From Alcaligenaceae bacterium (GTDB lineage: Bacteria > Pseudomonadota > Gammaproteobacteria > Burkholderiales > Burkholderiaceae_B), in assembly GCA_030538235.1 (NCBI GenBank), contig JAUNUJ010000001.1, positions 170,978 to 234,977 on the forward strand: a DNA stretch of 64,000 nucleotides, read 5' to 3'. Shown here one piece after another: positions 1-64,000 of the stretch; the stretch's first letter is position 1; each line of letters opens with the position of its first letter. The translations under genes were made by a program, and so were the position numbers. Below the pieces are notes generated by a model. The model saw only the letters and a program-made list of their open reading frames with translations, searched no databases and was not told where the DNA came from.

Positions 1-480
1 AGTGAAAATCTGATCCGTCTAAAAAAGCTACTCAGTGAGGATAATATCGCTCATTTCGGACAGATTCTCGCCAACATTGATAGTCTAACCGGCTCACTAG
101 CAGCCGAGGGAGAGACGTTGCAGTCAGCTATCCGTGAGGCTGATCAGTTAATGCTCAATGCTAATGCCGCCGTTGAGCTCTTTAAAGACTTTAATTCAAG
201 CGTCAATAATTTGCTTAACGAGCAGGGTAATAAAGCACTTGACTCCATGGTAGTTGCTCTTGACTCGGTAAAACTGGCAGCGGAAAACATCAAGAAACTG
301 GTCGAGAACTCTCAGGGTCGACTTTCTAATGGCTTGGAGGGCTTAGAGCAAGTCGGTCCGGCACTTAATGAATTCAAACGTGGTATGAGCAGATTTAATA
401 ATTTATTGAGAGACTTTTCAGACAGTCCGGGCCGTTTTATTTTAGAAGGTGAGCAATTAGAGGAGTACAAACCATGGTAA
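1..480 (+). CDS. MlaD/MCE-family protein, C-terminal part (5' end outside window)
   Basis: The frame is open from base 1 to a TAA at 478-480, so only the C-terminal ~159 residues are present. What is visible is a long, mostly helical, coiled-coil-like region rich in Leu, Asn and Glu, as seen behind the MCE domain of MlaD/PqiB-type proteins; the MCE domain itself would lie upstream. The call rests mainly on the neighbour: the next gene is an ABC-transport auxiliary lipoprotein overlapping by 7 nt, the usual order in MCE operons of betaproteobacteria. MCE proteins are periplasmic, anchored to the inner membrane, and carry lipids between membranes with an ABC ATPase and permease. The assignment is therefore partly contextual. 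Confidence 0.7.
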   Translation, partial: SENLIRLKKLLSEDNIAHFGQILANIDSLTGSLAAEGETLQSAIREADQLMLNANAAVELFKDFNSSVNNLLNEQGNKALDSMVVALDSVKLAAENIKKLVENSQGRLSNGLEGLEQVGPALNEFKRGMSRFNNLLRDFSDSPGRFILEGEQLEEYKPW

Positions 481-1088
481 ATAGTTCAATTATCCGATTA
501 GTTATTGTGAATTCTCTAGTGCTGTTTTTGTCGGCTTGCTCCATTTTGCCTAAGAGCCCGGACCTCAATGTTTACCAATTACCGCAACGCGAAATACAGC
601 GACAAAGCGCTGCTTCGGTTAATGACGTTCTAAGAGTGGCTATTCCCTATAGCAGAAATTACTTAGATACTCAGCGTGTCGTTGCTGTGACGCCTGAGCG
701 AAGCCTAGCAGTGATGGATGGCATGCGTTGGGAGGATTTGAGTCCTATCGTTTTCAGAGATAGTCTAATTCGTGCATTGCGTAGCGCGGGTATTTATAGG
801 GCTGTGATTAATGATGATACGCCCTCAGGAGATTATTCCTTACGTAGTGATTTGCAGGATTTCCAATTAGATCATTCAGTTCAGCCTGCTGAGGTGGTGA
901 TTAGTCTTGACGCTAATTTAACGAATCTAAAGGATATTGATCAAGCCACAAACACTCGTAGTTTCAGGGCACGTGCCCCCTTGCTTGCAGAATCTAATGA
1001 AGCAGTGGTAGAGGCTTTTGCTGAGGCTAATCATCAGATACAGCTGCAAATTATTCAGTGGTTGAGTACGCAGCCAAGAGCAAGATAA
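474..1088 (+). CDS. ABC-type transport auxiliary lipoprotein (PqiC/YmbA-like)
   Basis: This 204-aa protein starts with a hydrophobic segment ending in a lipobox (L-S-A-C, Cys22), so it should be an outer-membrane lipoprotein. The body, residues ~30-200, fits the ABC_trans_aux/DUF330 family: a parallel of PqiC with the typical opening 'LPKSPDLNVYQLP' and a long mid-domain ending in an amphipathic helix. The ATG lies inside the end of the MCE gene (7-nt overlap), implying translational coupling. The likely role is to receive or gate lipid at the outer-membrane end of an MCE transport system. No terminator is visible behind it; arsC starts 141 nt downstream. Family assignment is good; substrate is unknown. 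Confidence 0.8.
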   Translation: MVNSSIIRLVIVNSLVLFLSACSILPKSPDLNVYQLPQREIQRQSAASVNDVLRVAIPYSRNYLDTQRVVAVTPERSLAVMDGMRWEDLSPIVFRDSLIRALRSAGIYRAVINDDTPSGDYSLRSDLQDFQLDHSVQPAEVVISLDANLTNLKDIDQATNTRSFRARAPLLAESNEAVVEAFAEANHQIQLQIIQWLSTQPRAR

Positions 1089-1229
1089 GAATTATCAAAT
1101 TCCTTCCCAAGTAACTAAGCTTATTAAGAAATGAATAGCATTTATCACTTGCTGTCTATTCAATAATGGTTGTACTATTGAACTGAAGGCTTGATATCAC
1201 ATTTTCTGTCTACCTATCAGGAGGCTACT

Positions 1230-1736
1230 ATGAGTGAACTTACTAAACCACCGTTAAACGTTTTGTTTCTATGTACCCATAACTCGGCCCGTAGTATTTT
1301 GGCTGAAGCGTTGTTAAATGATATGGGTAAAGGGCGTTTTAAGGCATACTCAGCCGGTAGCCATCCTAATCAGGATCAGCAACCGAACCCCTATGCTTTG
1401 ACGGTACTAGAGAATGCAGGTGTGTCAATTGATGGGCTTAGCAGTAAAAGTTGGGATGTGTTCGGTGGTGAAGATGCCCCAGCCATGGATCTGATTATCA
1501 CGGTCTGTGATGACACTGTCGGTGAGGTCTGTCCGATTTGGCCAGGCCATCCGGCCACAGCGCATTGGGGCTACTCTGACCCGTCCACTATGGAAGGCTC
1601 TGAGGATGAAAAGTTGGAAGCGTTTAAACAGAGTATGCTTCTAATCCGTCGTCGATTGGAGTTGCTGATAAGTCTGCCCATGGAAAAGTTGGAGCAGTCT
1701 AAGCTTGAGAGCAGTGCGCGGGATTTGGCTAACTAG
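1230..1736 (+). CDS. arsC: Arsenate reductase, low-molecular-weight phosphatase type
   Basis: The 168-aa protein has the LMW-phosphatase P-loop near the N-terminus (FLCTHNSARS; Cys15, Arg21, the CX5R signature) and the downstream Asp-Pro loop (GYSDPS) that supplies the general acid. The motif spelling CTHNSARS and the segment VCPIWPGHP are typical of arsenate reductases rather than protein tyrosine phosphatases. It would reduce As(V) to As(III) in the cytoplasm using thioredoxin or glutaredoxin. I chose ATG 1230 because AGGAGG lies seven bases before it; an in-frame ATG at 1191 lacks a ribosome site. An ArsR-type regulator lies 310 bp downstream, but no arsenite efflux gene is in the window. 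Confidence 0.85.
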   Translation: MSELTKPPLNVLFLCTHNSARSILAEALLNDMGKGRFKAYSAGSHPNQDQQPNPYALTVLENAGVSIDGLSSKSWDVFGGEDAPAMDLIITVCDDTVGEVCPIWPGHPATAHWGYSDPSTMEGSEDEKLEAFKQSMLLIRRRLELLISLPMEKLEQSKLESSARDLAN

Positions 1737-2046
1737 TTTTAGTCTGTTTTTCTTATAGCTGTCTATCATCTTCTGTCGCTTAGATTGCCGTCTTTGCGAC
1801 ATGTGGGAGGCTTTTTTGGCTTTTTAGAACCAGTAGTCAATATAGACAGTGTGATTCCCACATTATGGTGTCCCTTTTTTACACAGACCTCCTATAGCGC
1901 TAATTATTGGTAATTTAACAAGGTTTCCCCCGGTTCATTTGAAGCGCTCCTCCTCACCTTAGACTCTTATAAATCTAAGGCTTAATAAATCCGAATATTT
2001 TTTGGTATTTCAAGCTAGGAAATATTTTTAATTATGTTGTTGATAT
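1737..2046. other. 310-bp intergenic region between arsC and arsR
   Basis: No coding sequence is supported here. The one clear structure is a perfect 7-bp inverted repeat, CCTTAGA at 1957-1963 and TCTAAGG at 1974-1980, separated by 10 bp and about 67 nt before the arsR start. It could be an ArsR operator or a weak hairpin. The rest is AT-rich and shows no strong promoter hexamers that I can defend. Confidence 0.4.
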
Positions 2047-2367
2047 ATGGATAAGCAAAAAGCGGTCACCATGTTTGATTCACTGGCCTCGGAGATCAGG
2101 CTGGATATTGTTAAATTGTTATTAAAGTTTGGTGATGATGGTTTGGTAGCGGGCGAGATAGCTGCCGACTTAGATATTCCATCAACAAACCTATCATTCC
2201 ATTTAAAAAATTTGGTCCACGCCGGTTTGTTGCAGTCAGAGCAAGAGGGTAGATACCAGCGATATAGAGTGGATTTACCAACCCTGATTGATTTAAGTAC
2301 TTTTTTGATGGAAAAGTGTTGCGCACTGCAAAGCGATAAGAGCGCTAAGCATCTGTTAAGCAGTTGA
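2047..2367 (+). CDS. ArsR-family transcriptional regulator
   Basis: A 106-aa winged-helix protein. Residues ~8-80 follow the ArsR/SmtB fold: a first helix (FDSLASEIRLDIVKLLL), a recognition helix (STNLSFHLKNLVHAGLL) and the wing (QEGRYQRYRV). Two adjacent cysteines near the C-terminus (Cys-Cys in MEKCCAL) are in the place where some arsenic sensors bind As(III); together with the nearby arsC this suggests an arsenic-responsive repressor, though the classic CVC of the recognition helix is absent. No clear ribosome site precedes the ATG. A strong bidirectional terminator follows. Family assignment is firm; ligand is inference. Confidence 0.82.
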   Translation: MDKQKAVTMFDSLASEIRLDIVKLLLKFGDDGLVAGEIAADLDIPSTNLSFHLKNLVHAGLLQSEQEGRYQRYRVDLPTLIDLSTFLMEKCCALQSDKSAKHLLSS

Positions 2368-2424
2368 TTTGGCAATCAGAATTAATAGCTTTTATCAATT
2401 AGTTAAAACTTAACGAGCACCAAC

Positions 2425-2460
2425 AAAGCGGTAGGCGCGACAACACGCCTACCGCTTTTG
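2425..2460. terminator. Bidirectional rho-independent terminator after arsR
   Basis: A perfect 13-bp inverted repeat (AAAGCGGTAGGCG / CGCCTACCGCTTT) with an 8-nt loop, flanked by A and T runs. It sits between the convergent arsR gene and the small lipoprotein gene and would end both transcripts. Confidence 0.85.
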
Positions 2461-2490
2461 AATTATAAGTTGTAGTAGTTTAGAGTCTTA

Positions 2491-2748
2491 CTACTGGCAC
2501 TTAAAGCTAATGAAATAAGCATCATCGACTGAACCGGAGCCGGTTGGTGCATGTTGCTGAATATTTGTTGCTTTTAATGGCGAACAAACTCTGTCTGCAT
2601 TAGCTTGGCACATGGCCCAGTCAGGCGTTGTATTGGCGCTGTCAGAGCACTTTAGGCCATAGGCATTGTGATCGCTTAAATCGATTTTGCTAGCACACGC
2701 TGATAAAATGACAGGAATTGCGATTAAAAGTAATTTTTTTAATTTCAT
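2491..2748 (-). CDS. Small hypothetical lipoprotein
   Basis: An 85-aa product beginning with a Lys-rich n-region and hydrophobic core followed by the lipobox L-S-A-C (Cys18), so a lipidated envelope protein is expected. The mature part is about 67 residues and contains five further cysteines, which suggests disulfides. I place the start at 2748 because GGAG lies nine bases before that ATG; an earlier in-frame ATG at 2763 overlaps this same ribosome site. I do not recognise the family. It stands alone between a terminator and a promoter-sized gap. Confidence 0.65.
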   Translation of the reverse strand: MKLKKLLLIAIPVILSACASKIDLSDHNAYGLKCSDSANTTPDWAMCQANADRVCSPLKATNIQQHAPTGSGSVDDAYFISFKCQ

Positions 2749-2973
2749 AAGAGTAAACTCCAACCATCTTCTTTTATAAACAATTGGATTTTATCAGTTG
2801 TTAAGCTGAAATCATAGGAAAATACGTTTTGAGCACAGAATAAGCCTCTTACTATTCTTAGATTAGTACTGAAAACTCAGGTAACAATTTGTTTCGTCTA
2901 GGGCTCATAATCGCTGTTAACATCAATTAATATCTAAACTAATTTGTTCCTATCCAAATTAAGGAGTTATTTG

Positions 2974-3348
2974 ATGAAGAAAGCATTACTTCTAGTATTA
3001 TCAAGTTTGATGGTAAGCGGTGTTGCAATCGCTCAAGATGAGGGCCCAGATAACCGTTCAGCTTGGGCTAAATCGCAAGACATGTATGTTGAGCCTACTT
3101 TACGTATCACAGAAACTACCATTCCCGTCACTCCTGAACAAGCTGCTCAGCAAAACTTGTCTGTGCGTGAGGTGCCTGCCGGTACAGCCACAGCACAAAG
3201 CACCACTACGGTGGTAGGTCCTGATGGTCATGTGGTTCAGCAACAAACTGAGGCAGCAACAACGCTACCGTCCCCTACACTTGAGGTAGTTGAACCGACG
3301 TTACAGCAAGGTGCTCCGGTTCATGATCTATCCAGACCAGTACAGTAA
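2974..3348 (+). CDS. Small secreted hypothetical protein
   Basis: A 124-aa protein with a clear signal peptide (MKKALLLVLSSLMVSGVAIA, predicted cleavage before Gln-Asp-Glu). The mature part is low in complexity, rich in Thr, Pro, Val and Gln, with no cysteines and no recognisable domain; it is probably largely disordered in the periplasm. The start at 2974 follows a good AAGGAG; an upstream in-frame ATG at 2944 has no ribosome site. It is monocistronic with a terminator behind it. Function unknown. Confidence 0.65.
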   Translation: MKKALLLVLSSLMVSGVAIAQDEGPDNRSAWAKSQDMYVEPTLRITETTIPVTPEQAAQQNLSVREVPAGTATAQSTTTVVGPDGHVVQQQTEAATTLPSPTLEVVEPTLQQGAPVHDLSRPVQ

Positions 3349-3394
3349 ACCTATTATTTATCAGCACATGCATTTGTGCTGAGATATCTCTCTA

Positions 3395-3435
3395 GAAAAC
3401 CTGTTTGTCAGTTCAGTGACTTACAGGTTTTCTTG
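3395..3435 (+). terminator. Terminator-like hairpin after the secreted protein gene
   Basis: A perfect 10-bp stem (GAAAACCTGT / ACAGGTTTTC) with an 18-nt loop, partly T-rich on its 3' side. A second short hairpin (CAGCACA/TGTGCTG, from 3362) lies just before it. Together they probably end the 2974-3348 transcript. Confidence 0.6.
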
Positions 3436-3533
3436 TTATGGACGGACAAATATGTCCATCTTGCCATCGACCAACTTTCAGAGTTGCTAAGCTAGTTTGA
3501 TAGGATTAACAACTTTGCAATAGATGGTCAAAG

Positions 3534-5609
3534 ATGAGCGATTTAAATAGAGAGAGTTTATTAGCCACTGTTGATAGCCCAGACAGCACAGAACCAGAAC
3601 TAGACGGTTATGGTCAGGTGATTGATGAACTGAGCGAGGAGCAGTATCTAGCCGCTTCCGCTATGAACCTATCCAGTCTTGTCTTAGCCGGTGCCGGTAC
3701 GGGTAAAACACGCACCTTGATAGGGCGTTTGGCCTATTTATATAGTCAGGGTCATTTTCAGCACTCCACTGTGTTGATGATGGCCTTTGCCACTAAGGCT
3801 GCAACTGAGATGCGTGAGCGCATTGATCATTTACTGCCTATGTTGAGAGAGGCAGTTCAGGTCAATACCTTTCATAGTTTGGGCTTGCAGATCGTATCTA
3901 AAGTCACCGGTGTTCAGCCTAAGTTGACGGAGTTGAGTCAGAGCGAAGCCTTGTCGCGCTTTATACGCCAAGGTTTTTTTGAGTTTTGTGCCAAAGACAA
4001 GGTGTATTTAGACGGGTACTTTAGGTGGATTAATTTCTCAACCATGAATCATAGTGCGGCACACTCCTTACGTAGTCTAAATGACGAGTATGTACATAAT
4101 CACGTCGAGCTGATTTGTGCTAATTTGCTATATCAATTAGATATTGATTATTTTTATCGACCCCTTTATGCCTATCAGCACAAATGGGTCAAGTATCAAT
4201 CCTATCAGCCGGGGTTTTATTTGGCGTCGCAAGGCCTTTATTTGGAGGTCTATGAGGTCGCTGAAAGGGCCTTAGACGAGGCGCAACGGTGTCGTAGACA
4301 AAAGTATCTATCAATCCATGCACAACATGGTACCGAGGTGTTAGAGCTCTTTGTTGAGGGGTCTTTGTCGTGTTTTTATGAGGAAGCTCAGCGTAAATTG
4401 AGTCAGCGACAGACAACAGTAAGAGCGTCTTTAGCGCGACGTCAATCGCTGCGTTTAGGACGCTCTGCTTATCATTATGAGCAACTGGTGGAGCAATTAT
4501 CCCAATGGCTGCCTTTATTCAAGCATGAGTTACACTGGCCTGATTTAGAGCAGATTTTGCCTGCTGACGGGGCGCTTTTAAATGCACTTTTAGAGCCATT
4601 ATGGAGACGTTATCAAGACCATTTAAAACAGAGCGGCACCATCGACTTTGAACAAATGATTGTTTTGGCAACTGAGCATGTGCGTTCAGGCGCTTTTAAA
4701 GTCCCTTGGCGTGAGATCATGATTGATGAGTTCCAGGATATCTCTGCTCATCGTGCTGCCTTAATTCAGGTGATGCGGCAGCAATGTCCTGAGCTTCGCT
4801 TATTTTGTGTGGGAGATGACTGGCAAGCGATTTATCGTTTTGCCGGTTCGGATTTGCGTTTTACTACGGAATTCGAGCGTTTTTTTGGTGAGGTTCAGCG
4901 ATATACGCTTAGTCAGACATTTAGGTTCGGTGAGGTTTTGAGTAGGGAATCAAGTCGCTTTGTGTTGCAAAATCATCATCAATCTCGCAAAATCTTATAC
5001 GGTCAACAGGGGCACCAGAACCCATTAGTGCTTTGTCCCCTTGAACAAATGCCTCAGAAATCCTGGATGCATAGTGTTTTGGCGCAAATACAAAAAGATG
5101 GCTTCACAAGCTATCAACTATCACAGGAAGCACCTGAAACACAGCAGCAACGCCGTTCAGTCTTAATCTTATCGCGTTTTCATCACTTCCTACCTAGTCT
5201 TAGAGAGATGCAGGTTTGGGCAGAGTGCTTTCCATGGCTTGAGCTTTTACAAGGTACAGTGCATGGCGTCAAGGGCAATGAGGCAGACTATGTGTTGTTG
5301 CTTGAAGTCAATCGGGGGGAGTTTGGTTTCCCTTCAGAAAAAACAAGTGATCAATTGATTGAGAATTGTCTGCCCATGGCTGAGGATTTTCTCTTTGCAG
5401 AAGAAAGGCGTTTGTTTTATGTAGCTTTGACCCGGGCTAGGCAGCAAGTTTATCTAGTGTATTCAGAAGACGAGGCTTCAGTATTTATTGAAGAGTTAAA
5501 AAAAGACTATCCCTTGATGTATTTAAGTGAGTTAATACAATCGGCTAATCTTGGCAGTAAGCCTAAAAGAATATCTTGGAGCGGACTAAATATTTTCAAA
5601 TTTAGGTAG
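3534..5609 (+). CDS. helD: UvrD/Rep-type DNA helicase, HelD-like (helicase IV)
   Basis: A 691-aa superfamily 1A helicase. Walker A is AGAGTGKT (residues 52-59). Later motifs are IDEFQD (motif II), VGDDWQAIYRF (motif III), the Arg-containing TFRF motif, GTVHGVKG (motif V) and YVALTRAR (motif VI). The phrase 'DEFQDIS.HRAAL' followed by VGDDWQAIYRF is very close to E. coli helicase IV, and the length is similar (684 aa there). It should unwind DNA 3'-5' in repair. An approximately 300-residue insertion after the NTFHSLG segment carries no motif I recognise and diverges from E. coli. A strong terminator follows. Confidence 0.85.
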   Translation: MSDLNRESLLATVDSPDSTEPELDGYGQVIDELSEEQYLAASAMNLSSLVLAGAGTGKTRTLIGRLAYLYSQGHFQHSTVLMMAFATKAATEMRERIDHLLPMLREAVQVNTFHSLGLQIVSKVTGVQPKLTELSQSEALSRFIRQGFFEFCAKDKVYLDGYFRWINFSTMNHSAAHSLRSLNDEYVHNHVELICANLLYQLDIDYFYRPLYAYQHKWVKYQSYQPGFYLASQGLYLEVYEVAERALDEAQRCRRQKYLSIHAQHGTEVLELFVEGSLSCFYEEAQRKLSQRQTTVRASLARRQSLRLGRSAYHYEQLVEQLSQWLPLFKHELHWPDLEQILPADGALLNALLEPLWRRYQDHLKQSGTIDFEQMIVLATEHVRSGAFKVPWREIMIDEFQDISAHRAALIQVMRQQCPELRLFCVGDDWQAIYRFAGSDLRFTTEFERFFGEVQRYTLSQTFRFGEVLSRESSRFVLQNHHQSRKILYGQQGHQNPLVLCPLEQMPQKSWMHSVLAQIQKDGFTSYQLSQEAPETQQQRRSVLILSRFHHFLPSLREMQVWAECFPWLELLQGTVHGVKGNEADYVLLLEVNRGEFGFPSEKTSDQLIENCLPMAEDFLFAEERRLFYVALTRARQQVYLVYSEDEASVFIEELKKDYPLMYLSELIQSANLGSKPKRISWSGLNIFKFR

Positions 5610-5623
5610 AATAGAGGGATTAC

Positions 5624-5653
5624 CTCATCTGATGTGTTGCAGATGAGTTTTTT
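5624..5653 (+). terminator. Rho-independent terminator after helD
   Basis: Perfect 8-bp stem CTCATCTG / CAGATGAG with an 8-nt loop followed directly by six Ts. It ends helD only 16 bp before the djlA start, leaving no room for a separate djlA promoter downstream of it. Confidence 0.85.
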
Positions 5654-5668
5654 CTATTCTGGAATTGC

Positions 5669-6655
5669 TTGCCAAGTATGCGTTTTATTGTTTATTTTCT
5701 TATTTTCTTATATTTTGCCGAGCTTAATGATAGCTTCTTTATCGGTTTAATTGCCGCGATTGGTGCTTCTTATTTGTGGCGTTACATTAGCAATCGTAAT
5801 CGTCAAAGCAATACCGCAGGTCAAAGACCCTGGGGAGAGGCAAGTTGGGGCGGTGGGGCCCGACAGAGCTCAACTTCCTATGATTTCGGCAAAGGCCATA
5901 TTCGTTCAGCGATTTTTCCGAAGCAGATTTTCACACCGATTTCTTTTTATGTGGCTAGCCTTTTTGTTTGTTTGGGACGTATTGCCAAAGCCAAAGGTGT
6001 TGTCATAGAAAGGGATATCGATTTAGCCAACGGGGTGATGGATAAGCTCCAGTTACCGGAAGCATTACGTGTTGAGGCCAGAAAGTACTTTAATCAAGGC
6101 AAGGATTCGACGTTTTCAATTCCCCTTCTAGTGTCTGAAGTCAAAAAGCAGTTTATTGCTTTTCCAAATTTTCAGCGCATGTTTTTTGATATTTGCCTGA
6201 GCGCAGCGATACTTGATGGTCGTATTATTCTCTCAGAAAAAGCCATTATTCGTGATCTTTTTCCCTTAACAGGGGCGCGTCCGGAATTATTTGATAATTT
6301 TATTTCCCAGTTCGAACAGGGTTCGGGTTTTTCAGACCGGCAACAGAGTGCCGGTGCTGGTTTTGGCGGTCGCACCGGTCAGGGACAATCCTATGGCAGT
6401 GGTTCTCAGGAGCAGGGTTGGGGTCGTGCAACTAAATCTAAATTGGCTGAGTCACTAGCGACTCTTGGGGTCACGGAAGACGTTGAACAGGATGAGTTAA
6501 AGCGCGTTTACCGTCGATTAATTAATCAATATCACCCGGATAAATTAGCTGGTCAAAATTTACCCGAAGGTCTTATCGAAATGGCCAAGGAAAAAACTCA
6601 GCAAATTATCACTGCATATAATTACATAAATGAGTATAAAGGTTGGTCGCGTTAG
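5669..6655 (+). CDS. djlA: DjlA-like membrane-anchored J-domain protein (TerB + DnaJ)
   Basis: A 328-aa protein with three parts: a hydrophobic N-terminal anchor (~residues 4-40), a central TerB-like helical domain (~130-210, containing ILDGRIILSEKAIIRDLF), a Gly/Gln/Ser-rich linker (~220-255) and a C-terminal J domain (~262-325) with the HPDK tetrad that stimulates DnaK ATPase. This order is that of E. coli DjlA, a co-chaperone linked to envelope stress and capsule control. The start is uncertain: TTG at 5669 has GGAA eight bases upstream, while ATG at 5678 has no good site. It lies just after a terminator. Confidence 0.82.
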   Translation: MPSMRFIVYFLIFLYFAELNDSFFIGLIAAIGASYLWRYISNRNRQSNTAGQRPWGEASWGGGARQSSTSYDFGKGHIRSAIFPKQIFTPISFYVASLFVCLGRIAKAKGVVIERDIDLANGVMDKLQLPEALRVEARKYFNQGKDSTFSIPLLVSEVKKQFIAFPNFQRMFFDICLSAAILDGRIILSEKAIIRDLFPLTGARPELFDNFISQFEQGSGFSDRQQSAGAGFGGRTGQGQSYGSGSQEQGWGRATKSKLAESLATLGVTEDVEQDELKRVYRRLINQYHPDKLAGQNLPEGLIEMAKEKTQQIITAYNYINEYKGWSR

Positions 6656-6735
6656 AGCATCGACTTGAACATCTGATGTGTATTTAGAAACTGATGGCCA
6701 TGCTCTTGAATGTAGCGAGCACACACCCTAGCGCA

Positions 6736-7083
6736 TTAGTTATCACTGTAGGCCAGTGTGTCTAGTGCAAACGCAATCACCTCGGCTGATTCACAAAAGA
6801 AAATTAAGGTGTCACCGTGATTAGCGTTGCTTAAAATGCTTTCAATTTCATCATCAATATCGGTGTGTTGGTGTAATTCACTCACGTGAACAGAGCCACT
6901 CTCAAAGCGTTCCTCTGGCAGTATCTCAGGAATTAGCTCGTAATCTGTGGCAGCGACCACAAAGCATAAGAATACCTCTGTGCCTTCGAAGGTGCAGTGT
7001 AACTCTAAACCAATGTCTTCAATCATTTCGCCATTGTGACAGCTGATATGGCGATTAAAGGAAGTAGTCAGGTAGTCTTCCAT
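6736..7083 (-). CDS. Hypothetical acidic protein
   Basis: A 115-aa, strongly acidic cytoplasmic protein with no signal peptide or membrane segment. It has two hydrophobic beta-like stretches (EVFLCFVVAATDYEL and DTLIFFCESAEVIAFAL) and an acidic middle. I do not recognise a family. It begins nine nucleotides after the stop of the small lipoprotein gene upstream, so the two are probably cotranscribed. Coding is supported by the close packing with that gene and by the absence of a better frame. Confidence 0.6.
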   Translation of the reverse strand: MEDYLTTSFNRHISCHNGEMIEDIGLELHCTFEGTEVFLCFVVAATDYELIPEILPEERFESGSVHVSELHQHTDIDDEIESILSNANHGDTLIFFCESAEVIAFALDTLAYSDN

Positions 7084-7092
7084 GGCGTTTAA

Positions 7093-7236
7093 CTACTCAG
7101 CATAAAGATTGGTTGGAGGGGGTAAGTCCTGTGGTTTTGGAGTAGCAGGGCCTTGATAACTATCCGGGTGTTGAGCACAAGCCGCTAAAAATCCAGTAGC
7201 TGCTAAAATAAATAGAAGTTTTTTAATTTTACTCAT
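7093..7236 (-). CDS. Very small lipoprotein (47 aa)
   Basis: Translating the minus strand from ATG 7234-7236 gives 47 codons: a basic start (MSKIKKLLFI), a hydrophobic stretch and a lipobox L-A-A-C with Cys20, followed by only 27 mature residues rich in Pro and Gln, then TAG at 7093-7095. GGAG lies eight bases before the ATG. The combination of ribosome site, complete lipoprotein signal and close coupling to the next gene makes this a real gene despite its size. Expected location is the outer membrane or the outer face of the inner membrane. Function unknown; it does not match LptM-type entry motifs. Confidence 0.7.
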   Translation of the reverse strand: MSKIKKLLFILAATGFLAACAQHPDSYQGPATPKPQDLPPPTNLYAE

Positions 7237-7334
7237 ATGCTGCGCTCCAAAATAACAAATATCTGACTTAATATCAGGAACAATTATTGTAGTGTATTTC
7301 TGTAATTATTTCATTGAAGAGGTCTATTGAAACA

Positions 7335-8396
7335 ATGCGCAAGATTATTCATATCGATATGGATGCATTTTATGTTTCAGTCGAGTTGCGTGATCGACCG
7401 GACCTCAAGGGTTTACCGGTGGTTGTGGCTTGGGAAGGCGGACGTTCAGTGGTGTGTGCCGCCTCTTATGAAGTGCGAGAGTTTGGCGTACATTCAGCCA
7501 TGTCAGTGGCTAAAGCTAAGCAACTTTGTCCACAAGCAATTTATCTGGCACCTGATTTCTCCAAATACCGTGCTGTGTCGGCTCAAGTCCATGAGATATT
7601 TAAAAAACACACAGATCTGATTGAACCCTTATCACTTGATGAGGCCTATCTGGACGTGACGCAAAACAAGTTGGGTATTGCGATTGCTACGGAGGTAGCG
7701 CAATTAATTCGTCAGGATATTTTTGAAACCACCGGTCTAACCGCTTCAGCCGGCGTGGCGCCAAATAAGTTTTTAGCAAAGATTGCTTCGGACTGGAATA
7801 AACCCAATGGCATTAAAGTGATATCACCCCAAAAAATGATGGATTTTCTGATGCCGCTACCGGTCGAGAAAATTCCCGGTGTCGGGCGGGTGACCTTGGC
7901 TAAAATGCATCGACTCAAGATCTTTACAGTCAAGGATTTATCCGAATTTAGTTTGGGTGAGTTGGTTCATCACTTTGGGAGCTATGGCTATCGCTTGTTT
8001 CAACTATCACAAGGAGTGGATAGGCGGCCGGTTAAACCGAACCGTGAGCCTAAGCAAATCTCCGCAGAAAGTACTTTTATGAGTGATTTAGCGATAGAAG
8101 ACCTTGCCGATACTCTGCCGCCGCTAGCCGAAAAGGTGGCGGGTGCGGCGCAGCGTAAGGGGCAGTTCGGTTATTGCGTGACTTTAAGGCTGAAAACCGC
8201 TGATTTTAGAGTGATGACACGATCGATTACCTTGTCACATGTGTTGCATGAAGCGGATGAAATTCTGCAACAAGCTTTACTGCTGCTCGATCAATTAAGC
8301 CCCGAAGAGAAATCACAACGTTATCGCTTGTCTGGCATTGGTATTAGTCAATTCCTGACCAAGGAAGCTGCGGATTCTCAACTGAGCTTATTTTAA
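7335..8396 (+). CDS. dinB: DNA polymerase IV (Y-family)
   Basis: A 353-aa translesion polymerase. The catalytic motifs are visible: IIHIDMDAFY (Asp8, Asp10), SYEVREFGV and PLSLDEAYLDV (the second acidic pair), then a helix-hairpin-helix region (KIPGVGRVTLAKM) and the little-finger domain ending in a C-terminal LSLF that matches the QLSLF-type beta-clamp binding motif. I set the start at ATG 7335, which matches E. coli MRKIIH; a TTG at 7314 has no ribosome site. I see no LexA box in the 95 bp upstream, unlike lexA and recA in this window. Confidence 0.93.
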   Translation: MRKIIHIDMDAFYVSVELRDRPDLKGLPVVVAWEGGRSVVCAASYEVREFGVHSAMSVAKAKQLCPQAIYLAPDFSKYRAVSAQVHEIFKKHTDLIEPLSLDEAYLDVTQNKLGIAIATEVAQLIRQDIFETTGLTASAGVAPNKFLAKIASDWNKPNGIKVISPQKMMDFLMPLPVEKIPGVGRVTLAKMHRLKIFTVKDLSEFSLGELVHHFGSYGYRLFQLSQGVDRRPVKPNREPKQISAESTFMSDLAIEDLADTLPPLAEKVAGAAQRKGQFGYCVTLRLKTADFRVMTRSITLSHVLHEADEILQQALLLLDQLSPEEKSQRYRLSGIGISQFLTKEAADSQLSLF

Positions 8397-8432
8397 GGGG
8401 TGTAAAGTGTTATCGAAACAGTTTATAGGCTA

Positions 8433-8894
8433 TTAGGGATTCAGTTTCTCTTTTAAAATCTTAGAAACTTCTGACATGTCAGCGCGACCTGCGAGCTTAG
8501 GCTTAATAGCACCCATGGCTCTACCCATGGCGGCACCACCGCTAATACCATCAGCACTCAATTGCGCCAAGACGTCGTCGATTAAGGCAGAGATTTCTGC
8601 GGCGTCGGCTTGTTCCGGCATAAATTCGCTTAGTACATCGATTTCAGCTTGCTCAGCAGCTGCTGTTTCGCTACGACCGGCTTTTTCATAGGCTTGGATA
8701 GATTCGCGGCGTTGTTTGATTTGCTTATCAATAATGGTGACTACATCATCATCGCTAAGTTCGATACGCTCATCGACCTCGCGTTGCTTAATTGCGGCTT
8801 GTAATAAACGTAATGTACCTAGACGAGCTGAATCACGAGCTCTCATCGCATCTTTGGTGGCATTAGTAATTTTATCTTTTAAACTGTCAGACAT
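8433..8894 (-). CDS. GatB/YqeY domain protein
   Basis: A 153-aa protein made almost entirely of the YqeY helical domain, the same fold as the tail of the GatB amidotransferase subunit. Diagnostic parts are the opening LKDKITNATKDAMRARDSARLGTLR, the middle KQIKQRRESIQAYEKAGR and the end GRADMSEVSKILKEKL. Its biochemical role is not settled; tRNA-linked function is suggested by the GatB relationship. AGGAT precedes the ATG. In many betaproteobacteria the gene sits with rpsU and dnaG; here neither is nearby. Confidence 0.88.
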   Translation of the reverse strand: MSDSLKDKITNATKDAMRARDSARLGTLRLLQAAIKQREVDERIELSDDDVVTIIDKQIKQRRESIQAYEKAGRSETAAAEQAEIDVLSEFMPEQADAAEISALIDDVLAQLSADGISGGAAMGRAMGAIKPKLAGRADMSEVSKILKEKLNP

Positions 8895-8994
8895 TATTTA
8901 TCCTGGTTAATTGGGTTGAATTTTAGTGTAATGGCTTTATTATATAACTGTTAAGAAAAAAGAAAATAATCACTTAAGGATTGAGTTTAAGCCA

Positions 8995-9657
8995 ATGGCA
9001 CAATTTATTATTAACAAAAAATACTTGCCAAAAGATCAAGCGAACATTGCCCAGCTGTTTATGGTCTTGACACGTTCGGCGAAAGCTGAGGATATTGCAG
9101 CTGCTGACGAGGTATTAAAGGTTCTCGCGGCTCGATTTCCCTTTGCGGCTTTGTTGAATATCAGTTTATTAGCAACACAGCCGATGCCCGAGGAGTGTTA
9201 TGAAGCCGAACAAACAGCCTGGTTGGAAGCGATTCAGCCGAGTTGGTTGGAATTTATTCGTCAGCAACAAAGTGAGTTTCGTATTGAGGCTGCCGCCACT
9301 GCGCTAGTCGGAGTGGGTAGTTTAGGGGCTCTGGTATTAGAGTTGGCTAAGCTTGAAAAGCCGGTTGCAGGTCGCCTAATTAGCTTTGGTGCTCGTTTTG
9401 TTAGTTTGCCCGAAGAGCCTATTTCCCTAGATCAAACCCTACATTTATTCCATGCAGCCCAAGATAGGGAAATTGATGCTAAACATAGTTATATCGCTCA
9501 GATGGCCATTGAAAATCTAGAGGGCGACTGTACGGTTGATCTGGTTCAGGGTTTAGATGACTCACTGGACCCGACGTTGATTACGCAAATGCGGGTGCGT
9601 TTAGAAACCTGTATCCCTTTACGTATTTTAAAAGAGGTTCAAGCTTCAAGAGACTAA
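8995..9657 (+). CDS. Hypothetical protein
   Basis: A 220-aa soluble protein without signal peptide or clear membrane helix, predicted mostly helical. A Gly/Ala/Leu-rich stretch around residues 103-123 (ALVGVGSLGALVLELAKL) might be a buried helix. Two tryptophans lie close together at ~75-85. I do not recognise the family and the neighbours (yqeY, a carrier on the other strand) give no functional hint. Coding is supported by codon pattern, size and the terminator directly after it. Confidence 0.6.
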   Translation: MAQFIINKKYLPKDQANIAQLFMVLTRSAKAEDIAAADEVLKVLAARFPFAALLNISLLATQPMPEECYEAEQTAWLEAIQPSWLEFIRQQQSEFRIEAAATALVGVGSLGALVLELAKLEKPVAGRLISFGARFVSLPEEPISLDQTLHLFHAAQDREIDAKHSYIAQMAIENLEGDCTVDLVQGLDDSLDPTLITQMRVRLETCIPLRILKEVQASRD

Positions 9658-9688
9658 TCGGAAGAGTTGGGCGTCTTGTCTTAAAAGC

Positions 9689-9720
9689 AATGGGGAGTTT
9701 AAACTCCCCTTTATTTTTTA
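9689..9720. terminator. Bidirectional terminator between convergent genes
   Basis: GGGGAGTTT directly joined to AAACTCCCC (9692-9709) followed by a T-rich run, with A residues on the other side. It lies between the + strand hypothetical gene and the end of the minus-strand phoH operon and can serve both. Confidence 0.85.
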
Positions 9721-9728
9721 CCCCTAAG

Positions 9729-10742
9729 TTAAGCTGTGAGTCTCTCAGCTTCTTGCTCTTCAGCACTTAGTGGACGTTTGCCTAGCCTAGTTGCAATCAT
9801 TGCGCACACCATCAGTTGAAGTTGATGGAATATCATTAAGGGCAAGATAATCGCGCCAATTGGCATACCGGCAAAAATAATCTGTGCCATGGGTAAACCG
9901 CTGGCGAGACTCTTTTTTGAACCACAAAACAAGATAGTGATACGATCAGCTAAGTTAAAACCAAAGGCTTTGCCTATCAAATGACTAAGTCCCAAGCTTA
10001 AGGATAAAATTAAGGCGCTGACTAAAAATACAGAAATTAAGGCAGAAATAGGGGTTTCATGCCATAGCCCTTCGTTGACAGCATGAGAAAAAGCCGTATA
10101 AACCACCAATAAAATCGAGCCTTGATCTACGATTCTTACTAGCAATTTATTTTTTAATAAAAACTCACCTAAGTAGGGTCGTAAAAAGTGCCCCACAGCA
10201 AATGGCACAAATAGTTGAAAAATAATTTTGACTACCGACATTAAGTTGATGCTCGGTATTTGGTCACTGAAATCCGACAGAATTAATGCCACCAACATGG
10301 GTGTCACAAAAATACCGACAATACTGGAGGCTGAGGCATTACAAATTGCGGCCGGTAGATTGCCCCTAGCCATAGAGGTAAAGGCGATAGCGGATTGCAC
10401 AGTGCCGGGTAACATACAAAGATATAAGAAGCCCAGATACAAGGTGGGCGTCATCAACGGTTCCAAGACGGGGCGTAGCAAAATACCAATCAGTGGGAAA
10501 ACCACAAAAGTAATGCCGAAAATCACCAGATGGATACGCCAATGCATAATGCCTTGGTAAATGGCCTGTCGTGAAAGCCTTGCACCATGTAAGAAGAATA
10601 ACAAAGCAATGGCTGCTTTACTGGCCCAGTCTGTCACTACCTCTCCTTGCCCTTTGGCGGGCAGGAGAGTAGCGACAATAACAACCAGGGTTAGTAAGAG
10701 CGTAAACTGATCAGGAATTAATCGTTTGAAATTAAAGCGCAT
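9729..10742 (-). CDS. Bile acid:sodium symporter family protein (SLC10A7/YfeH-like)
   Basis: A 337-aa integral membrane protein with about ten hydrophobic helices. The order of conserved pieces (FLHGARLS in an early helix, LPGTVQSAIAFTSMARGN in the core, and CGSKKSLASGLPMA near the C-terminus) matches the SLC10A7/YfeH branch of the BASS superfamily. It probably moves an organic anion or acts in ion homeostasis; the substrate is unknown. It is the last gene of a minus-strand run starting with the DUF498 protein, 59 bp after phoH. Confidence 0.85.
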   Translation of the reverse strand: MRFNFKRLIPDQFTLLLTLVVIVATLLPAKGQGEVVTDWASKAAIALLFFLHGARLSRQAIYQGIMHWRIHLVIFGITFVVFPLIGILLRPVLEPLMTPTLYLGFLYLCMLPGTVQSAIAFTSMARGNLPAAICNASASSIVGIFVTPMLVALILSDFSDQIPSINLMSVVKIIFQLFVPFAVGHFLRPYLGEFLLKNKLLVRIVDQGSILLVVYTAFSHAVNEGLWHETPISALISVFLVSALILSLSLGLSHLIGKAFGFNLADRITILFCGSKKSLASGLPMAQIIFAGMPIGAIILPLMIFHQLQLMVCAMIATRLGKRPLSAEEQEAERLTA

Positions 10743-10801
10743 GGGTTTAGCTTGAATCTGTTTATCAAAAGACCCTAGAGCTTAGCACTTTGGATAATTT
10801 T

Positions 10802-12655
10802 TTACAGCACATCGGAGGCATAATCCGCAAGTCTTGAACGTTCGCCTTTTTGTAGGGTAACGTGTCCGGAGTGCGGCCAGCTCTTAAAGCGGTCAACCAC
10901 ATAGGTTAAACCGGAGCTACCTTCGGTGAGATATGGTGTATCAATTTGCGCGATATTACCTAAGCAAATAATCTTGGTTCCCGGTCCAGCACGGGTGATC
11001 AGCGTTTTCATTTGCTTAGGTGTGAGGTTTTGGGCCTCATCAATAATCACAAATTTATTCAAAAAGGTGCGACCTCGCATAAAGTTCAAAGAACGGACCT
11101 TAATATGCGATTGGATTAGCTCCTTACTGGTGCTTCTATCCCATTCGTGGAGGTTTTCGCTTTTGTTGCCCGAGTGTAGGAATTCTAAGTTGTCTTCGAG
11201 CGCCCCCATCCATGGTTGCATTTTTTCCTCTTCGGTACCTGGCAAGAAGCCAATATCCTCACCCACCGGTACGGTGACGCGAGTCATGATGATTTCGGTA
11301 TAGCGCTTGGTTTCCAAGACTTGGGTTAAGCCCGCGGCTAGCGCCAACAGGGTTTTACCGGTACCGGCTTGACCAAGTAATGAAACAAAATCCACTTCTT
11401 GGCTCATCAGTAGATTCAGTGCAAAATTTTGCTCTCGGTTACGAGCAACTACTCCCCAGATATTGTTTTTCTTGTGCGTATAATCACGTACCGTGGCAAG
11501 CACCGCGGTTTTGCCGGCAACTTCTTTGACTTGTGCATATAAGGGTGTATCGCCTTCAAGATAGACAAATTGATTGACTAAGAATTCGGCGCATAAAGGG
11601 CCCTTGATCTTGTAGAAAGTAGTGCCGCCCTGAATCCACGACTCCATGTCTTTGCCATGGCGCACCCAGAAATCCTCGGGTAATTGCATGACCCCGTCAT
11701 ACACTAGATCGGAATCTTCTAGGGAGTGGTCGTTTAAATAATCCTCAGAAGCCAGACCGAGCGCCTTGGCTTTTAGACGCATATTAATATCTTTAGAAAC
11801 TAAAATAACCTCGCGGTTGTTTTCAGCTTGTTCTAGTGCCTGCACCACATTAAGGATGATATTGTCGGGCTTATCGGCAATCAAATGTTGCTGGTTTAAT
11901 TGCTCGAATTTTTGAGTTTCAAAGAATAATTGACCGGTGGCTTCCTTGTTGCCCAAAGTATTCAGAGGGATGCCTTGGTTGAGATCTTCGTGGTCAGCAA
12001 CCAGAGAGTCAAGCGTACGACTGACCTGACGGGCATTACGCGCTACCTCGGTTAAGCCTTTTTTATTGTGATCCAATTCTTCTAAAGCCATCATCGGCAA
12101 GAAAATATCATGTTCTTGGAAGCGGAATAAACAAGTTGGATCGTGCATCAGAACGTTCGTGTCCAATATAAAGAGCTTGCGCGCTTCGGTGGTAGGTGCA
12201 GGACTCACATGGGATTGTTCGCTTAAATCGGCAGTCGAAGTGCGCTTAGCAGCAGTTTTAGTTACTTTTCTGGCCGCCACTTTACTGGGGACAGTTGCCG
12301 TTTTCTTGCTGACAGCCTTCTTAGCGACGGCTTTTTTTGCCACTGTCTTACTTACTGTTTTGGTAGTAGCACGTGTTGCAGATTCTTGGGCTTCAGTGAT
12401 TTGATTACTATCGGTGCTTTCGGTGCCCACAGCTTCTACCGCTGGCACCGCGGTTTTGGCAGCTGCGGTGTCGACATCCGGTGTTGTTGTGATAGTTTGG
12501 CCTTCCTCAATTAATGTCTGCTCAATTGTTGCCTCTGCAGCTACAGGCGTCACTTTTTTTGTTGCACTTTTTTGTGCGCGACGTACTTTTGGCGTTGGAA
12601 TATCACTCATATCAAGACGAGTTGCCGGTTTAAGAGGGGGTTTAGGAAGGGCCAT
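10802..12655 (-). CDS. PIN domain-PhoH ATPase fusion with Lys/Ala-rich N-terminus
   Basis: A 617-aa protein in three parts. Residues 1-158 are low-complexity; 98-140 is a Lys/Ala/Thr-rich stretch of AKKAV-type repeats resembling histone H1-like tails. Residues ~161-300 form a PIN nuclease domain (LFILDTNVLMHD, Asp165; VSKDINMRLKA). Residues ~405-617 are the PhoH P-loop ATPase with Walker A GQAGTGKT (428-435) and Walker B FVIIDEAQN. PIN-PhoH proteins of the PhoH2 type act as ATP-driven RNA helicase/nucleases. The N-terminal extension could bind nucleic acid. It follows bcp by 51 bp, so it is probably cotranscribed. Confidence 0.88.
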   Translation of the reverse strand: MALPKPPLKPATRLDMSDIPTPKVRRAQKSATKKVTPVAAEATIEQTLIEEGQTITTTPDVDTAAAKTAVPAVEAVGTESTDSNQITEAQESATRATTKTVSKTVAKKAVAKKAVSKKTATVPSKVAARKVTKTAAKRTSTADLSEQSHVSPAPTTEARKLFILDTNVLMHDPTCLFRFQEHDIFLPMMALEELDHNKKGLTEVARNARQVSRTLDSLVADHEDLNQGIPLNTLGNKEATGQLFFETQKFEQLNQQHLIADKPDNIILNVVQALEQAENNREVILVSKDINMRLKAKALGLASEDYLNDHSLEDSDLVYDGVMQLPEDFWVRHGKDMESWIQGGTTFYKIKGPLCAEFLVNQFVYLEGDTPLYAQVKEVAGKTAVLATVRDYTHKKNNIWGVVARNREQNFALNLLMSQEVDFVSLLGQAGTGKTLLALAAGLTQVLETKRYTEIIMTRVTVPVGEDIGFLPGTEEEKMQPWMGALEDNLEFLHSGNKSENLHEWDRSTSKELIQSHIKVRSLNFMRGRTFLNKFVIIDEAQNLTPKQMKTLITRAGPGTKIICLGNIAQIDTPYLTEGSSGLTYVVDRFKSWPHSGHVTLQKGERSRLADYASDVL

Positions 12656-12706
12656 AATCTATACACCAAAATTAGAAATAAAAGGGGAGTGTAAAACTTT
12701 TTAACT

Positions 12707-13177
12707 TTACTGTGACTCTTTAAGTCTTTGTAGTACCTCGTCCACATGGCCATCAACTTTGACCTTGCGCCACTCTGCAATTAAAACCCCCTTAGGGTTA
12801 ATTAAAAAGGTACTACGCTCAATGCCACGACCAATTTTACCGAACATATTTTTTTCTTTAATGACATCAAACTGATTGCACAGGGCTTCTTCGGTATCTG
12901 CAATAAGTTCAAAAGGTAATTCGTATTTAGTAATAAAGTTTTCGTGAGATTTCAAGGAGTCTCGAGAAACACCGACGATTTCAGCATTGAGTGATTTAAA
13001 TGCCTCGTATTGGTCGCGAAAGTCCTTAGACTCATTGGTGCAGCCTGGTGTGTTGTCCTTAGGGTAGAAGTAAAGGACTAAATACTTACCTTTAAAATCC
13101 TTTAGGGTAATTGTGCCTTCGTTGGTTTCTGCAGTAAATTTTGCGACTTTTTGATTGAGTTCTACAGGTTTAGTCAT
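12707..13177 (-). CDS. bcp: Thioredoxin-dependent peroxiredoxin, Bcp/PrxQ type
   Basis: A 156-aa peroxiredoxin. The peroxidatic cysteine is Cys46 in DNTPGCTNES, with the preceding FYPKDNTPGC loop and the later Arg in ERSTFLI that activates it. E. coli Bcp has a resolving cysteine four or five residues after the peroxidatic one; here that place is Ser/Lys, so it resembles a 1-Cys variant. Another Cys in EALCNQFDV is shared with E. coli Bcp. It reduces hydrogen peroxide and organic peroxides in the cytoplasm. It lies between the DUF498 gene and phoH, all on the minus strand with ~50 bp gaps. Confidence 0.92.
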   Translation of the reverse strand: MTKPVELNQKVAKFTAETNEGTITLKDFKGKYLVLYFYPKDNTPGCTNESKDFRDQYEAFKSLNAEIVGVSRDSLKSHENFITKYELPFELIADTEEALCNQFDVIKEKNMFGKIGRGIERSTFLINPKGVLIAEWRKVKVDGHVDEVLQRLKESQ

Positions 13178-13230
13178 ACTAATTACTTCCTCAAGTTAAT
13201 TATCAGGATACTAAATTTAAAGTCTTATGG

Positions 13231-13677
13231 TCAATCTAACCCATCTAGTAAGAGAGCTGCAACTACCACGCGATTTTCATTCATCAATACATTGTAGGTT
13301 CGCGCTGCAGCACGCGTGTCCATGCACTCTACGCCAATACCAGCAGCCAATAAGGGCTGTAGTATGACAGGCGAGAGAAAACGTTGCCTTTTGCCGGTAC
13401 CAATGATGATAATTTCCGGTGCATTGTCGTAACCGGGTTGGCTCTTGTCGTCATTGAGAAAGGCAAAGGGGTCTTGCTCTTTTTTGACCAGAGCGGCCGC
13501 CTCGATTAGAGATGCTTGGGTGATGTCTTCTAGGGCATTGACTTGCCAGATGCTGACAGGCCCCTCAGGGCGAAAGAATATGGCCTGGTGATACTTTTGC
13601 TCGTTGATTTCAATGTAATCATCGCCATAGCCGGTGACTGTGTTAGCAGCGGTTCTTGATTGCAACTGAAGTTCCAC
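13231..13677 (-). CDS. Mth938-like (DUF498/NDUFAF3 family) protein
   Basis: A 148-aa protein of the Mth938-like fold: the segment EIIIIGTGKRQRFL, then a Gly-Ile-Gly-Val-Glu-Cys-Met-Asp-Thr stretch and a final AARTYNVLMNENRVVVAALLL are the family's conserved core. Its mitochondrial relative NDUFAF3 helps assemble complex I; the bacterial role is not established. It starts with GTG (13677) behind a strong AGGAG. It heads the minus-strand run with bcp and phoH and is divergent from alaC with 179 bp between them. Confidence 0.85.
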   Translation of the reverse strand: MELQLQSRTAANTVTGYGDDYIEINEQKYHQAIFFRPEGPVSIWQVNALEDITQASLIEAAALVKKEQDPFAFLNDDKSQPGYDNAPEIIIIGTGKRQRFLSPVILQPLLAAGIGVECMDTRAAARTYNVLMNENRVVVAALLLDGLD

Positions 13678-13856
13678 TATATCTCCTTTTTTATACCAAT
13701 CTTAGAGTTCAATTGTGACATGTTAATGAATCTAAGTTGTTCTTGCCACATCTTTAGTACAGAAAATTTGCTATTTTTGCTAATTTAATTGCTCAGCAAA
13801 CCTAGATAGGATAGATTAAAGAGTTTGTCAATGTTTTATTTTATTAGTGGTGTACT

Positions 13857-15047
13857 ATGAGATCTTTTCCGCGTATTGAGCGTTTACCCCCTTATGTGTT
13901 TAATATTACCGGCGAGCTTAAAATGGCGGCGCGTCGTCGTGGTGAAGATATTATCGATCTTTCCATGGGTAACCCGGATGGTCCTACACCACAGCACATT
14001 GTTGATAAGTTACTCGAATCTGCTCAAAAACCACACACTCACGGTTACTCCGTATCTAAAGGTATTTTCAGATTAAGAAAATCCATTGTTGACTGGTATC
14101 AGCGTCGTTATCAGGTGGAACTGGATCCTGAAACTGAAGCCATTGTGACGATCGGCTCTAAAGAGGGCCTGGCACATTTGATGTTAGCGACTCTGGCCGA
14201 GGGTGATACGGTATTGGTACCTAACCCGAGCTATCCCATTCATATTTATGGTGCGGTTATCGCCGGTGCGAATATTCGTTCGGTGCCAATGATTCCCGGC
14301 GGTGATTTCTTTGCCGAAATTGAAAAGGCGGTGAGCGATTGTTTCCCTAAACCCAAGATGTTGATTATCGGTTTCCCGAGTAATCCGACGGCGCAATGTG
14401 TTGATTTAGAGTTTTTTGAGCGCATTGTGGAACTTGCCAAAGTCCACGATATGATTGTGGTGCATGACTTGGCCTATGCCGATATGAACTTTGACGGCTA
14501 TGTTGCACCGTCGATTATGCAAGTACCTGGCGCAAAAGACGTCGCAGTTGAGTTTTTTACTCTCAGTAAAAGCTATAATATGGCCGGTTGGCGTGTGGGC
14601 TTTATGGTGGGCAACGAAGAGGTGGTCAATGCCTTAGCCAGGATCAAGAGTTATCACGACTATGGCATGTTCACACCGATTCAAGTTGCCGCGATTGCTG
14701 CTTTAGATGGGCCTCAGGACACAGTATCTGAGCAGGTGGCCATTTACCAAAAACGCCGCGATGTGCTGGCTAAGGGTTTACATGAGATCGGTTGGATGGT
14801 TGAGATTCCAAAGGCTTCTATGTATATCTGGGCAGAAATCCCTGAGTTTTATAAATCATTAGGGTCGTTGGAGTTTTCCAAGAAGCTGCTAGCTGAGGCC
14901 AAAGTAGCAGTTTCTCCCGGCGTTGGTTTTGGTGAACACGGTGATAACTACGTGCGCTTTGCACTAATTGAAAATGAGCAGCGTATTCGCCAAGCCGTTA
15001 GGGGGATTAAAGATATGTTTAAAAAGGATGGTGCATTCAGTGAATGA
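13857..15047 (+). CDS. alaC: Class I aminotransferase, AlaC type
   Basis: A 396-aa PLP aminotransferase. The fold-type I landmarks are present: the N-terminal substrate segment ([12 protein letters not shown]), the VPNPSYPIH motif, the Asn-Pro-Thr loop (FPSNPTAQ), the Asp-x-Ala-Tyr (HDLAYADM) and the PLP lysine in [14 protein letters not shown]. The closest known family is AlaC, glutamate-pyruvate aminotransferase, and the position directly before hom-thrC is normal for betaproteobacteria. It overlaps the hom start by 8 bp, so this is the first gene of an alaC-hom-thrC operon. Biological substrate could include other amino acids. Confidence 0.9.
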
Positions 15048-16353
15048 TTTAAAACCGATTAAGGTAGGTTTACTAGGATTCGGAGTCGTAGGTAGTGGCA
15101 CCTGGGCGGTACTTCATCGCAATGCGGACGAGATTGCTCGTCGTGCAGGCTGTCGTATTGAAATTGTGCGCATTGCCACCCGTAACCCGTCCAAAGTTGG
15201 CGATGTACCGGGGCATGTGCAGATTGATGATGACTTGATGGGCTTAGTCAAAGATCCCGAGATTGATATTGTTGTAGAGTTGATTGGTGGTTCAACCGTG
15301 GCGCGAGAACTGATTCTTGCCGCTATCGATGAGGGCAAGCACGTGGTTACGGCGAATAAAGCCTTATTAGCTTTGCACGGCAATGAAATCTTTGCTAAAG
15401 CCAGCTCTAAGGGTGTGATGGTCGCTTTTGAAGCGGCAGTCGCCGGCGGTATTCCTATTATTAAATCGATTCGTGAGGGGCTAACTGCTAACCGTATCCA
15501 ATGGCTCGCAGGTATTATTAATGGCACCACGAACTTTATTTTGTCTGAAATGCGTCGCCGTAACCTAGACTTTGACACTGCTTTGCAGGAAGCTCAGGAC
15601 TTCGGTTATGCTGAAGCGGATCCGACCTTTGATATCGAAGGTGTTGATGCTGCGCATAAATTAGCGCTGCTCGCCTCAATCGCCTTTGGTATAGAAATAC
15701 AATTCGACAAGGTATATGTCGAGGGTATTAGCCATTTAACGCAAGAGGATTTTATCCACGTACAAAATCTTGGGTATCGTATCAAATTATTAGCGATCGC
15801 CAGACACCGCAAAGACGGTATCGAGCTTCGCGTACATCCTGCCTTAGTTAAGCGCAATGAGTTAATTGCCAATGTCGAGGGTTCAATGAACGCAGTGTTG
15901 GTGCGTGGTGATGCTGTCGGTGAGACCCTTTATTATGGTCCCGGCGCCGGTTCAGAGCCAACCGCTTCGGCGGTGGTTGCCGATTTGGTGGATGTGACTC
16001 GTATGCATCACACGGATCCTGAAAATCGTGTTCCGCACCTGGCTTTCCAAGCTAATGCCTTAGCGGATTACCCGATTTTACCGATTGAAGAAGTACAAAC
16101 CTCTTACTACTTACGATTATTAGTTGATGATCGTGCCGGTGTGATGGCTGATATTACTCGTGTCTTAGCCGAGGACAATATCTCCATCGACTCGATGATT
16201 CAAGAACAAGTTAATGACGGCAAAGCCACGATTATTTTCTTGACTCATAAGAGTAGAGAGGGTGATATTGAAAAGGCCATTGGCCAAATAGAGCAGATGC
16301 CATTTGTGCATTCTAAAGTGACCCGCATCCGTTTGGAGCAACTAGAGAAATGA
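15040..16353 (+). CDS. hom: Homoserine dehydrogenase
   Basis: From GTG 15040 the product is 437 aa, the usual length for single-function bacterial Hom. It has the Rossmann Gly motif [13 protein letters not shown], the catalytic region ([44 protein letters not shown]) and a C-terminal ACT domain (~355-430) that normally gives threonine feedback. It reduces aspartate semialdehyde to homoserine. Starts are uncertain: GTG 15040 has a GGATGG about eight bases upstream, while ATG 15028 has AGG directly against it. It overlaps both alaC and thrC, so the three are coupled. Confidence 0.93.
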
Positions 16354-17765
16354 AATACGTTTCGACCCGTGGCGGCTTAAGTCCGACAGAATTTAGCGAT
16401 ATTCTTTTAGAAGGCTTAGCTCCTGATGGTGGCTTAAGCGTGCCTTCAATTCTTCCTCGCATCGACAATGCGACCTTAGAGGTTTGGCGTCGTCTAAGTT
16501 ACGCTGAGTTGGCGACTGAGATTTTAAGTCTATTTATCACGGACATTCCTAAAAATGATGTGCGTGACTTATGTGAAAAGACTTACAACACGGCTAATTT
16601 TAATTGTGAAGAAATCGTTCCTCTTAAAAAGATTAACGATAAAATCAGCTTAGTCGGTTTATCTGAGGGGCCAACCCTAGCTTTTAAAGATATGGCCATG
16701 CAGTTTCTAGGCAATATCTTCGAATATGTTTTGGCTAAGCGCAACACGACGATAAATATTTTGGGTGCGACCTCAGGTGACACGGGTTCGGCGGCTGAAT
16801 ACGCTTTGCGCGGCAAAAAGGGCGTACAAGTCTTTATGCTTTCGCCACATGGTCGAATGAGTGAGTTCCAACGCGCTCAGATGTTTTCTCTCGATGATGA
16901 TAATATTCACAACATCACCATTAAAGGGGTGTTTGACGACTGTCAGGATATTGTAAAAGCTTTAAACAATGATCTTGACTTCAAAGAAAATTATCATATA
17001 GGTGCGGTTAACTCAATTAACTTCGGTCGTATAGCTGCTCAGGTGGTTTATTATTTCTGGGCTTGGCTAAGAGCAACTGAAGACGACGGTGCGCAGCGTA
17101 TTTCCATTACAGTGCCTTCCGGTAACTTCGGTAATATCCTTGCCGGTCATATTGCACGTCAAATGGGTTTACCGATTAAGCGCCTAGTGTTAGCCACTAA
17201 CGAAAATAATGTACTCGAGGAGTTTTTCCGTACGGGCATTTATCGACCGCGTGCTGCCGAGAAAACTTATAAAACCTCCAGTCCCTCAATGGATATCTCT
17301 AAGGCTTCTAATTTTGAGCGTTTTGTCTATGATTTAATGCATCAAGATGGTGCCAAGGTTAAAGCACTTTGGGCAGAGTTAGAGAGCAAAGGCTATTTTG
17401 ACTTAGCGGATGAAAAGCACCGTTTTGAAGCTGAGTTCGGTTTTGTTTCAGGTGCCAGTAGTCATCAGGATCGACTCGACACCATTAAATCTGTGTACGA
17501 GGAGAGTGGGTTGATTATTGATCCTCATACGGCTGATGGAGTAAAAGTCGCGCGTGAGAATTTACACGATGGTGTACCTATGCTAGTTCTCGAAACTGCT
17601 CTACCATTAAAATTTGCCGAAACGATTCAGGAAGCCATCGGTGTGGAGATGCCGTTGCCGGAGCATTTGACAGATCTAATGCAGTTGCCGCAATATCTAG
17701 TAGAGATGGACAATAATGTAGAGCAGGTGCGAGCTTATCTACAGGAAAATATTCAGGCAGATTAA
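16350..17765 (+). CDS. thrC: Threonine synthase
   Basis: A 471-aa PLP enzyme that converts O-phosphohomoserine to threonine. The PLP lysine lies in PTLAFKDMAMQFLG, the phosphate-binding loop in ATSGDTGSAAE, and the family's N-terminal extension (YVSTRGG, SLSVP) is present. Its ATG overlaps the hom stop as ATGA (16350-16353), so translation is coupled. This is the long proteobacterial type of ThrC. No leader peptide rich in Thr or Ile is visible upstream of the operon, so attenuation of the E. coli kind is unlikely. Confidence 0.95.
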   Translation: MKYVSTRGGLSPTEFSDILLEGLAPDGGLSVPSILPRIDNATLEVWRRLSYAELATEILSLFITDIPKNDVRDLCEKTYNTANFNCEEIVPLKKINDKISLVGLSEGPTLAFKDMAMQFLGNIFEYVLAKRNTTINILGATSGDTGSAAEYALRGKKGVQVFMLSPHGRMSEFQRAQMFSLDDDNIHNITIKGVFDDCQDIVKALNNDLDFKENYHIGAVNSINFGRIAAQVVYYFWAWLRATEDDGAQRISITVPSGNFGNILAGHIARQMGLPIKRLVLATNENNVLEEFFRTGIYRPRAAEKTYKTSSPSMDISKASNFERFVYDLMHQDGAKVKALWAELESKGYFDLADEKHRFEAEFGFVSGASSHQDRLDTIKSVYEESGLIIDPHTADGVKVARENLHDGVPMLVLETALPLKFAETIQEAIGVEMPLPEHLTDLMQLPQYLVEMDNNVEQVRAYLQENIQAD

Positions 17766-17784
17766 GAAAAAACCTGTTTTTTAT

Positions 17785-17835
17785 AGGGGTTTGTTGGGAG
17801 CTTATGATAGTTCAGCATCAAACCCCTTTATTTAT
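17785..17835 (+). terminator. Probable terminator after thrC
   Basis: A 9-bp perfect stem (AGGGGTTTG at 17785, CAAACCCCT at 17819) with a long 25-nt loop, followed by a T-rich run. The long loop lowers confidence. Confidence 0.55.
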
Positions 17836-17852
17836 TATGAGACCTTAAAACC

Positions 17853-18275
17853 ATGAAGCAGAGCTATTTATTTTATTTATTGCAGTTTGCTAAGTCACTC
17901 TTACTCCTAAGCTTCATCTTTAGTTTTACACGTTTTTATGGTTATCCCACAGGTGATGGTGGTCAGTTAAGTTTGTTAGGAAGTTTTGGCTTTGCCGTGT
18001 TCGGCATGATAACTACCACGATGCTTTATGCAGCACCGGCCTTAATCGCCCCCTTTGCTTATCGGTATTTTTATAATAAACGCCTGATTGCGGCCGTTAT
18101 CAGTTTTGCGCTCTTTGCACTCTATCATTACTTTTTTTTAAGTCATATTTCGCCGGAATTTGAAAGTCTATCAGCGCAGTATCCGAGTTTTTTCTGGGTG
18201 TTGTTTTTGGCTATTATTGCTTTGACAGAGTTGTTTATCTGGCGCAAAGAAAAAAAGCAGAACGAAGTTAAATAA
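17853..18275 (+). CDS. Hypothetical four-helix membrane protein
   Basis: A 140-aa, very hydrophobic protein with about four transmembrane helices (roughly residues 8-30, 45-68, 75-97 and 112-130) and a short Lys/Glu-rich cytoplasmic tail (RKEKKQNEVK). No conserved polar residues suggest a transporter or enzyme. It sits 18 bp after the thrC terminator with its own likely transcription. Family not recognised. Confidence 0.6.
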   Translation: MKQSYLFYLLQFAKSLLLLSFIFSFTRFYGYPTGDGGQLSLLGSFGFAVFGMITTTMLYAAPALIAPFAYRYFYNKRLIAAVISFALFALYHYFFLSHISPEFESLSAQYPSFFWVLFLAIIALTELFIWRKEKKQNEVK

Positions 18276-18417
18276 TCATTTAATAATGCTTAAAGCGCAA
18301 CAGAATTATTTATGTGCTGGCTCAACAGTTATTAATAAGTCCTTGTAGCTTAAGCGGTGGTAGCAAAAAGCGATTAAGCATCGATTCGCAACAGTATATT
18401 TAGGAGCTTAATGAACC

Positions 18418-19059
18418 ATGATTAGGTTGCAAGACGACACTCATTCCTATACACCGACTGAGGGGCATGGTTTGGCTCATGATCCTATCAATGCCATTGT
18501 CGGTCCGCGTCCTATAGGTTGGATTGGAACAAAAAGCAACGCAGGCGTATTAAATTTGGCGCCATTTTCATTTTTCAATCTGTTTAACTATAAACCGCCG
18601 GTGCTGATTTTTTCTGCCATTGGTCATAAAAAAGACACGATTAATAATGTTCTGGAAACTGGCGAGTTTACATGGAATCTAGTTAGCCGTGGATTGGCTG
18701 AGCAAATGAATCTGAGTTGTATCTCAGAACCACTGGATGAATTTACCTTTGCCAAACTTACTCCGCTCCGTGGCGACTTAGTAGAAGCGCCAAGGGTGGC
18801 AGAAAGTCCAGTGACGATGGAGTGTAAACTACTGTCTTGTGAGCAATTAAAGGATATTGATGGGGTGCTGCAACCTACCTGGATTGCGATGGGTCAAGTG
18901 GTGCGAGTGCATATCGCTCGTCAATTGATCGATGAAAATAACATCTATCAAGCCCATCGTGTGCGTCGTGTGCTCCGTGCCGGCGGTCCGGCAGATTATT
19001 ATGAGATTCTTGAAGACGGTTTATTCAAGATGAGCAGACCGGATGGTCGCAACAAATAA
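18418..19059 (+). CDS. Flavin reductase-like FMN-binding protein
   Basis: A 213-aa protein of the flavin-reductase split-barrel family (DIM6/NTAB type). The recognisable core is VGPRPIGWIGTKSNAG followed by NLAPFSFFNLFNYKPP and the later loop GEFTWNLVSRGLAEQMN, which bind FMN. Such proteins reduce flavin with NAD(P)H for a partner monooxygenase or act as oxidoreductases on their own. No monooxygenase gene is near. ATG lies after GGAGCTTA, a plausible ribosome site. Substrate unknown. Confidence 0.85.
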   Translation: MIRLQDDTHSYTPTEGHGLAHDPINAIVGPRPIGWIGTKSNAGVLNLAPFSFFNLFNYKPPVLIFSAIGHKKDTINNVLETGEFTWNLVSRGLAEQMNLSCISEPLDEFTFAKLTPLRGDLVEAPRVAESPVTMECKLLSCEQLKDIDGVLQPTWIAMGQVVRVHIARQLIDENNIYQAHRVRRVLRAGGPADYYEILEDGLFKMSRPDGRNK

Positions 19060-19082
19060 ACTCAATCTCTTTGCTTCAATCA

Positions 19083-19973
19083 TCAGATCCTATTAAAAGA
19101 GAAGTTATGCTTTTGAGCTATCCAAGCCTTACGCAATGGACTGAGATTAATTCGATGTTCAAACACGCTTTGCGGATTGTTAGAGAGTTTATGCAGTAAT
19201 TCCTTGTGCATAGTGGCTAGACTGAGTAGGGGGCGAAGTCGTCGAATATCGTCTTGAGGTAGTTGCTTAAGCTCTGTTTGAGCCGCTTTAAAAAAGTCCA
19301 TAACCGCTTGCACCTCAAAATCAAATAATGCCTTGAAGTTATCACCATATTGTCTTTGCTGCATCTGATGGGCGGTGACATTGAACTGGCGTAAATCCGA
19401 CATGGGGATATAGATCCTGCCCTGAATGCTGTGTAGACCCACATCTCGCACAATAATACTGAGAGCTATCCCCTTGGCTAGATGAGCGACAACAGGCTCA
19501 TGTTTTTCGACAATATAGTCATCCCCTAATAGTTGCCAGGCTAAGAGTTTGCCTAGAGCGACGGCATTAAGTTGCAGATAACGCTCCAAGTTAGGCCAAT
19601 CCAGATAACGGCCCTGACTTAAATCCAGTTCAGCGGCGTCAATCAGTTCGGAAAAAAGCTGATAAATTTTAGTAACAGCGTTGGGATCCGTGCGTAATTT
19701 GCTTACTAGACTGCCCTCTGTTAACAGTGCTTTTGAAATAGGGTGATTAGGCTTGCCCTCTAGTGTGTGTTCGAGTTCGGCGCGCCACCAAGCTAGTTTC
19801 ACTCGTGCTACCGAGGCTTCTTGGCACTCGATTAAAACCTCATTAATCTCTTTGTGTAGTGCAAGTAGAGCGATAAGATGCGGTCGCTGATGGTCCGGGG
19901 CAGTTAGTAAGGCATAATAAATACTGCTAGTTGGGCGATTGCTTTTGGTTGCACAATAGTCTAGTGGCGTCAT
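19083..19973 (-). CDS. Squalene/phytoene synthase-like protein with degenerate Asp motifs
   Basis: A 296-aa protein with the helical fold signature of squalene/phytoene synthases: SIYYALL, KLAWWRAEL, LDLSQGRYLDW, the AVALGKLLAWQLLG helix and the segment RDVGLHSIQGRIYIP. In active HpnD/CrtB enzymes two Asp-rich motifs bind magnesium and diphosphate. Here the first (normally R-x-V-D-D-x-x-D) reads HKEINEVLIE, and the second (normally RDVGED) reads RDVGLH. Both have lost aspartates, so prenyl-transfer activity is doubtful. The relationship may be closer to NDUFAF6-type complex I assembly proteins. No hopanoid or carotenoid genes are near. Confidence 0.75.
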   Translation of the reverse strand: MTPLDYCATKSNRPTSSIYYALLTAPDHQRPHLIALLALHKEINEVLIECQEASVARVKLAWWRAELEHTLEGKPNHPISKALLTEGSLVSKLRTDPNAVTKIYQLFSELIDAAELDLSQGRYLDWPNLERYLQLNAVALGKLLAWQLLGDDYIVEKHEPVVAHLAKGIALSIIVRDVGLHSIQGRIYIPMSDLRQFNVTAHQMQQRQYGDNFKALFDFEVQAVMDFFKAAQTELKQLPQDDIRRLRPLLSLATMHKELLHKLSNNPQSVFEHRINLSPLRKAWIAQKHNFSFNRI

Positions 19974-20185
19974 AACAAGAGCTGAAAATTATTAAACAAA
20001 GGGCTATTTTAGCAATAGTCTACGCGATAAGATTTTTTAATCTAAGGATAGCGTTTTTAGCTTATGGGTATTAGGGTGAATAACTGCTGCATCATTATTT
20101 AAAAGGCGTACAATAATGACTAGGTTCAACGCTTAATGCTTTAGGTTTAAAGTTTTATTGAAGCTTTCATTTTTAAGGTGATATT

Positions 20186-21340
20186 TTGCCTCGTCCGATC
20201 TTAGCAACAATTTCTACGTCAAATATGGCGCATAATTTGCGGAGCGTTCAGCAATTAATTGAACAGCAAGTAGGTTCAGCGCGTTATCAACAGTGTAAAA
20301 CCATCGCGATTGCCAAGGCCAATGCCTACGGTCATGGTATTGAGGCTGCGGTCCAGGGTTTTGCTGCGGCTGATGGTATTGGCGTGATCGAAACTGAGAT
20401 GTTATCTCGCTTGCGCGAGTTAGGTTGGCACAAGGAACTCGTCTTGCTTGAGGGCTTTTTTGAAGAGGCTGACTTAGAGATATTACAAAGCGCTCGCGCC
20501 ACTACGGCACTGCATTGCCAAGAACAATTAGATGCCTTGAGTTTGCTGCCCGAGGGGGCGGCACTTAAGATCATGCTCAAGCTTAACACCGGTATGAATC
20601 GCTTGGGCTTCAGACCGGATCGGCTCCCCGAGATCTTGCCACGATTAGCACAGTTACAAGCTCAGACTAAAGTCGGTGAGATTGTTATGATGATGCACTT
20701 TGCCGATGCTGATTCTAAGGACCGCTCGTCCTTAGACTATGCTTGGAATAATATGAAGCGAGCGCTTAAGCAGCTTGAGTTAAAGCAATTCAGTGTTGAT
20801 GGATTGAGTGTATGCAATTCAGCAGCCGCATTACGATATGCTGATGAATTATTACCGACTGCTTATAAAAATTACCTTCGTCCGGGTCTTTGTTTATATG
20901 GTGCTTCACCCATGGGCAACACCGAAAATCAAGAGGCGATTGATTTTAATTTAAAACCGGCAATGACCTTAAAAGCTAAAATTATCGGTATTCAACATGT
21001 CGCAAGCGGTGAGACCGTAGGCTATGGCAGTCGCTTCAAAGCCACTGAACGAACTAGGGTTGGTGTGGTGGCATGTGGCTATGCCGATGGTTACCCTCGT
21101 TGGGCCGACTCCTCCACACCGGTGGTGGTCAATGGCATCGAAACTTATTTAGTAGGCCGTGTTTCCATGGATATGATAACCATCAATCTAAATCCCGTGC
21201 CTGATGCGCAAATCGGTGATTGGGTTACCCTCTGGGGTGAGGGTGGGCCGACGATTGAGCGCGTGACCGAGTGTGCCCGCATGGGTTCTTATGAGACGCT
21301 TTGTAACTTAAATCAACGAGTTATCAAGCAAATTATTTAG
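20186..21340 (+). CDS. alr: Alanine racemase
   Basis: A 384-aa PLP enzyme making D-alanine for peptidoglycan. The PLP lysine is Lys44 in AIAKANAYGHG, the barrel carries the family's MLKLNTGMNRLGF and MMHFADAD segments, and the catalytic tyrosine lies in VGYGSRF of the C-terminal beta domain. The start codon is TTG at 20186 behind AAGGTG, spaced five bases; no upstream ATG fits. radA begins seven bases after the stop, so alr, radA and the TauE gene form one transcription unit. Confidence 0.94.
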   Translation: MPRPILATISTSNMAHNLRSVQQLIEQQVGSARYQQCKTIAIAKANAYGHGIEAAVQGFAAADGIGVIETEMLSRLRELGWHKELVLLEGFFEEADLEILQSARATTALHCQEQLDALSLLPEGAALKIMLKLNTGMNRLGFRPDRLPEILPRLAQLQAQTKVGEIVMMMHFADADSKDRSSLDYAWNNMKRALKQLELKQFSVDGLSVCNSAAALRYADELLPTAYKNYLRPGLCLYGASPMGNTENQEAIDFNLKPAMTLKAKIIGIQHVASGETVGYGSRFKATERTRVGVVACGYADGYPRWADSSTPVVVNGIETYLVGRVSMDMITINLNPVPDAQIGDWVTLWGEGGPTIERVTECARMGSYETLCNLNQRVIKQII

Positions 21341-21347
21341 TAATTAG

Positions 21348-22718
21348 ATGGCAAAAGCAAAAATAATTTATAGCTGCCAGTCTTGTGGCGGCACTGCCTT
21401 GAGATGGCAGGGGCAATGCCCACATTGTCACGAGTGGAATACTTTAGAAGAAACGGTCGAGCGGTCCGCGCCAAAATCCGCCGTCGCTAATCGTTTTGAT
21501 CATTTGGCTGCCACCAGCACAGTACGTCGTTTGGCTGATGTACAGATGGAGGAAACACCACGTATGAGCACCGGTCTGGCCGAGTTTGATCGGGTCTTGG
21601 GCGGTGGTCTAGTTGCCGGCTCAGTGGTATTGATTGGTGGTGATCCGGGTATTGGTAAATCCACTTTATTGCTTCAAGTTCTAACTAATTTATCACAAAA
21701 AGAAAACGTACTATACGTCACCGGTGAGGAATCAGATCAGCAGGTGGCCCTCAGAGCTAAACGTCTTGAACTAAAGACCGATTCGGTGCAGTTATTGGCT
21801 GAGATTCAGCTCGAAGCGATCCAGCGGGCGGTCGCTGAGGTCGGTCCTAAAATTGTCGTGATTGACTCAATTCAGACCATGTTTTCATCAGAGTTGACTG
21901 CAGCTCCAGGCTCCGTGTCACAGGTTCGCGAATGCGCCGCCCAGTTAACTCGTATGGCTAAACAAAGCGGTATTGCTTTAGTGATGATTGGTCATGTGAC
22001 CAAGGACGGTAGCCTTGCCGGGCCACGCGTACTGGAACATATTGTTGACACTGTTTTATATTTTGAGGGTGATAGTCATTCATCGCACCGTTTAATTCGT
22101 GCGTTTAAGAACCGTTTCGGTGCGGTTAATGAATTGGGTGTATTTGCTATGACCGACAAGGGCCTTCGCGGGATTAATAACCCCTCAGCTATTTTCTTGT
22201 CGCAACATTCCAGCGATATTGCCGGTTCTTGTGTGATGGCGACTCAGGAGGGTACTAGGCCCTTATTAGTCGAAATTCAGGCTTTAGCTGATGCAGCCCA
22301 TGTGCCTAATCCCAGACGTTTGAGTTTGGGTCTCGATGGCAGTCGCTTAGCTATGTTGTTAGCGGTTTTACATCGTCATGGCGGGATTCCAACTTTTGAC
22401 CAAGATGTTTTTATTAATGCCGTTGGTGGGGTACGTATTACTGAAACTGCCTCCGATTTGCCGGTATTATTAGCGATTATTTCTTCCTTACGCGATAAAC
22501 CATTACCAAAGGGATTTTTTGCTTTTGGTGAGGTGGGTCTTGCCGGTGAAATCCGACCTGCGACGCGCGGTCAAGAGCGCTTAAAAGAAGCCGCTAAATT
22601 GGGTTTTGAGGTAGCGATGATTCCCAAACATAATGCGCCAAAACAAAAGATAGACGGTTTAACTATTTGGCCGGTGTCACGTTTAGCTGATATATTTGAT
22701 TTTTTAAGAAGGGAATAA
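21348..22718 (+). CDS. radA: DNA repair protein RadA
   Basis: A 456-aa protein in the order zinc finger, RecA-like ATPase, Lon-like domain. The N-terminal C4 finger is CQSCG...CPHCHEW (residues 10-30), Walker A is GGDPGIGKST (~98-107), the RadA-specific KNRFG motif is present, and residues ~280-456 form the Lon-protease-like domain without its catalytic dyad. RadA drives branch migration of recombination intermediates in the cytoplasm. It follows alr by seven bases. Confidence 0.95.
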   Translation: MAKAKIIYSCQSCGGTALRWQGQCPHCHEWNTLEETVERSAPKSAVANRFDHLAATSTVRRLADVQMEETPRMSTGLAEFDRVLGGGLVAGSVVLIGGDPGIGKSTLLLQVLTNLSQKENVLYVTGEESDQQVALRAKRLELKTDSVQLLAEIQLEAIQRAVAEVGPKIVVIDSIQTMFSSELTAAPGSVSQVRECAAQLTRMAKQSGIALVMIGHVTKDGSLAGPRVLEHIVDTVLYFEGDSHSSHRLIRAFKNRFGAVNELGVFAMTDKGLRGINNPSAIFLSQHSSDIAGSCVMATQEGTRPLLVEIQALADAAHVPNPRRLSLGLDGSRLAMLLAVLHRHGGIPTFDQDVFINAVGGVRITETASDLPVLLAIISSLRDKPLPKGFFAFGEVGLAGEIRPATRGQERLKEAAKLGFEVAMIPKHNAPKQKIDGLTIWPVSRLADIFDFLRRE

Positions 22719-22722
22719 TAAC

Positions 22723-23493
22723 TTGGAAGTCGTTTTAAGTTTCGCTATGTTTGTTGCGCTTGGCGCTATTATCGGTTTTGTCGGTGCATTAGTCGGTATT
22801 GGCGGCGGAATTGTAGCTATTCCTATGTTAGCTATTGTTTTTGATATGCCGCAGCAATTAGCACAGGGTACTGGTTTGGTGATGATTGTCGGTAATGTCT
22901 TACTGGCGGTTTATGGCTATAACAAGAATAATAAAATCGACTTTAAGGGCGTCAGTCTGGCGATTATTGTCAATGTCATTGTGACTAACTTCTCATCTTT
23001 GTTGGCGCAGGGTGTCGATCCTGTTTTGTTAAGACGCAGTTTTGCCATCATGCTATTTTTGCTGTCTTTGTTATATATTTGGCAAACTTTACCGCGCAAA
23101 AATGTTGATTTGAAAAAGCCACGACCGGAACCCAAAAAGATGGGGGCTATAGGCTTTTTTATGTTGGGGGTTGCTGCCGGCGGTGTCGGTGGTTTTTTCG
23201 GTGTTGGTGGATCCTTGATCGCGGTGCCTGTGCTCACCTTAATTTACGGTTATCGGCAGGTGGTTGCTCAGGGTATCGGTTTAGCATTGGTTTTGCCGGG
23301 TGTCACCATGGCTTTGATAACTTATGCTTGGCATGACAATACAGATTGGGTGATTGGTATTCCCCTAGCTATCGGGGGTGTTATGATGGTCAGACCGGCT
23401 ATTCAATTGGCAGTGCGTTTGCCTGAGATTTTCTTAAAGAGGCTTTTTGCACTGGTGCTTATCCTGACTGTTGTTTTATTGCTCATCAAGTAG
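22723..23493 (+). CDS. TauE/SafE-family membrane permease
   Basis: A 256-aa membrane protein with seven or eight helices and the internal duplication typical of TauE/SafE: a glycine-rich motif GALVGIGGGIVAIPML near residue 20 and its repeat GGFFGVGGSLIAVPVL near 150. Family members export sulfite, sulfoacetate or other small organic anions. The TTG start lies four bases after the radA stop. The substrate cannot be told from the sequence. Confidence 0.85.
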   Translation: MEVVLSFAMFVALGAIIGFVGALVGIGGGIVAIPMLAIVFDMPQQLAQGTGLVMIVGNVLLAVYGYNKNNKIDFKGVSLAIIVNVIVTNFSSLLAQGVDPVLLRRSFAIMLFLLSLLYIWQTLPRKNVDLKKPRPEPKKMGAIGFFMLGVAAGGVGGFFGVGGSLIAVPVLTLIYGYRQVVAQGIGLALVLPGVTMALITYAWHDNTDWVIGIPLAIGGVMMVRPAIQLAVRLPEIFLKRLFALVLILTVVLLLIK

Positions 23494-23565
23494 CGCATTT
23501 AGCGTTTTAGTAATCAAATTGAGTTAATATTCAAAACAAATTTAGATTTGTCAGGATGGTGGTCT

Positions 23566-24333
23566 ATGGAAATTCAAACGACTGTCCAGGGTGATGATTG
23601 GGGTATTTTAATCCATCCGGATTGGCAAGAAGAGGTGTTGAACCGGGGGCTTAGTCTGGATGTCAGCTTTACACCGGATCTTTTTCACGCAGAACATTAT
23701 CAATCCGAAGCGCTTAGAGTAAGTGCTGGTGGGCGTAATGCAGCCTGGTTTATACCAACCTCCGTCGGACCGGCGGTATTAAGACAGTATCGTCGCGGTG
23801 GTTTAATCGCTAAATTTATTAAAACCAAGTATTTATTTAGTAGTCCTGATAAGACCAGAGCGTTTCAAGAATTCAACATTATTAATAATTTACATCGTGC
23901 AGGCTTGACTGTGCCCAAGGCATTAGGTGCCTTTTATCAGCAAAAGGGTCGGTTTTGTGAAATGGCATTAATTACCTCTTTAATTGCCGATGCACAACCC
24001 TTAGTTACGATCTGTCAGCAATTTCTTGATAATAAACTCAGCGACCAACAGGCTAAAGCGTATACTCAAGTAATCGCCTCCAGAATTCACCAGATGCATG
24101 ATTTAGGCGTCTGGCATGCTGATTTAAATGCTTATAATATTTTATGCACCAGTGAGCCGATTGAGGCTTATTTAATTGATTTTGATAAGGCCCAAAATAC
24201 AACCGTTGATGAGCGTTTAAGACAACAAAACTTAGAGCGACTTAAGCGTTCATTAGAAAAGCTTTGTGGTGAACAAAGTATTGTATTTATGGAACAAATT
24301 TCAGAAAATTATCATTTATTTGAAAATAATTAG
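23566..24333 (+). CDS. kdkA: 3-deoxy-D-manno-octulosonic acid (Kdo) kinase
   Basis: A 255-aa kinase of the KdkA/protein-kinase-like fold, which phosphorylates Kdo on lipid A at the inner face of the inner membrane. Visible motifs are the N-terminal GGRNAAWF and LRQYRRGGLIAKF segments, the catalytic loop LGVWHADLNAYNILC (HxDLNxxN) and the metal-binding LIDFDKA. Length and motif spacing match Haemophilus/Bordetella KdkA. The start at ATG 23566 follows AGGATGG by seven bases; a TTG at 23548 is less likely. Presence of KdkA suggests a single phosphorylated Kdo in the LPS core. Confidence 0.88.
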   Translation: MEIQTTVQGDDWGILIHPDWQEEVLNRGLSLDVSFTPDLFHAEHYQSEALRVSAGGRNAAWFIPTSVGPAVLRQYRRGGLIAKFIKTKYLFSSPDKTRAFQEFNIINNLHRAGLTVPKALGAFYQQKGRFCEMALITSLIADAQPLVTICQQFLDNKLSDQQAKAYTQVIASRIHQMHDLGVWHADLNAYNILCTSEPIEAYLIDFDKAQNTTVDERLRQQNLERLKRSLEKLCGEQSIVFMEQISENYHLFENN

Positions 24334-24395
24334 CCCTTTTAGGCTGTTTAGCTATATCATTAGTTTTTTGTTTTTTTGTATAGGGGATTGCTCAG

Positions 24396-25493
24396 ATGAA
24401 ACTGAAGTCAATAGGTCTCGCTTTAACGGTTTCCGCCCTTGTCGCCGGCACTGCCACAGCACAAGATGATAATGTAGTAAATGTGTATAACTGGGCCGAA
24501 TACACCGCCCCTGATACAATTCCCGGCTTCGAGCGTGAAACCGGTATTAAAATCCGTTACGACACTTACGATACCAACGATATTTTACAGGCTAAGCTAC
24601 TAACCGGTAATTCCGGTTATGACGTCGTGGTGCCTGCGACTCACTACGCTGCTCGTCAGATCGAAGCGGGTTTATTACAAAAACTTGATAAATCCAAAAT
24701 CCCTAACTGGGAGCACTTAGACCCCGAGATCATGGCCGTGGTTGCACAAGTTGATCCGGGTAATGAATACTTAGTACCTTGGGGTTATGGTACCAATGGC
24801 CTTGGTTATAACGTCACCAAGGTCAAAGAAATCATGGGTGATGATTATGATTTCCGTGATTGGTCTAATTTATTTGATCCTGCCAAAGTCGAGAAACTAC
24901 GTGGTTGCGGCGTTTCTATTTTAGATGAAGCGGCGCAAGTGTTTCCTGCCGTTTTACACTACTTAGGCAAGGATCCTAATAGCTCAGAAGAGGCGGATTA
25001 TCGTGAGGCGATTGAGGTTCTTAAAAACATCCGTCCTTACGTACGTCAGTTTAGTTCATCTGGCTATATTGATGAATTGGCTTCCGGCGATCTATGCTTT
25101 GTTTATGGCTATAACGGCGATGTGATGATTGCTTCTGATCGTGCTAAAGAAGCGAATCGCGATTTTGAAGTTGCTTACTTTACCCCTAATGACGGTGCCC
25201 CGGTTTGGTTTGATACCATGGCGGTACCTAAAGATGCACCTAACTTTGACAATGCAATGAAGTTTATTAACTACATTGAAACACCTGAGGTGCATGCTGC
25301 GATCACTAATGAAATGTTCTTCACTAACGCTAATAAAACAGCGCGTGAACACGTTTTACCTGAAATTGCAGCTAATGAAGAGTTGTACCCAAATGCTGAA
25401 AAGGCCAAGACCTTATTTGTGATTAAGCCTCAGCCAATGAAGATTCTTCGTTTACAAACTCGCTTATGGGCTGAACTAAAAGCAGGACGTTAA
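24396..25493 (+). CDS. potF: Putrescine/spermidine ABC transporter substrate-binding protein
   Basis: A 365-aa periplasmic binding protein with a signal peptide (MKLKSIGLALTVSALVAGTATA). The mature N-terminus VNVYNWAEYTAPDTIPGFERE is the PotF/PotD opening; Trp-Ala-Glu-Tyr there and later WGYGTNG, DELASGDLCFVYGYNGD and PVWFDTMAVP line the polyamine site in known structures. The size and the VYNWAEY form favour PotF (putrescine) over PotD. It is followed by a stem-loop, then potG, potH and potI. The stem-loop probably keeps potF mRNA more abundant than the transporter mRNA. Confidence 0.93.
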   Translation: MKLKSIGLALTVSALVAGTATAQDDNVVNVYNWAEYTAPDTIPGFERETGIKIRYDTYDTNDILQAKLLTGNSGYDVVVPATHYAARQIEAGLLQKLDKSKIPNWEHLDPEIMAVVAQVDPGNEYLVPWGYGTNGLGYNVTKVKEIMGDDYDFRDWSNLFDPAKVEKLRGCGVSILDEAAQVFPAVLHYLGKDPNSSEEADYREAIEVLKNIRPYVRQFSSSGYIDELASGDLCFVYGYNGDVMIASDRAKEANRDFEVAYFTPNDGAPVWFDTMAVPKDAPNFDNAMKFINYIETPEVHAAITNEMFFTNANKTAREHVLPEIAANEELYPNAEKAKTLFVIKPQPMKILRLQTRLWAELKAGR

Positions 25494-25527
25494 TATCTGA
25501 ACTAACACAAAGCTTTTAGTTTTTATA

Positions 25528-25570
25528 AATGGCCCGTATGGATTAAGGACAACTTAATCGACGGGCCATT
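25528..25570 (+). promoter_or_regulatory. Long stem-loop between potF and potG
   Basis: Outer arms AATGGCCCGT (25528-25537) and ACGGGCCATT (25561-25570), and inner arms GATTAAG (25541-25547) and CTTAATC (25553-25559), pair perfectly with a small internal loop. There is no strong T-tract after it, so it is more likely an mRNA 3'-end stabiliser or partial attenuator within the potFGHI operon than a full terminator. Confidence 0.7.
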
Positions 25571-25602
25571 AATCAATTTTATCAATAGGTATTGAGATCA
25601 AA

Positions 25603-26724
25603 ATGACAGAAGGGCGTTTAGTAACAACGGCGGCTGCTGACGATGAGTTTTTAAAACTGGTCGATTTGAAAAAAATTTATGGTGACGTGGTCGCCGTAAA
25701 AGGTGTGAATTTAACCGTTAAGCGTAATGAGATATTTGCTTTATTAGGTAGTTCAGGTTGTGGTAAATCGACGCTCTTACGGATGTTGGCCGGTTTTGAG
25801 AAACCCACAGCCGGGCAAATTTTCCTGGATGGTGTTGATATTGCTAACGTACCGCCTTATAAGCGCCCGGTTAACATGATGTTCCAATCCTATGCCTTAT
25901 TTCCGCATATGACGGTTGAGGCTAATGTCGCCTTTGGTTTAAAGCAAGAGGGCGTCGATAAGCAGGAGATTCACCAGCGCGTGTTTGAAGCCTTGGATTT
26001 GGTGCAAATGGCCGGTTTCGCACGCCGCAAACCATCACAATTGTCCGGTGGTCAGCAACAACGTGTGGCCTTAGCTAGAAGCCTAGTGAAGCGTCCGAAG
26101 CTGTTGCTTTTGGATGAGCCGATGTCTGCTCTTGATAAGCAAATTCGTCAAAAAACTCAGATTGAACTGACCAAGATTATTGAACAGGTGGGTGTTACCT
26201 GCATTATGGTGACGCATGACCAGGAAGAGGCGATGACCATGGCCGATCGACTGGCCGTGATGACCGCAGGCGAAATTATCCAACAGGGTACGCCCAAGGA
26301 TGTGTATAGCTTCCCGAACTCGCAATTTGTCGCCAGCTTTATTGGCAGTACCAATATCTTCAAGGGTCGAATCGTGGTCGATGAGCCGGATCACGTCTTG
26401 ATTGAATCGGAAGACTTAGAGGATCCGATGTATGTCAGTCACGGTGTGAATGAGCCATTGGGTATGGAGGTGTATGTTTCCATTCGACCGGAACAGATTC
26501 GAGTGCTCACTGAAGAACCGGATGACTCGGTTAACGTGGCTTATGGTGTGGTGACTCACGTCGCTTGGATGGGTAGTTATATGCTTTACCAAATTGAGTT
26601 GGAATCCGGCAAAGTAGTTGATGCCAGCATGCCTGCGCGTATGGCTCTAGAGGATGCACCGGGGGTTGATGATGAGGTCTATCTGACTTGGGGTGCAGAT
26701 AGCGGGACGGTATTGCCATCATGA
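25603..26724 (+). CDS. potG: Polyamine ABC transporter ATP-binding protein
   Basis: A 373-aa ABC ATPase. Walker A is GSSGCGKST, the ABC signature LSGGQQQRVALAR, Walker B LLLLDEPMSALD and the H-loop MVTHDQEEA, all in the first ~240 residues; residues ~280-370 form the TOBE-type regulatory domain. The length and the opening KIYGDVVAVKGVNL fit PotG/PotA. It powers import through PotH and PotI on the cytoplasmic side. Its stop overlaps the potH start as ATGA. Confidence 0.94.
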   Translation: MTEGRLVTTAAADDEFLKLVDLKKIYGDVVAVKGVNLTVKRNEIFALLGSSGCGKSTLLRMLAGFEKPTAGQIFLDGVDIANVPPYKRPVNMMFQSYALFPHMTVEANVAFGLKQEGVDKQEIHQRVFEALDLVQMAGFARRKPSQLSGGQQQRVALARSLVKRPKLLLLDEPMSALDKQIRQKTQIELTKIIEQVGVTCIMVTHDQEEAMTMADRLAVMTAGEIIQQGTPKDVYSFPNSQFVASFIGSTNIFKGRIVVDEPDHVLIESEDLEDPMYVSHGVNEPLGMEVYVSIRPEQIRVLTEEPDDSVNVAYGVVTHVAWMGSYMLYQIELESGKVVDASMPARMALEDAPGVDDEVYLTWGADSGTVLPS

Positions 26725-27632
26725 CCAGGGTTGCTGCTTTATTTTCTTGGTTGCCGACACGTGAGCGTTTGAGTATTGTGCCGCCCTACGCGTGGCTTAT
26801 TTTGACACTCTTAGTGCCATTTTTAATTGTATTAAAAATCAGCTTTGCTGAGTCCATTTTTGGTCAACCACCGTATTCACAGCTTGTAGAGTACAAGGAT
26901 AGTGTCTTACGTTTTGCGCTCTATCTTGAAAGCTACATTACTTTATTTACCGATACCCTCTTTGTAGAGGCTTATTTACGCTCTATTAAAATGGCGGCGA
27001 TTACAACGCTATTTTGTATTTTGATTGGCTATCCGATGGCATATTTTATTGCTCAAGCCAATCCTAAAACGCGTAATTTACTGTTACTTGGGGTGATTTT
27101 GCCTTTCTGGACCTCTTTGCTTTTAAGAGTCTATGCGTGGGCCGGGATATTGCGCAACGAGGGTTTGTTAAATAACTTTTTAATGTGGACAGGCATTATA
27201 GATACGCCAATTGAACTGTATCGTACTGATATAGCGGTGTATATCGGTTTGATTTATACCTATTTGCCGTTTTTTATTTTGCCGCTTTACACCAATTTAT
27301 TAAAACATGATAAGCGCTTGCTTGATGCGGCTTATGACCTTGGCGCCAGACCCATCAAAGCCTTTATCAGTATTACCTTACCACTATCGATTTCGGGGGT
27401 GATTGCAGGCTCTATGTTGGTCTTTATTCCTTCGGTGGGTGAATATGTGATTCCGGAGTTATTAGGCGGCACCAACACCTATATGATTGGTCGTGTGATG
27501 TGGGATCAGTACTTTACCAACTCGAATTGGCCAATGGCCGCAGCGATTGCGGTCGTTATGTTGTTGATTTTATTAATCCCGTTGGTATTGTTTCAGATTA
27601 ACCAAGCCAAGCAGTATAAGGAGCAAGACTAA
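26721..27632 (+). CDS. potH: Polyamine ABC transporter permease 1
   Basis: A 303-aa permease with six transmembrane helices and the EAA loop DAAYDLGARPIKAFISITLPLS that docks on PotG. A long periplasmic loop after the first helix (residues ~40-80) is normal for PotH. It overlaps potG by four bases, and potI starts in its stop codon (TAATG). Confidence 0.93.
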   Translation: MTRVAALFSWLPTRERLSIVPPYAWLILTLLVPFLIVLKISFAESIFGQPPYSQLVEYKDSVLRFALYLESYITLFTDTLFVEAYLRSIKMAAITTLFCILIGYPMAYFIAQANPKTRNLLLLGVILPFWTSLLLRVYAWAGILRNEGLLNNFLMWTGIIDTPIELYRTDIAVYIGLIYTYLPFFILPLYTNLLKHDKRLLDAAYDLGARPIKAFISITLPLSISGVIAGSMLVFIPSVGEYVIPELLGGTNTYMIGRVMWDQYFTNSNWPMAAAIAVVMLLILLIPLVLFQINQAKQYKEQD

Positions 27633-28432
27633 TGAAACTAGGTACGTGGTTTAAATACTTTGTTTTTATTCTTGGTTTCGGCTTTTTGTATTTGCCAATT
27701 GTGTCATTGATCGTGTTCTCTTTCAATGACTCGGCCTTACAATCAACTTGGACCGGTTTTTCTTTGCGTTGGTATCAAAGTTTGTTGAGTGATACTAATC
27801 TCTTAAGAGCGGCTTGGCTATCCATTAAGATCGCTGTGTTGTCGGCAACGGCTGCGGTGGTAGTGGGTACTTGGGCTGCCTATGTATTGGTTCGCAAGGG
27901 ACCTTTTTTAGGTTTTCCAGTGTTTATCGGTATGTTAAACGCGCCTTTAGTAATTCCTGAGGTGATTCTTGGGGTGTCGATTTTATTGATGATTATCGAG
28001 CTACGGGCCCTTATCGGTTTTCCGGTTGAAAATGGCATGTTTACCATCTGGGTAGGGCATGTGGTCCTTTGTGTGGCCTATGTTTCAGTGGTGGTGTCGT
28101 CACGAATTCGTGAACTTGATCGCTCTCTAGAAGAAGCCGCACTCGATTTAGGTGCGACTCCGCTCAAGGTGTTTTTCAGTATTGTCTTGCCTTTAATCGC
28201 ACCGGCCATGGTGGCCGCTTGGTTACTGGCATTTACTTTGTCGATGGATGATGTGGTGATTGCTTCTTTCCTCAATGGGCCGGGCTATACTACCTTGCCG
28301 GTGGAAGTGTTTTCACGGGTCAGACTTGGCATTAAGCCTGAGGTCAATGCCCTAGCAACCATCATGATTCTTATTGTCGGTGTTTGTGTCATAATCGGCA
28401 ATCGAATACAGTTTAGAAAGAGCGAGAGTTAA
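27632..28432 (+). CDS. potI: Polyamine ABC transporter permease 2
   Basis: A 266-aa permease with six helices. The opening SLIVFSFNDS followed by W-T-G-F-S-L-R-W-Y is the standard PotI/PotC N-terminal segment, and the EAA loop reads EEAALDLGATPLKVFFSIVLPL. It pairs with PotH in the membrane. It starts one base into the potH stop, so potG-H-I translation is coupled. A strong terminator lies directly behind it. Confidence 0.93.
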   Translation: MKLGTWFKYFVFILGFGFLYLPIVSLIVFSFNDSALQSTWTGFSLRWYQSLLSDTNLLRAAWLSIKIAVLSATAAVVVGTWAAYVLVRKGPFLGFPVFIGMLNAPLVIPEVILGVSILLMIIELRALIGFPVENGMFTIWVGHVVLCVAYVSVVVSSRIRELDRSLEEAALDLGATPLKVFFSIVLPLIAPAMVAAWLLAFTLSMDDVVIASFLNGPGYTTLPVEVFSRVRLGIKPEVNALATIMILIVGVCVIIGNRIQFRKSES

Positions 28433-28443
28433 AATAGCACTTA

Positions 28444-28472
28444 AGCGGCCAGTTTTGGCCGCTGCTGTTTTT
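28444..28472 (+). terminator. Terminator of the pot operon
   Basis: Perfect 8-bp GC-rich stem AGCGGCCA / TGGCCGCT with a 4-nt loop, followed after a few bases by five Ts. It ends potFGHI. Confidence 0.85.
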
Positions 28473-28501
28473 AATCCGTTCTACATAATCAAGGTGTATT
28501 A

Positions 28502-28849
28502 ATGACATTTAAATTATTTGGTCTGAAGCGCTGCAGTACTTGTGTAAAAGCTAGAAAGTTTCTCGAAACTCACGGTTATGAGCTTGAAATTATCGACGTC
28601 CGTGAGCAAGTGCCGACGGCTGAGCAATTAAGCGAGTGGGCGGCGGCCCTCGGTTGGGACAAATTAATTAACAAAGCCTCTCAGACTTGGCGTCAATTAG
28701 ACCAAGCAGAGCGTGAACTCTCCACCGATGAGCAACGTATTGCTTTGGTCCAAGCAAATCCCAGTCTGATGAAGCGTCCCTTATTGGTTTATCAAGACGG
28801 TTTTAAACTAGGGTTTTCTGAAAAATCATATCAGGAGTTAATAGCATGA
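28502..28849 (+). CDS. ArsC/Spx-like thioredoxin-fold protein (YffB type)
   Basis: A 115-aa protein of the ArsC-like thioredoxin superfamily. The active-site region is KRCSTCVKARKFL, with cysteines in a CxxC arrangement where E. coli YffB has a single Cys. The remainder (TWRQLDQAER, PSLMKRPLLV, LGFSEKSYQEL) is the YffB pattern rather than true arsenate reductase; the conserved RPL motif is present. YffB-like proteins bind glutathione; their role is not settled. Its stop overlaps the rpiA start as ATGA, so they form a two-gene unit. Confidence 0.85.
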   Translation: MTFKLFGLKRCSTCVKARKFLETHGYELEIIDVREQVPTAEQLSEWAAALGWDKLINKASQTWRQLDQAERELSTDEQRIALVQANPSLMKRPLLVYQDGFKLGFSEKSYQELIA

Positions 28850-29526
28850 GTCTTAGTCAGGATCAGTTAAAACAACAAGTGGCTGAAGCGGCGGTAGAGT
28901 ATATACGCGAGTTCTTTAGTCCGGACGCTGTGATTGGCGTCGGTACAGGTTCAACAGCTGATCTGTTTATCGATGCCTTGGCTCAGCACAAAGATCAATT
29001 TAAAGGCGCTGTGGCTAGCTCTGAGCGCACCGCAGAGCGTTTGCAGGGTCATGGCATCAAGGTCTTTGAACTGAATGATATCGACTCCATGCCGGTTTAT
29101 GTGGACGGCGCTGATGAGGTCAATCCTAAACTACAGATGATTAAGGGTGGTGGTGGCGCTCTGACTCGTGAGAAAATCGTCGCTTCGGTGGCAGAGCGTT
29201 TTGTTTGTATCGTCGATGAATCAAAGTGGGTTGAGCAGTTAGGTCATTTCAAGATTCCTTTGGAAGTGATTCAAATAGCAGTCAATGCTGTCAGTAATCA
29301 GCTTAAATCTCTGGGCGCTAGCGAGATATTAGAGCGAGTAGGGTTTATTAGTGATAATGGTCATCCGATCCTTGATGTGGCCGGTTTTCGCTTAGAAGAT
29401 GCAACGGCCTTAGAGCAGCAGATTAATCAGATACCTGGCGTAGTTACTTGCGGTTTGTTTGCCCTTGAGCCGGCAAGCATCGTTTTAATGGCTAGTCAGC
29501 AAGGCGTAAAAACAATTAAAATCTGA
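28846..29526 (+). CDS. rpiA: Ribose-5-phosphate isomerase A
   Basis: A 226-aa isomerase interconverting ribose-5-phosphate and ribulose-5-phosphate. The family signatures are GVGTGSTADLFIDAL, the catalytic segment VDGADEVNP (Asp) and KGGGGALTREKIVA (Glu and Lys), and the later VDESKWVEQLG. Length is normal. It overlaps the YffB-like gene by four bases. Confidence 0.95.
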   Translation: MSLSQDQLKQQVAEAAVEYIREFFSPDAVIGVGTGSTADLFIDALAQHKDQFKGAVASSERTAERLQGHGIKVFELNDIDSMPVYVDGADEVNPKLQMIKGGGGALTREKIVASVAERFVCIVDESKWVEQLGHFKIPLEVIQIAVNAVSNQLKSLGASEILERVGFISDNGHPILDVAGFRLEDATALEQQINQIPGVVTCGLFALEPASIVLMASQQGVKTIKI

Positions 29527-29586
29527 TGTCATTGAATAGTAATATTTACCTTTTACAATAGAATAATTTTCATAATGGAGTGTCAG

Positions 29587-30339
29587 ATGATTGAACAACA
29601 CACAAGTACTCGCTATGGTGAGTCTTTAGAGAAAATTCGTTCTCAGTTTCTGCGCATGGGCGGTTTAGTTGAGTCGATGATCAATGACTCAGTTGAAGCC
29701 TTGAGTACCGGCAATATGGCCTTGGTAGAGCGCGTTTTTGAGTATGAAGTTGAAGTAAATACCTTGGAAGTCGAGACCGACTCCTTAATTACAGAGGTTA
29801 TTGCCCGTCAGCAACCTGCAGCCATTGACTTACGTTTGCTTTTATCGGTTACCAAGATGCTTACCGACTTAGAGCGTTGTGGCGATGAGTCAGAAAAAAT
29901 GGCCCGCACCGTACGTCGCCTCTACGACCAACAAGCGCGTTTTGAACCTATCGTCGAACTGAGTTATATGGGTAGCTTAGTTTCCAAAAACTTGCATGAT
30001 GTATTGGATGCTTTTGCTCGTTTTGACCCGGTAGCTGCTGCAGAAGTTGTTCGTACTGATAAAAGAATCAACAAAGAATGGCGTAGTGTTTTACGCGAAA
30101 CCAGTAGCTTTATGATTGAGGATCCACGTACTATTACGGCTGCGATAGACTTGATGTTTATGGCGCGTTCTTTAGAGCGTATCGGTGATCATGCTAAAAA
30201 CATGGCTGAGCGTGTTATTTATACCGTTCAGGGTGAAGATGTGCGACACACCGGCAACAAAAACATCCTTAAAGTCGCTGCCAGAGATAGCATTAATGTA
30301 CCTAGCGACCCCGATGCTGACGATGATTCAGATAACTAA
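29587..30339 (+). CDS. phoU: Phosphate transport regulator PhoU
   Basis: A 250-aa all-helical protein with two PhoU three-helix repeats; the metal-binding ExxxD and DLxRxGD-type motifs appear as TDLERCGDESEKMA and SLERIGDHAKNMAE. PhoU links the Pst transporter to the PhoR kinase and represses the Pho regulon when phosphate is plentiful. ATG 29587 follows GGAG by seven bases; an in-frame ATG at 29575 forms part of that ribosome site. Unusually, no pst or phoBR gene is beside it in this window. Confidence 0.93.
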   Translation: MIEQHTSTRYGESLEKIRSQFLRMGGLVESMINDSVEALSTGNMALVERVFEYEVEVNTLEVETDSLITEVIARQQPAAIDLRLLLSVTKMLTDLERCGDESEKMARTVRRLYDQQARFEPIVELSYMGSLVSKNLHDVLDAFARFDPVAAAEVVRTDKRINKEWRSVLRETSSFMIEDPRTITAAIDLMFMARSLERIGDHAKNMAERVIYTVQGEDVRHTGNKNILKVAARDSINVPSDPDADDDSDN

Positions 30340-30369
30340 TCATTCAGTCTAGCTGATATTCCTCTATTT

Positions 30370-30412
30370 CAAAGCCCGTTTAGCTATAAAGCTTTACGGG
30401 CTTTGTTCCTTT
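30370..30412. terminator. Terminator between phoU and fdsD
   Basis: A perfect 10-bp stem CAAAGCCCGT / ACGGGCTTTG with a 16-nt loop, followed by a T-rich run. It separates the convergent phoU and fds transcripts and may act on both. Confidence 0.8.
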
Positions 30413-30435
30413 AACTGTGATGTTAATTTAATTGT

Positions 30436-30675
30436 TCAACTAAGGTTCTTCAAAAGATAGTTAAAAGCCTTTAAGGCAAAATCATTGATTTGTCCCTCCG
30501 GGCTTTGACCGTCAGGGTAATGCTGCAGATAGCGAGCGATAGACTCACGCATACGTGGTTCCCAAAAGGCGCGAATATGTCCGGCCATATCGGCAACCGC
30601 GATTGAGTGATCGGGCATGGTTTCATAAAAGGTGCCAATATCATTAAGCATTTTAATTAGTGGTGCTGTTTCCAT
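30436..30675 (-). CDS. fdsD: NAD-dependent formate dehydrogenase delta subunit
   Basis: A 79-aa protein matching the FdsD/FdhD-delta family: the opening LIKMLNDIGTFYE, then DMAGHIRAFWEPRMR and a short tail. FdsD is a small non-redox subunit of the soluble FdsABG complex, believed to aid assembly or stability. It lies nine bases after fdsA. The accessory gene fdsC, usually between fdsA and fdsD in Cupriavidus-type operons, is not here. Confidence 0.85.
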   Translation of the reverse strand: METAPLIKMLNDIGTFYETMPDHSIAVADMAGHIRAFWEPRMRESIARYLQHYPDGQSPEGQINDFALKAFNYLLKNLS

Positions 30676-30684
30676 CGTTTTCTC

Positions 30685-33549
30685 TTAATCTTCCTGCAAG
30701 GATCCAGCGAATTCACGCTGTTTTTTATCCTCTTGATGCCAACGTTTTTGCCAATCGGAGCTGTCCGCTGCCACTTTTTGTACTTCGACCGCAGTCACTT
30801 TATACTCTGGACAGTTAGTTGCCCAATCGGAGTTATCGGTGGTAATAACATTGGCACCGGAGCTGGGGTGGTGGAAAGTGGTATAAACCACGCTTGGCTG
30901 CATGCGCATCGAAACATCGGCACGTAATACGGTCTCACCGCTACGGCTCGCCAATTTAACAAAATCGCCATGCTTAATACCTCTATCTGAAGCATCTTGC
31001 GGGTGGATTTCCAGTACATCCTCAGCGTGCCAGTAGTGATTACTGGTGCGTCGAGTTTGCGCACCGACATTGTACTGACTTAAAATACGTCCAGTGGTTA
31101 ATAACAGCGGGTAGCGTTTATTGACACGTTCACTGGTCGGGATATAGGTGGTCGGTATAAATAACCCCTTGCCGTTGTCACGTGAGAAACTATCAATATG
31201 CATAATAGGTGAGCCCTCAGGGTACTGATTGTTGCATGGCCATTGCACACTACCACCCATTTTTTCAATAAATTCATAACTGACATTGGCAAAGGTTGGG
31301 GTAAGACGGGCGATTTCATCCATAATTTCGCGAGGATGTTGATAATTCATTTCATAGCCTAGTGCCTTGGCTAAGGCCACCGTGATTTCCCAGTCTGCTT
31401 TAGCAGAACGGGGTCGAGTTACTTTACGTACCCGTGAGATACGGCGTTCGGCATTGGTAAAGGTACCATCTTTTTCTAAGAAAGAGGAACCGGGCAAAAA
31501 TACATGGGCAAATTTAGCCGTTTCATTTAAGAATAAATCCTGCACGATCACGCATTCCATGGCACGGAGTGCCGCCTCAACATGTTGAGTATTCGGGTCA
31601 GATTGCAGAATATCTTCGCCTTGGCAGTAAAGTGCTTTGAAACTACCACTTAATGCGGCATTAAACATATTAGGAATTCTGAGTCCGGGCTCCGGATTAA
31701 TACTTACACCCCAAGCTTTCTCAAAAGACGTGCGCACGTTATTATTAGACACATGGCGATAACCCGGTAATTCATGGGGGAAGGAGCCCATATCGCAAGA
31801 GCCTTGGACATTATTTTGACCACGCAAGGGATTCACACCGACCCCTGACTTGCCGAGGTTGCCGGTCAGCATGGCTAGGTTAGCAATGGCCATCACAGCA
31901 GTTGAGCCTTGCGCGTGTTCGGTAACACCTAAGCCATAATAAATCGCTGCCTTGCCACCGCCGGCATATAATCTAGCCGCTGCACGAATGGTGTCAGCAG
32001 CCACACCGCTATGCTCAGCTACGGTTTCGGGAGAGTTATCGTCTCGACAAATAAAATCAAGCCAGCTCTTGAAAGACGCTTCTTCACAACGAGATGCCAC
32101 AAAACCTTGGTCGTAAAGTCCTTCTTTGACAATAACGTGGGCAAAGGCATTAAGTATAGCGACGTTAGTCCCCGGTCTTAAGGCGAGATGGTAATCGGCT
32201 TTGATATGAGCAGAAGAGACGAGATTGGTGGCACGTGGGTCAATAACAATTAGTTTGGCGCCTTCACGAATTCGACGCTTCATGCGTGAAGCGAAAACCG
32301 GATGAGCATCACTGGGATTAGCGCCCATCACAACAATCACATCACTATCAGCAACTGACTCAAAGGTTTGGGTGCCAGCTGATTCACCGAGGGTCTGTTT
32401 AAGACCAAATCCGGTAGGGGAGTGGCAAACGCGGGCGCAAGTGTCGACGTTATTATTGCCAAAACCAGCGCGCACTAATTTTTGTACTAAATAGCTTTCT
32501 TCGTTGGTACAGCGCGAGGAGGTGATGCCGCCAACGGCATCAATGCCGTATTTACTCTGGATGCGTTTAATTTCTGCGGCAGCATAGTTAATCGCTTCTT
32601 CCCAGCTGACCTGTCGCCATGCTTCATTAATGTTAGAGCGGATCATTGGGGTCGTGATGCGATCAGGGTGATCAACATAGCCCCAAGCGAAACGTCCTTT
32701 GACGCAGGCATGACCCTCGTTGGCTTTACCGTCTTTCCATGGGGTCATGCGAATAATTTCTTCGCCTTTGAGCTCAGCTTTTAGACCGCAACCCACACCG
32801 CAATAAGCGCAGGTAGTGACGACCGCATGGGTGGGTTGGCCTTTAGCGATCACAGTATTTTCAATTAAGGCTCCGGTGGGGCAATCATTAACACAAGCGC
32901 CACAGGAGACGCAATCACTTTCAAGAAAATTGCTATTGGCTCCAGTGCTGATTACTGAATCAAAGCCACGATTTTCCACGGTGAGAGCAAAGGTGCCCTG
33001 GGTTTCTTCACAGGCTCTGACACAGCGACTACAGACAATACACAAACTGGGGTCAAAAGTAAAATAAGGATTGGAGTCATCGATTGTTGATTGACGGTGA
33101 TTAACGCCATCAAAACCATAACGCACCTCGCGTAACCCGACCTGACCCACGGTATCTTGTAGCTCACAATTGCCATTGGCTGGGCAGGTCAAGCAGTCCA
33201 AAGGATGGTCAGAAATATAGAGCTCCATCACATGGCGTCGCAAATCATTTAATCGCTTATTTTCCGTGGTGACGACTAGGCCTTCTTCTACCGGGGTGGT
33301 ACAAGAGGCCGGAAAGCCACGTCGCCCTTCAATTTGTACCAAACAAACACGACAAGAGCCAAAAGCTTCTAGAGCCTCAGTGGCACATAATTTGGGAATA
33401 GTGATGCCAGCTATCATGGCAGCACGCATAATTGAGGTGCCGGCCGGTACTTCTACCGGATGGTCGTCGATGGTTAATTTAATTAAAACATCACTGGTGA
33501 CTTCGGGTGTACCCAAGTCACGGTTACGTATGACAACGGTTTCTAACAT
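30685..33549 (-). CDS. fdsA: NAD-dependent formate dehydrogenase alpha subunit (Mo/W, Fe-S)
   Basis: A 954-aa catalytic subunit. Residues ~20-110 hold a NuoG-like 2Fe-2S domain (CRVCLVQIEG, later DHPLDCLTC...), then 4Fe-4S clusters (CIVCSRCVRACEE and CVSCGACVNDCPTGA), then the molybdopterin domain starting with its own 4Fe-4S motif (CAYCGVGC). The active-site residue is cysteine, in CARVCHSPTG, not selenocysteine. A C-terminal molybdopterin-dinucleotide-binding domain (~830-930) ends the protein. It oxidises formate to CO2 and passes electrons to FdsBG and NAD. Start overlaps the end of fdsB by seven bases. Confidence 0.95.
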   Translation of the reverse strand: MLETVVIRNRDLGTPEVTSDVLIKLTIDDHPVEVPAGTSIMRAAMIAGITIPKLCATEALEAFGSCRVCLVQIEGRRGFPASCTTPVEEGLVVTTENKRLNDLRRHVMELYISDHPLDCLTCPANGNCELQDTVGQVGLREVRYGFDGVNHRQSTIDDSNPYFTFDPSLCIVCSRCVRACEETQGTFALTVENRGFDSVISTGANSNFLESDCVSCGACVNDCPTGALIENTVIAKGQPTHAVVTTCAYCGVGCGLKAELKGEEIIRMTPWKDGKANEGHACVKGRFAWGYVDHPDRITTPMIRSNINEAWRQVSWEEAINYAAAEIKRIQSKYGIDAVGGITSSRCTNEESYLVQKLVRAGFGNNNVDTCARVCHSPTGFGLKQTLGESAGTQTFESVADSDVIVVMGANPSDAHPVFASRMKRRIREGAKLIVIDPRATNLVSSAHIKADYHLALRPGTNVAILNAFAHVIVKEGLYDQGFVASRCEEASFKSWLDFICRDDNSPETVAEHSGVAADTIRAAARLYAGGGKAAIYYGLGVTEHAQGSTAVMAIANLAMLTGNLGKSGVGVNPLRGQNNVQGSCDMGSFPHELPGYRHVSNNNVRTSFEKAWGVSINPEPGLRIPNMFNAALSGSFKALYCQGEDILQSDPNTQHVEAALRAMECVIVQDLFLNETAKFAHVFLPGSSFLEKDGTFTNAERRISRVRKVTRPRSAKADWEITVALAKALGYEMNYQHPREIMDEIARLTPTFANVSYEFIEKMGGSVQWPCNNQYPEGSPIMHIDSFSRDNGKGLFIPTTYIPTSERVNKRYPLLLTTGRILSQYNVGAQTRRTSNHYWHAEDVLEIHPQDASDRGIKHGDFVKLASRSGETVLRADVSMRMQPSVVYTTFHHPSSGANVITTDNSDWATNCPEYKVTAVEVQKVAADSSDWQKRWHQEDKKQREFAGSLQED

Positions 33550-35111
33550 GATTCTGTACCTATGGAGTCGGCATAATTACTTTTGAAATCTTCAGGGTAT
33601 TTTTTTAAGGCAGATAGTACCGGCATCGGTGCCATTCCGCCTAAAGCACATAGTGAGCCTGCCAGCATGGTGTCACACAGATCATGCAGTAGGGCAGTAT
33701 TGTCTTCGGGGTGGATATTTTGACGGATTTTTTGGATAACCTCGACGCCGCGTCTAGCACCAATTCGACAGGGCGTGCATTTACCACAAGACTCGATAGC
33801 ACAGAATTCCATAGCGTATTCGGCCATTTGCCCTAGGTTGGTATTGTTGTCAAAGGCAACGATGCCGCCATGACCAATCATCGCCTCGATTGCCGCATAA
33901 GCCTCGTAGTCCAAGGGCGTATCCCATTCATCAGGTGAGAGGTAAGAGCCTAATGGGCCGCCTACTTGCACTGTTTTTAAGGGTAAACCGCTAGCACTAC
34001 CAGCGCCAAAATCATAAATCAACTCATTTAAACTTAAACCAAAGGCCTTTTCAACCAAACCACCCTGTTTAATATTGCCTGCCAGTTGAAAAGCTAGGGT
34101 GCCGCGTGAGCGACCCATGCCGTAGTGCTGATAATAGTCGGCACCTTTACTCATGATGATCGGAACCGAGGCGAGCGAGACCACGTTATTAACCACGGTG
34201 GGTTTATTCATAAAGCCCTGTAGCGCCGGCAATGGGGGTTTGAAACGCACCGTGCCGCGCTTACCCTCAAGGCTATTGAGTAAAGAAGTTTCCTCACCGC
34301 AAATATAGGCACCGGCGCCTTTGCGTACCTCAAGATCGAAGCTTTGCTCCGAAGTCAGGATATTTTGCCCTAAATAATTTTTTTCATAGGCGATCGCAAT
34401 GGCTTTAGAAAGTACCTCAACGGCCAAAGGGTATTCAGATCGCACATAGATATAACCGCGCGTCGCGCCGACTGCTAAACCGGCAATAATCATCCCTTCG
34501 ATCAAGCAAAAAGGATCGCCTTCTATAAGGATACGGTCGGAAAATGTACCGGAGTCTCCCTCATCGGCATTGCAGACAATGTACTTTTGATCACTCACCG
34601 CTTGTCGCACTGTATTCCACTTGATACCGGTAGGAAACGCTGCGCCTCCGCGGCCTCGTAACCCGGAGTCTATTACTTGTTGAACGATGTCTTGAGGCTG
34701 CAAGCTAAGAGCGCGACGTAAACCGGACCAACCACCGTGATGGCTGTAATCTTCGAGTGATAGGGGATCAATGATGCCGGTTCTGGCAAAGGTTAGACGC
34801 TCTTGCTTTTTAAGATAAGGGATCTCTTCAGTCAAACCATGACACAGGGGATGATCGCTACCACTAAGCCAGTCAGCGGTAAATAGACCGTCCAAGTCTT
34901 CTGTAGTGACTGGTCCATAAGCGATACGGCCTGCGGGAGTGACGACTTCAAGTAGTGGCTCCAACCAGAGCAAACCACGCGTCCCATTACGAATGATTTG
35001 TAGTTCAACACCCTGTGCTAGGGCTTTTTCTTGAATCGGTCTGATCAGTTCCTCGACACCCATAGCGACTGCTGCGGTATCCGTCGGAATATATAGACTC
35101 ACCTGTTTCAT
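33543..35111 (-). CDS. fdsB: NAD-dependent formate dehydrogenase beta subunit (NuoF-like)
   Basis: A 522-aa flavoprotein. After an N-terminal thioredoxin-like region (~1-115) comes the NuoF-type core: the glycine-rich NADH/FMN motif GLRGRGGAAFPTG, the FMN segment ADEGDSGTFSDR, GAGAYICGEETSLLNSLEG, and the 4Fe-4S motif ESCGKCTPCRIG near the end. It holds FMN and passes electrons to NAD. Overlaps fdsG by four bases and fdsA by seven. Confidence 0.95.
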   Translation of the reverse strand: MKQVSLYIPTDTAAVAMGVEELIRPIQEKALAQGVELQIIRNGTRGLLWLEPLLEVVTPAGRIAYGPVTTEDLDGLFTADWLSGSDHPLCHGLTEEIPYLKKQERLTFARTGIIDPLSLEDYSHHGGWSGLRRALSLQPQDIVQQVIDSGLRGRGGAAFPTGIKWNTVRQAVSDQKYIVCNADEGDSGTFSDRILIEGDPFCLIEGMIIAGLAVGATRGYIYVRSEYPLAVEVLSKAIAIAYEKNYLGQNILTSEQSFDLEVRKGAGAYICGEETSLLNSLEGKRGTVRFKPPLPALQGFMNKPTVVNNVVSLASVPIIMSKGADYYQHYGMGRSRGTLAFQLAGNIKQGGLVEKAFGLSLNELIYDFGAGSASGLPLKTVQVGGPLGSYLSPDEWDTPLDYEAYAAIEAMIGHGGIVAFDNNTNLGQMAEYAMEFCAIESCGKCTPCRIGARRGVEVIQKIRQNIHPEDNTALLHDLCDTMLAGSLCALGGMAPMPVLSALKKYPEDFKSNYADSIGTESC

Positions 35112-35578
35112 GCCAAAGCCTCTTCGATAGGGGTCTTGAGCTTATCAAGGTTGAGTTTGGCCATGGCTTTGTTATTAATCATGGCGGCCGGACTCTGTGC
35201 GCACAGACCTAGGCAATAGACATTTTTAACAGTCACGTCATACGCTTTATCTTCTAAATAAAGCAGAAGTTGTTTTTTTAACTCTAGGGCACCCATGGAC
35301 TGACAGGCTTCAGCCTGGCATATTTCAATCAATACTTTGCCACCTGCTTCGGTTCTAAAGTGAGTGTAAAAAGAAATTATGCCGTGAACCTCGGCATTGG
35401 ATAAGTTTAAGGCAGTGGCTAAAGGACTCACTAGAGAAGGAGGTATAAATCCCAGCTCGTCCTGAATGCTATGCAAAATCGGTAATAAATTACCTTCTTT
35501 TGTTTGGTGCTCTGTCAAAACTTTATTTAACAAAGGGAGATGGTTTTTTTGAAAGATAAGTGGTTGATTTTCTTGCAT
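35108..35578 (-). CDS. fdsG: NAD-dependent formate dehydrogenase gamma subunit (NuoE-like)
   Basis: A 156-aa thioredoxin-like ferredoxin subunit carrying one 2Fe-2S cluster; the four ligands lie in CQAEACQSMGA and NVYCLGLCAQSPA. The helical N-terminal part (LLPILHSIQDELGFIPP, NAEVHGIISFYTHFR) is the NuoE pattern. First gene of the fdsGBAD operon, so its promoter must lie in the 304-bp gap before dctP. Confidence 0.95.
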   Translation of the reverse strand: MQENQPLIFQKNHLPLLNKVLTEHQTKEGNLLPILHSIQDELGFIPPSLVSPLATALNLSNAEVHGIISFYTHFRTEAGGKVLIEICQAEACQSMGALELKKQLLLYLEDKAYDVTVKNVYCLGLCAQSPAAMINNKAMAKLNLDKLKTPIEEALA

Positions 35579-35882
35579 GTTTTTTGCCGATCAAAAATAT
35601 ACTGTTGAATAACAATTTATCATAGCTTAGCAGACGTGCTAATCCTTTAAGAGAAAACCCTAGCGCTTAAAGAACAAAACTCAACGATGATTGAATTTTC
35701 TTCAATCTTTCTGAAAGGCCCATCAAATAAGCCTCTAAAATAAAAACACGAGTCACTTTTTGTTCTAAGTGAGAGGGGTGAGTAAAATTCAAGAGTAGTT
35801 GAAAACGAGTCATTTGTTACTGAATCGAGTTGTGTGCGATATTGATTTTTCATCGAAAAATATAATTAACGGAGACAATATC
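35579..35882. other. 304-bp divergent promoter region between fdsG and dctP
   Basis: No gene is supported here. A short hairpin, GATTGAA (35689-35695) and TTCAATC (35701-35707) with a 5-nt loop, is the only clear symmetry. Both the fds operon and the TRAP operon must start from here. I do not see convincing sigma-70 or sigma-54 hexamers. Confidence 0.4.
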
Positions 35883-36893
35883 GTGAAAAAAATCAGTACT
35901 AACACGAAAAAAATATCATCCCTCATTATGCTAATGGGCGTCTGTTTTGCGGGTTCGGTCCACGCTCAACAGTATAAATGGGATATGCCTAATGAGTACC
36001 CAGGGACTTCAATTCAAGGAGTCGGTGATAGACATTTTTCTAAATTATTAGCCGAAAAATCAGCTGGTCAAATTGAAATTGTTCATCACTTTGGTGGTGC
36101 TCTTGGCTATAAATCCAAAGATCAGCTTGATGCGGTTGAGATGGGAGCAGTGGTTATTGCTAATACCTTTATCCCGCCTTTGGGTGGGGTAAATCCTATT
36201 TTCTTATTATCCTCTTTGCCTTTTTTATCTGATAACCCTGAACAAGCCAACAAACTTTATCAAGTGGCTAAACCTCACTACAGTGAGGTTCTAAAAGATC
36301 ATAATCAGATTTTATTATATGCCTCACCCTGGCCATCCAGTGGATTATGGGGTAAGGATGCATATACCAGCAAAGATAAGATTGCTCGTTTAAAAATGCG
36401 TTCTTATGATGCTAATGGTACCCGCACCTTCAAAAATATTGGCTCTGCACCGATTCAATTGAGTTGGGCTGATATTGTTCCTCAATTAAGTACCGGTGGG
36501 ATTGAGGCTGTATTAACCTCCGTCGAGTCAGGTCTAAATGCGAGTTTCAACGACTACACCAAGTTTTTTACTGAGTTGAATTATGACAGTACGATTAACT
36601 TAGTCACCATGAATTTGGATACCTTTGAAGGCCTTTCTAAAGATTTACAAGAGGCGGTGATGACTGCGGCTCAAGAAACCGAAGACTATGTCTGGAAAAA
36701 TATTCATACTGCAATTGCCACCAATTATGACAAAGCAAAAGAGCGGGGCGTCACGATTGCAACTGAGCTGGATGGGGACTTCAAAGCAGAGTTGCAATCA
36801 GCAGCCGAGCCAGTTATTGAAGAATGGGTAAGTCGTATGGGGCCAAAAGGTCAAGAGCTACTTGAACAGTATCGCGCTGAATTAGCGAAGTAA
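35883..36893 (+). CDS. dctP: TRAP transporter substrate-binding protein, DctP family
   Basis: From GTG 35883 (GGAG eight bases upstream) the product is 336 aa. It has a signal peptide ending in GSVHA, then the DctP fold: IQGVGDRHFSKLLAEKSAGQIEI, a DQLDAVEMGAV region, and the carboxylate-binding Arg in LKMRSYDANGTRTFKNIG, then LSWADIVPQLSTGGIEAVLTS. Such proteins catch organic acids in the periplasm and hand them to DctQM. The ligand cannot be named. The GTG is favoured over any upstream start because those lack a ribosome site and break the signal peptide. Confidence 0.9.
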   Translation: MKKISTNTKKISSLIMLMGVCFAGSVHAQQYKWDMPNEYPGTSIQGVGDRHFSKLLAEKSAGQIEIVHHFGGALGYKSKDQLDAVEMGAVVIANTFIPPLGGVNPIFLLSSLPFLSDNPEQANKLYQVAKPHYSEVLKDHNQILLYASPWPSSGLWGKDAYTSKDKIARLKMRSYDANGTRTFKNIGSAPIQLSWADIVPQLSTGGIEAVLTSVESGLNASFNDYTKFFTELNYDSTINLVTMNLDTFEGLSKDLQEAVMTAAQETEDYVWKNIHTAIATNYDKAKERGVTIATELDGDFKAELQSAAEPVIEEWVSRMGPKGQELLEQYRAELAK

Positions 36894-36907
36894 GACATAT
36901 CACTGGC

Positions 36908-36954
36908 AGGGGAATAGTTCAGAGCAAAAATTCAGGCTCTGGTTTTCCCCTTTT
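36908..36954 (+). promoter_or_regulatory. Stem-loop between dctP and dctQ
   Basis: Nested arms AGGGGAA/TTCCCCT and CAGAGC/GCTCTG form a compound hairpin followed by four Ts. It lies just after the binding-protein gene and before the permease genes, like the hairpin behind potF, and probably limits readthrough or stabilises dctP mRNA. Confidence 0.65.
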
Positions 36955-36977
36955 CGAATTGGCTACCGGGTGTAACA

Positions 36978-37517
36978 ATGGATTTTAAGCGAACTTTCTA
37001 TCTGTCTATTGACAGGATGGCCGCCTTTTTCTCTCAAATAGGTGCGGTTTTATCTATTGCCGTCATGTTTTTGATGACGGCTCATATTATTTACGAAATT
37101 GTCCTCAGGGGCTTATTTAATTCATCGACTTATGTCTTGGATGAAATGGTGGGCTATGGGGTGGCGGCCATGACCTTCTTGTCCTTAGGCTATGCTTTTC
37201 GACACAAGTCATTAATTCGAGTCAGTATTTTAGCGACTTCATTAAAAAATGAGCTTCTCAAGAAATACATCGAATTGTTCTGTGTTGTTGTCGGGCTTTT
37301 TGCTTCAGCTTTTATTTTTAGATATTTTTACCTGAGTATTGTTCGACATCTTGCACGCGGCTCCAAAAGTGAAACCATTGCGGAGGTGCCTCTATGGATT
37401 CCGGAGGTCTTCGTGTGCCTCGGTCTGGCGATCTTTATCATCGAACTGATTAGGCGCTTCTTTGGTTTATTACTTAACCAGGAAGAGAGTGTCATGATTT
37501 CAACAGAGGCAGAATAG
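36978..37517 (+). CDS. dctQ: TRAP transporter small permease, DctQ family
   Basis: A 179-aa membrane protein with four helices (roughly 20-43, 53-75, 95-118 and 140-162). The stretch VLRGLFNSSTYVLDEMVGYGVAAMTFLSLGYAFRH is the DctQ core, with the Arg and Glu positions typical of the family. It joins DctM in a sodium-driven symporter. The dctM ATG follows its stop by one base. Confidence 0.88.
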   Translation: MDFKRTFYLSIDRMAAFFSQIGAVLSIAVMFLMTAHIIYEIVLRGLFNSSTYVLDEMVGYGVAAMTFLSLGYAFRHKSLIRVSILATSLKNELLKKYIELFCVVVGLFASAFIFRYFYLSIVRHLARGSKSETIAEVPLWIPEVFVCLGLAIFIIELIRRFFGLLLNQEESVMISTEAE

Positions 37518-37518
37518 C

Positions 37519-38823
37519 ATGGACGTTTTAACCACGGTTCTAATTACATTTATCCTAATCATCTTCTTTTTAGGAGCTGGTGTCTGGATATTTCTAGGCA
37601 TCTTTATGGTTGGCTTAGGTGGCTTATATTTAGTTGGTGATTTTCCACTAGATAGAATTGGCTTTATTTCAAAATCAATTATCTGGAAAAGTGCCAGCTC
37701 TTGGGAAATTGCAGCTATTCCGTTGTTTATCTGGATGGGTGAGATCATTTTCCGTACTGATATCTCGGATCGATTGTTTAGAGGTTTAAGTCCTTTTGTT
37801 GAGAAAATACCGGGTCGCTTACTGCATACAAATATTTTAGGCTGTACCTTATTTGCCTGTATTAGCGGCTCCACTGCAGCGACTACGGCGACAGTAGGCA
37901 AGATCACCGTAACTGAACTCAAAAATCGTAATTATTCCAATAGTTTAAGTATAGGCTCTTTGGCCGGTGCCGGTAGCTTGGGCTTGATGCTGCCGCCGTC
38001 GATTGTGATGATTATTTATGGTGTATTGGCGGAGGTCTCAATTGCTAAATTGTTTGCCGCAGGGGTGATACCCGGTCTTTTAGTGGCCTTTATTTATTCG
38101 CTGTACATAATGATCAAATGTCTCATCGATCCAACGCTGGCGCCCTCGTCAAATGAGCGCTTTACTGCCGCCAAGTTTATTAGTAGCGTCAAGGATCTAT
38201 TACCGATTTTTATTTTAATCGTATTAATTTTAGGTGGTATTTATACCGGTATTGCAACGCCATCAGAAGCCGCTGCCTTAGGGGTGGCAATGACCATATT
38301 GCTGACGGTGATAATGAGAACGTTCTCGTGGAGAATTCTCTTTGATGCCGCTATTGGTTCTATTCGCTCCTCATGCATGGTTTGTTCAATTTTAGTGGCA
38401 GCCGCTTTTTTGTCCTCTGCGATTGGTTATTTGCATATACCGACACAACTAGCGACTTTAATTGATTCAATGCAGTTATCACCTTACGCTTTACTAGCGA
38501 TATTGATGGTCTTTTATTTAATCCTTGGTCTGTTTTTGGATGGTATCTCCATTGTGGTGATGACATTACCGATTACCTTACCACTAATCTTACAAGCTGG
38601 TTTTGATCCGATTTGGTATGGCGTCTTTCTGGTATTAATGGTTGAATTGGCTCAAATGACTCCGCCGGTTGGTTTTAACTTGTTTGTGCTCCAGGGGTTA
38701 ACCGGACAACCTATTAGTCGAGTTGTCAAAGCATCAGTCCCATTTTTTATATTAATGTGCGTTGCCGTATTTATTATTATTATTTATCCAAAACTGGCTT
38801 TGTGGCTACCTAGCTTTGTTTAA
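37519..38823 (+). CDS. dctM: TRAP transporter large permease, DctM family
   Basis: A 434-aa membrane protein with about twelve helices and two re-entrant hairpins. The family motifs are present: ISGSTAATTATVGKI, GSLGLMLPPSIVMIIYGVLAEVSIAKLFAAGVIPGLL, TPSEAAALGV and MTPPVGFNLFVLQGL, which bind sodium and substrate in TRAP elevators. It is the transport subunit for the DctP ligand. usp follows after 20 bp. Confidence 0.93.
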   Translation: MDVLTTVLITFILIIFFLGAGVWIFLGIFMVGLGGLYLVGDFPLDRIGFISKSIIWKSASSWEIAAIPLFIWMGEIIFRTDISDRLFRGLSPFVEKIPGRLLHTNILGCTLFACISGSTAATTATVGKITVTELKNRNYSNSLSIGSLAGAGSLGLMLPPSIVMIIYGVLAEVSIAKLFAAGVIPGLLVAFIYSLYIMIKCLIDPTLAPSSNERFTAAKFISSVKDLLPIFILIVLILGGIYTGIATPSEAAALGVAMTILLTVIMRTFSWRILFDAAIGSIRSSCMVCSILVAAAFLSSAIGYLHIPTQLATLIDSMQLSPYALLAILMVFYLILGLFLDGISIVVMTLPITLPLILQAGFDPIWYGVFLVLMVELAQMTPPVGFNLFVLQGLTGQPISRVVKASVPFFILMCVAVFIIIIYPKLALWLPSFV

Positions 38824-38843
38824 GAGATAGAGGAGTAATCAAG

Positions 38844-39323
38844 ATGATACAGATCAAGAAGATTTTATATGCCTCATCTTTAAGTGATGGTAGTAAGGCA
38901 GTTTATGAGTATGCAATCCAAATGGCTTTGCAAAATAATGCTGAAATTATTTTTGTCCATGCCATTAGTCCGATGTCAGAGATGAGTAAATTTTATATTA
39001 ATCAATATATACCTCAACATCTGATCCAAAAGGTTAGGCAGGAAGGCGAACAAAAGATTATCGATGAAATGAGGGAGAGGGTGAATCAGTTTAATCAAGA
39101 GGAATTAAGTCGAATCGCTCCGGGTCAACAGGTATCGCTTAGAAAAATCGTCGCTTATGGTGAGCATAGTCGAGTTATTCTGGAAATTGCTGATAAGGAA
39201 AATGTCGATATGATTGTTATGGGCACCGCTAAAAACAGGGATGATATAAGTAAGAGTTACACAACCAGGGAAGTGCTAAAAAAAGCCAAAGTACCAGTGT
39301 TTGTGGTGCCGATCAGAACATAA
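38844..39323 (+). CDS. Universal stress protein (UspA family) in the TRAP operon
   Basis: A 159-aa UspA-fold protein (opening IKKILYASSLSDGSKAVYEYAIQMA, ending VPVFVVPI). The usual ATP-binding glycine motif G-2x-G-9x-G-S/T is degenerate: it reads GTAKNRDDISKSYTT, lacking the second and third glycines, so it may not bind ATP in the normal way. Position is telling: it is the last gene of dctPQM, as TeaD is in the ectoine TRAP operon of Halomonas, where the Usp modulates transport. A regulatory role for the transporter is inference by analogy. Confidence 0.85.
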   Translation: MIQIKKILYASSLSDGSKAVYEYAIQMALQNNAEIIFVHAISPMSEMSKFYINQYIPQHLIQKVRQEGEQKIIDEMRERVNQFNQEELSRIAPGQQVSLRKIVAYGEHSRVILEIADKENVDMIVMGTAKNRDDISKSYTTREVLKKAKVPVFVVPIRT

Positions 39324-39346
39324 TAAGCGATTGAACCTAACAATAG

Positions 39347-39380
39347 AGTCCGCGTTTTTGCTAATAAGACGCGGACTTTA
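39347..39380 (+). terminator. Terminator of the dctPQM-usp operon
   Basis: A perfect 9-bp GC-rich stem AGTCCGCGT / ACGCGGACT with a 13-nt loop, then a T-rich stretch. It ends the operon about 90 bp before the DnaA-box region and shields that region from transcription. Confidence 0.8.
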
Positions 39381-39470
39381 ATGCTTTAAGTTTGTTTATC
39401 TGCATACCATCTTGTTCTGCGCATAAGGCAGCACTGCTTCAAGAGTGATCAAAATCGTAATTTTCATTTA

Positions 39471-39534
39471 AATCAAATAGCTGTAGAGCAGTCATCAGAC
39501 TACGCACAGAGTTATCCACAGATTAGGTGGATAA
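39471..39534. promoter_or_regulatory. DnaA/IHF-like unit 1
   Basis: AATCAA at 39471; perfect DnaA box TTATCCACA at 39512-39520; inverted box (minus strand TTATCCACC, one mismatch) at 39526-39534. The two boxes also form a 10-bp perfect inverted repeat (39510-39519 with 39527-39536). CATCAGAC between the motifs is shared with unit 2. Confidence 0.8.
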
Positions 39535-39773
39535 CTTCACAGAGCTTATTATTGACATATTTCAGCGGTTTTTAAACAGATTCACCGAATCAAATCGACT
39601 CTAATAAAGGATCAAAACTGATTTTAAAATATTATTTTTTACTGAAAAATACTTCAAATACAAATTAATCATTTAAAGTTGGTAAAGATTAATTTTTCCC
39701 TATGTTTAAACCTTAAACTGTCAGACTAAACAACAATTGCTTCTAAAGTTATCAAAATCGATTAATCTAGATA

Positions 39774-39837
39774 TATCAATAAGATACAGTTAACTCATCA
39801 GACAATGCACAAAGTTATCCACAGAATTGGTGGATAA
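39774..39837. promoter_or_regulatory. DnaA/IHF-like unit 2
   Basis: TATCAA at 39774, followed after four bases by ATA, so one mismatch from the IHF consensus WATCAANNNNTTR; perfect DnaA box at 39815-39823; inverted box TTATCCACC on the minus strand at 39829-39837. Confidence 0.8.
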
Positions 39838-39842
39838 GATTG

Positions 39843-39877
39843 CTCTGGACTAGTGATTATTAATCCTTAGTCCAGAG
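39843..39877. other. Perfect hairpin inside the DnaA-box array
   Basis: CTCTGGACTA (39843-39852) pairs perfectly with TAGTCCAGAG (39868-39877) across a 15-nt AT-rich loop, five bp after unit 2. No T-run follows, so it is not an obvious terminator; it may be a protein-binding dyad or an extruding cruciform. Confidence 0.6.
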
Positions 39878-40068
39878 TTGCAAAAGAGTTTTAATAGATG
39901 GTGTTTTTATTTTTTGAAAGATTGATGAGTTTTTTTAGTGTCTTTTTAAGTCTTTGATTTGACAAAGAGAAATTAAAGTCCAGTCGTTTAAGTTTAAAAG
40001 TATTATTGAGCTTGTCATTATTAATCATGGCGTGATTCATTTATCATCATGATTGGCTAAACCATGTA

Positions 40069-40132
40069 AATCAATTGGATAGAGTGCATTCATCAATTAA
40101 TACACAAAGTTATCCACAGTTTCTGTGGATAA
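40069..40132. promoter_or_regulatory. DnaA/IHF-like unit 3 (both boxes perfect)
   Basis: AATCAA at 40069 within AATCAATTGGATAG (IHF-like, one mismatch); perfect DnaA box at 40110-40118 and a perfect inverted box TGTGGATAA at 40124-40132. This is the best-conserved unit. Confidence 0.85.
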
Positions 40133-40243
40133 GAACGAGTAGAGTTCAGCGTTGTGTTTAGGGTCTTAGTAAGGGTTGCTAGTTTTTTTACGTGACGCAG
40201 TGTTAGTACTTTAGAGTATCATTTTAGTCCTAATAAGTTGCTT

Positions 40244-40306
40244 AAGTGATTGAATATTAAATAAATTTTTTTATAATGATTTTTTTTTAATACGTCAAGT
40301 GGATAA
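40244..40306. promoter_or_regulatory. AT-rich tract with a single inverted DnaA box
   Basis: From ~40244 to 40297 the sequence is almost pure A and T (runs of seven and nine Ts), ending in an inverted DnaA box at 40298-40306 (minus strand TTATCCACT, one mismatch). An AT-rich stretch joined to a DnaA box is the usual arrangement of a DNA-unwinding element, but function is unproven. Confidence 0.5.
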
Positions 40307-40363
40307 ATTAGTCTTGATAGTGCTTGTTGGGCAAGACATCACCAATGCAGTCTAAGCGTTAAG

Positions 40364-40427
40364 AATCAATCGGATAGCTTGAAGTTATTAAATTATCCAC
40401 AAAGTTATCCACAGTTCGATTGGATAA
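40364..40427. promoter_or_regulatory. DnaA/IHF-like unit 4 with tandem boxes
   Basis: AATCAA at 40364 within AATCAATCGGATAG; two perfect direct DnaA boxes at 40393-40401 and 40405-40413, start to start 12 bp; then a weaker inverted box (minus strand TTATCCAAT) at 40419-40427. Direct boxes joined by AAG resemble those of bacterial origins. Confidence 0.8.
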
Positions 40428-40488
40428 AACAATCAAATTCGCTTTGAACTGTAAGCGTCTGTTGAACACCGATTGATTTCATCTAAAA

Positions 40489-40521
40489 GAACAATGCCCC
40501 GATAAATTCGGGGCATTGTTC
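40489..40521 (-). terminator. Distal terminator of glcB
   Basis: A perfect 13-bp stem (GAACAATGCCCCG / CGGGGCATTGTTC) with a 7-nt loop; read on the minus strand it is followed by TTTTAG. It is the second of two terminators behind glcB, and stops transcripts entering the DnaA-box array. Confidence 0.8.
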
Positions 40522-40560
40522 ATTCCGCTGTGGCGGTTGGGGTGTTCGGCGCTTGCCACT

Positions 40561-40591
40561 AAAAAGCCCGCGATCATCATGATCGCGGGCT
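40561..40591 (-). terminator. Proximal terminator of glcB
   Basis: A perfect 12-bp GC-rich stem AGCCCGCGATCA / TGATCGCGGGCT with a 3-nt loop; on the minus strand five Ts follow. It lies 40 bp after the glcB stop. Confidence 0.9.
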
Positions 40592-40630
40592 GTGTGCTAC
40601 AAAGCTTTGAACCGTTAGGATTAAAACAGA

Positions 40631-42808
40631 TTACTCGCCTTTTTTAACCTCGGCACGCCAGTGATGCAATAAAGGCTCAGTGTAGCCGTTAGGCTGTTCT
40701 TTACCTTTAAAGATTAAATCGCTGGCAGCTTGGAAAGCAGCTGAGGATTGCTCATTACCGGACATCGGACGATACAAGGGATCACCGGCGTTTTGTTCGT
40801 CAACAACTTTAGCCATACGAGTCAGAGCGGCATCAACATCATCCTTGCTGACAATGCCATGCTCTAACCAGTTGCAAATATGCTGACTGGAGATGCGTAG
40901 GGTGGCACGGTCTTCCATTAGGCCGATATTGTGAATATCCAGCACCTTGGAGCAACCAACACCTTGGTCAACCCAGCGTACAACGTAGCCTAAAATACCC
41001 TGACAGTTGTTGTCTAACTCTTCTTGCTTCTCAGTGTCTGACCAAGAGGTATCAGTAGCCACCGGAATGGTTAATAAGTCATCGAGGTAGTCAGCCGTAT
41101 CCTGAGCTTTTTCTTTTTGAACATCAAAGACGTTTACTTGGTGATAGTGCAAGCTATGGATAGTCGCGCCGGTTGGAGAGGGGACCCAAGCGGTGGTTGC
41201 GCCTGCCTTAGGGTGAGCAATTTTTTGCTCTAGCATACCCTTCATGAGATCAGGCATTGCCCACATGCCCTTACCGATTTGTGCTTTACCTGCTAAGCCG
41301 CACGCCAAACCAACTTGAACGTTGTTAGCCTCGTAAGCTTTAATCCAAGGCGTGTTTCTCATATCACCTTTACGGATCATAGGGCCGGCAAGCATCGAAG
41401 TGTGCATTTCGTCACCAGTACGATCAAGGAAGCCTGTGTTAATAAACACACAACGCTCTCTAGCTTCATAAATACACGCTTTTAGGTTCACTGAAGTGCG
41501 ACGCTCTTCGTCCATGATACCCATTTTGAGGGTGTTTTTAGGCAGTTTTGCTAGTGCTTCAGCCGCAGTAAATAACGCATTGGCAAAAGCCACTTCTTCA
41601 GGACCGTGCATTTTTGGTTTAACAACGTATACGCTACCATTACGGCTGTTCTGGTTGCTGTCGCGGGCTTGGTCATAAGCAGCGATAATTGCAGTCACTG
41701 CAGCGTCTAGAACGCCTTCCGGGATCATATTGCCGGATTCGTCCAGAACCGCTGGGGTGCTCATTAAATGGCCGACATTACGGCAGAATAATAAAGAGCG
41801 ACCAGGTAGTATAAATGGCTTTTCATCAGCGGCACTTAAGTATTCGCGATCTTCATTTAAACGACGTGTAAAAATTTTACCGTCTTTGGCGATTTCTTCA
41901 TTTAGTTCACCGTTCATTAGGCCTAACCAGTTACGGTAAATTAAGGCTTTATCTTCACCGTCAACCGCTGCCACCGAGTCTTCAAAGTCAATAATCGTAG
42001 TTAATGCAGCTTCCATGACAATGTCTTTGACACCGGCAGGATCTTGCTTACCAATAGGGTGATTTTTGTCTATCAAGATATCGAAATGCAGTCCGTTATG
42101 AAGGAAAATAATAGAATTAGGCGCTGCGGCGTCACCGTTGAAACCAACTAACAGTTCAGTTTGCTGTAAAGCAGTTTCATTGCCATTGCTTAGAGTGACT
42201 TTAAGCTGGCCATTAGCAATGCTGTAAGCGACTGCATCGCTGTGGGAACCTTCAACTAGAGGAATGCTCTCATCAAGAAAGCGGCGACCAAAAGCGATAA
42301 CTTCAGCGCCACGTTTAGGATTGTATTCGCCGCTATGAGCTAAATCACCACTTTGATCAATGGCATCAGAACCGTATAAGGCATCGTAGAGGCTACCCCA
42401 ACGAGCATTTGCAGCGTTAAGTGAGTAGCGTGCGTTGGTTGCAGGAACAACGAGTTGTGGACCGGCCTGTTGGGCAATTTCACGGTCTACATTGTCAGTG
42501 CTGATATTGAAATCGGCAGGTTCATCAACCAGATAGCCAATTTCTTTTAGGAACGCTTTGTAGGTACCCATATCTTTGATTGGGCCCGGATTGGCTTTGT
42601 ACCAATCGTCTATTTGCGCTTGTAGGGCATCACGTTTTTCTAGTAGGGCCTTGTTTTTTGGTGCAAATTCTTTAACGAAGTTAGAGAAGTTTTTCCAAAA
42701 CTCATCACGATCTAATTTGTGAGGGTGATTAGCTAAGATATCATCATTGATCAAATTGAAAAGGGTTTCTTCAACTTGAAGGGATTCAATTTTCTTGTAT
42801 TGAGTCAT
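40631..42808 (-). CDS. glcB: Malate synthase G
   Basis: A 725-aa enzyme, the length of the G isoform (E. coli 723). Recognisable parts are the metal-binding [16 protein letters not shown], the catalytic [24 protein letters not shown] and [19 protein letters not shown] segments, [16 protein letters not shown], and the C-terminal [22 protein letters not shown]. It condenses glyoxylate and acetyl-CoA to malate. It lies behind aceA on the same strand, but a terminator separates them, so it probably has its own promoter. GGGAGTGAG precedes ATG. Confidence 0.96.
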
Positions 42809-42826
42809 AACTCACTCCCGGATATT

Positions 42827-42862
42827 TTTAAACAAAATTGGCTTGCCGTAGCAAGCCAATTT
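42827..42862 (-). terminator. Terminator between aceA and glcB
   Basis: A perfect 12-bp stem AAATTGGCTTGC / GCAAGCCAATTT with a 4-nt loop; on the minus strand it continues into TTTTGTTT. It ends aceA 45 bp after its stop and just before the glcB ribosome site. Confidence 0.85.
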
Positions 42863-42905
42863 AAAGACATAGAACTATTCGATAAGATAGGTATTAATAA
42901 TTATC

Positions 42906-44510
42906 TTAGAAGTCGAATTGGTTCATTGTGTTGTCTTCACCAGAGGCTTTAAGTGCTGCATCACCTGAGAAGAATTCTTTGTGGTTATCACCGATGTCAG
43001 AACCGGCCATGTTCTGGTGTCTAACACATGCGATACCCTGACGAATTTCTTCACGCTGAACGCCTTTAACATAAGCAAGCATCGCTTCTTCACGAGAGAA
43101 GTAACCTTTGGCTAAGTTATCAGTTGATAGAGCTGCCGTGTGGTAAGTAGGTAATGTGATCAAGTGGTGGAAAATACCGGCTTGAGCAGAACCGTCTTTT
43201 TGGAAGCTGCTGATTAGCTCGTCGGCTTCGTTGCTTAAATCAGTACCATCGTACTCAACACTCATTAAACCTTCGCGATCGTAAGCAGAAACGTCTTTGC
43301 CTTCTTCTTGCCACTTATCAAATACTTGTTGACGGAAGTTTAGGGTCCAGTTGAACGATGGGCTGTTGTTGTAAACAAGCTTGGCGTTAGGAACAACGTC
43401 GCGAATACGGTCAACCATGGCTTTAATCTGACCAACGTGAGGCTTTTCAGTCTCAATCCAGATCATATCTGCACCGTTTTGTAGTGAGGTGATGCAGTCT
43501 AATACAACACGATCTTCACCGGTACCGGCACGGAACTGGAATAGGTTGCTAGCTAAACGCTTAGGACGTAATAATTTACCATCACGCTTAAGAATGATGT
43601 CACCATTGCCCAATTGGTCTGCAGAAATTTCTTCGCAATCTAAGAAGCTGTTGTATTGGTCGCCTAAATCACCCGGCTCGCTAGTGATAGCGATTTGTTT
43701 GGTTAGACCGGCACCTAAAGAGTCAGTACGGGCAACAATAACACCGTTAGGAATACCTAATTCTAGGAAAGCGTAACGTACAGCGTTGATTTTTGAGAGG
43801 AAGTCATTATGAGGAACAGTCACTTTACCGTCTTGGTGACCACATTGCTTCTCATCAGAAACTTGGTTTTCGATCTGAATAGCACAAGCACCAGCTTCGA
43901 TCATTTTCTTAGCTAATAAGTATGTCGCTTCTTCGTTACCGAAACCGGCGTCAATATCAGCAATAATCGGTACGATGTGAGTTTCGTGATTATTGATTTG
44001 CTCAATGATTTCAGCTTCTTTAGCAGAATCGCCGGCTTTGCGAGCAGCGTCTAAGGAAGTGAATAATAAGTCTAATTCGCGTGCATCAGCCTGACGCAAG
44101 AATGTGTAGAGTTCTTCAATTAGATCAGAAACTGAGGTTTTTTCATGCATAGATTGGTCAGGAAGAGGACCAAATTTAGAACGCATTGCAGCGACCATCC
44201 AGCCTGATAAGTATAAGTACTTTTTATCAGTGGTTTTGAAGTGCTTTTTGATGGAAATTAATTTTTGCTGAGCAATAAAACCGTGCCAGCAACCTAAAGA
44301 CTGAGTGTACTTTGATGGATCAGCATCGTACTCTTCCATGTCTTTACGCATGATATCAGCAGTGTAACGAGCGATATCTAAACCGTTTTGGAAACGATTC
44401 ATAATGCGCATACGAGCAACTGCATCAGCATTAATTGCGTTCCAGCCGGAACCGCCTTGGTTGATTTCCTCTTGAGCTTTTTGAACTTCAGCTTGATAGG
44501 TTTGAGTCAT
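42906..44510 (-). CDS. aceA: Isocitrate lyase
   Basis: From ATG 44510 (GGAGAG upstream) the product is 534 aa, matching the long Pseudomonas/Acinetobacter-type lyase. The active-site signature appears as EKQCGHQDGKVTVP (catalytic Cys in K-Q-C-G-H), with the metal ligand region PIIADIDAGFGNEEATYLL and WIETEKPHVGQI. It splits isocitrate into succinate and glyoxylate, the first step of the glyoxylate shunt. An in-frame ATG at 44561 has no ribosome site. Palindromes 80-145 bp upstream could bind its regulator. Confidence 0.95.
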   Translation of the reverse strand: MTQTYQAEVQKAQEEINQGGSGWNAINADAVARMRIMNRFQNGLDIARYTADIMRKDMEEYDADPSKYTQSLGCWHGFIAQQKLISIKKHFKTTDKKYLYLSGWMVAAMRSKFGPLPDQSMHEKTSVSDLIEELYTFLRQADARELDLLFTSLDAARKAGDSAKEAEIIEQINNHETHIVPIIADIDAGFGNEEATYLLAKKMIEAGACAIQIENQVSDEKQCGHQDGKVTVPHNDFLSKINAVRYAFLELGIPNGVIVARTDSLGAGLTKQIAITSEPGDLGDQYNSFLDCEEISADQLGNGDIILKRDGKLLRPKRLASNLFQFRAGTGEDRVVLDCITSLQNGADMIWIETEKPHVGQIKAMVDRIRDVVPNAKLVYNNSPSFNWTLNFRQQVFDKWQEEGKDVSAYDREGLMSVEYDGTDLSNEADELISSFQKDGSAQAGIFHHLITLPTYHTAALSTDNLAKGYFSREEAMLAYVKGVQREEIRQGIACVRHQNMAGSDIGDNHKEFFSGDAALKASGEDNTMNQFDF

Positions 44511-45338
44511 AACTACTCTCCGTTTATTAATAAAATAAAAAAATTGTTGCGTAGCAAGCATACTTGCTGAGCCAATCTACTTATTTTTGGTCTTATACAA
44601 GAGCTAAAGTCTTGTTGTGATTGGTTTATAGTTAGTCTTATATAAAACATAAGACTTATTGGTGCATAGCAATAAATTAACGTAAATTTAACCCTGTGTA
44701 AATAGCAATTTCCCTAAGTTTGATAAAACTAGGGTAAACCCCGTAGTTATTTGCTGCAAGGGGGTATTTTGAATTGTCAAAGACAAAAGGCTTAATGCAG
44801 TGTATTAGTGGATGGCGCCAAGGATAGCGTCTGCAAAAAACCAGTTGCTCTTCTATTTAGTTGTGGTGAATATACCAAGAAAACCATCGCTATGTGGGGA
44901 AGTGGGCTTAAATTTGAATATGGATGTTCTAATGTTTTTCAACATAGACATTTAATTAAAGGATGTTATATATTTTGCTTCTAACTTGGAAGCTCCTCAA
45001 TTGAGATTGATCTTTTTATCTAAGCTTGTTGTGCTTGTAGGGTATAGCTTTGTCGGTATTATTACTGGCATGGCAGGACATACAGCGCAGTGCCCCCTAT
45101 TATGAAACCGTTACGGCTAGCCGAAAATTAGCTTCAAGAACGAGCGCATGGGGATTGTATGGAATTTGAGACAGGGCATGATGCGATGGTAACGTCAGCG
45201 AAACTTTTGGTGACGATATGGTCTAATATTTAGACAGTGTTGTATGCATCATGGTGTGTTTTGTGCTGTGACTGTTATTTGCGGTTAATTTGTTTTTATC
45301 TTTTTTTATCTGATAAGACAGTACTTTCACAGCAAGCA
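44511..45338. other. ~830-bp noncoding region upstream of aceA
   Basis: No gene is supported. Short frames exist (for example a 39-codon frame starting near 45055) but lack ribosome sites and family signals. The first 150 bp hold palindromes that may regulate aceA. From ~44760 to 45330 I see no hairpins, repeats or RNA-like structure that I can defend; it may be a decayed gene. Confidence 0.4.
44591..44655. promoter_or_regulatory. Candidate operator dyads upstream of aceA
   Basis: GTCTTAT (44635-44641) and ATAAGAC (44649-44655) form a perfect 7-bp dyad; a second, imperfect palindrome TCTTATACAAGA lies at 44591-44602. Both share the half-site TCTTAT. The TCTTAT-n-ATAAGA shape resembles operators of GntR-type metabolic regulators. 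They sit 81-145 bp before the aceA start. Regulator identity is not visible. Confidence 0.5.
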
Positions 45339-45366
45339 TAAAAAAACCACTTCATAGCCGAAGTGG
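45339..45366 (-). terminator. Terminator of tRNA-Arg
   Basis: On the minus strand, CCACTTC and GAAGTGG form a 7-bp stem with a 6-nt loop, followed by seven Ts. A further CCACTTC copy at 45374-45380 allows an alternative longer pairing. Confidence 0.8.
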
Positions 45367-45391
45367 CCTTTTTGAAGTGGTTTTTTAAAAC

Positions 45392-45469
45392 TGGCGCGCC
45401 CGGCAGGAATTGAACCCACGACCTCTTGGTTCGTAGCCAAGCACTCTAATCCAACTGAGCTACGGGCGC
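45392..45469 (-). tRNA. tRNA-Arg (anticodon ACG)
   Basis: Reading the minus strand gives a complete cloverleaf: acceptor stem GCGCCCG / CGGGCGC, D arm GCTC / GAGT, anticodon stem CTTGG / CCAAG around the loop CTACGAA (anticodon ACG), variable loop AGGTC, T arm GTGGG / CCTGC around TTCAATT. Discriminator G and an encoded CCA end the gene at 45392. The A34 would be edited to inosine to read CGU, CGC and CGA. A terminator follows. Confidence 0.97.
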
Positions 45470-45522
45470 TTAATTTATAAGTATAGATCACATCATTGTG
45501 TTTGTGAAGACATTTACTTTAA

Positions 45523-45549
45523 AACAGCGCTGAAAACTTCAGTTCTGTT
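45523..45549. promoter_or_regulatory. 27-bp symmetric dyad upstream of copA
   Basis: The arms AACAG and CTGAA (45523-45534) are mirrored by TTCAG and CTGTT (45538-45549), with identical 2-bp gaps and a 3-bp centre. This double palindrome lies 75-101 bp before the copA start, between copA and the divergent tRNA gene. It does not match the CueR consensus; it could be an operator of another metal regulator. Confidence 0.5.
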
Positions 45550-45623
45550 GTTTTTAAGTTTGTTATCATAGTCAGTAGGTATATCTAATATATTTTATAT
45601 GTTTTTAAATTTTCTGAGGTTTT

Positions 45624-48221
45624 ATGAGTATTCGTAGTCGAGCCGATACGACCTCAAGTCCAAATCAGGAGCAAAGCAGCATGTCTACTAAGCATGTCAG
45701 TATGAGTATCGGTGGCATGACTTGTGCCTCTTGTGTCGCTCGAATAGAGCGTTTTGTTTCTCGCATGGATGGGGTAAAGTCAGTTAATGTCAACCTCACA
45801 ACCGAGAGAGCGGATATCACAATTGATCTTGCATCACCCACCACTGTCGATGATATTGAAGCGGTCATCAAAAAAGCAGGTTTTAGTGTTGAATCAGTGA
45901 GCATGAGCGGTCAAACGACGGCTGGCGCACATATTGCCCTAGGGGTTGGGGGGATGACTTGCGCTTCTTGCGTAGCCAGAGTGGAACGTTTTGTTGGTCG
46001 CATGGACGGCGTTAAATCAGTCGTTGTTAATTTGACTACAGAGCGTGCAGACATTGATTTAGAGCCTAACGCCGCAGTGAGTGCTGACGATATTATGGCG
46101 GTTATTAATAAGGCCGGTTTTGAAACCACCTTGCTCGATAATTCTGCACAGTCAACTGGTGAGGGATTAAGTGATGTTGTCGATAGTTCTTGGGTAGAGC
46201 AATTGTCAAAACGCAAAGAACAAGAAGAGGGTGTTTTAAAAAGGGATTTAATTATCGCTTTGATCCTGACGTTGCCGGTCTTTGTGTTAGAGATGGGTTC
46301 GCACCTGATTCCGCCAATGCATCATTGGGTTGTTAATTCCATTGGTCTTCAAAATAGCTGGTATTTTCAATTTGTTCTAACTACCTTAGTTTTACTCTTT
46401 CCGGGACGTCGTTTCTATGAAATCGGCATTCCAGCCCTGTTGCGGATGGGGCCGGACATGAATTCCCTAGTTGCCGTGGGGACTTTGGCGGCTTATGGTT
46501 TCTCAGTCGTTGCGACTTTCTTACCGTCTTTATTGCCAGAGGGTTCGGTGCATGTTTATTATGAATCGGCTGCGGTGATTGTGACTTTGATTCTGTTCGG
46601 GCGTTATTTGGAAGCACGAGCCAAGGGTCGCACCTCAGAAGCGATTCAACGTTTAGTCGGACTACAACCCAAAGAAGCGAGAGTGCAACGAGACGGGCAA
46701 TGGGTGCAAATTCCAATCCGTGAGGTGCAGGTCGGCGATGTGATTCAGGTTCGTCCCGGTGAACGTATTGCTGTGGATGGTCTATTACTCGAAGGTCAAA
46801 GTTTTGTTGATGAGTCAATGATCAGTGGTGAGCCCATCCCGGTAGAAAAAACCACGGCTAGTGAGTTAGTAGGGGGAACTGTGAATCAGCAAGGTTCATT
46901 TACTTTTAAAGCAACTGCGGTGGGTGATAAGACAGTTTTATCTCAGATCATCAATTTAGTTGAACAAGCGCAGGGCTCCAAGTTACCAATACAGTCCGTG
47001 GTTAATCGTGTGACCTATTGGTTTGTACCGACTGTTATTGGGTTGGCCTTACTAACGTTTTTAGTATGGATGATTTTTGGTCCAAGTCCAGCCTTAACCT
47101 TTGCGATTGTGAATGCAGTGGCTGTATTGATTATTGCTTGTCCCTGTGCGATGGGTTTAGCCACACCAACTTCGATTATGGTGGGGACCGGCCGTGGCGC
47201 TGAGATGGGGGTGTTGTTTCGTAAAGGCGAGGCTTTACAAACCCTTAGAGACGCCAAGGTAGTGGCCGTGGACAAGACCGGCACCTTGACTCTGGGGCGA
47301 CCGACGATGACTGATTTGGAACTGACTGAGGGCTTTGAGCGTCTTGACGTGTTGACTCTAATCGCTTCGGTTGAGCAACAATCTGAGCATCCTATTGCCC
47401 ACGCCATCGTACAGGCAGCTGAGGCAGAGGGGGCGGTATTAGCACCTATTACTCAGTTTGAGTCCATTACCGGCATGGGAGTCAGAGCACAAGTTCATGG
47501 TAGCAAGGTGGAAATTGGGGCGGATCGCTTTATGCGTTCTTTGGCTTTGGAGCCCAGTCGCTTTGACGAGATCGCGTTACGTCTTGCGGCTGAGGGCAAA
47601 TCGCCCATGTATGCAGCAATTGATGGTAAGTTGGCAGCCATTATTGCTGTGTCTGACCCGATAAAAGACAGTACGCCAGAGGCGATTAAAGCCTTACATG
47701 ATTTAGGCCTTAAAGTCGTGATGATTACCGGTGATAAACAACAGACGGCCGAAGCCATTGCCAAGCGTCTGGATATTGATCAAGTAATTGCAGAGGTTCT
47801 GCCTGAGGGTAAACTTGACCAAATTAAAGCTTTGCGTGCGCAATATGGGGCAGTGGCTTTTGTCGGGGATGGGATTAATGACGCGCCTGCTTTAGCCGAG
47901 GCAGATGTCGGTATTGCTATTGGGACCGGAACGGATGTGGCGATGGAAGCAGCTGATGTGGTTTTAATGTCCGGCAGCCTAAAGGGTGTACCAAATGCGA
48001 TAGCTTTGTCAAAAGCGACCATCAAAAATATTCATCAGAATTTATTTTGGGCCTTTGCCTATAACACCGCATTGGTTCCGGTTGCTGCAGGTGTTTTGTA
48101 TCCTGCTTATGGGATTTTACTATCACCGATGTTTGCTGCGGGAGCGATGGCATTATCCAGTATCTTTGTTTTGAGTAATGCCTTGCGCTTAAAAACCTTT
48201 AAAGCACCGGTGCTTGATTAA
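45624..48221 (+). CDS. copA: Copper-exporting P1B-type ATPase
   Basis: An 865-aa copper pump. Two N-terminal heavy-metal domains each carry GMTCASC (Cys34/37 and Cys113/116). The core holds the phosphatase motif SGEP (~401), the membrane metal site CPC (506-508, in [12 protein letters not shown]), the phosphorylated Asp550 in DKTGT, the HP motif in SEHPIA, and the hinge [10 protein letters not shown]. It exports Cu(I) across the inner membrane using ATP. A short Ser/Thr-rich N-terminal tail (~1-22) precedes the first domain. GAGG precedes the ATG. No cueR or copper chaperone gene is adjacent. Confidence 0.95.
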
Positions 48222-48224
48222 AAA

Positions 48225-48266
48225 TTAGGGGTGATATAATTTAAAATTAAACTTTATCACCCCTAA
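48225..48266. terminator. Bidirectional terminator between copA and lexA
   Basis: A perfect 12-bp stem TTAGGGGTGATA / TATCACCCCTAA with an 18-nt AT-rich loop, flanked by A-rich and T-rich sequence. It ends the convergent copA and lexA transcripts. Confidence 0.8.
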
Positions 48267-48298
48267 TTCTATCTACGAGAATTTAACAATGTAATTAG

Positions 48299-48955
48299 TT
48301 AGTTAAGACTTCTAATTAAACCGACTGCTAAACCCTCAATAGCAAACTCATCTTGTGGCGTCACGATAATCGGTTCAAAGTTTTGGTTTTCAGCTATCAA
48401 AGAGATGATTTTATTGCCTTTTTCAAAACGTTTGACAGTAACCTCGTCATTGATGCGGGCAACGACTATCTGGCCATTGCGTGCTGATTCGGTTTTCTTG
48501 ACAGCCAGTAAATCACCGTCATAAATACCAATATCAATCATGGATTCACCACGCACACGCAGAAGATAATCTGCTTTGTCTTCAAACATGGCGGGGTCTA
48601 CTGGGATTTCTTTTTCGATATGCTCCTGAGCCAGGATAGGACTACCTGCAGCCACCCGCCCAATTAGCGGTAGGGTAGTGAGATTATCTAATAGTGTAGA
48701 GCTGATAACATCACTGTCTTGCTGATGCGAATCCTCTAAATCAGGATTTAAACGAATGCCGCGTGAAGTCCCGGGAGTGAGGATAATCGCGCCTTTTTTG
48801 GCTAAGGCCTTGAGATGGTCTTCGGCGGCATTTGCCGAACGGAAACCTAAGCTCTTAGCAATCTCAGCACGCGTAGGTGGAAAGCCGGTGCGACGGATAT
48901 TGCTTTGAATTAGATCAAAGACTTCTTGCTGTCTGGCGGTGAGTTTTATGTTCAT
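48299..48955 (-). CDS. lexA: SOS regulator LexA
   Basis: A 218-aa repressor-protease. Residues 1-70 are the winged-helix DNA-binding domain ([39 protein letters not shown]). The self-cleavage bond Ala103-Gly104 lies in VAAGSPI, and the catalytic pair is Ser138 (RGESM) and Lys175 (EVTVKRF), spaced 37 residues as in E. coli. It represses SOS genes until RecA filaments trigger its cleavage. A perfect LexA box 24 bp before its start shows autoregulation. Confidence 0.96.
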
Positions 48956-48978
48956 ATCACTCCAGGATAAAAAAATGA

Positions 48979-48994
48979 CTGTACGTATATACAG
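48979..48994. promoter_or_regulatory. LexA (SOS) box of lexA
   Basis: CTGT-ACGTATAT-ACAG, a perfect match to CTGT-N8-ACAG, inside a wider 10-bp symmetric dyad (AAATGACTGT / ACAGTCATTT). It lies 24 bp upstream of the lexA ATG. Confidence 0.92.
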
Positions 48995-49050
48995 TCATTT
49001 TCTATCATAATGCCGATAAATGCAAGTCCTATTTGAAGCCGTCGTATATC

Positions 49051-50250
49051 TTATAGGACAGCAGCGATGGCTTTGGCAACATAATCGATATTTGTTGAGT
49101 TAAGTGCAGCGACACAAATGCGACCAGAACCGACGGCATAGATGCCAAACTCCTCGCGTAAGCGCTCGACTTGTTGTTTGGTGAGACCGGAGTAGGAGAA
49201 CATACCATTTTGCGTTAAGACAAAGTCGAAATCTTGCTCAACACCGGCATCCTTGATTTTTTGAACCAGTTGCTCGCGCATGGCTTGAATACGTACACGC
49301 ATCTCGCCCAGTTCGTCTTCCCACGTTTTAAAGAGTTCCGGTGAATTAAGTACCGTAGCCACTACTGTCGCGCCATGAGTAGGCGGGTTTGAGTAGTTGG
49401 TACGAATGACGGTTTTGACCTGACTTAAGACCTTTTCGGCTAATTCTTTGGTTTTTGTGGTGAGGGTTAAGGCACCCACACGCTCACCGTAGAGCGAGAA
49501 TGATTTGGAAAAAGAAGAGCTGACCAGTATCTCGACACCTGCCTCAGCAAATAGACGAACGACCTTAGCATCTTCCTCTAGACCTGCGCCGAAACCCTGG
49601 TAGGCAATATCCAGAAATGGAATTAGTTGACGGGATTGAATGATTTCTAATAGCTCTTGCCATTGCTCCATGCTTGGGTCAACACCGGTTGGGTTGTGAC
49701 AGCATGCATGTAAAATCAGGATGCTTTTTGGAGGTAGACTCTCGAAGTGAGCCTTTAACGCCGCAAAGTCTAAACCGTGAGTTTCTGCTGAGTAATAGGG
49801 ATAGTTTTCTACCTTGAAACCAGCCTTTTCGAAAATGGCACGGTGATTTTGCCAGCTCGGATCGCTGATATAGACGGTGGAGTCAGGGACAAGAGTCTTA
49901 AGGAAATCGGCACCGATTTTGAGGGCGCCGGTACCACCGATAGACTCAACGGTCACCGCACGACCCTCGGCTATCACAGGAGAATCACGACCTAGAAGTA
50001 GGGCTTGGGCACCTTTGTTATAAGTAGCTAAACCATCAATAGGTAAGTAGCCACGTGGCTTGGCACCATCAAATTGTTGCTGTTCAGCTGTGCGAACGGC
50101 CTTGAGTAAGGGTAAGCGACCACTGTCGTCACTATAAACGCCAATCCCTAAATTAACTTTTTCTGGGCGGGTATCGGCGTTAAACTGTTCGTTAAGACCT
50201 AAAATGGGATCGCGTGGAGCCATTTCCACGTTCTGGTAGAGACTACTCAT
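49051..50250 (-). CDS. tyrB: Aromatic/aspartate aminotransferase (TyrB/AspC type)
   Basis: A 399-aa class I aminotransferase. The opening VEMAPRDPILGLNEQFNAD and NLGIGVYSDDSG, the PLP lysine in SSSFSKSFSLYGERVG, the Asn-Pro-Thr loop HNPTGVDPS, and the C-terminal RICVAALN arginine are the AspC/TyrB pattern. It moves amino groups between aspartate, tyrosine or phenylalanine and 2-oxoglutarate; the two specificities cannot be separated by eye. The start is ATG 50250 behind AGGTG; an in-frame start at 50331 would add an unlikely Cys/Phe-rich leader. Divergent from uvrB, as in many Burkholderiales. Confidence 0.9.
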   Translation of the reverse strand: MSSLYQNVEMAPRDPILGLNEQFNADTRPEKVNLGIGVYSDDSGRLPLLKAVRTAEQQQFDGAKPRGYLPIDGLATYNKGAQALLLGRDSPVIAEGRAVTVESIGGTGALKIGADFLKTLVPDSTVYISDPSWQNHRAIFEKAGFKVENYPYYSAETHGLDFAALKAHFESLPPKSILILHACCHNPTGVDPSMEQWQELLEIIQSRQLIPFLDIAYQGFGAGLEEDAKVVRLFAEAGVEILVSSSFSKSFSLYGERVGALTLTTKTKELAEKVLSQVKTVIRTNYSNPPTHGATVVATVLNSPELFKTWEDELGEMRVRIQAMREQLVQKIKDAGVEQDFDFVLTQNGMFSYSGLTKQQVERLREEFGIYAVGSGRICVAALNSTNIDYVAKAIAAVL

Positions 50251-50344
50251 CGTATGTACACACCTGATTTTTGAAAAAAAAGAATAAAAAAGCGATAATA
50301 AAAGATTGCCTTTAAGGCACATCCATATCAATTAATTATAGCAA

Positions 50345-52372
50345 ATGAGCCAAGCAAGATTCCTAGAATTTCCTAATAGCCCTTTTCAGCTCTATCAACC
50401 ATTTCCTCCCGCGGGTGATCAACCTGCAGCGATTGATGCCTTGGTAGAGGGGATAGATGATGGCTTAATGTTTCAAACATTGTTAGGTGTTACCGGTTCC
50501 GGTAAGACCTATACCATGGCCAATACCATTGCCCGTTTAGGTAGACCGGCGTTAATTTTGGCGCCCAATAAAACCCTAGCGGCTCAGCTCTATGCGGAGA
50601 TGCGTGAGTTCTTCCCGCGCAACGCGGTTGAGTATTTTGTCTCTTACTATGATTACTACCAACCGGAGGCCTATGTACCGGCGCGTGATTTGTTTATTGA
50701 AAAGGATTCCTCGGTCAATGAGCATATTGAGCAAATGCGTTTGTCAGCAACCAAAAGTCTCTTAGAGCGACGCGATACCATTGTCGTGGGTACCGTTTCG
50801 ACCATTTATGGTATTGGTAATCAAAGTGATTATCACGCCATGATTTTATTGATCAGGAGAGGCGATGAAATTCCTCGTAATGAGCTCCTAGCCCGTTTAG
50901 TCGCGATGCAATATGAACGTAATGATATGGAGTTCAGTCGTGGTACTTTTAGAGTTCGCGGTGATGTGATTGATGTTTTCCCTTCGGAGAACGCCGAGTT
51001 AGCGGTTCGTCTAAGTATGTTCGATGATGAGATTGAGACCATCGAGCTTTTTGATCCATTGACCGGCAAAGTACGTCAGGAAATCCCGCGTTTTACGATT
51101 TACCCTAGCTCTCACTTTGTGACGCCTCGAGAGACTATTTTACGGGCGATAGAAACAATCAAAGAGGAGTTGCGAGAGCGTAAACAGTATTACTACGATC
51201 AGGGCATGTTGGTTGAAGCACAACGTATTGAACAGCGCACTTTATTTGACCTCGAAATGATGCAAGAGCTTGGTTTCTGTAAGGGCATTGAAAACTACTC
51301 CAGACATTTATCAGGTGCCGCACCGGGCGAACCGCCAGCCACCTTAATTGATTATTTACCCCAAGATGCCTTAATGTTTTTTGATGAGAGTCATGTGATG
51401 ATGGGGCAATTGCGGGGGATGTATCGTGGTGACCGTTCGCGCAAAGAAACCTTGGTGCAATTCGGTTTTAGATTGCCGTCGGCTTTGGATAATAGACCTT
51501 TAAAAATCGAAGAATTTGAGCAACGCATGCGTCAAAGCGTCTTTGTTTCCGCAACCCCTGCCGATTATGAAAAAGAGCGTTCTGATCAGGTAGTGGAGCA
51601 AGTGGTGCGACCGACCGGTTTAGTGGACCCCATTGTTGAAGTCAGACCGGCCTTGACTCAGGTTGATGATTTATTAGGTGAGGCCAAAGAACGTATTGCT
51701 GTGGGTGAACGTGTTTTAGTCACTACCTTAACTAAGCGTATGGCAGAGGATTTAACCGAGTATTTAGAGGAAAATGGACTCAAGGTTCGGTATTTGCACT
51801 CTGATATTGACACTGTTGAACGAGTGGAAATTATTCGAGATTTGCGCTTGGGCACTTTTGATGTCTTGGTGGGGATTAACTTACTAAGAGAGGGTCTGGA
51901 TATCCCGGAGGTTTCCTTGGTGGCGATTTTAGATGCGGACAAAGAGGGGTTTTTACGTTCCGATCGTAGTTTGATTCAGACCATTGGTCGTGCAGCTCGT
52001 AACCTAAACGGTAAAGCCATTTTATATGCCGATCGGGTGACTGATTCAATGGCGCGAGCGATTGATGAGACCGAGCGTCGTCGTATCAAACAAGTCAGTT
52101 TTAACGAAGAGCATGGGATTACGCCGGTCGGTGTGCACAAAAAGGTCAAAGAAATGATCGATGGCGTGATGGCGCCCGTTGATGAACCGATATCTTCAAT
52201 TCAAATTGATGATCTGAAACGCTTTGTTAATGATGAAAAAGCGTTGAGTCGTGAACTTAAGCGTCTTGAAAAAGCGATGATGGATCATGCTAAAAATCTG
52301 GAGTTTGAAGAAGCGGCTGCAGTTCGTGACCAATTGCAAAGGCTTAAGCAAGAAGTTTTGTTAAACTCCTAA
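50345..52372 (+). CDS. uvrB: Excinuclease ABC subunit B
   Basis: A 675-aa nucleotide-excision-repair helicase. Walker A is [13 protein letters not shown] (~residue 43), the damage-probing beta-hairpin starts at [14 protein letters not shown], later motifs are [35 protein letters not shown] and QTIGRAARN, and the C-terminal UVR domain ([24 protein letters not shown]) binds UvrC. All parts are intact. I see no LexA box in the 94 bp between it and tyrB. Confidence 0.97.
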
Positions 52373-52442
52373 GAGCCTTCTGATGTTGTTCGACTAATCC
52401 ATGTATTATTAGTTGTTTAATTGTTTTATGAATTTTTAATCA

Positions 52443-52982
52443 ATGCGTATTAATTCGCTCTCAAAGAAAATAATCGTTGTTGTTGCTGCAGTTACCTTTA
52501 CTTTGGTGGCATTAGCCGGCTTAATCCCACAAAAAGACCAACTACCTGAAAACTCGCCTCTTGTTCCTAGTGAGATTGAAGATAGCGAGGGCTTGAGTAA
52601 GCAGCGACAAGAGGAAATAATTGTTCGTTCATTAACGAATTTTTCTCATGATATCGATAATGATTTATTAGCTGGTGTGCAGTATACCGGCTATATTAAG
52701 GGTGCGGGCAATGCGATTTTCCGCTTACATGCTCAAGCGCAACAGGAATTGGTGGCTGAGTTAGCAGGTCAGGAGAGCCAACTGTTTGAGTTGCTATTAT
52801 TTAGTAATATCACTAGCAGTGTAGTTACTTTAATTAGTGGTGAACCTTACAAAATACCTGATACCGGACTCTATGAAATACGTATTGTCTTTCGCAGTCA
52901 TATTGAAACCATTCAGGCAGCAGAGGCTGAGAATCAAGAGGCCGTACCTCAGGTATTTAATTTAAGCTTAAAGTTGCAATAA
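52443..52982 (+). CDS. Hypothetical membrane-anchored periplasmic protein
   Basis: A 179-aa protein with one N-terminal hydrophobic segment (residues ~9-27) without a clear cleavage site, so probably a signal anchor with the rest in the periplasm. The part after ~75 looks like beta-sandwich sequence (GNAIFRLHAQAQQELVAEL, DTGLYEIRIVF), loosely reminiscent of bacterial pre-peptidase C-terminal domains; that likeness is weak. It is 70 bp after uvrB and 18 bp before the DUF2478 gene, so it may be cotranscribed with both. Family not recognised. Confidence 0.6.
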   Translation: MRINSLSKKIIVVVAAVTFTLVALAGLIPQKDQLPENSPLVPSEIEDSEGLSKQRQEEIIVRSLTNFSHDIDNDLLAGVQYTGYIKGAGNAIFRLHAQAQQELVAELAGQESQLFELLLFSNITSSVVTLISGEPYKIPDTGLYEIRIVFRSHIETIQAAEAENQEAVPQVFNLSLKLQ

Positions 52983-53000
52983 TTTTTTAGTGAGATGTTC

Positions 53001-53516
53001 ATGAAAAACAAACCTTTGGCAGTAATCGTTTTTGAAGATGACGGCGATGAGGCGGTCATGACATTGTGGGAGGCCGTTGAGGAACTGCAAAAGCGAGGCC
53101 TTAAGGTTGGCGGATTGCTCAATAAAAAAGATAATAATGGCGGGTATATCGGTGAGATCATTTGTTCAATTAGCGATGATCGTGAGTATACGATTTTAGT
53201 GAACCGTGGTGCAGGTGCCAGCGGTTGTCGTCTGGATAGTGTGGCTTTGGCCGAATCCAGTGCGGTACCTCGCGAGGCTCTAGATCAAGGCATTGATGTT
53301 CTGGTAATTAATAAATTCGGTATTGCAGAAGCCGAAGGTCGTGGTCTACTTGCCGAGATGACGCGCGCCGCCAGTGAAGGTGTGCCTGTTCTGACTACTG
53401 TACATAACAAATACGCTGATGCTTGGCGCAGTTATAGTGATGAACTGGGTGTTGAGCTTTTTCCCATGGTCGAAGAAGTCATGGTCTGGCTTGATGCACA
53501 ATTAGAAGAAGCTTAG
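53001..53516 (+). CDS. DUF2478 family NTPase-like protein
   Basis: A 171-aa protein from ATG 53001 (an ATG two codons earlier is also possible). The stretch DVLVINKFGIAEAEGRGLLAEM is the hallmark of DUF2478, a family related to nucleoside-triphosphatases and often found near molybdenum-transport genes. The N-terminal P-loop region (VIVFEDDGDEAVMTLWEAVEELQKRG) lacks a proper Walker A. This genome encodes a molybdenum formate dehydrogenase, which makes a Mo link attractive, but that is inference. A methyltransferase gene follows after 29 bp. Confidence 0.78.
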   Translation: MKNKPLAVIVFEDDGDEAVMTLWEAVEELQKRGLKVGGLLNKKDNNGGYIGEIICSISDDREYTILVNRGAGASGCRLDSVALAESSAVPREALDQGIDVLVINKFGIAEAEGRGLLAEMTRAASEGVPVLTTVHNKYADAWRSYSDELGVELFPMVEEVMVWLDAQLEEA

Positions 53517-53545
53517 TCATTTTCAGAGTTTTAGCTGGGGTTCTT

Positions 53546-54364
53546 GTGTCCAAGAGAAAAATTCATCCACAACTTGATTTTAGTCAATGGTATAGAGACT
53601 ATATGAAGCGTATAGGCTTTGCCGAACGACCGGCTGCCAAGTGGGATCAGCGAGCCCATTCAATGCAAGAAAAAGGTCTTGTCGTCTCTGACTATATTGA
53701 GGCTTTTATTGCTAGTATGAATTTTGAAGGCGTTGCTACGGTATTGGATGTCGGTTCGGGCAATGGCCTCTTAGCCTTACAAATTGCCCCACAAGTAGAG
53801 CATGTGTATTGTTTGGACTATAGTCGGGTGATGCTTGATTATGTAGAGCTCAATGCTCGAGAAACAGGTCTGAACAATATCAGTACCATTCACTTATCCA
53901 AAGAGGCTGACTGGCAGGGACTGGTGCCTAAAGTGGATGTATTGATGTCTTCGCGCTCGGGTCTGGATGCGGATATCGAAAATTTATTTAATAAATTTCA
54001 TCGTTACGCCAAACAGCATATCTATTATTCCTATCTGGTGGGCGGTCGTTTTGATCAGCCGGCGATCTCTGCGCTTTTAAATCAAGAACAGCACAATTTA
54101 CCTGACTATATTCATATTATGAATGTGCTTTATGAGATGGGTGTTGATGCTAATCTTAGCTTTATCGATGGTCCGGGTCGTCTGCAAAGTTGCACGGATG
54201 AAGGCGGCTTCTTGAAGCAAATGGAAAATCAATATGGTGAGTTGGAGTCGAGTCAAATCGAGTTGCTAAAGGATTTTTACCATAAAGAAAAGGCGGAATT
54301 TTCCGGTTCTAACTATGGGATGAAATGGGCTTTGATGGATTGGTCGGTGCCTAGCAAAAATTAA
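53546..54364 (+). CDS. Class I SAM-dependent methyltransferase
   Basis: A 272-aa protein with a Rossmann methyltransferase core: motif I VLDVGSGNGLLALQIA (~67-82), motif II CLDYSRVMLDYVELNA, and a following ADWQGLVPKVDVLMSSRS in place of motif IV. The N-terminal ~60 residues (WYRDYMKRIGFAERPAAKWDQRA) resemble those of methyltransferases found beside DUF2478 proteins. The target is unknown. GTG start at 53546 behind TGGGG. It closes a likely three-gene unit and is followed by a terminator. Confidence 0.8.
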   Translation: MSKRKIHPQLDFSQWYRDYMKRIGFAERPAAKWDQRAHSMQEKGLVVSDYIEAFIASMNFEGVATVLDVGSGNGLLALQIAPQVEHVYCLDYSRVMLDYVELNARETGLNNISTIHLSKEADWQGLVPKVDVLMSSRSGLDADIENLFNKFHRYAKQHIYYSYLVGGRFDQPAISALLNQEQHNLPDYIHIMNVLYEMGVDANLSFIDGPGRLQSCTDEGGFLKQMENQYGELESSQIELLKDFYHKEKAEFSGSNYGMKWALMDWSVPSKN

Positions 54365-54384
54365 CTTACTGTGGACGATTAAAA

Positions 54385-54427
54385 ACTGAGCCCCAAATCA
54401 TTGATGCAGATTTGAGGCTCAGTCTTT
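54385..54427. terminator. Bidirectional terminator between methyltransferase and rdgC
   Basis: ACTGAGCC and GGCTCAGT plus inner CAAATC/GATTTG pair in a long stem with one mismatch; a T-run follows on each strand. It separates convergent genes. Confidence 0.8.
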
Positions 54428-54453
54428 TGATTCGACAAGCAGCTAATCACTGT

Positions 54454-55353
54454 TTACTGCTTTTTCTCACCACCAAGCGCATGCGTTAAATCCTCAAGTA
54501 ATCCTGAGAACTCCTTGCACATCAGTGTCATATCGGCTTCATAACGTTCGATTTCATCAGCGCCCCCGGGGTTGCGTTGCTCATCGAGAATCTCAAGCGC
54601 CTGTATACGCTTGATTTCCAAGGTATCGTGCAACACAAAGCTAATGCGATCGCGCCAGGTGAGGCCAAGTTTAGTGACGATTTTACCGCTTTCGATATGC
54701 TTGCTAACTTCCTCTTGCCCCGGAATAACATTAGTAAAACGGACCATGGCACGATCTTCTTGAGTTGATTTAAACTCTACCTGAGGCTCTAAATTAAAGC
54801 TCTCGGGCGCTGCGTCACTGAAAATCCACTCCGTCATAGCAGTGCTTGGCGATACCTCAGTCATAAAGGATTGAATTGGCATGGGATCTAGTGCTTTGAC
54901 TAGCAGAGAAATCACTTCATCAGCTTTAGAAGGAGTGCCGGCGTCAATATAGAGCCAGTGATTTTCCAAATCCAAGCAGACGCGAGTTTGTCGGAAGATA
55001 CTAAATGCCTTAGGAATTAGCGTGTCCGTCACCATTTCCTTGATTTCGCGCATTTGCTTGCGGCCGGGTCTATAGCCTTGCTGCTCTTCAACCTCTAGGG
55101 CTTTTTCACGGGTAAATTGATTGATAACGCTTACCGGCAAGAGCTTTTTCTCGGCTTGCAAACATAGAAAATAATACTGTCCAAGCTCGTAAACCAGGCC
55201 ACTTTCCTCGAGCGGATTGACCCAGCCCAGCTTGGTGTCTTGCCCCGGACTGCCCTCAACAAAGGCGTGAGCCTGAAGTTTTTCCTCCAAGTCTTGAGCA
55301 GTTATTGTCCAGTCAGGGTTAAGACGGAATAGTTTAAGATTTTTGAACCACAT
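54454..55353 (-). CDS. rdgC: Recombination-associated protein RdgC
   Basis: A 299-aa protein with the RdgC opening MWFKNLKLFRL and the segments ALEVEEQQGYRPGRKQMREIKE and FTNVIPGQEEVSKHIESGK. RdgC forms a ring-shaped dimer that binds duplex DNA and restrains RecA; here it is divergent from recA, sharing a 180-bp control region that also holds the recA LexA box. Length matches the family (303 in E. coli). Confidence 0.94.
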   Translation of the reverse strand: MWFKNLKLFRLNPDWTITAQDLEEKLQAHAFVEGSPGQDTKLGWVNPLEESGLVYELGQYYFLCLQAEKKLLPVSVINQFTREKALEVEEQQGYRPGRKQMREIKEMVTDTLIPKAFSIFRQTRVCLDLENHWLYIDAGTPSKADEVISLLVKALDPMPIQSFMTEVSPSTAMTEWIFSDAAPESFNLEPQVEFKSTQEDRAMVRFTNVIPGQEEVSKHIESGKIVTKLGLTWRDRISFVLHDTLEIKRIQALEILDEQRNPGGADEIERYEADMTLMCKEFSGLLEDLTHALGGEKKQ

Positions 55354-55412
55354 ATTTTCGCCAAAAGGCTAAGTGTAGCATTTTGCCAATTAGTCGCAAG
55401 AAAAATACAAGA

Positions 55413-55421
55413 GGTGGATAA
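55413..55421 (-). promoter_or_regulatory. Isolated DnaA-box-like site in the rdgC-recA gap
   Basis: GGTGGATAA (minus strand TTATCCACC, one mismatch to TTATCCACA), identical to the second boxes of units 1 and 2 of the array at 39.5-39.8 kb. It lies 12 bp before the LexA box. A single box may be chance. Confidence 0.35.
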
Positions 55422-55430
55422 AACTAACAA

Positions 55431-55454
55431 TACTGTGCAAATACACAGTATAAT
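55431..55454. promoter_or_regulatory. LexA box and -10 element of recA
   Basis: CTGT-GCAAATAC-ACAG (55433-55448), a perfect LexA box within TACTGT...ACAGTA, overlaps a perfect -10 hexamer TATAAT (55449-55454). LexA bound here would cover the promoter. The recA ATG is 79 bp downstream. Confidence 0.92.
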
Positions 55455-55532
55455 TAATGGCATAATGATTGCAAAGTAGCAGATTATCAACTTGCTACCA
55501 GAGGCATCACATTTTTTTTAAGGAAACTTTGC

Positions 55533-56609
55533 ATGAGTACAAAAGCAAATAAAGCGGCTAATGACGAGCGTTCAAAAGCCTTAGCAGCTGCCTTATCCCA
55601 AATTGAAAAGCAATTTGGTAAGGGCTCCGTTATGCGCTACGGGGATAATGAGATCCAGCATGATATTCAGCTGGTATCGACTGGCTCTTTAGGACTTGAT
55701 ATCGCTCTAGGGGTAGGGGGGTTACCACGTGGTCGTGTGATTGAGGTTTATGGCCCGGAGTCTTCGGGCAAAACCACCTTGACTCTACAAGTGATTGCGG
55801 AGATGCAGAAAATTGGTGGTACTTGTGCCTTTATTGATGCTGAGCATGCCCTAGATGTTCAGTATGCCAGTCGTTTGGGTATTAATCTTGAGGATCTCTT
55901 GATTTCTCAGCCCGATACCGGTGAGCAAGCGCTTGAAATTACTGATGCCCTAGTGCGTTCAGGTTCGGTTGACCTGATTGTGATTGACTCGGTAGCGGCT
56001 TTGACGCCACGTGCAGAAATTGAAGGTGATATGGGTGATAATCTCCCAGGTCTTCAAGCACGTTTGATGAGCCAAGCCTTACGTAAGCTAACTGCATCCA
56101 TTAAGCGCACGAATTGTATGGTGATCTTTATTAACCAGATCCGCATGAAGATTGGTGTGATGTTCGGTAGCCCGGAGACCACTACCGGGGGTAATGCCTT
56201 AAAGTTCTACTCATCTGTGCGTTTAGATATCCGTCGCATCGGCTCGATTAAGCGCGGCGACGAGATTGTTGGCAACGAGACCCGAGTTAAAGTGGTCAAA
56301 AACAAGATTGCACCGCCATTTAAACAGGCTGAGTTCGATATTATGTACGGTACCGGTATTTCACGCGAGGGTGAGATTATCGACTTGGGCGTTAAAGCCG
56401 GCATCGTCGATAAGGCAGGTGCCTGGTACAGCTACGATGGCACTCGCATCGGTCAGGGTAAGGACAATGTTCGTGAGTATTTACGCGAAAATCCTGCGAT
56501 GGCCGTTGAAATTGAAAATAAGATCCGCGAGGATTTAGGTCTGCTTCAACGTGCGATGACAATTGAACCGGTAGAAGGCGCTGATGCAGAATCACCCGAG
56601 GAAATTTGA
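55533..56609 (+). CDS. recA: Recombinase RecA
   Basis: A 358-aa recombinase. Walker A is GPESSGKTT (~75), followed by [40 protein letters not shown], the L2 loop ending in [30 protein letters not shown], and an acidic C-tail ([10 protein letters not shown]). It pairs homologous DNA and activates LexA cleavage. recX lies 10 bp downstream on the same strand, so the two are cotranscribed under SOS control. Confidence 0.98.
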
Positions 56610-56619
56610 GTTTAACTAG

Positions 56620-57237
56620 ATGAGTTCTAGAGATAGTGATAATCAGGCAAGTTACAGCTCATTAGCAGATGAGCTGACTGCCAAATCCTCTGAATCTAAG
56701 GCTAAAAAATCACAGCTTAGCTTGTTGGCTCGAGCCATTGCCATTTTGTCTCGACGCGATCACTCCGAAAAAGAGCTTCGTCAAAAATTGCAACGCTATA
56801 CAGATGACTTTGATGAGATAGACTCAGTGCTTAGTCGTTTGCAACAAGAAAACTGGCAGTCTGACCAACGCTTTGTCGAAAACTTTGTGCAGAGTAGGGA
56901 GCAGCGTTGGGGTAATCAGAAGATTCTCCAAGCGTTGGCACAGCATGAATTAGATAGCGAATCATTAACAGAGCTCAAAGAAGATCTTAAAGACACGGAG
57001 TACCAAAGAGCTCGCGAGGTTTGGATTAAGCGTTTTGGAGCCAAATACGGGATTGATTTTTATGGCTCGGAGTCTTCAGCGGACTACGAGCTATTAGATC
57101 AAGATGAGCAGTTAAGCTTCGAAGAACAAGCCAAAGAAAGGGCCAGACAAATGCGCTTTTTAGCCTCCCGTGGTTTTAGTGCCGATGTGGTTTATAAAGT
57201 GGTTAATTCACGTGGTGCGCCAGAAGAGGAGTATTGA
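56620..57237 (+). CDS. recX: Regulatory protein RecX
   Basis: A 205-aa helical protein, longer than E. coli RecX (166). The first ~35 residues are an extra Ser/Lys-rich tail. The first RecX repeat (LARAIAILSRRDHSEKELRQKL, SVLSRLQQENWQSDQRFVENFV, WGNQKILQAL) is clear; an acidic insertion at ~150-175 precedes the final repeat (MRFLASRGFSADVVYKVV). RecX restrains RecA filament growth. It follows recA by 10 bp and is ended by a strong terminator. Confidence 0.92.
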   Translation: MSSRDSDNQASYSSLADELTAKSSESKAKKSQLSLLARAIAILSRRDHSEKELRQKLQRYTDDFDEIDSVLSRLQQENWQSDQRFVENFVQSREQRWGNQKILQALAQHELDSESLTELKEDLKDTEYQRAREVWIKRFGAKYGIDFYGSESSADYELLDQDEQLSFEEQAKERARQMRFLASRGFSADVVYKVVNSRGAPEEEY

Positions 57238-57274
57238 ACCCTCATCAGCTGCCTTGCATCACTGTTAAATCAGC

Positions 57275-57312
57275 AAAGGCTAAGAATTTTTATTCTTAGC
57301 CTTTACTTTTTT
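57275..57312 (+). terminator. Terminator of recA-recX
   Basis: A perfect 13-bp stem AAAGGCTAAGAAT / ATTCTTAGCCTTT with a 4-nt T loop, followed by ACTTTTTT. Confidence 0.88.
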
Positions 57313-57316
57313 ATAC

Positions 57317-57341
57317 TAGAAAAACTCAAGAAAACTTGAGT
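57317..57341 (-). terminator. Terminator of argH
   Basis: On the minus strand, ACTCAAG and CTTGAGT form a 7-bp stem with a TTTT loop, followed by TTTTCT. It lies 15 bp after the argH stop. Confidence 0.7.
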
Positions 57342-57355
57342 CTGACATACTTAAT

Positions 57356-58774
57356 TTACTCACTTAAAATACGTTCAGCTTCAGCTTTGACGCATTCAGG
57401 TGCCGTACCGCCCACATGTTTACGTGCGGCCACAGAACCTTCTAGGGTAAGTACTTCAAAGATATCTGCTTCAATGCTACGGTCAAATTCTTTCAGTTGT
57501 TCTAAATCCAGATCGGCCAGATCACACTGAAGCTCTTCACACCGACGTACGGCTAAAGCAACTACCTCGTGTGCATCACGGAAAGGTAAGCCCTTTTTCA
57601 CCAAGTAATCAGCCAAATCTGTGGCTGTTGAGAAACCTTGGAGGGCAGCAGCACGCATATTGTCAGCATTGACAGTGATGCCACCAACCATATCGACAAA
57701 GATGGTTAAGGTATCACGTAGGGTATCAGCGGTATCAAATAGTCCCTCTTTGTCTTCTTGGTTGTCTTTGTTATATGCCAGAGGCTGTGCTTTCATTAAA
57801 GTTAAGAGTGCGATTAGGTGACCATTGACTCGACCGGTTTTACCGCGAGCAAGCTCAGGAACATCGGGGTTTTTCTTTTGCGGCATAATTGAACTGCCGG
57901 TGCAGAAGCGATCGGCTAATTGAATAAAACCAAAACGTGGACTCATCCAAATGATCAATTCCTCTGATAGACGTGAAATATGCGTCATAATCAGACTGCT
58001 AGCGGCACAGAACTCAATGGCAAAATCACGATCAGATACCGCATCCAGAGAGTTACGGCAAACCGCCTCAAAGCCCAGGCTCTCAGCACTGCGCTCTCGG
58101 TCAATGGGATATGACGTGCCGGCCAAAGCAGCTGCCCCTAAAGGTGAGCGGTTGACACGACGACGGCAGTCAGCTAAACGCTCTGCATCACGTCCGAACA
58201 TTTCGGCATACGCTAAGAGGTGATGACCGAAAGTGACAGGCTGTGCTACCTGTAAATGAGTAAAACCGGGCATGATGGTCGCATGGTTATCAAGAGCAAC
58301 CTGAGCTAAGGCTTGGCGTAATTGCTTTAGCAGACCAAGCGCGACATCAATTTCAGAACGCAACCAAAGACGCATATCAGTAGCGACCTGGTCGTTACGA
58401 GAACGTCCGGTATGCAAACGCTTACCGGCATCGCCAATTAATTCGACCAGTCTTTTTTCAATATTTAAATGAACGTCTTCGAGATCAAGTGACCACTCGA
58501 ACTCACCGGCTTCGATTTCTTTGATAATAGTCGCCATGCCGTTTTGGATCTGTTGTAAATCATCACCGCTGATCACACCCACATGTGCAAGCATCTCAGC
58601 GTGAGCAAGTGAGCCCTGAATATCAAACGCTGCTAGACGCTTATCGAAATTCACGGAGGCGGTATAACGTTTGACTAGGTCGGAAACAGGCTCACTAAAA
58701 CGTGCAGACCAAGCTTTGGCTTTATTATCGAATTGATTATGGGTGTTGTTATCTGGAGTAGTAGAATCAGTCAT
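57356..58774 (-). CDS. argH: Argininosuccinate lyase
   Basis: A 472-aa enzyme of the fumarase/aspartase superfamily. The superfamily signature is [12 protein letters not shown] with the flexible catalytic Ser; [17 protein letters not shown] and [21 protein letters not shown] are the other two conserved regions. It splits argininosuccinate into arginine and fumarate, the last step of arginine synthesis. Length is normal. Divergent from nadE with 144 bp between them. Confidence 0.96.
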
Positions 58775-58918
58775 TTAATTGAAAATATCTGTAAAATAGA
58801 ACAGCGCCAAGTTATCAGCAGTCGGCCCTGTTTAATTAATTATTAGTTTGCTAATCTTCAATTATAAAGGCTTTGCTCGCAGCCTGATGAAAACACTATT
58901 TTTATTTATGAAAATATT

Positions 58919-60616
58919 ATGACTATGAACCCCTTAACGATTGCCGTTGCCCAGGCTAAATTCGCCATCGCCGATTTTTCTGCAAATATTAAAAAAATTG
59001 TCGCTATAGCCAGAGCTGCGCAAAGCAAGGGCGTTGATTTGTTATTGTTGCCTGAGTTGGCTTTAAGTGGTGTGGGCTTGCAGGACTTGGTCTCACGCGA
59101 GAGCTTTTTATCTGAACAGCAAGATGCACTCAGCACGTTAACGAGAGAATTAACCCAATTTAGCGATTTGCATGTGCTTGTTGGCCACTTAAGCATGCAT
59201 GAAGGGCAGTTATTTAATAGTGCCTCGGTCCTATGTGGCGGCGAAATTCAGCAAACACATCATCAACTATCAGCTAAAAGCAGCAAGTTATTGGGCGGTA
59301 CCTTTTATTTAAAAAATGGCATTGATTTGGAGCAAAATACCCTCGATATTAAGGGGCATCGTTTTGCTACTGCCATAGGTGACGATATTTGGCGTACCGG
59401 ATTTGTCGAACGCATATCAGAACAGGGCATAGATAGTCTTTTATTGTTGGATGCGACCCCATACCATGTGGGCCGTATAAGTGAATACCAAAAGCGTTTA
59501 ATTGATCAGCTCGCCGACCATCAATTTAATCTCTTTTATACCAACCAAATTGGTGGCCATGATGAGTTGATTTACGAAGGCCATGCTTTTTTATTGAATC
59601 GGGAGCATGAGCTACAGCTTGAATTAGATCATTTTGTTGAAGCGATGGCATTCTTTGAGTTAAACAAGACTAATAACTGGTCTTTTGTTGGAGCGCAGAG
59701 CCTAGCTCCTGGTTTCGATACTCAGGAAGCTACTCATGAAAGTGGTGAGTCTTTATTATATCGAGCCAGCGAAGCGACGGAGTCTGAAGTTTGGCGAGCG
59801 CTGGTTCTAAGTACACAGGATTTCTTAACCCATAGCGGTATTCATAAAACTATGTTGGGCTTATCCGGCGGGATGGATTCAGCATTGGTTTTGGCGATAC
59901 TTTACGATGCCATTGGTGCGGATAAAATCACCGCAGTGATGCTATCTTCACAGTACACTTCACAATTATCCTTAGATTTAGCAGAGGATATGGCTCAACG
60001 CCTAGGTGTGACCTATCATGATATTAGTATTGAGCCAATGTTTAACGCATATATACAGGGCTTAGCACCTATATTTGGTGATTTACCTCCAGATACCACC
60101 GAAGAAAATCTGCAGGCTAGAATTCGTGGGGTCATCTTGATGGCTTTGTCTAATAAACTAGGTGGCATGATCGTCGGCAGCGGTAACAAATCAGAAGCAG
60201 CAACTGGTTATAGCACGCTTTATGGTGACACGGTGGGCGGTTTTGCAATTCTCAAGGACGTACCGAAGACCCTAGTCTATCGTTTGGCTGAGTGGCGCAA
60301 TCAGCAAAAAGAAATTATTCCGGTCGGTATTATTACACGCCCGCCATCGGCTGAACTAGCTGAAGGGCAGGTGGATCAGGATAGTTTGCCGGCTTACGAT
60401 ATTCTTGATGATATTTTGTATCGACTGATCGAGTTAAAGCAAAGTAGTGAGGAGATCATTGAGGTCGGGTTTGATGCTGAAACCGTCAATAAAATTAGCC
60501 GTTTGTTAAAATTAAACGAATACAAGCGACGTCAGACAGCGCCTGGGCCGAGAATCAGCGAGGGTGCCTTTGGTTTGGATTGGCGCTATCCCTTGTCACA
60601 CGGCTTCAAGTTCTAA
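58919..60616 (+). CDS. nadE: NAD synthetase with inactive-looking glutaminase domain
   Basis: A 565-aa protein with an N-terminal nitrilase-like domain (~6-270) and a C-terminal NAD synthetase (~290-565). The synthetase is intact: SGGMDSALVLAIL, SGNKSEAATGYSTLYGDTVGG. The glutaminase is not: Glu46 of the triad is kept (LLPELALSG), but the Lys position (normally in Y-x-K-x-x-L-P-N-Y) is Gln116 in THHQLSAK, and the nucleophile Cys (normally C-E-D-x-W) is Gly154 in AIGDDIW. The enzyme probably uses free ammonia. Upstream of glnB, as in other betaproteobacteria. A second ATG at 58925 could be the start. Confidence 0.9.
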   Translation: MTMNPLTIAVAQAKFAIADFSANIKKIVAIARAAQSKGVDLLLLPELALSGVGLQDLVSRESFLSEQQDALSTLTRELTQFSDLHVLVGHLSMHEGQLFNSASVLCGGEIQQTHHQLSAKSSKLLGGTFYLKNGIDLEQNTLDIKGHRFATAIGDDIWRTGFVERISEQGIDSLLLLDATPYHVGRISEYQKRLIDQLADHQFNLFYTNQIGGHDELIYEGHAFLLNREHELQLELDHFVEAMAFFELNKTNNWSFVGAQSLAPGFDTQEATHESGESLLYRASEATESEVWRALVLSTQDFLTHSGIHKTMLGLSGGMDSALVLAILYDAIGADKITAVMLSSQYTSQLSLDLAEDMAQRLGVTYHDISIEPMFNAYIQGLAPIFGDLPPDTTEENLQARIRGVILMALSNKLGGMIVGSGNKSEAATGYSTLYGDTVGGFAILKDVPKTLVYRLAEWRNQQKEIIPVGIITRPPSAELAEGQVDQDSLPAYDILDDILYRLIELKQSSEEIIEVGFDAETVNKISRLLKLNEYKRRQTAPGPRISEGAFGLDWRYPLSHGFKF

Positions 60617-60715
60617 AAACTACTGTAAATAGCAGACGCTAAGCTGTAAAGTTTTTGTAAATGAACGATAATAGCGAAAGTCATATTTAGAATAACAAAT
60701 TATTTTAAGGTTTAA

Positions 60716-61057
<342 letters not shown>

Positions 61058-61063
61058 AAGTCT

Positions 61064-61642
61064 TTAGAAGCTGATTTGTCGTTCTAGCGGGTGCTTAGCG
61101 AGTTCTTGCCAAAAACCGGGTAAAAACACTTCATTAACCGTGAGTCCCTCATGATTTTGGAAAAATGTCGATCGGCGTGCTAATAACTCATTCTGAGGGA
61201 GTTCAGGATACTGCGCTATAGAACGTTGCAGAGTGAGCTCACTATTTAATTTGGTCGTTTCGAAACTACTACGACTTATGGCCGGATCATTGTATAAAAT
61301 ATCGGCAAGGGGACGGGCATGAAGCGCCCTGATGCCTTGCCAAGCAGCTCTGGAGGCTGTTAACTCTGTGATGCTGCGAGCATAGACAGCCTTTTGTCCG
61401 TTGATGCTCATAAGGATCTCTCGAACCCAGATAGTCTGATTAACGGTGAGATTCAGGGGGTAGGCCTCATCCTCATTTATGTAGGCAATATATTCGTTTA
61501 AAACTTCAATCGAAAACTCACCTACTTGACGTAAGCCGTTAGTTAGGGCACCCGGGCGATTAAGCCAGTACTTTTCCACCTCAGCTAGTGAGGCTTCGAC
61601 TTCGGTGTTCCAGGATTTCTGTGGTGAGTGGGTATCAGTCAT
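61064..61642 (-). CDS. ubiC: Chorismate pyruvate-lyase
   Basis: A 192-aa protein. The segment WLNRPGALTNGLRQVG, then WVREILMSINGQKAVYARSI, the central W-x-x-I-R-A-L-x-A-R-P-L and the C-terminal RRSTFFQNHEGLTVNEVFLPGFW are the UbiC pattern, including the arginines and Glu that bind 4-hydroxybenzoate. It makes 4-hydroxybenzoate from chorismate, the first step of ubiquinone synthesis. Convergent with glnB (6-bp gap) and divergent from the pseudouridine synthase gene with 21 bp between starts. Confidence 0.9.
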   Translation of the reverse strand: MTDTHSPQKSWNTEVEASLAEVEKYWLNRPGALTNGLRQVGEFSIEVLNEYIAYINEDEAYPLNLTVNQTIWVREILMSINGQKAVYARSITELTASRAAWQGIRALHARPLADILYNDPAISRSSFETTKLNSELTLQRSIAQYPELPQNELLARRSTFFQNHEGLTVNEVFLPGFWQELAKHPLERQISF

Positions 61643-61663
61643 AATTAAAACTAAAGAAAAACT

Positions 61664-62401
61664 ATGAAAAAATCAATAGAAAAAGTTCGTGTATCAAAGT
61701 TATTAGCCGATCGAGGACTTTGTTCTCGACGAGAAGCTGATCATTATATTGAAAAAGGCTGGGTTAAGGTAGATGGCCAAGTGGTGAGTTTAGGGGCCAA
61801 GGCAACACCTAAGCAAATCATCACCTTAAATAAACTTGCTCAACAAAGGCAAGATACGCGTGTTACCATCATTTTAAATAAACCCGTAGGCTTTGTTTCT
61901 CATCAGGCTGATGGCAATTATAAACTTGCCACCTCCTTAATTACCCCCCAACGTCAATTCGATCGCAATAAAAACACTTTTGATCCACAGCACTTAAGAG
62001 GTTTAGCTCCGGCCGGTCGTTTGGACATTGACTCACAGGGCTTATTGGTTTTGACTCAGGACGGCCGTGTTGCTAGGCAGTTGATTGGTGAGGATTCTGA
62101 AGTTGAAAAAGAATATCTTGTGCGCGTCGAGGGGATGCTTAGCGATAATGGTCTGCGCCTATTGAATTACGGCCTTTCGCTTGATGGCGAACAATTAAAA
62201 CCTGCCGAAGTATCATGGCAAAACGACGATCAGCTAAAGTTTATCTTACAAGAGGGCAAAAAAAGACAAATACGTCGTATGTGTCAAGCGGTTGGCTTAA
62301 CTGTGGTGGGCTTAAAGCGTGTGCGTATGGGCAATGTTACCCTTGCGGATTTGCCGCAGGGCCAATGGCGTTACTTAAAACCACATGAGCGTTTTCTTTA
62401 A
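61664..62401 (+). CDS. RsuA/RluB/RluF-family pseudouridine synthase
   Basis: A 245-aa RNA-modifying enzyme. Residues ~10-55 are an S4 RNA-binding domain (RVSKLLADRGLCSRREADHYIEKG), and the catalytic Asp lies in PAGRLDIDSQGLLVLTQDG; then KEYLVRVEG and GKKRQIRRMCQAVGL complete the family pattern. It turns a specific uridine in rRNA into pseudouridine. The short spacing and the KKRQIRRM form favour RluF, but the target cannot be fixed by eye. Its start lies 21 bp from that of ubiC on the other strand, so the promoters must overlap or lie within coding sequence. Confidence 0.88.
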   Translation: MKKSIEKVRVSKLLADRGLCSRREADHYIEKGWVKVDGQVVSLGAKATPKQIITLNKLAQQRQDTRVTIILNKPVGFVSHQADGNYKLATSLITPQRQFDRNKNTFDPQHLRGLAPAGRLDIDSQGLLVLTQDGRVARQLIGEDSEVEKEYLVRVEGMLSDNGLRLLNYGLSLDGEQLKPAEVSWQNDDQLKFILQEGKKRQIRRMCQAVGLTVVGLKRVRMGNVTLADLPQGQWRYLKPHERFL

Positions 62402-62555
62402 TTGAACTGGTAAATTGATACCGCTAAACTAATGTTTGGCCTCTTTGTATTTGTAGCCATTGGAAACTTTTACTTTTCACTAATTTTTTATCCTTTACGG
62501 TAGAATAATGTGTATTAAATCTACAGTGATTAATCAATTTAGAGAGTATAGGAAC

Positions 62556-63116
62556 ATGAAGATTAATAAAAAATTGCTGTTAGGAGCGGTCGTCTGTTCT
62601 TCGCTGCTAGCGGGTTGCCAGACTTTTAATGATTTGATGGACGGAACCTTCGGTTCTTCTAAATCGACCCCGCGCACTGGTACGCCGATTGAGAGTGTTC
62701 CAAAGACGCCACCACCAACGACTGCACCAGCTGAACGTACAACCACTTCATCTTTGGTGATTTATGCTTCATCAGCAACGCCCATGCAAGGTTATGTTTT
62801 AGTGGAACGTAATAATCAGCGTATTTATGTGGATCCTAGACAAACCTTATTGCGCAGTGACTTAAATAATGTCCTAGCCGAACAGGATGATCAGGGACGC
62901 CCTTATGTGAGATTGTTCTTTAATTCTAACGGCGCTCAGAAACTTCAACGCATTACCTCAAACAATATCGGGCGCACACTAACGGTAACTCATAGAGATA
63001 ATTTGATTTCTAATATCAATATCACTAGCGCGGTGAGCAACGGTATTTTAAATGTACCTATGGCTTCGGCTAATGATGCGATTGCATTTGAGGGTCGTCT
63101 TCTTGATGGTGATTGA
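62556..63116 (+). CDS. Lipoprotein with SecD P1-head-like domain
   Basis: A 186-aa lipoprotein. The signal ends in the lipobox L-A-G-C (Cys21), followed by a Pro/Thr-rich linker (~38-65). Residues ~70-180 resemble the P1 head subdomain of SecD: RLFFNSNGAQKLQRITSNNIGRTLTV followed by LISNINITSAVSNG. SecD itself is a membrane protein, so this would be a free-standing periplasmic copy of that subdomain. Its job is unknown; binding secreted proteins is a guess. ATG 62556 follows AGGA; an upstream ATG at 62508 would spoil the signal. A strong terminator follows. Confidence 0.75.
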   Translation: MKINKKLLLGAVVCSSLLAGCQTFNDLMDGTFGSSKSTPRTGTPIESVPKTPPPTTAPAERTTTSSLVIYASSATPMQGYVLVERNNQRIYVDPRQTLLRSDLNNVLAEQDDQGRPYVRLFFNSNGAQKLQRITSNNIGRTLTVTHRDNLISNINITSAVSNGILNVPMASANDAIAFEGRLLDGD

Positions 63117-63143
63117 TTAATTTACCATCATAACCCCCTTAAT

Positions 63144-63179
63144 AGCTCACCTAGGTTTTCTCTTAGGTGAGCTTTTTTG
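63144..63179 (+). terminator. Terminator after the SecD-like lipoprotein gene
   Basis: A perfect 10-bp stem AGCTCACCTA / TAGGTGAGCT with a 10-nt loop, followed by five Ts and GTG. Confidence 0.9.
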
Positions 63180-63242
63180 TGAGAACACATTCGCTTAAAA
63201 GTATCAGTGGCCTGCTTTTGATCAAACCATGCCACTGATCAT

Positions 63243-64000
63243 TTATTGCATTTGCAATTGTCGCAGGATTTTCTGACCCGCGCGACCTGTCACAGGCATG
63301 CCAAAACGTGCTTCCTCAACCTTAATTGCTTCACGAGAGAGGGTGCCAATAAGGCCGTCTGCTGTGCCAATGGCGTGACCGCGTGACAGAAGTATGTTTT
63401 GCAATATCACGCGTTCTTCACGCGATAAGCCCAGATCATCTGTAGGCCAAGCGGTAAAAAAGGCCGGGTGATCACGCAAGCGATCGGATAAATGAGCAAT
63501 CGCCAATGCATAGCTCTCGGCGGCGTTGTAACTGTAGATCACGTCAAAGTTTTTGAACACCAAAAAGGCCGGTCCCTGAGCTCCTGTGGGTGTTAATAAG
63601 CCGGCTTGTTGTGATAGCGGAGCGAGTTCACTTAATGACTGGCCCAAGACACCGGTGACCCCACGCTGCTGCCACGTTTGAATACTGCGTTTGCTGCGAC
63701 GCCCCTCACCACTTGTATTAAAGCCTGGTGGTAACTTGACCTCAAAGCCCCAAACTTGACCGGTTTGCCAACCATTGCGTTTAAGGTAGTTGGCGGTTGA
63801 GCCTAGCGCATCAGCGGTGTTGTTCATTAAGTCACGGCGACCGTCACCATCAAAGTCAACTGCCAGTCGTTCGAAGGTAGTGGGCATAAATTGAGTATGA
63901 CCAAACGCCCCGGCCCAGGAGCCTTTAAATTCTTCAAGCGGAATATCACCGGACTGAACAATTTTTAAGGCTGAAAAAAACTCTTTTCGAAAAAAAGCTT
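63243..64000 (-). CDS. Lytic murein transglycosylase, MltB family (5' end outside window)
   Basis: The frame stays open to the window edge, so the N-terminus and the catalytic Glu are missing. The visible part begins within the lysozyme-like domain: GSWAGAFGHTQFMPTTF followed by FDGDGRRDLMNNTADALGSTANYL and GFEVKLPPGF are the MltB-type hallmarks. Residues near the end (REERVILQNILLSRGHAIGTADG to the stop) form a peptidoglycan-binding domain of the PG_binding_1 type. The protein cuts the glycan strand in the periplasm. An imperfect hairpin (63203-63239) may end its transcript. Confidence 0.9.
   Translation of the reverse strand, partial: AFFRKEFFSALKIVQSGDIPLEEFKGSWAGAFGHTQFMPTTFERLAVDFDGDGRRDLMNNTADALGSTANYLKRNGWQTGQVWGFEVKLPPGFNTSGEGRRSKRSIQTWQQRGVTGVLGQSLSELAPLSQQAGLLTPTGAQGPAFLVFKNFDVIYSYNAAESYALAIAHLSDRLRDHPAFFTAWPTDDLGLSREERVILQNILLSRGHAIGTADGLIGTLSREAIKVEEARFGMPVTGRAGQKILRQLQMQ

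Follow-up and report, generated by a model that had tools for sequence, protein, structure and literature searches.

DARS are sites that promote the exchange of ADP for ATP on DnaA. They were reportedly first described by Fujimitsu in 2009, and the reactivation of DnaA by DARS is known mainly from Escherichia coli and its close relatives. The core of these sites, as defined in a passage of PMC5742627, is formed by three DnaA boxes, I to III, which have equal spacing in DARS1 and DARS2, with box I oriented opposite to boxes II and III, and a passage of PMC8682772 describes a head-to-head interaction of DnaA on boxes I and II. For E. coli DARS2, excerpts of PMC4245941 report that the sites IBS1-2 and FBS2-3 are required and position-sensitive, and that activity is lower when the IHF site is moved by 5 or 10 bp. 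As for their distribution, the same excerpts link both Fis and the DARS2 core to E. coli-related gammaproteobacteria, part of PMC10380432 states that DARS-like sequences are present in many proteobacteria, and part of PMC5742627 that the spacing of the DARS2 parts is conserved in E. coli-proximal beta- or gammaproteobacteria. Because passages of the latter two sources mention a wider occurrence, DARS outside enterics are not new in themselves.

Here we describe a locus on a 64-kb stretch of DNA (hereafter the window) from contig C9 of a 2.43 Mb genome in 14 contigs. Judging from its sequence, it most likely consists of four DARS-type modules in tandem and would act as an IHF/Fis-gated, multi-copy DnaA-reactivating locus, a compact variant of the DARS2 type. 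This reading draws on features present in the DNA, namely the layout and spacing of the boxes, their tandem copies, their conservation, the IHF-like and Fis-like sites, and genes for DnaA, an Hda-like protein, IHF-alpha and a Fis-family protein.

Core layout compared with the E. coli loci

The four-unit array is located inside a 1.3-kb intergenic gap (39324..40630) between two convergent genes, and its modules are all on the plus strand. Module 1 (39436..39534) comprises a Fis-like site at 39436-39450 (1 mismatch), the IHF-like site AATCAAATAGCTG at 39471-39483 (1 mismatch), box III at 39500-39508, box II at 39512-39520 and the inverted box I at 39526-39534. In the same order, module 2 (39739..39837) has its Fis-like site at 39739-39753 (2 mismatches), TATCAATAAGATA at 39774-39786 (1 mismatch) and its boxes at 39803-39811, 39815-39823 and 39829-39837; module 3 (40034..40132) has them at 40034-40048 (2 mismatches), 40069-40081 (AATCAATTGGATA, 1 mismatch), 40098-40106, 40110-40118 and 40124-40132; and module 4 (40329..40427) at 40329-40343 (1 mismatch), 40364-40376 (AATCAATCGGATA, 1 mismatch), 40393-40401 (perfect), 40405-40413 and 40419-40427 (2 mismatches). 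A rescan of the window bore out the four units and the periods of 303, 295 and 295 bp given in the first-pass annotation, and also that in 4/4 units TTATCCACA begins 41 bp from the unit start (at 39512, 39815, 40110 and 40405), with an inverted box 14 bp further on (at 39526, 39829, 40124 and 40419). The annotation had counted ten boxes. Six of these are indeed perfect (39512, 39815, 40110, 40124(-), 40393 and 40405) and four have one or two mismatches (39526(-), 39829(-), 40298(-) and 40419(-)), but the degenerate box III of units 1-3, at 39500, 39803 and 40098, had been overlooked. The units alone contain 12 boxes in 1 kb, six of them perfect. The extra single DnaA-box-like 9-mer at 40298..40306 (minus strand, 1 mismatch), which lies between modules 3 and 4 and outside the 30-bp cores, is probably incidental. 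According to a repeat search, the repeat unit is 89 bp long and its other copies are 62-73% identical to the reference copy. We rejected a tandem duplication of whole 300-bp repeats, as about 89 bp align and the spacers gave no convincing alignment, and also a structured RNA, for which the best Rfam match was IS128 (E 0.034, 23.3 bits versus a gathering score of 80).

In every unit (4/4), box III, 3 bp, box II, 5 bp and an inverted box I follow each other, which is the geometry of the DARS core; unit 3, for instance, reads TAATACACA, 3 bp, TTATCCACA, 5 bp and an inverted TTATCCACA. The DARS1, DARS2 and datA regions of E. coli (NC_000913) were scanned with the same 30-bp three-box pattern as the window (CACA-N3-TTATCCACA-N6-GTGGATAA, up to three mismatches allowed). 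E. coli DARS1, in the bioD-uvrB gap, reads TAATACACA-3-TTATCCACA-5-inverted box on the minus strand, with no mismatch to the core pattern; it differs from the array in being a single copy and in having no IHF match with fewer than two mismatches in the 300 bp scanned around its core. The three-box core of E. coli DARS2, upstream of mutH, has equal spacing and orientation, with two mismatches to the pattern. This locus, on the other hand, has one good core versus four here, has different neighbouring genes, and takes up 455 bp, as given in a passage of PMC8682772, versus about 100 bp per module in the array. Since the scans of DARS1 and DARS2 agree with the published definition, each unit is a DARS core by its layout. 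The view that the layout is unlike that of DARS and marks a new type of locus was therefore given up, as both E. coli loci share its boxes, spacings and orientations. The window cores have weak points: box III is degenerate in units 1-3, as it also is in E. coli, and box I of unit 4 has two mismatches. Boxes II and III of the units form a 3-bp pair, and pairs 2-3 bp apart are those preferred in E. coli DnaA ChIP-seq, according to a passage of PMC11317965.

The three-box pattern has six matches in the window, which are the four units (0, 0, 0 and 1 mismatch) plus units 2 and 3 on the opposite strand, versus none in each of 100 dinucleotide shuffles. An IHF-plus-two-box pattern was found four times, versus 0 in 100 shuffles. 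Single boxes with up to one mismatch number 29 in the window versus a shuffle mean of 16.5, and 29 was reached in 1/100 shuffles. Because single boxes are only mildly enriched and the composite patterns are absent from the shuffles, it is the arrangement that is non-random.

The comparison with E. coli also bears on a datA-like role, in which the locus would inactivate DnaA by IHF-dependent hydrolysis of DnaA-ATP instead of reactivating it. A 3-bp double box plus IHF is likewise present in E. coli datA, according to passages of PMC11317965 and PMC5742627. The datA double box lacks, however, an inverted box I at 5 bp (five mismatches to the core pattern), and the IHF site of datA is placed by a passage of PMC4585315 between DnaA boxes 2 and 3, not upstream of box III; the array has no IHF site between its boxes and does have the inverted box at 5 bp. 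A datA-like role is therefore very unlikely.

As a side observation, E. coli DARS2 has a second, degenerate core-like triple box (L007:952-981), 316 bp away from its core (L007:636 and 952). As this set is on the same strand as the core, E. coli DARS2 may be a decayed two-unit array.

Register of the IHF-like and Fis-like sites

The chosen start of each unit, AATCAA or TATCAA, had not been recognised as the start of an IHF consensus. In 4/4 units, the distance from the start of a match to this consensus, WATCAANNNNTTR, to the CACA of box III is exactly 34 bp; none of the four window sites is an exact match, each being off by one base. Thus, a consensus match to an IHF site lies on the box III side at a set distance in 4/4 units, and a Fis-like match is located 35 bp beyond it in each unit. 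E. coli DARS2 likewise has IHF sites on the box III side, with Fis sites described beyond them in a passage of PMC4245941, so that the order of core, IHF-like and Fis-like matches in the modules is the order described there for DARS2. The distances differ: in E. coli DARS2, one IHF match starts 76 bp and the other 92 bp away from the box III CACA (with 3 bp between them, in agreement with a passage of PMC4245941) versus 34 bp here, and one exact Fis consensus is found at -130. Given the different IHF distance and the different neighbours, the array may resemble DARS2 in its way of working and yet not be its positional homologue.

The same register is seen in the genus. After collapsing overlaps, an IHF site with at most one mismatch is present at 34 or 35 in 26 of 42 genus units. 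The 16 units without one are all 13 units of a second locus described below, L109, L112 and L110:7409; L109 and L112 were counted as such only because the collapsed row took the other strand, and both show an IHF site at 34, while L110:7409 is irregular, with 4 bp between boxes III and II on the other strand. A conserved block of columns extends from -70 to -54 in the genus units. We scored the six fixed positions of the Fis consensus GnnYAnnnnnTRnnC, as printed in a passage of PMC8682772. Among offsets -130 to -50, it matches best at -69 in the 17 units beside or near glcB, with a mean of 1.06 mismatches out of 6; 14/17 have at most one mismatch, and 0/300 shuffles were as good. Window units 1-4 have 1, 2, 2 and 1 mismatches at this offset. 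The Fis signal is weak in ten IHF-type genus units at other places (mean 2.8 mismatches at -70, at most one in 4/10).

A comparable position emerged from a set of at least 118 stretches from named genomes. When two offsets that overlap the core itself, and that otherwise outscore -70, are excluded, the best outer Fis offset is -70 in arrays with IHF at 35 (162 units, 83 with at most one mismatch), -69 where IHF is at 34 (35 units, 12 with at most one) and, for the 51 single-copy units, -71 (18 with at most one), with 0/100 shuffles as good in each set; as the units within a set are related, these numbers show a fixed position and not independent events.

These registers weigh on the possibility that the array is a pure sink, which would titrate DnaA and so reduce the free pool with no exchange of nucleotides. 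The 12 boxes in 1 kb, six of them perfect, would suit a sink, and so would the pair present in every unit, since E. coli DnaA binds best to pairs 2-3 bp apart according to a passage of PMC11317965. A sink needs, however, neither an inverted box at a fixed 5 bp nor IHF or Fis sites at a fixed distance, and here the inverted box, the IHF-like site and the Fis-like site are all held in register. We therefore regard pure titration as unlikely and favour a DARS-type array.

Conservation and distribution of the modules

The first-pass annotation had proposed a DnaA-related replication-control locus and had named absence from close relatives as evidence against it. The feature is present in relatives, which supports a conserved DnaA-related locus. 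The core pattern (up to three mismatches) occurs in 8/8 genus genomes, and a reversed control pattern matched once (G005). An array adjacent to glcB is present in six of the eight (G000, G002, G004, G005, G006 and G007). In G003, two units lie on a contig of 5.4 kb without a glcB match, and in G001 no tandem array was found, only single IHF-type units elsewhere. The glcB-adjacent arrays have 2 to 4 units per genome, spaced by 179 to 303 bp. The regular 300-bp spacing, once regarded as a feature of the locus, is thus not kept in the genus, nor in the named genomes, whose clusters have a median spacing of 160 bp.

A second locus of the genome, at C9:21604-22066 between lpxK and xseA, comprises two cores at a distance of 433 bp, both on the strand opposite to that of the array; an IHF site at the distance seen in the array was not found there. 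This locus is present in the lpxK-xseA gap of 7/8 genus genomes; G001 has one core there, and in the six genomes with two, the cores are 433-445 bp from each other. It was not found in G004, a genome that is 93% complete. Further IHF-type core units are seen in two genus members (L107:6256-6455, and L103:8512-8753 and 3276-3305), at loci that carry a distant homologue of a TRAP-transporter permease (26-33% identity).

Beyond the genus, cores with up to two mismatches occur in at least 106/121 family genomes and at least 202/250 order genomes. A homologue of xseA or lpxK is present in 26 of 30 family loci (L040-L069). An IHF site at 34-35 with up to one mismatch was found in none of these 30 loci, and with two mismatches in four (L045, L046, L052 and L062), of which L045 and L046 represent one other genus of the family with the site at 34. 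An IHF site at the same distance in cores outside the genus was rejected for L040-L093 (n=55): one core, L093, has it with up to one mismatch, at 35, and seven loci have it with two mismatches (L045, L046, L052, L062, L070, L075 and L085). The exact IHF module is present in 7/250 family genomes, all in this genus, in 15/399 order genomes (10/158 genera), and in 7/12 sampled genomes of family f7, counts that are lower bounds because degenerate modules are missed. We take f7 to be the Oxalobacteraceae because the module of one member of the same order and of f7 (G129) is nearly identical to that of Collimonas antrihumi, from which 2/50 letters differ. By the same token, the genome described here would belong to the Burkholderiales. 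The glcB array may have arisen by duplication and relocation of an IHF-type module within the genus, or may have been inherited from an older module. In a different genus of the same family, five same-strand core-like units spaced by 115-196 bp were seen without an IHF site (L254, G073:C28:1043957-1044651).

The named genomes were scanned for an IHF half-motif, a gap of 11-31 bp and the core, which yielded the at least 118 stretches. About 86 of these are, we presume, Burkholderiales, and the rest other or unplaced betaproteobacteria, some gamma- or alphaproteobacteria and one Neobacillus. Among the 137 exact modules in these stretches, 113 have a gap of 22 bp and 18 one of 21 bp, so that 131/137 have an IHF gap of 21-22 bp; six have any other of the 21 allowed values. 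A relaxed cluster scan (core up to four mismatches, IHF up to two, modules within 600 bp) gave 53 clusters of 2-8 modules, of which 53/53 are on a single strand. As L121 and L133 adjoin as tiles of one contig, the 53 clusters are 52 arrays, and ten clusters may be longer, since less than 600 bp separates them from the end of their tile or contig. Homologues of the second-locus genes adk, kdsB, lpxK, xseA or sodB are present in 47/53 array loci, and glcB or isocitrate lyase was found in none of the at least 118 named loci. Hence, the arrays of these bacteria mostly sit at the place of the two-core locus. The tandem IHF-DARS arrays of Janthinobacterium, Massilia, Duganella, Herbaspirillum and others resemble the present one in their Fis-like-IHF-core order, their tandem arrangement and their single strand; they differ in having IHF at 35 in most, up to eight copies and the shorter median spacing. 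Helical phasing of the module spacings was rejected: a clustering at 10.5 bp was seen for 13 genus spacings, taken without those of the second locus (R 0.71, jitter P 0.0065), but not for the 62 unique spacings of 80 named loci (P 0.11, with R 0.23 at this period).

Genomic setting and proposed function

The left neighbour of the array is a universal-stress-protein-like gene (38844..39323, plus strand), with a weak match to UspA models far under their cut-offs. On the right lies glcB, encoding malate synthase G (40631..42808, minus strand), followed by an isocitrate lyase gene (42906-44561). The best plasmid-borne malate synthase G sequences are about 62-63% identical to it, too little to be diagnostic of the source. 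The repeat search placed an inverted repeat at 39341-39383, and terminator-like hairpins are located at 40489-40521 and 40565-40591, between the array and glcB. These hairpins could point to DnaA as a regulator of one of the neighbouring genes or of read-through between the two, and DnaA is known to regulate some E. coli promoters, as stated in a passage of PMC11317965. However, both neighbours end at the gap, and therefore no promoter of theirs is located there; promoter-like matches number 9 versus 5.8 (sd 2.6) in shuffles, and such modules adjoin other genes in other lineages. We consider this kind of control highly unlikely.

The dense DnaA boxes and the AT-rich intergenic DNA could also be taken for a replication origin or part of one. 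This is extremely unlikely, as such modules adjoin different genes in other bacteria, and two observations that the first-pass annotation had asked for point away from an origin: dnaA and dnaN, as well as two other box clusters, are on another contig, C10, and the array is flanked on either side by positive GC skew. Within the 64-kb window, 15/16 bins of 4 kb are positive and one is about zero (-0.001, 32-36 kb). The array thus lies neither beside dnaA nor, over this window, at a switch of the skew; as expected of a DARS, it is intergenic, away from dnaA and oriC, and at a conserved place in relatives. As to the other box clusters, three boxes adjoin dnaA (L003:8099-8128), and ten boxes with 0-1 mismatch extend from beside mnmE across a methionine-aminotransferase-like gene (G000:C10 355.5-358 kb, L003:15567-17915) towards an ORF that we take to be mnmG. 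Besides the boxes next to dnaA, this cluster is a candidate for oriC.

The genome also contains an IHF-alpha gene above the cut-off, an Hda-like gene (188 bits, cut-off 195), and, beside dusB, a Fis-family gene of 83 aa that is over the Pfam HTH_8 cut-off and under the NCBIfam cut-offs (83.0 versus 122; 72 versus 99). From E. coli precedent, the binding of DnaA, IHF and Fis, the release of ADP, the gating and the effect of dosage may be pictured as follows. In each module, DnaA molecules would occupy boxes III and II in tandem, and a further one on box I would face that on box II head-to-head; this pair would loosen the bound ADP, so that empty DnaA could leave the module and reload with ATP. 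At -34, IHF would introduce a bend, and Fis, bound at -69, would act in concert with it, as at E. coli DARS2, and this gating would direct reactivation to the right stage of the cell cycle and of growth. The four modules would multiply the local recharging capacity, and the second, two-core locus in the xseA-lpxK gap, without that IHF site, may provide a less gated baseline comparable to DARS1.

In a search of titles and abstract starts in the open-licence literature, neither tandem DARS modules nor an IHF register of 34-35 bp were found to be described. The unusual features of the locus are the IHF-like and Fis-like sites of its units and the tandem of four modules, not its box layout. More broadly, we lean towards the view that a cassette of about 100 bp, Fis-IHF-DARS, is an evolutionary building block that the Burkholderiales have multiplied, at more than one site of the chromosome, into same-strand tandem arrays of 2-8 copies, with the copy number setting the rate of DnaA recharging, and that the enteric single-copy DARS2 would be one derived, stretched-out form of this IHF/Fis-gated design, whose occurrence extends far beyond the enterics. 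Such a short and repeated cassette, in which IHF-like and Fis-like sites are in register, offers a small system in which the IHF position, Fis and the copy number can be varied singly, and it makes DnaA recharging testable in betaproteobacteria. It also provides a sequence rule by which such loci can be found in genomes, namely a distance of 34-35 bp between the start of the IHF site and the box III CACA.

Finally, uvrB, which is a neighbour of DARS1 in E. coli, is located in the window at 50345-52372, 10 kb from the array, and a uvrB homologue is present in five of the at least 118 named module loci: L162 and L200 (Salinivibrio), L123 and L186 (Rhodobiaceae) and L168 (an alphaproteobacterium).
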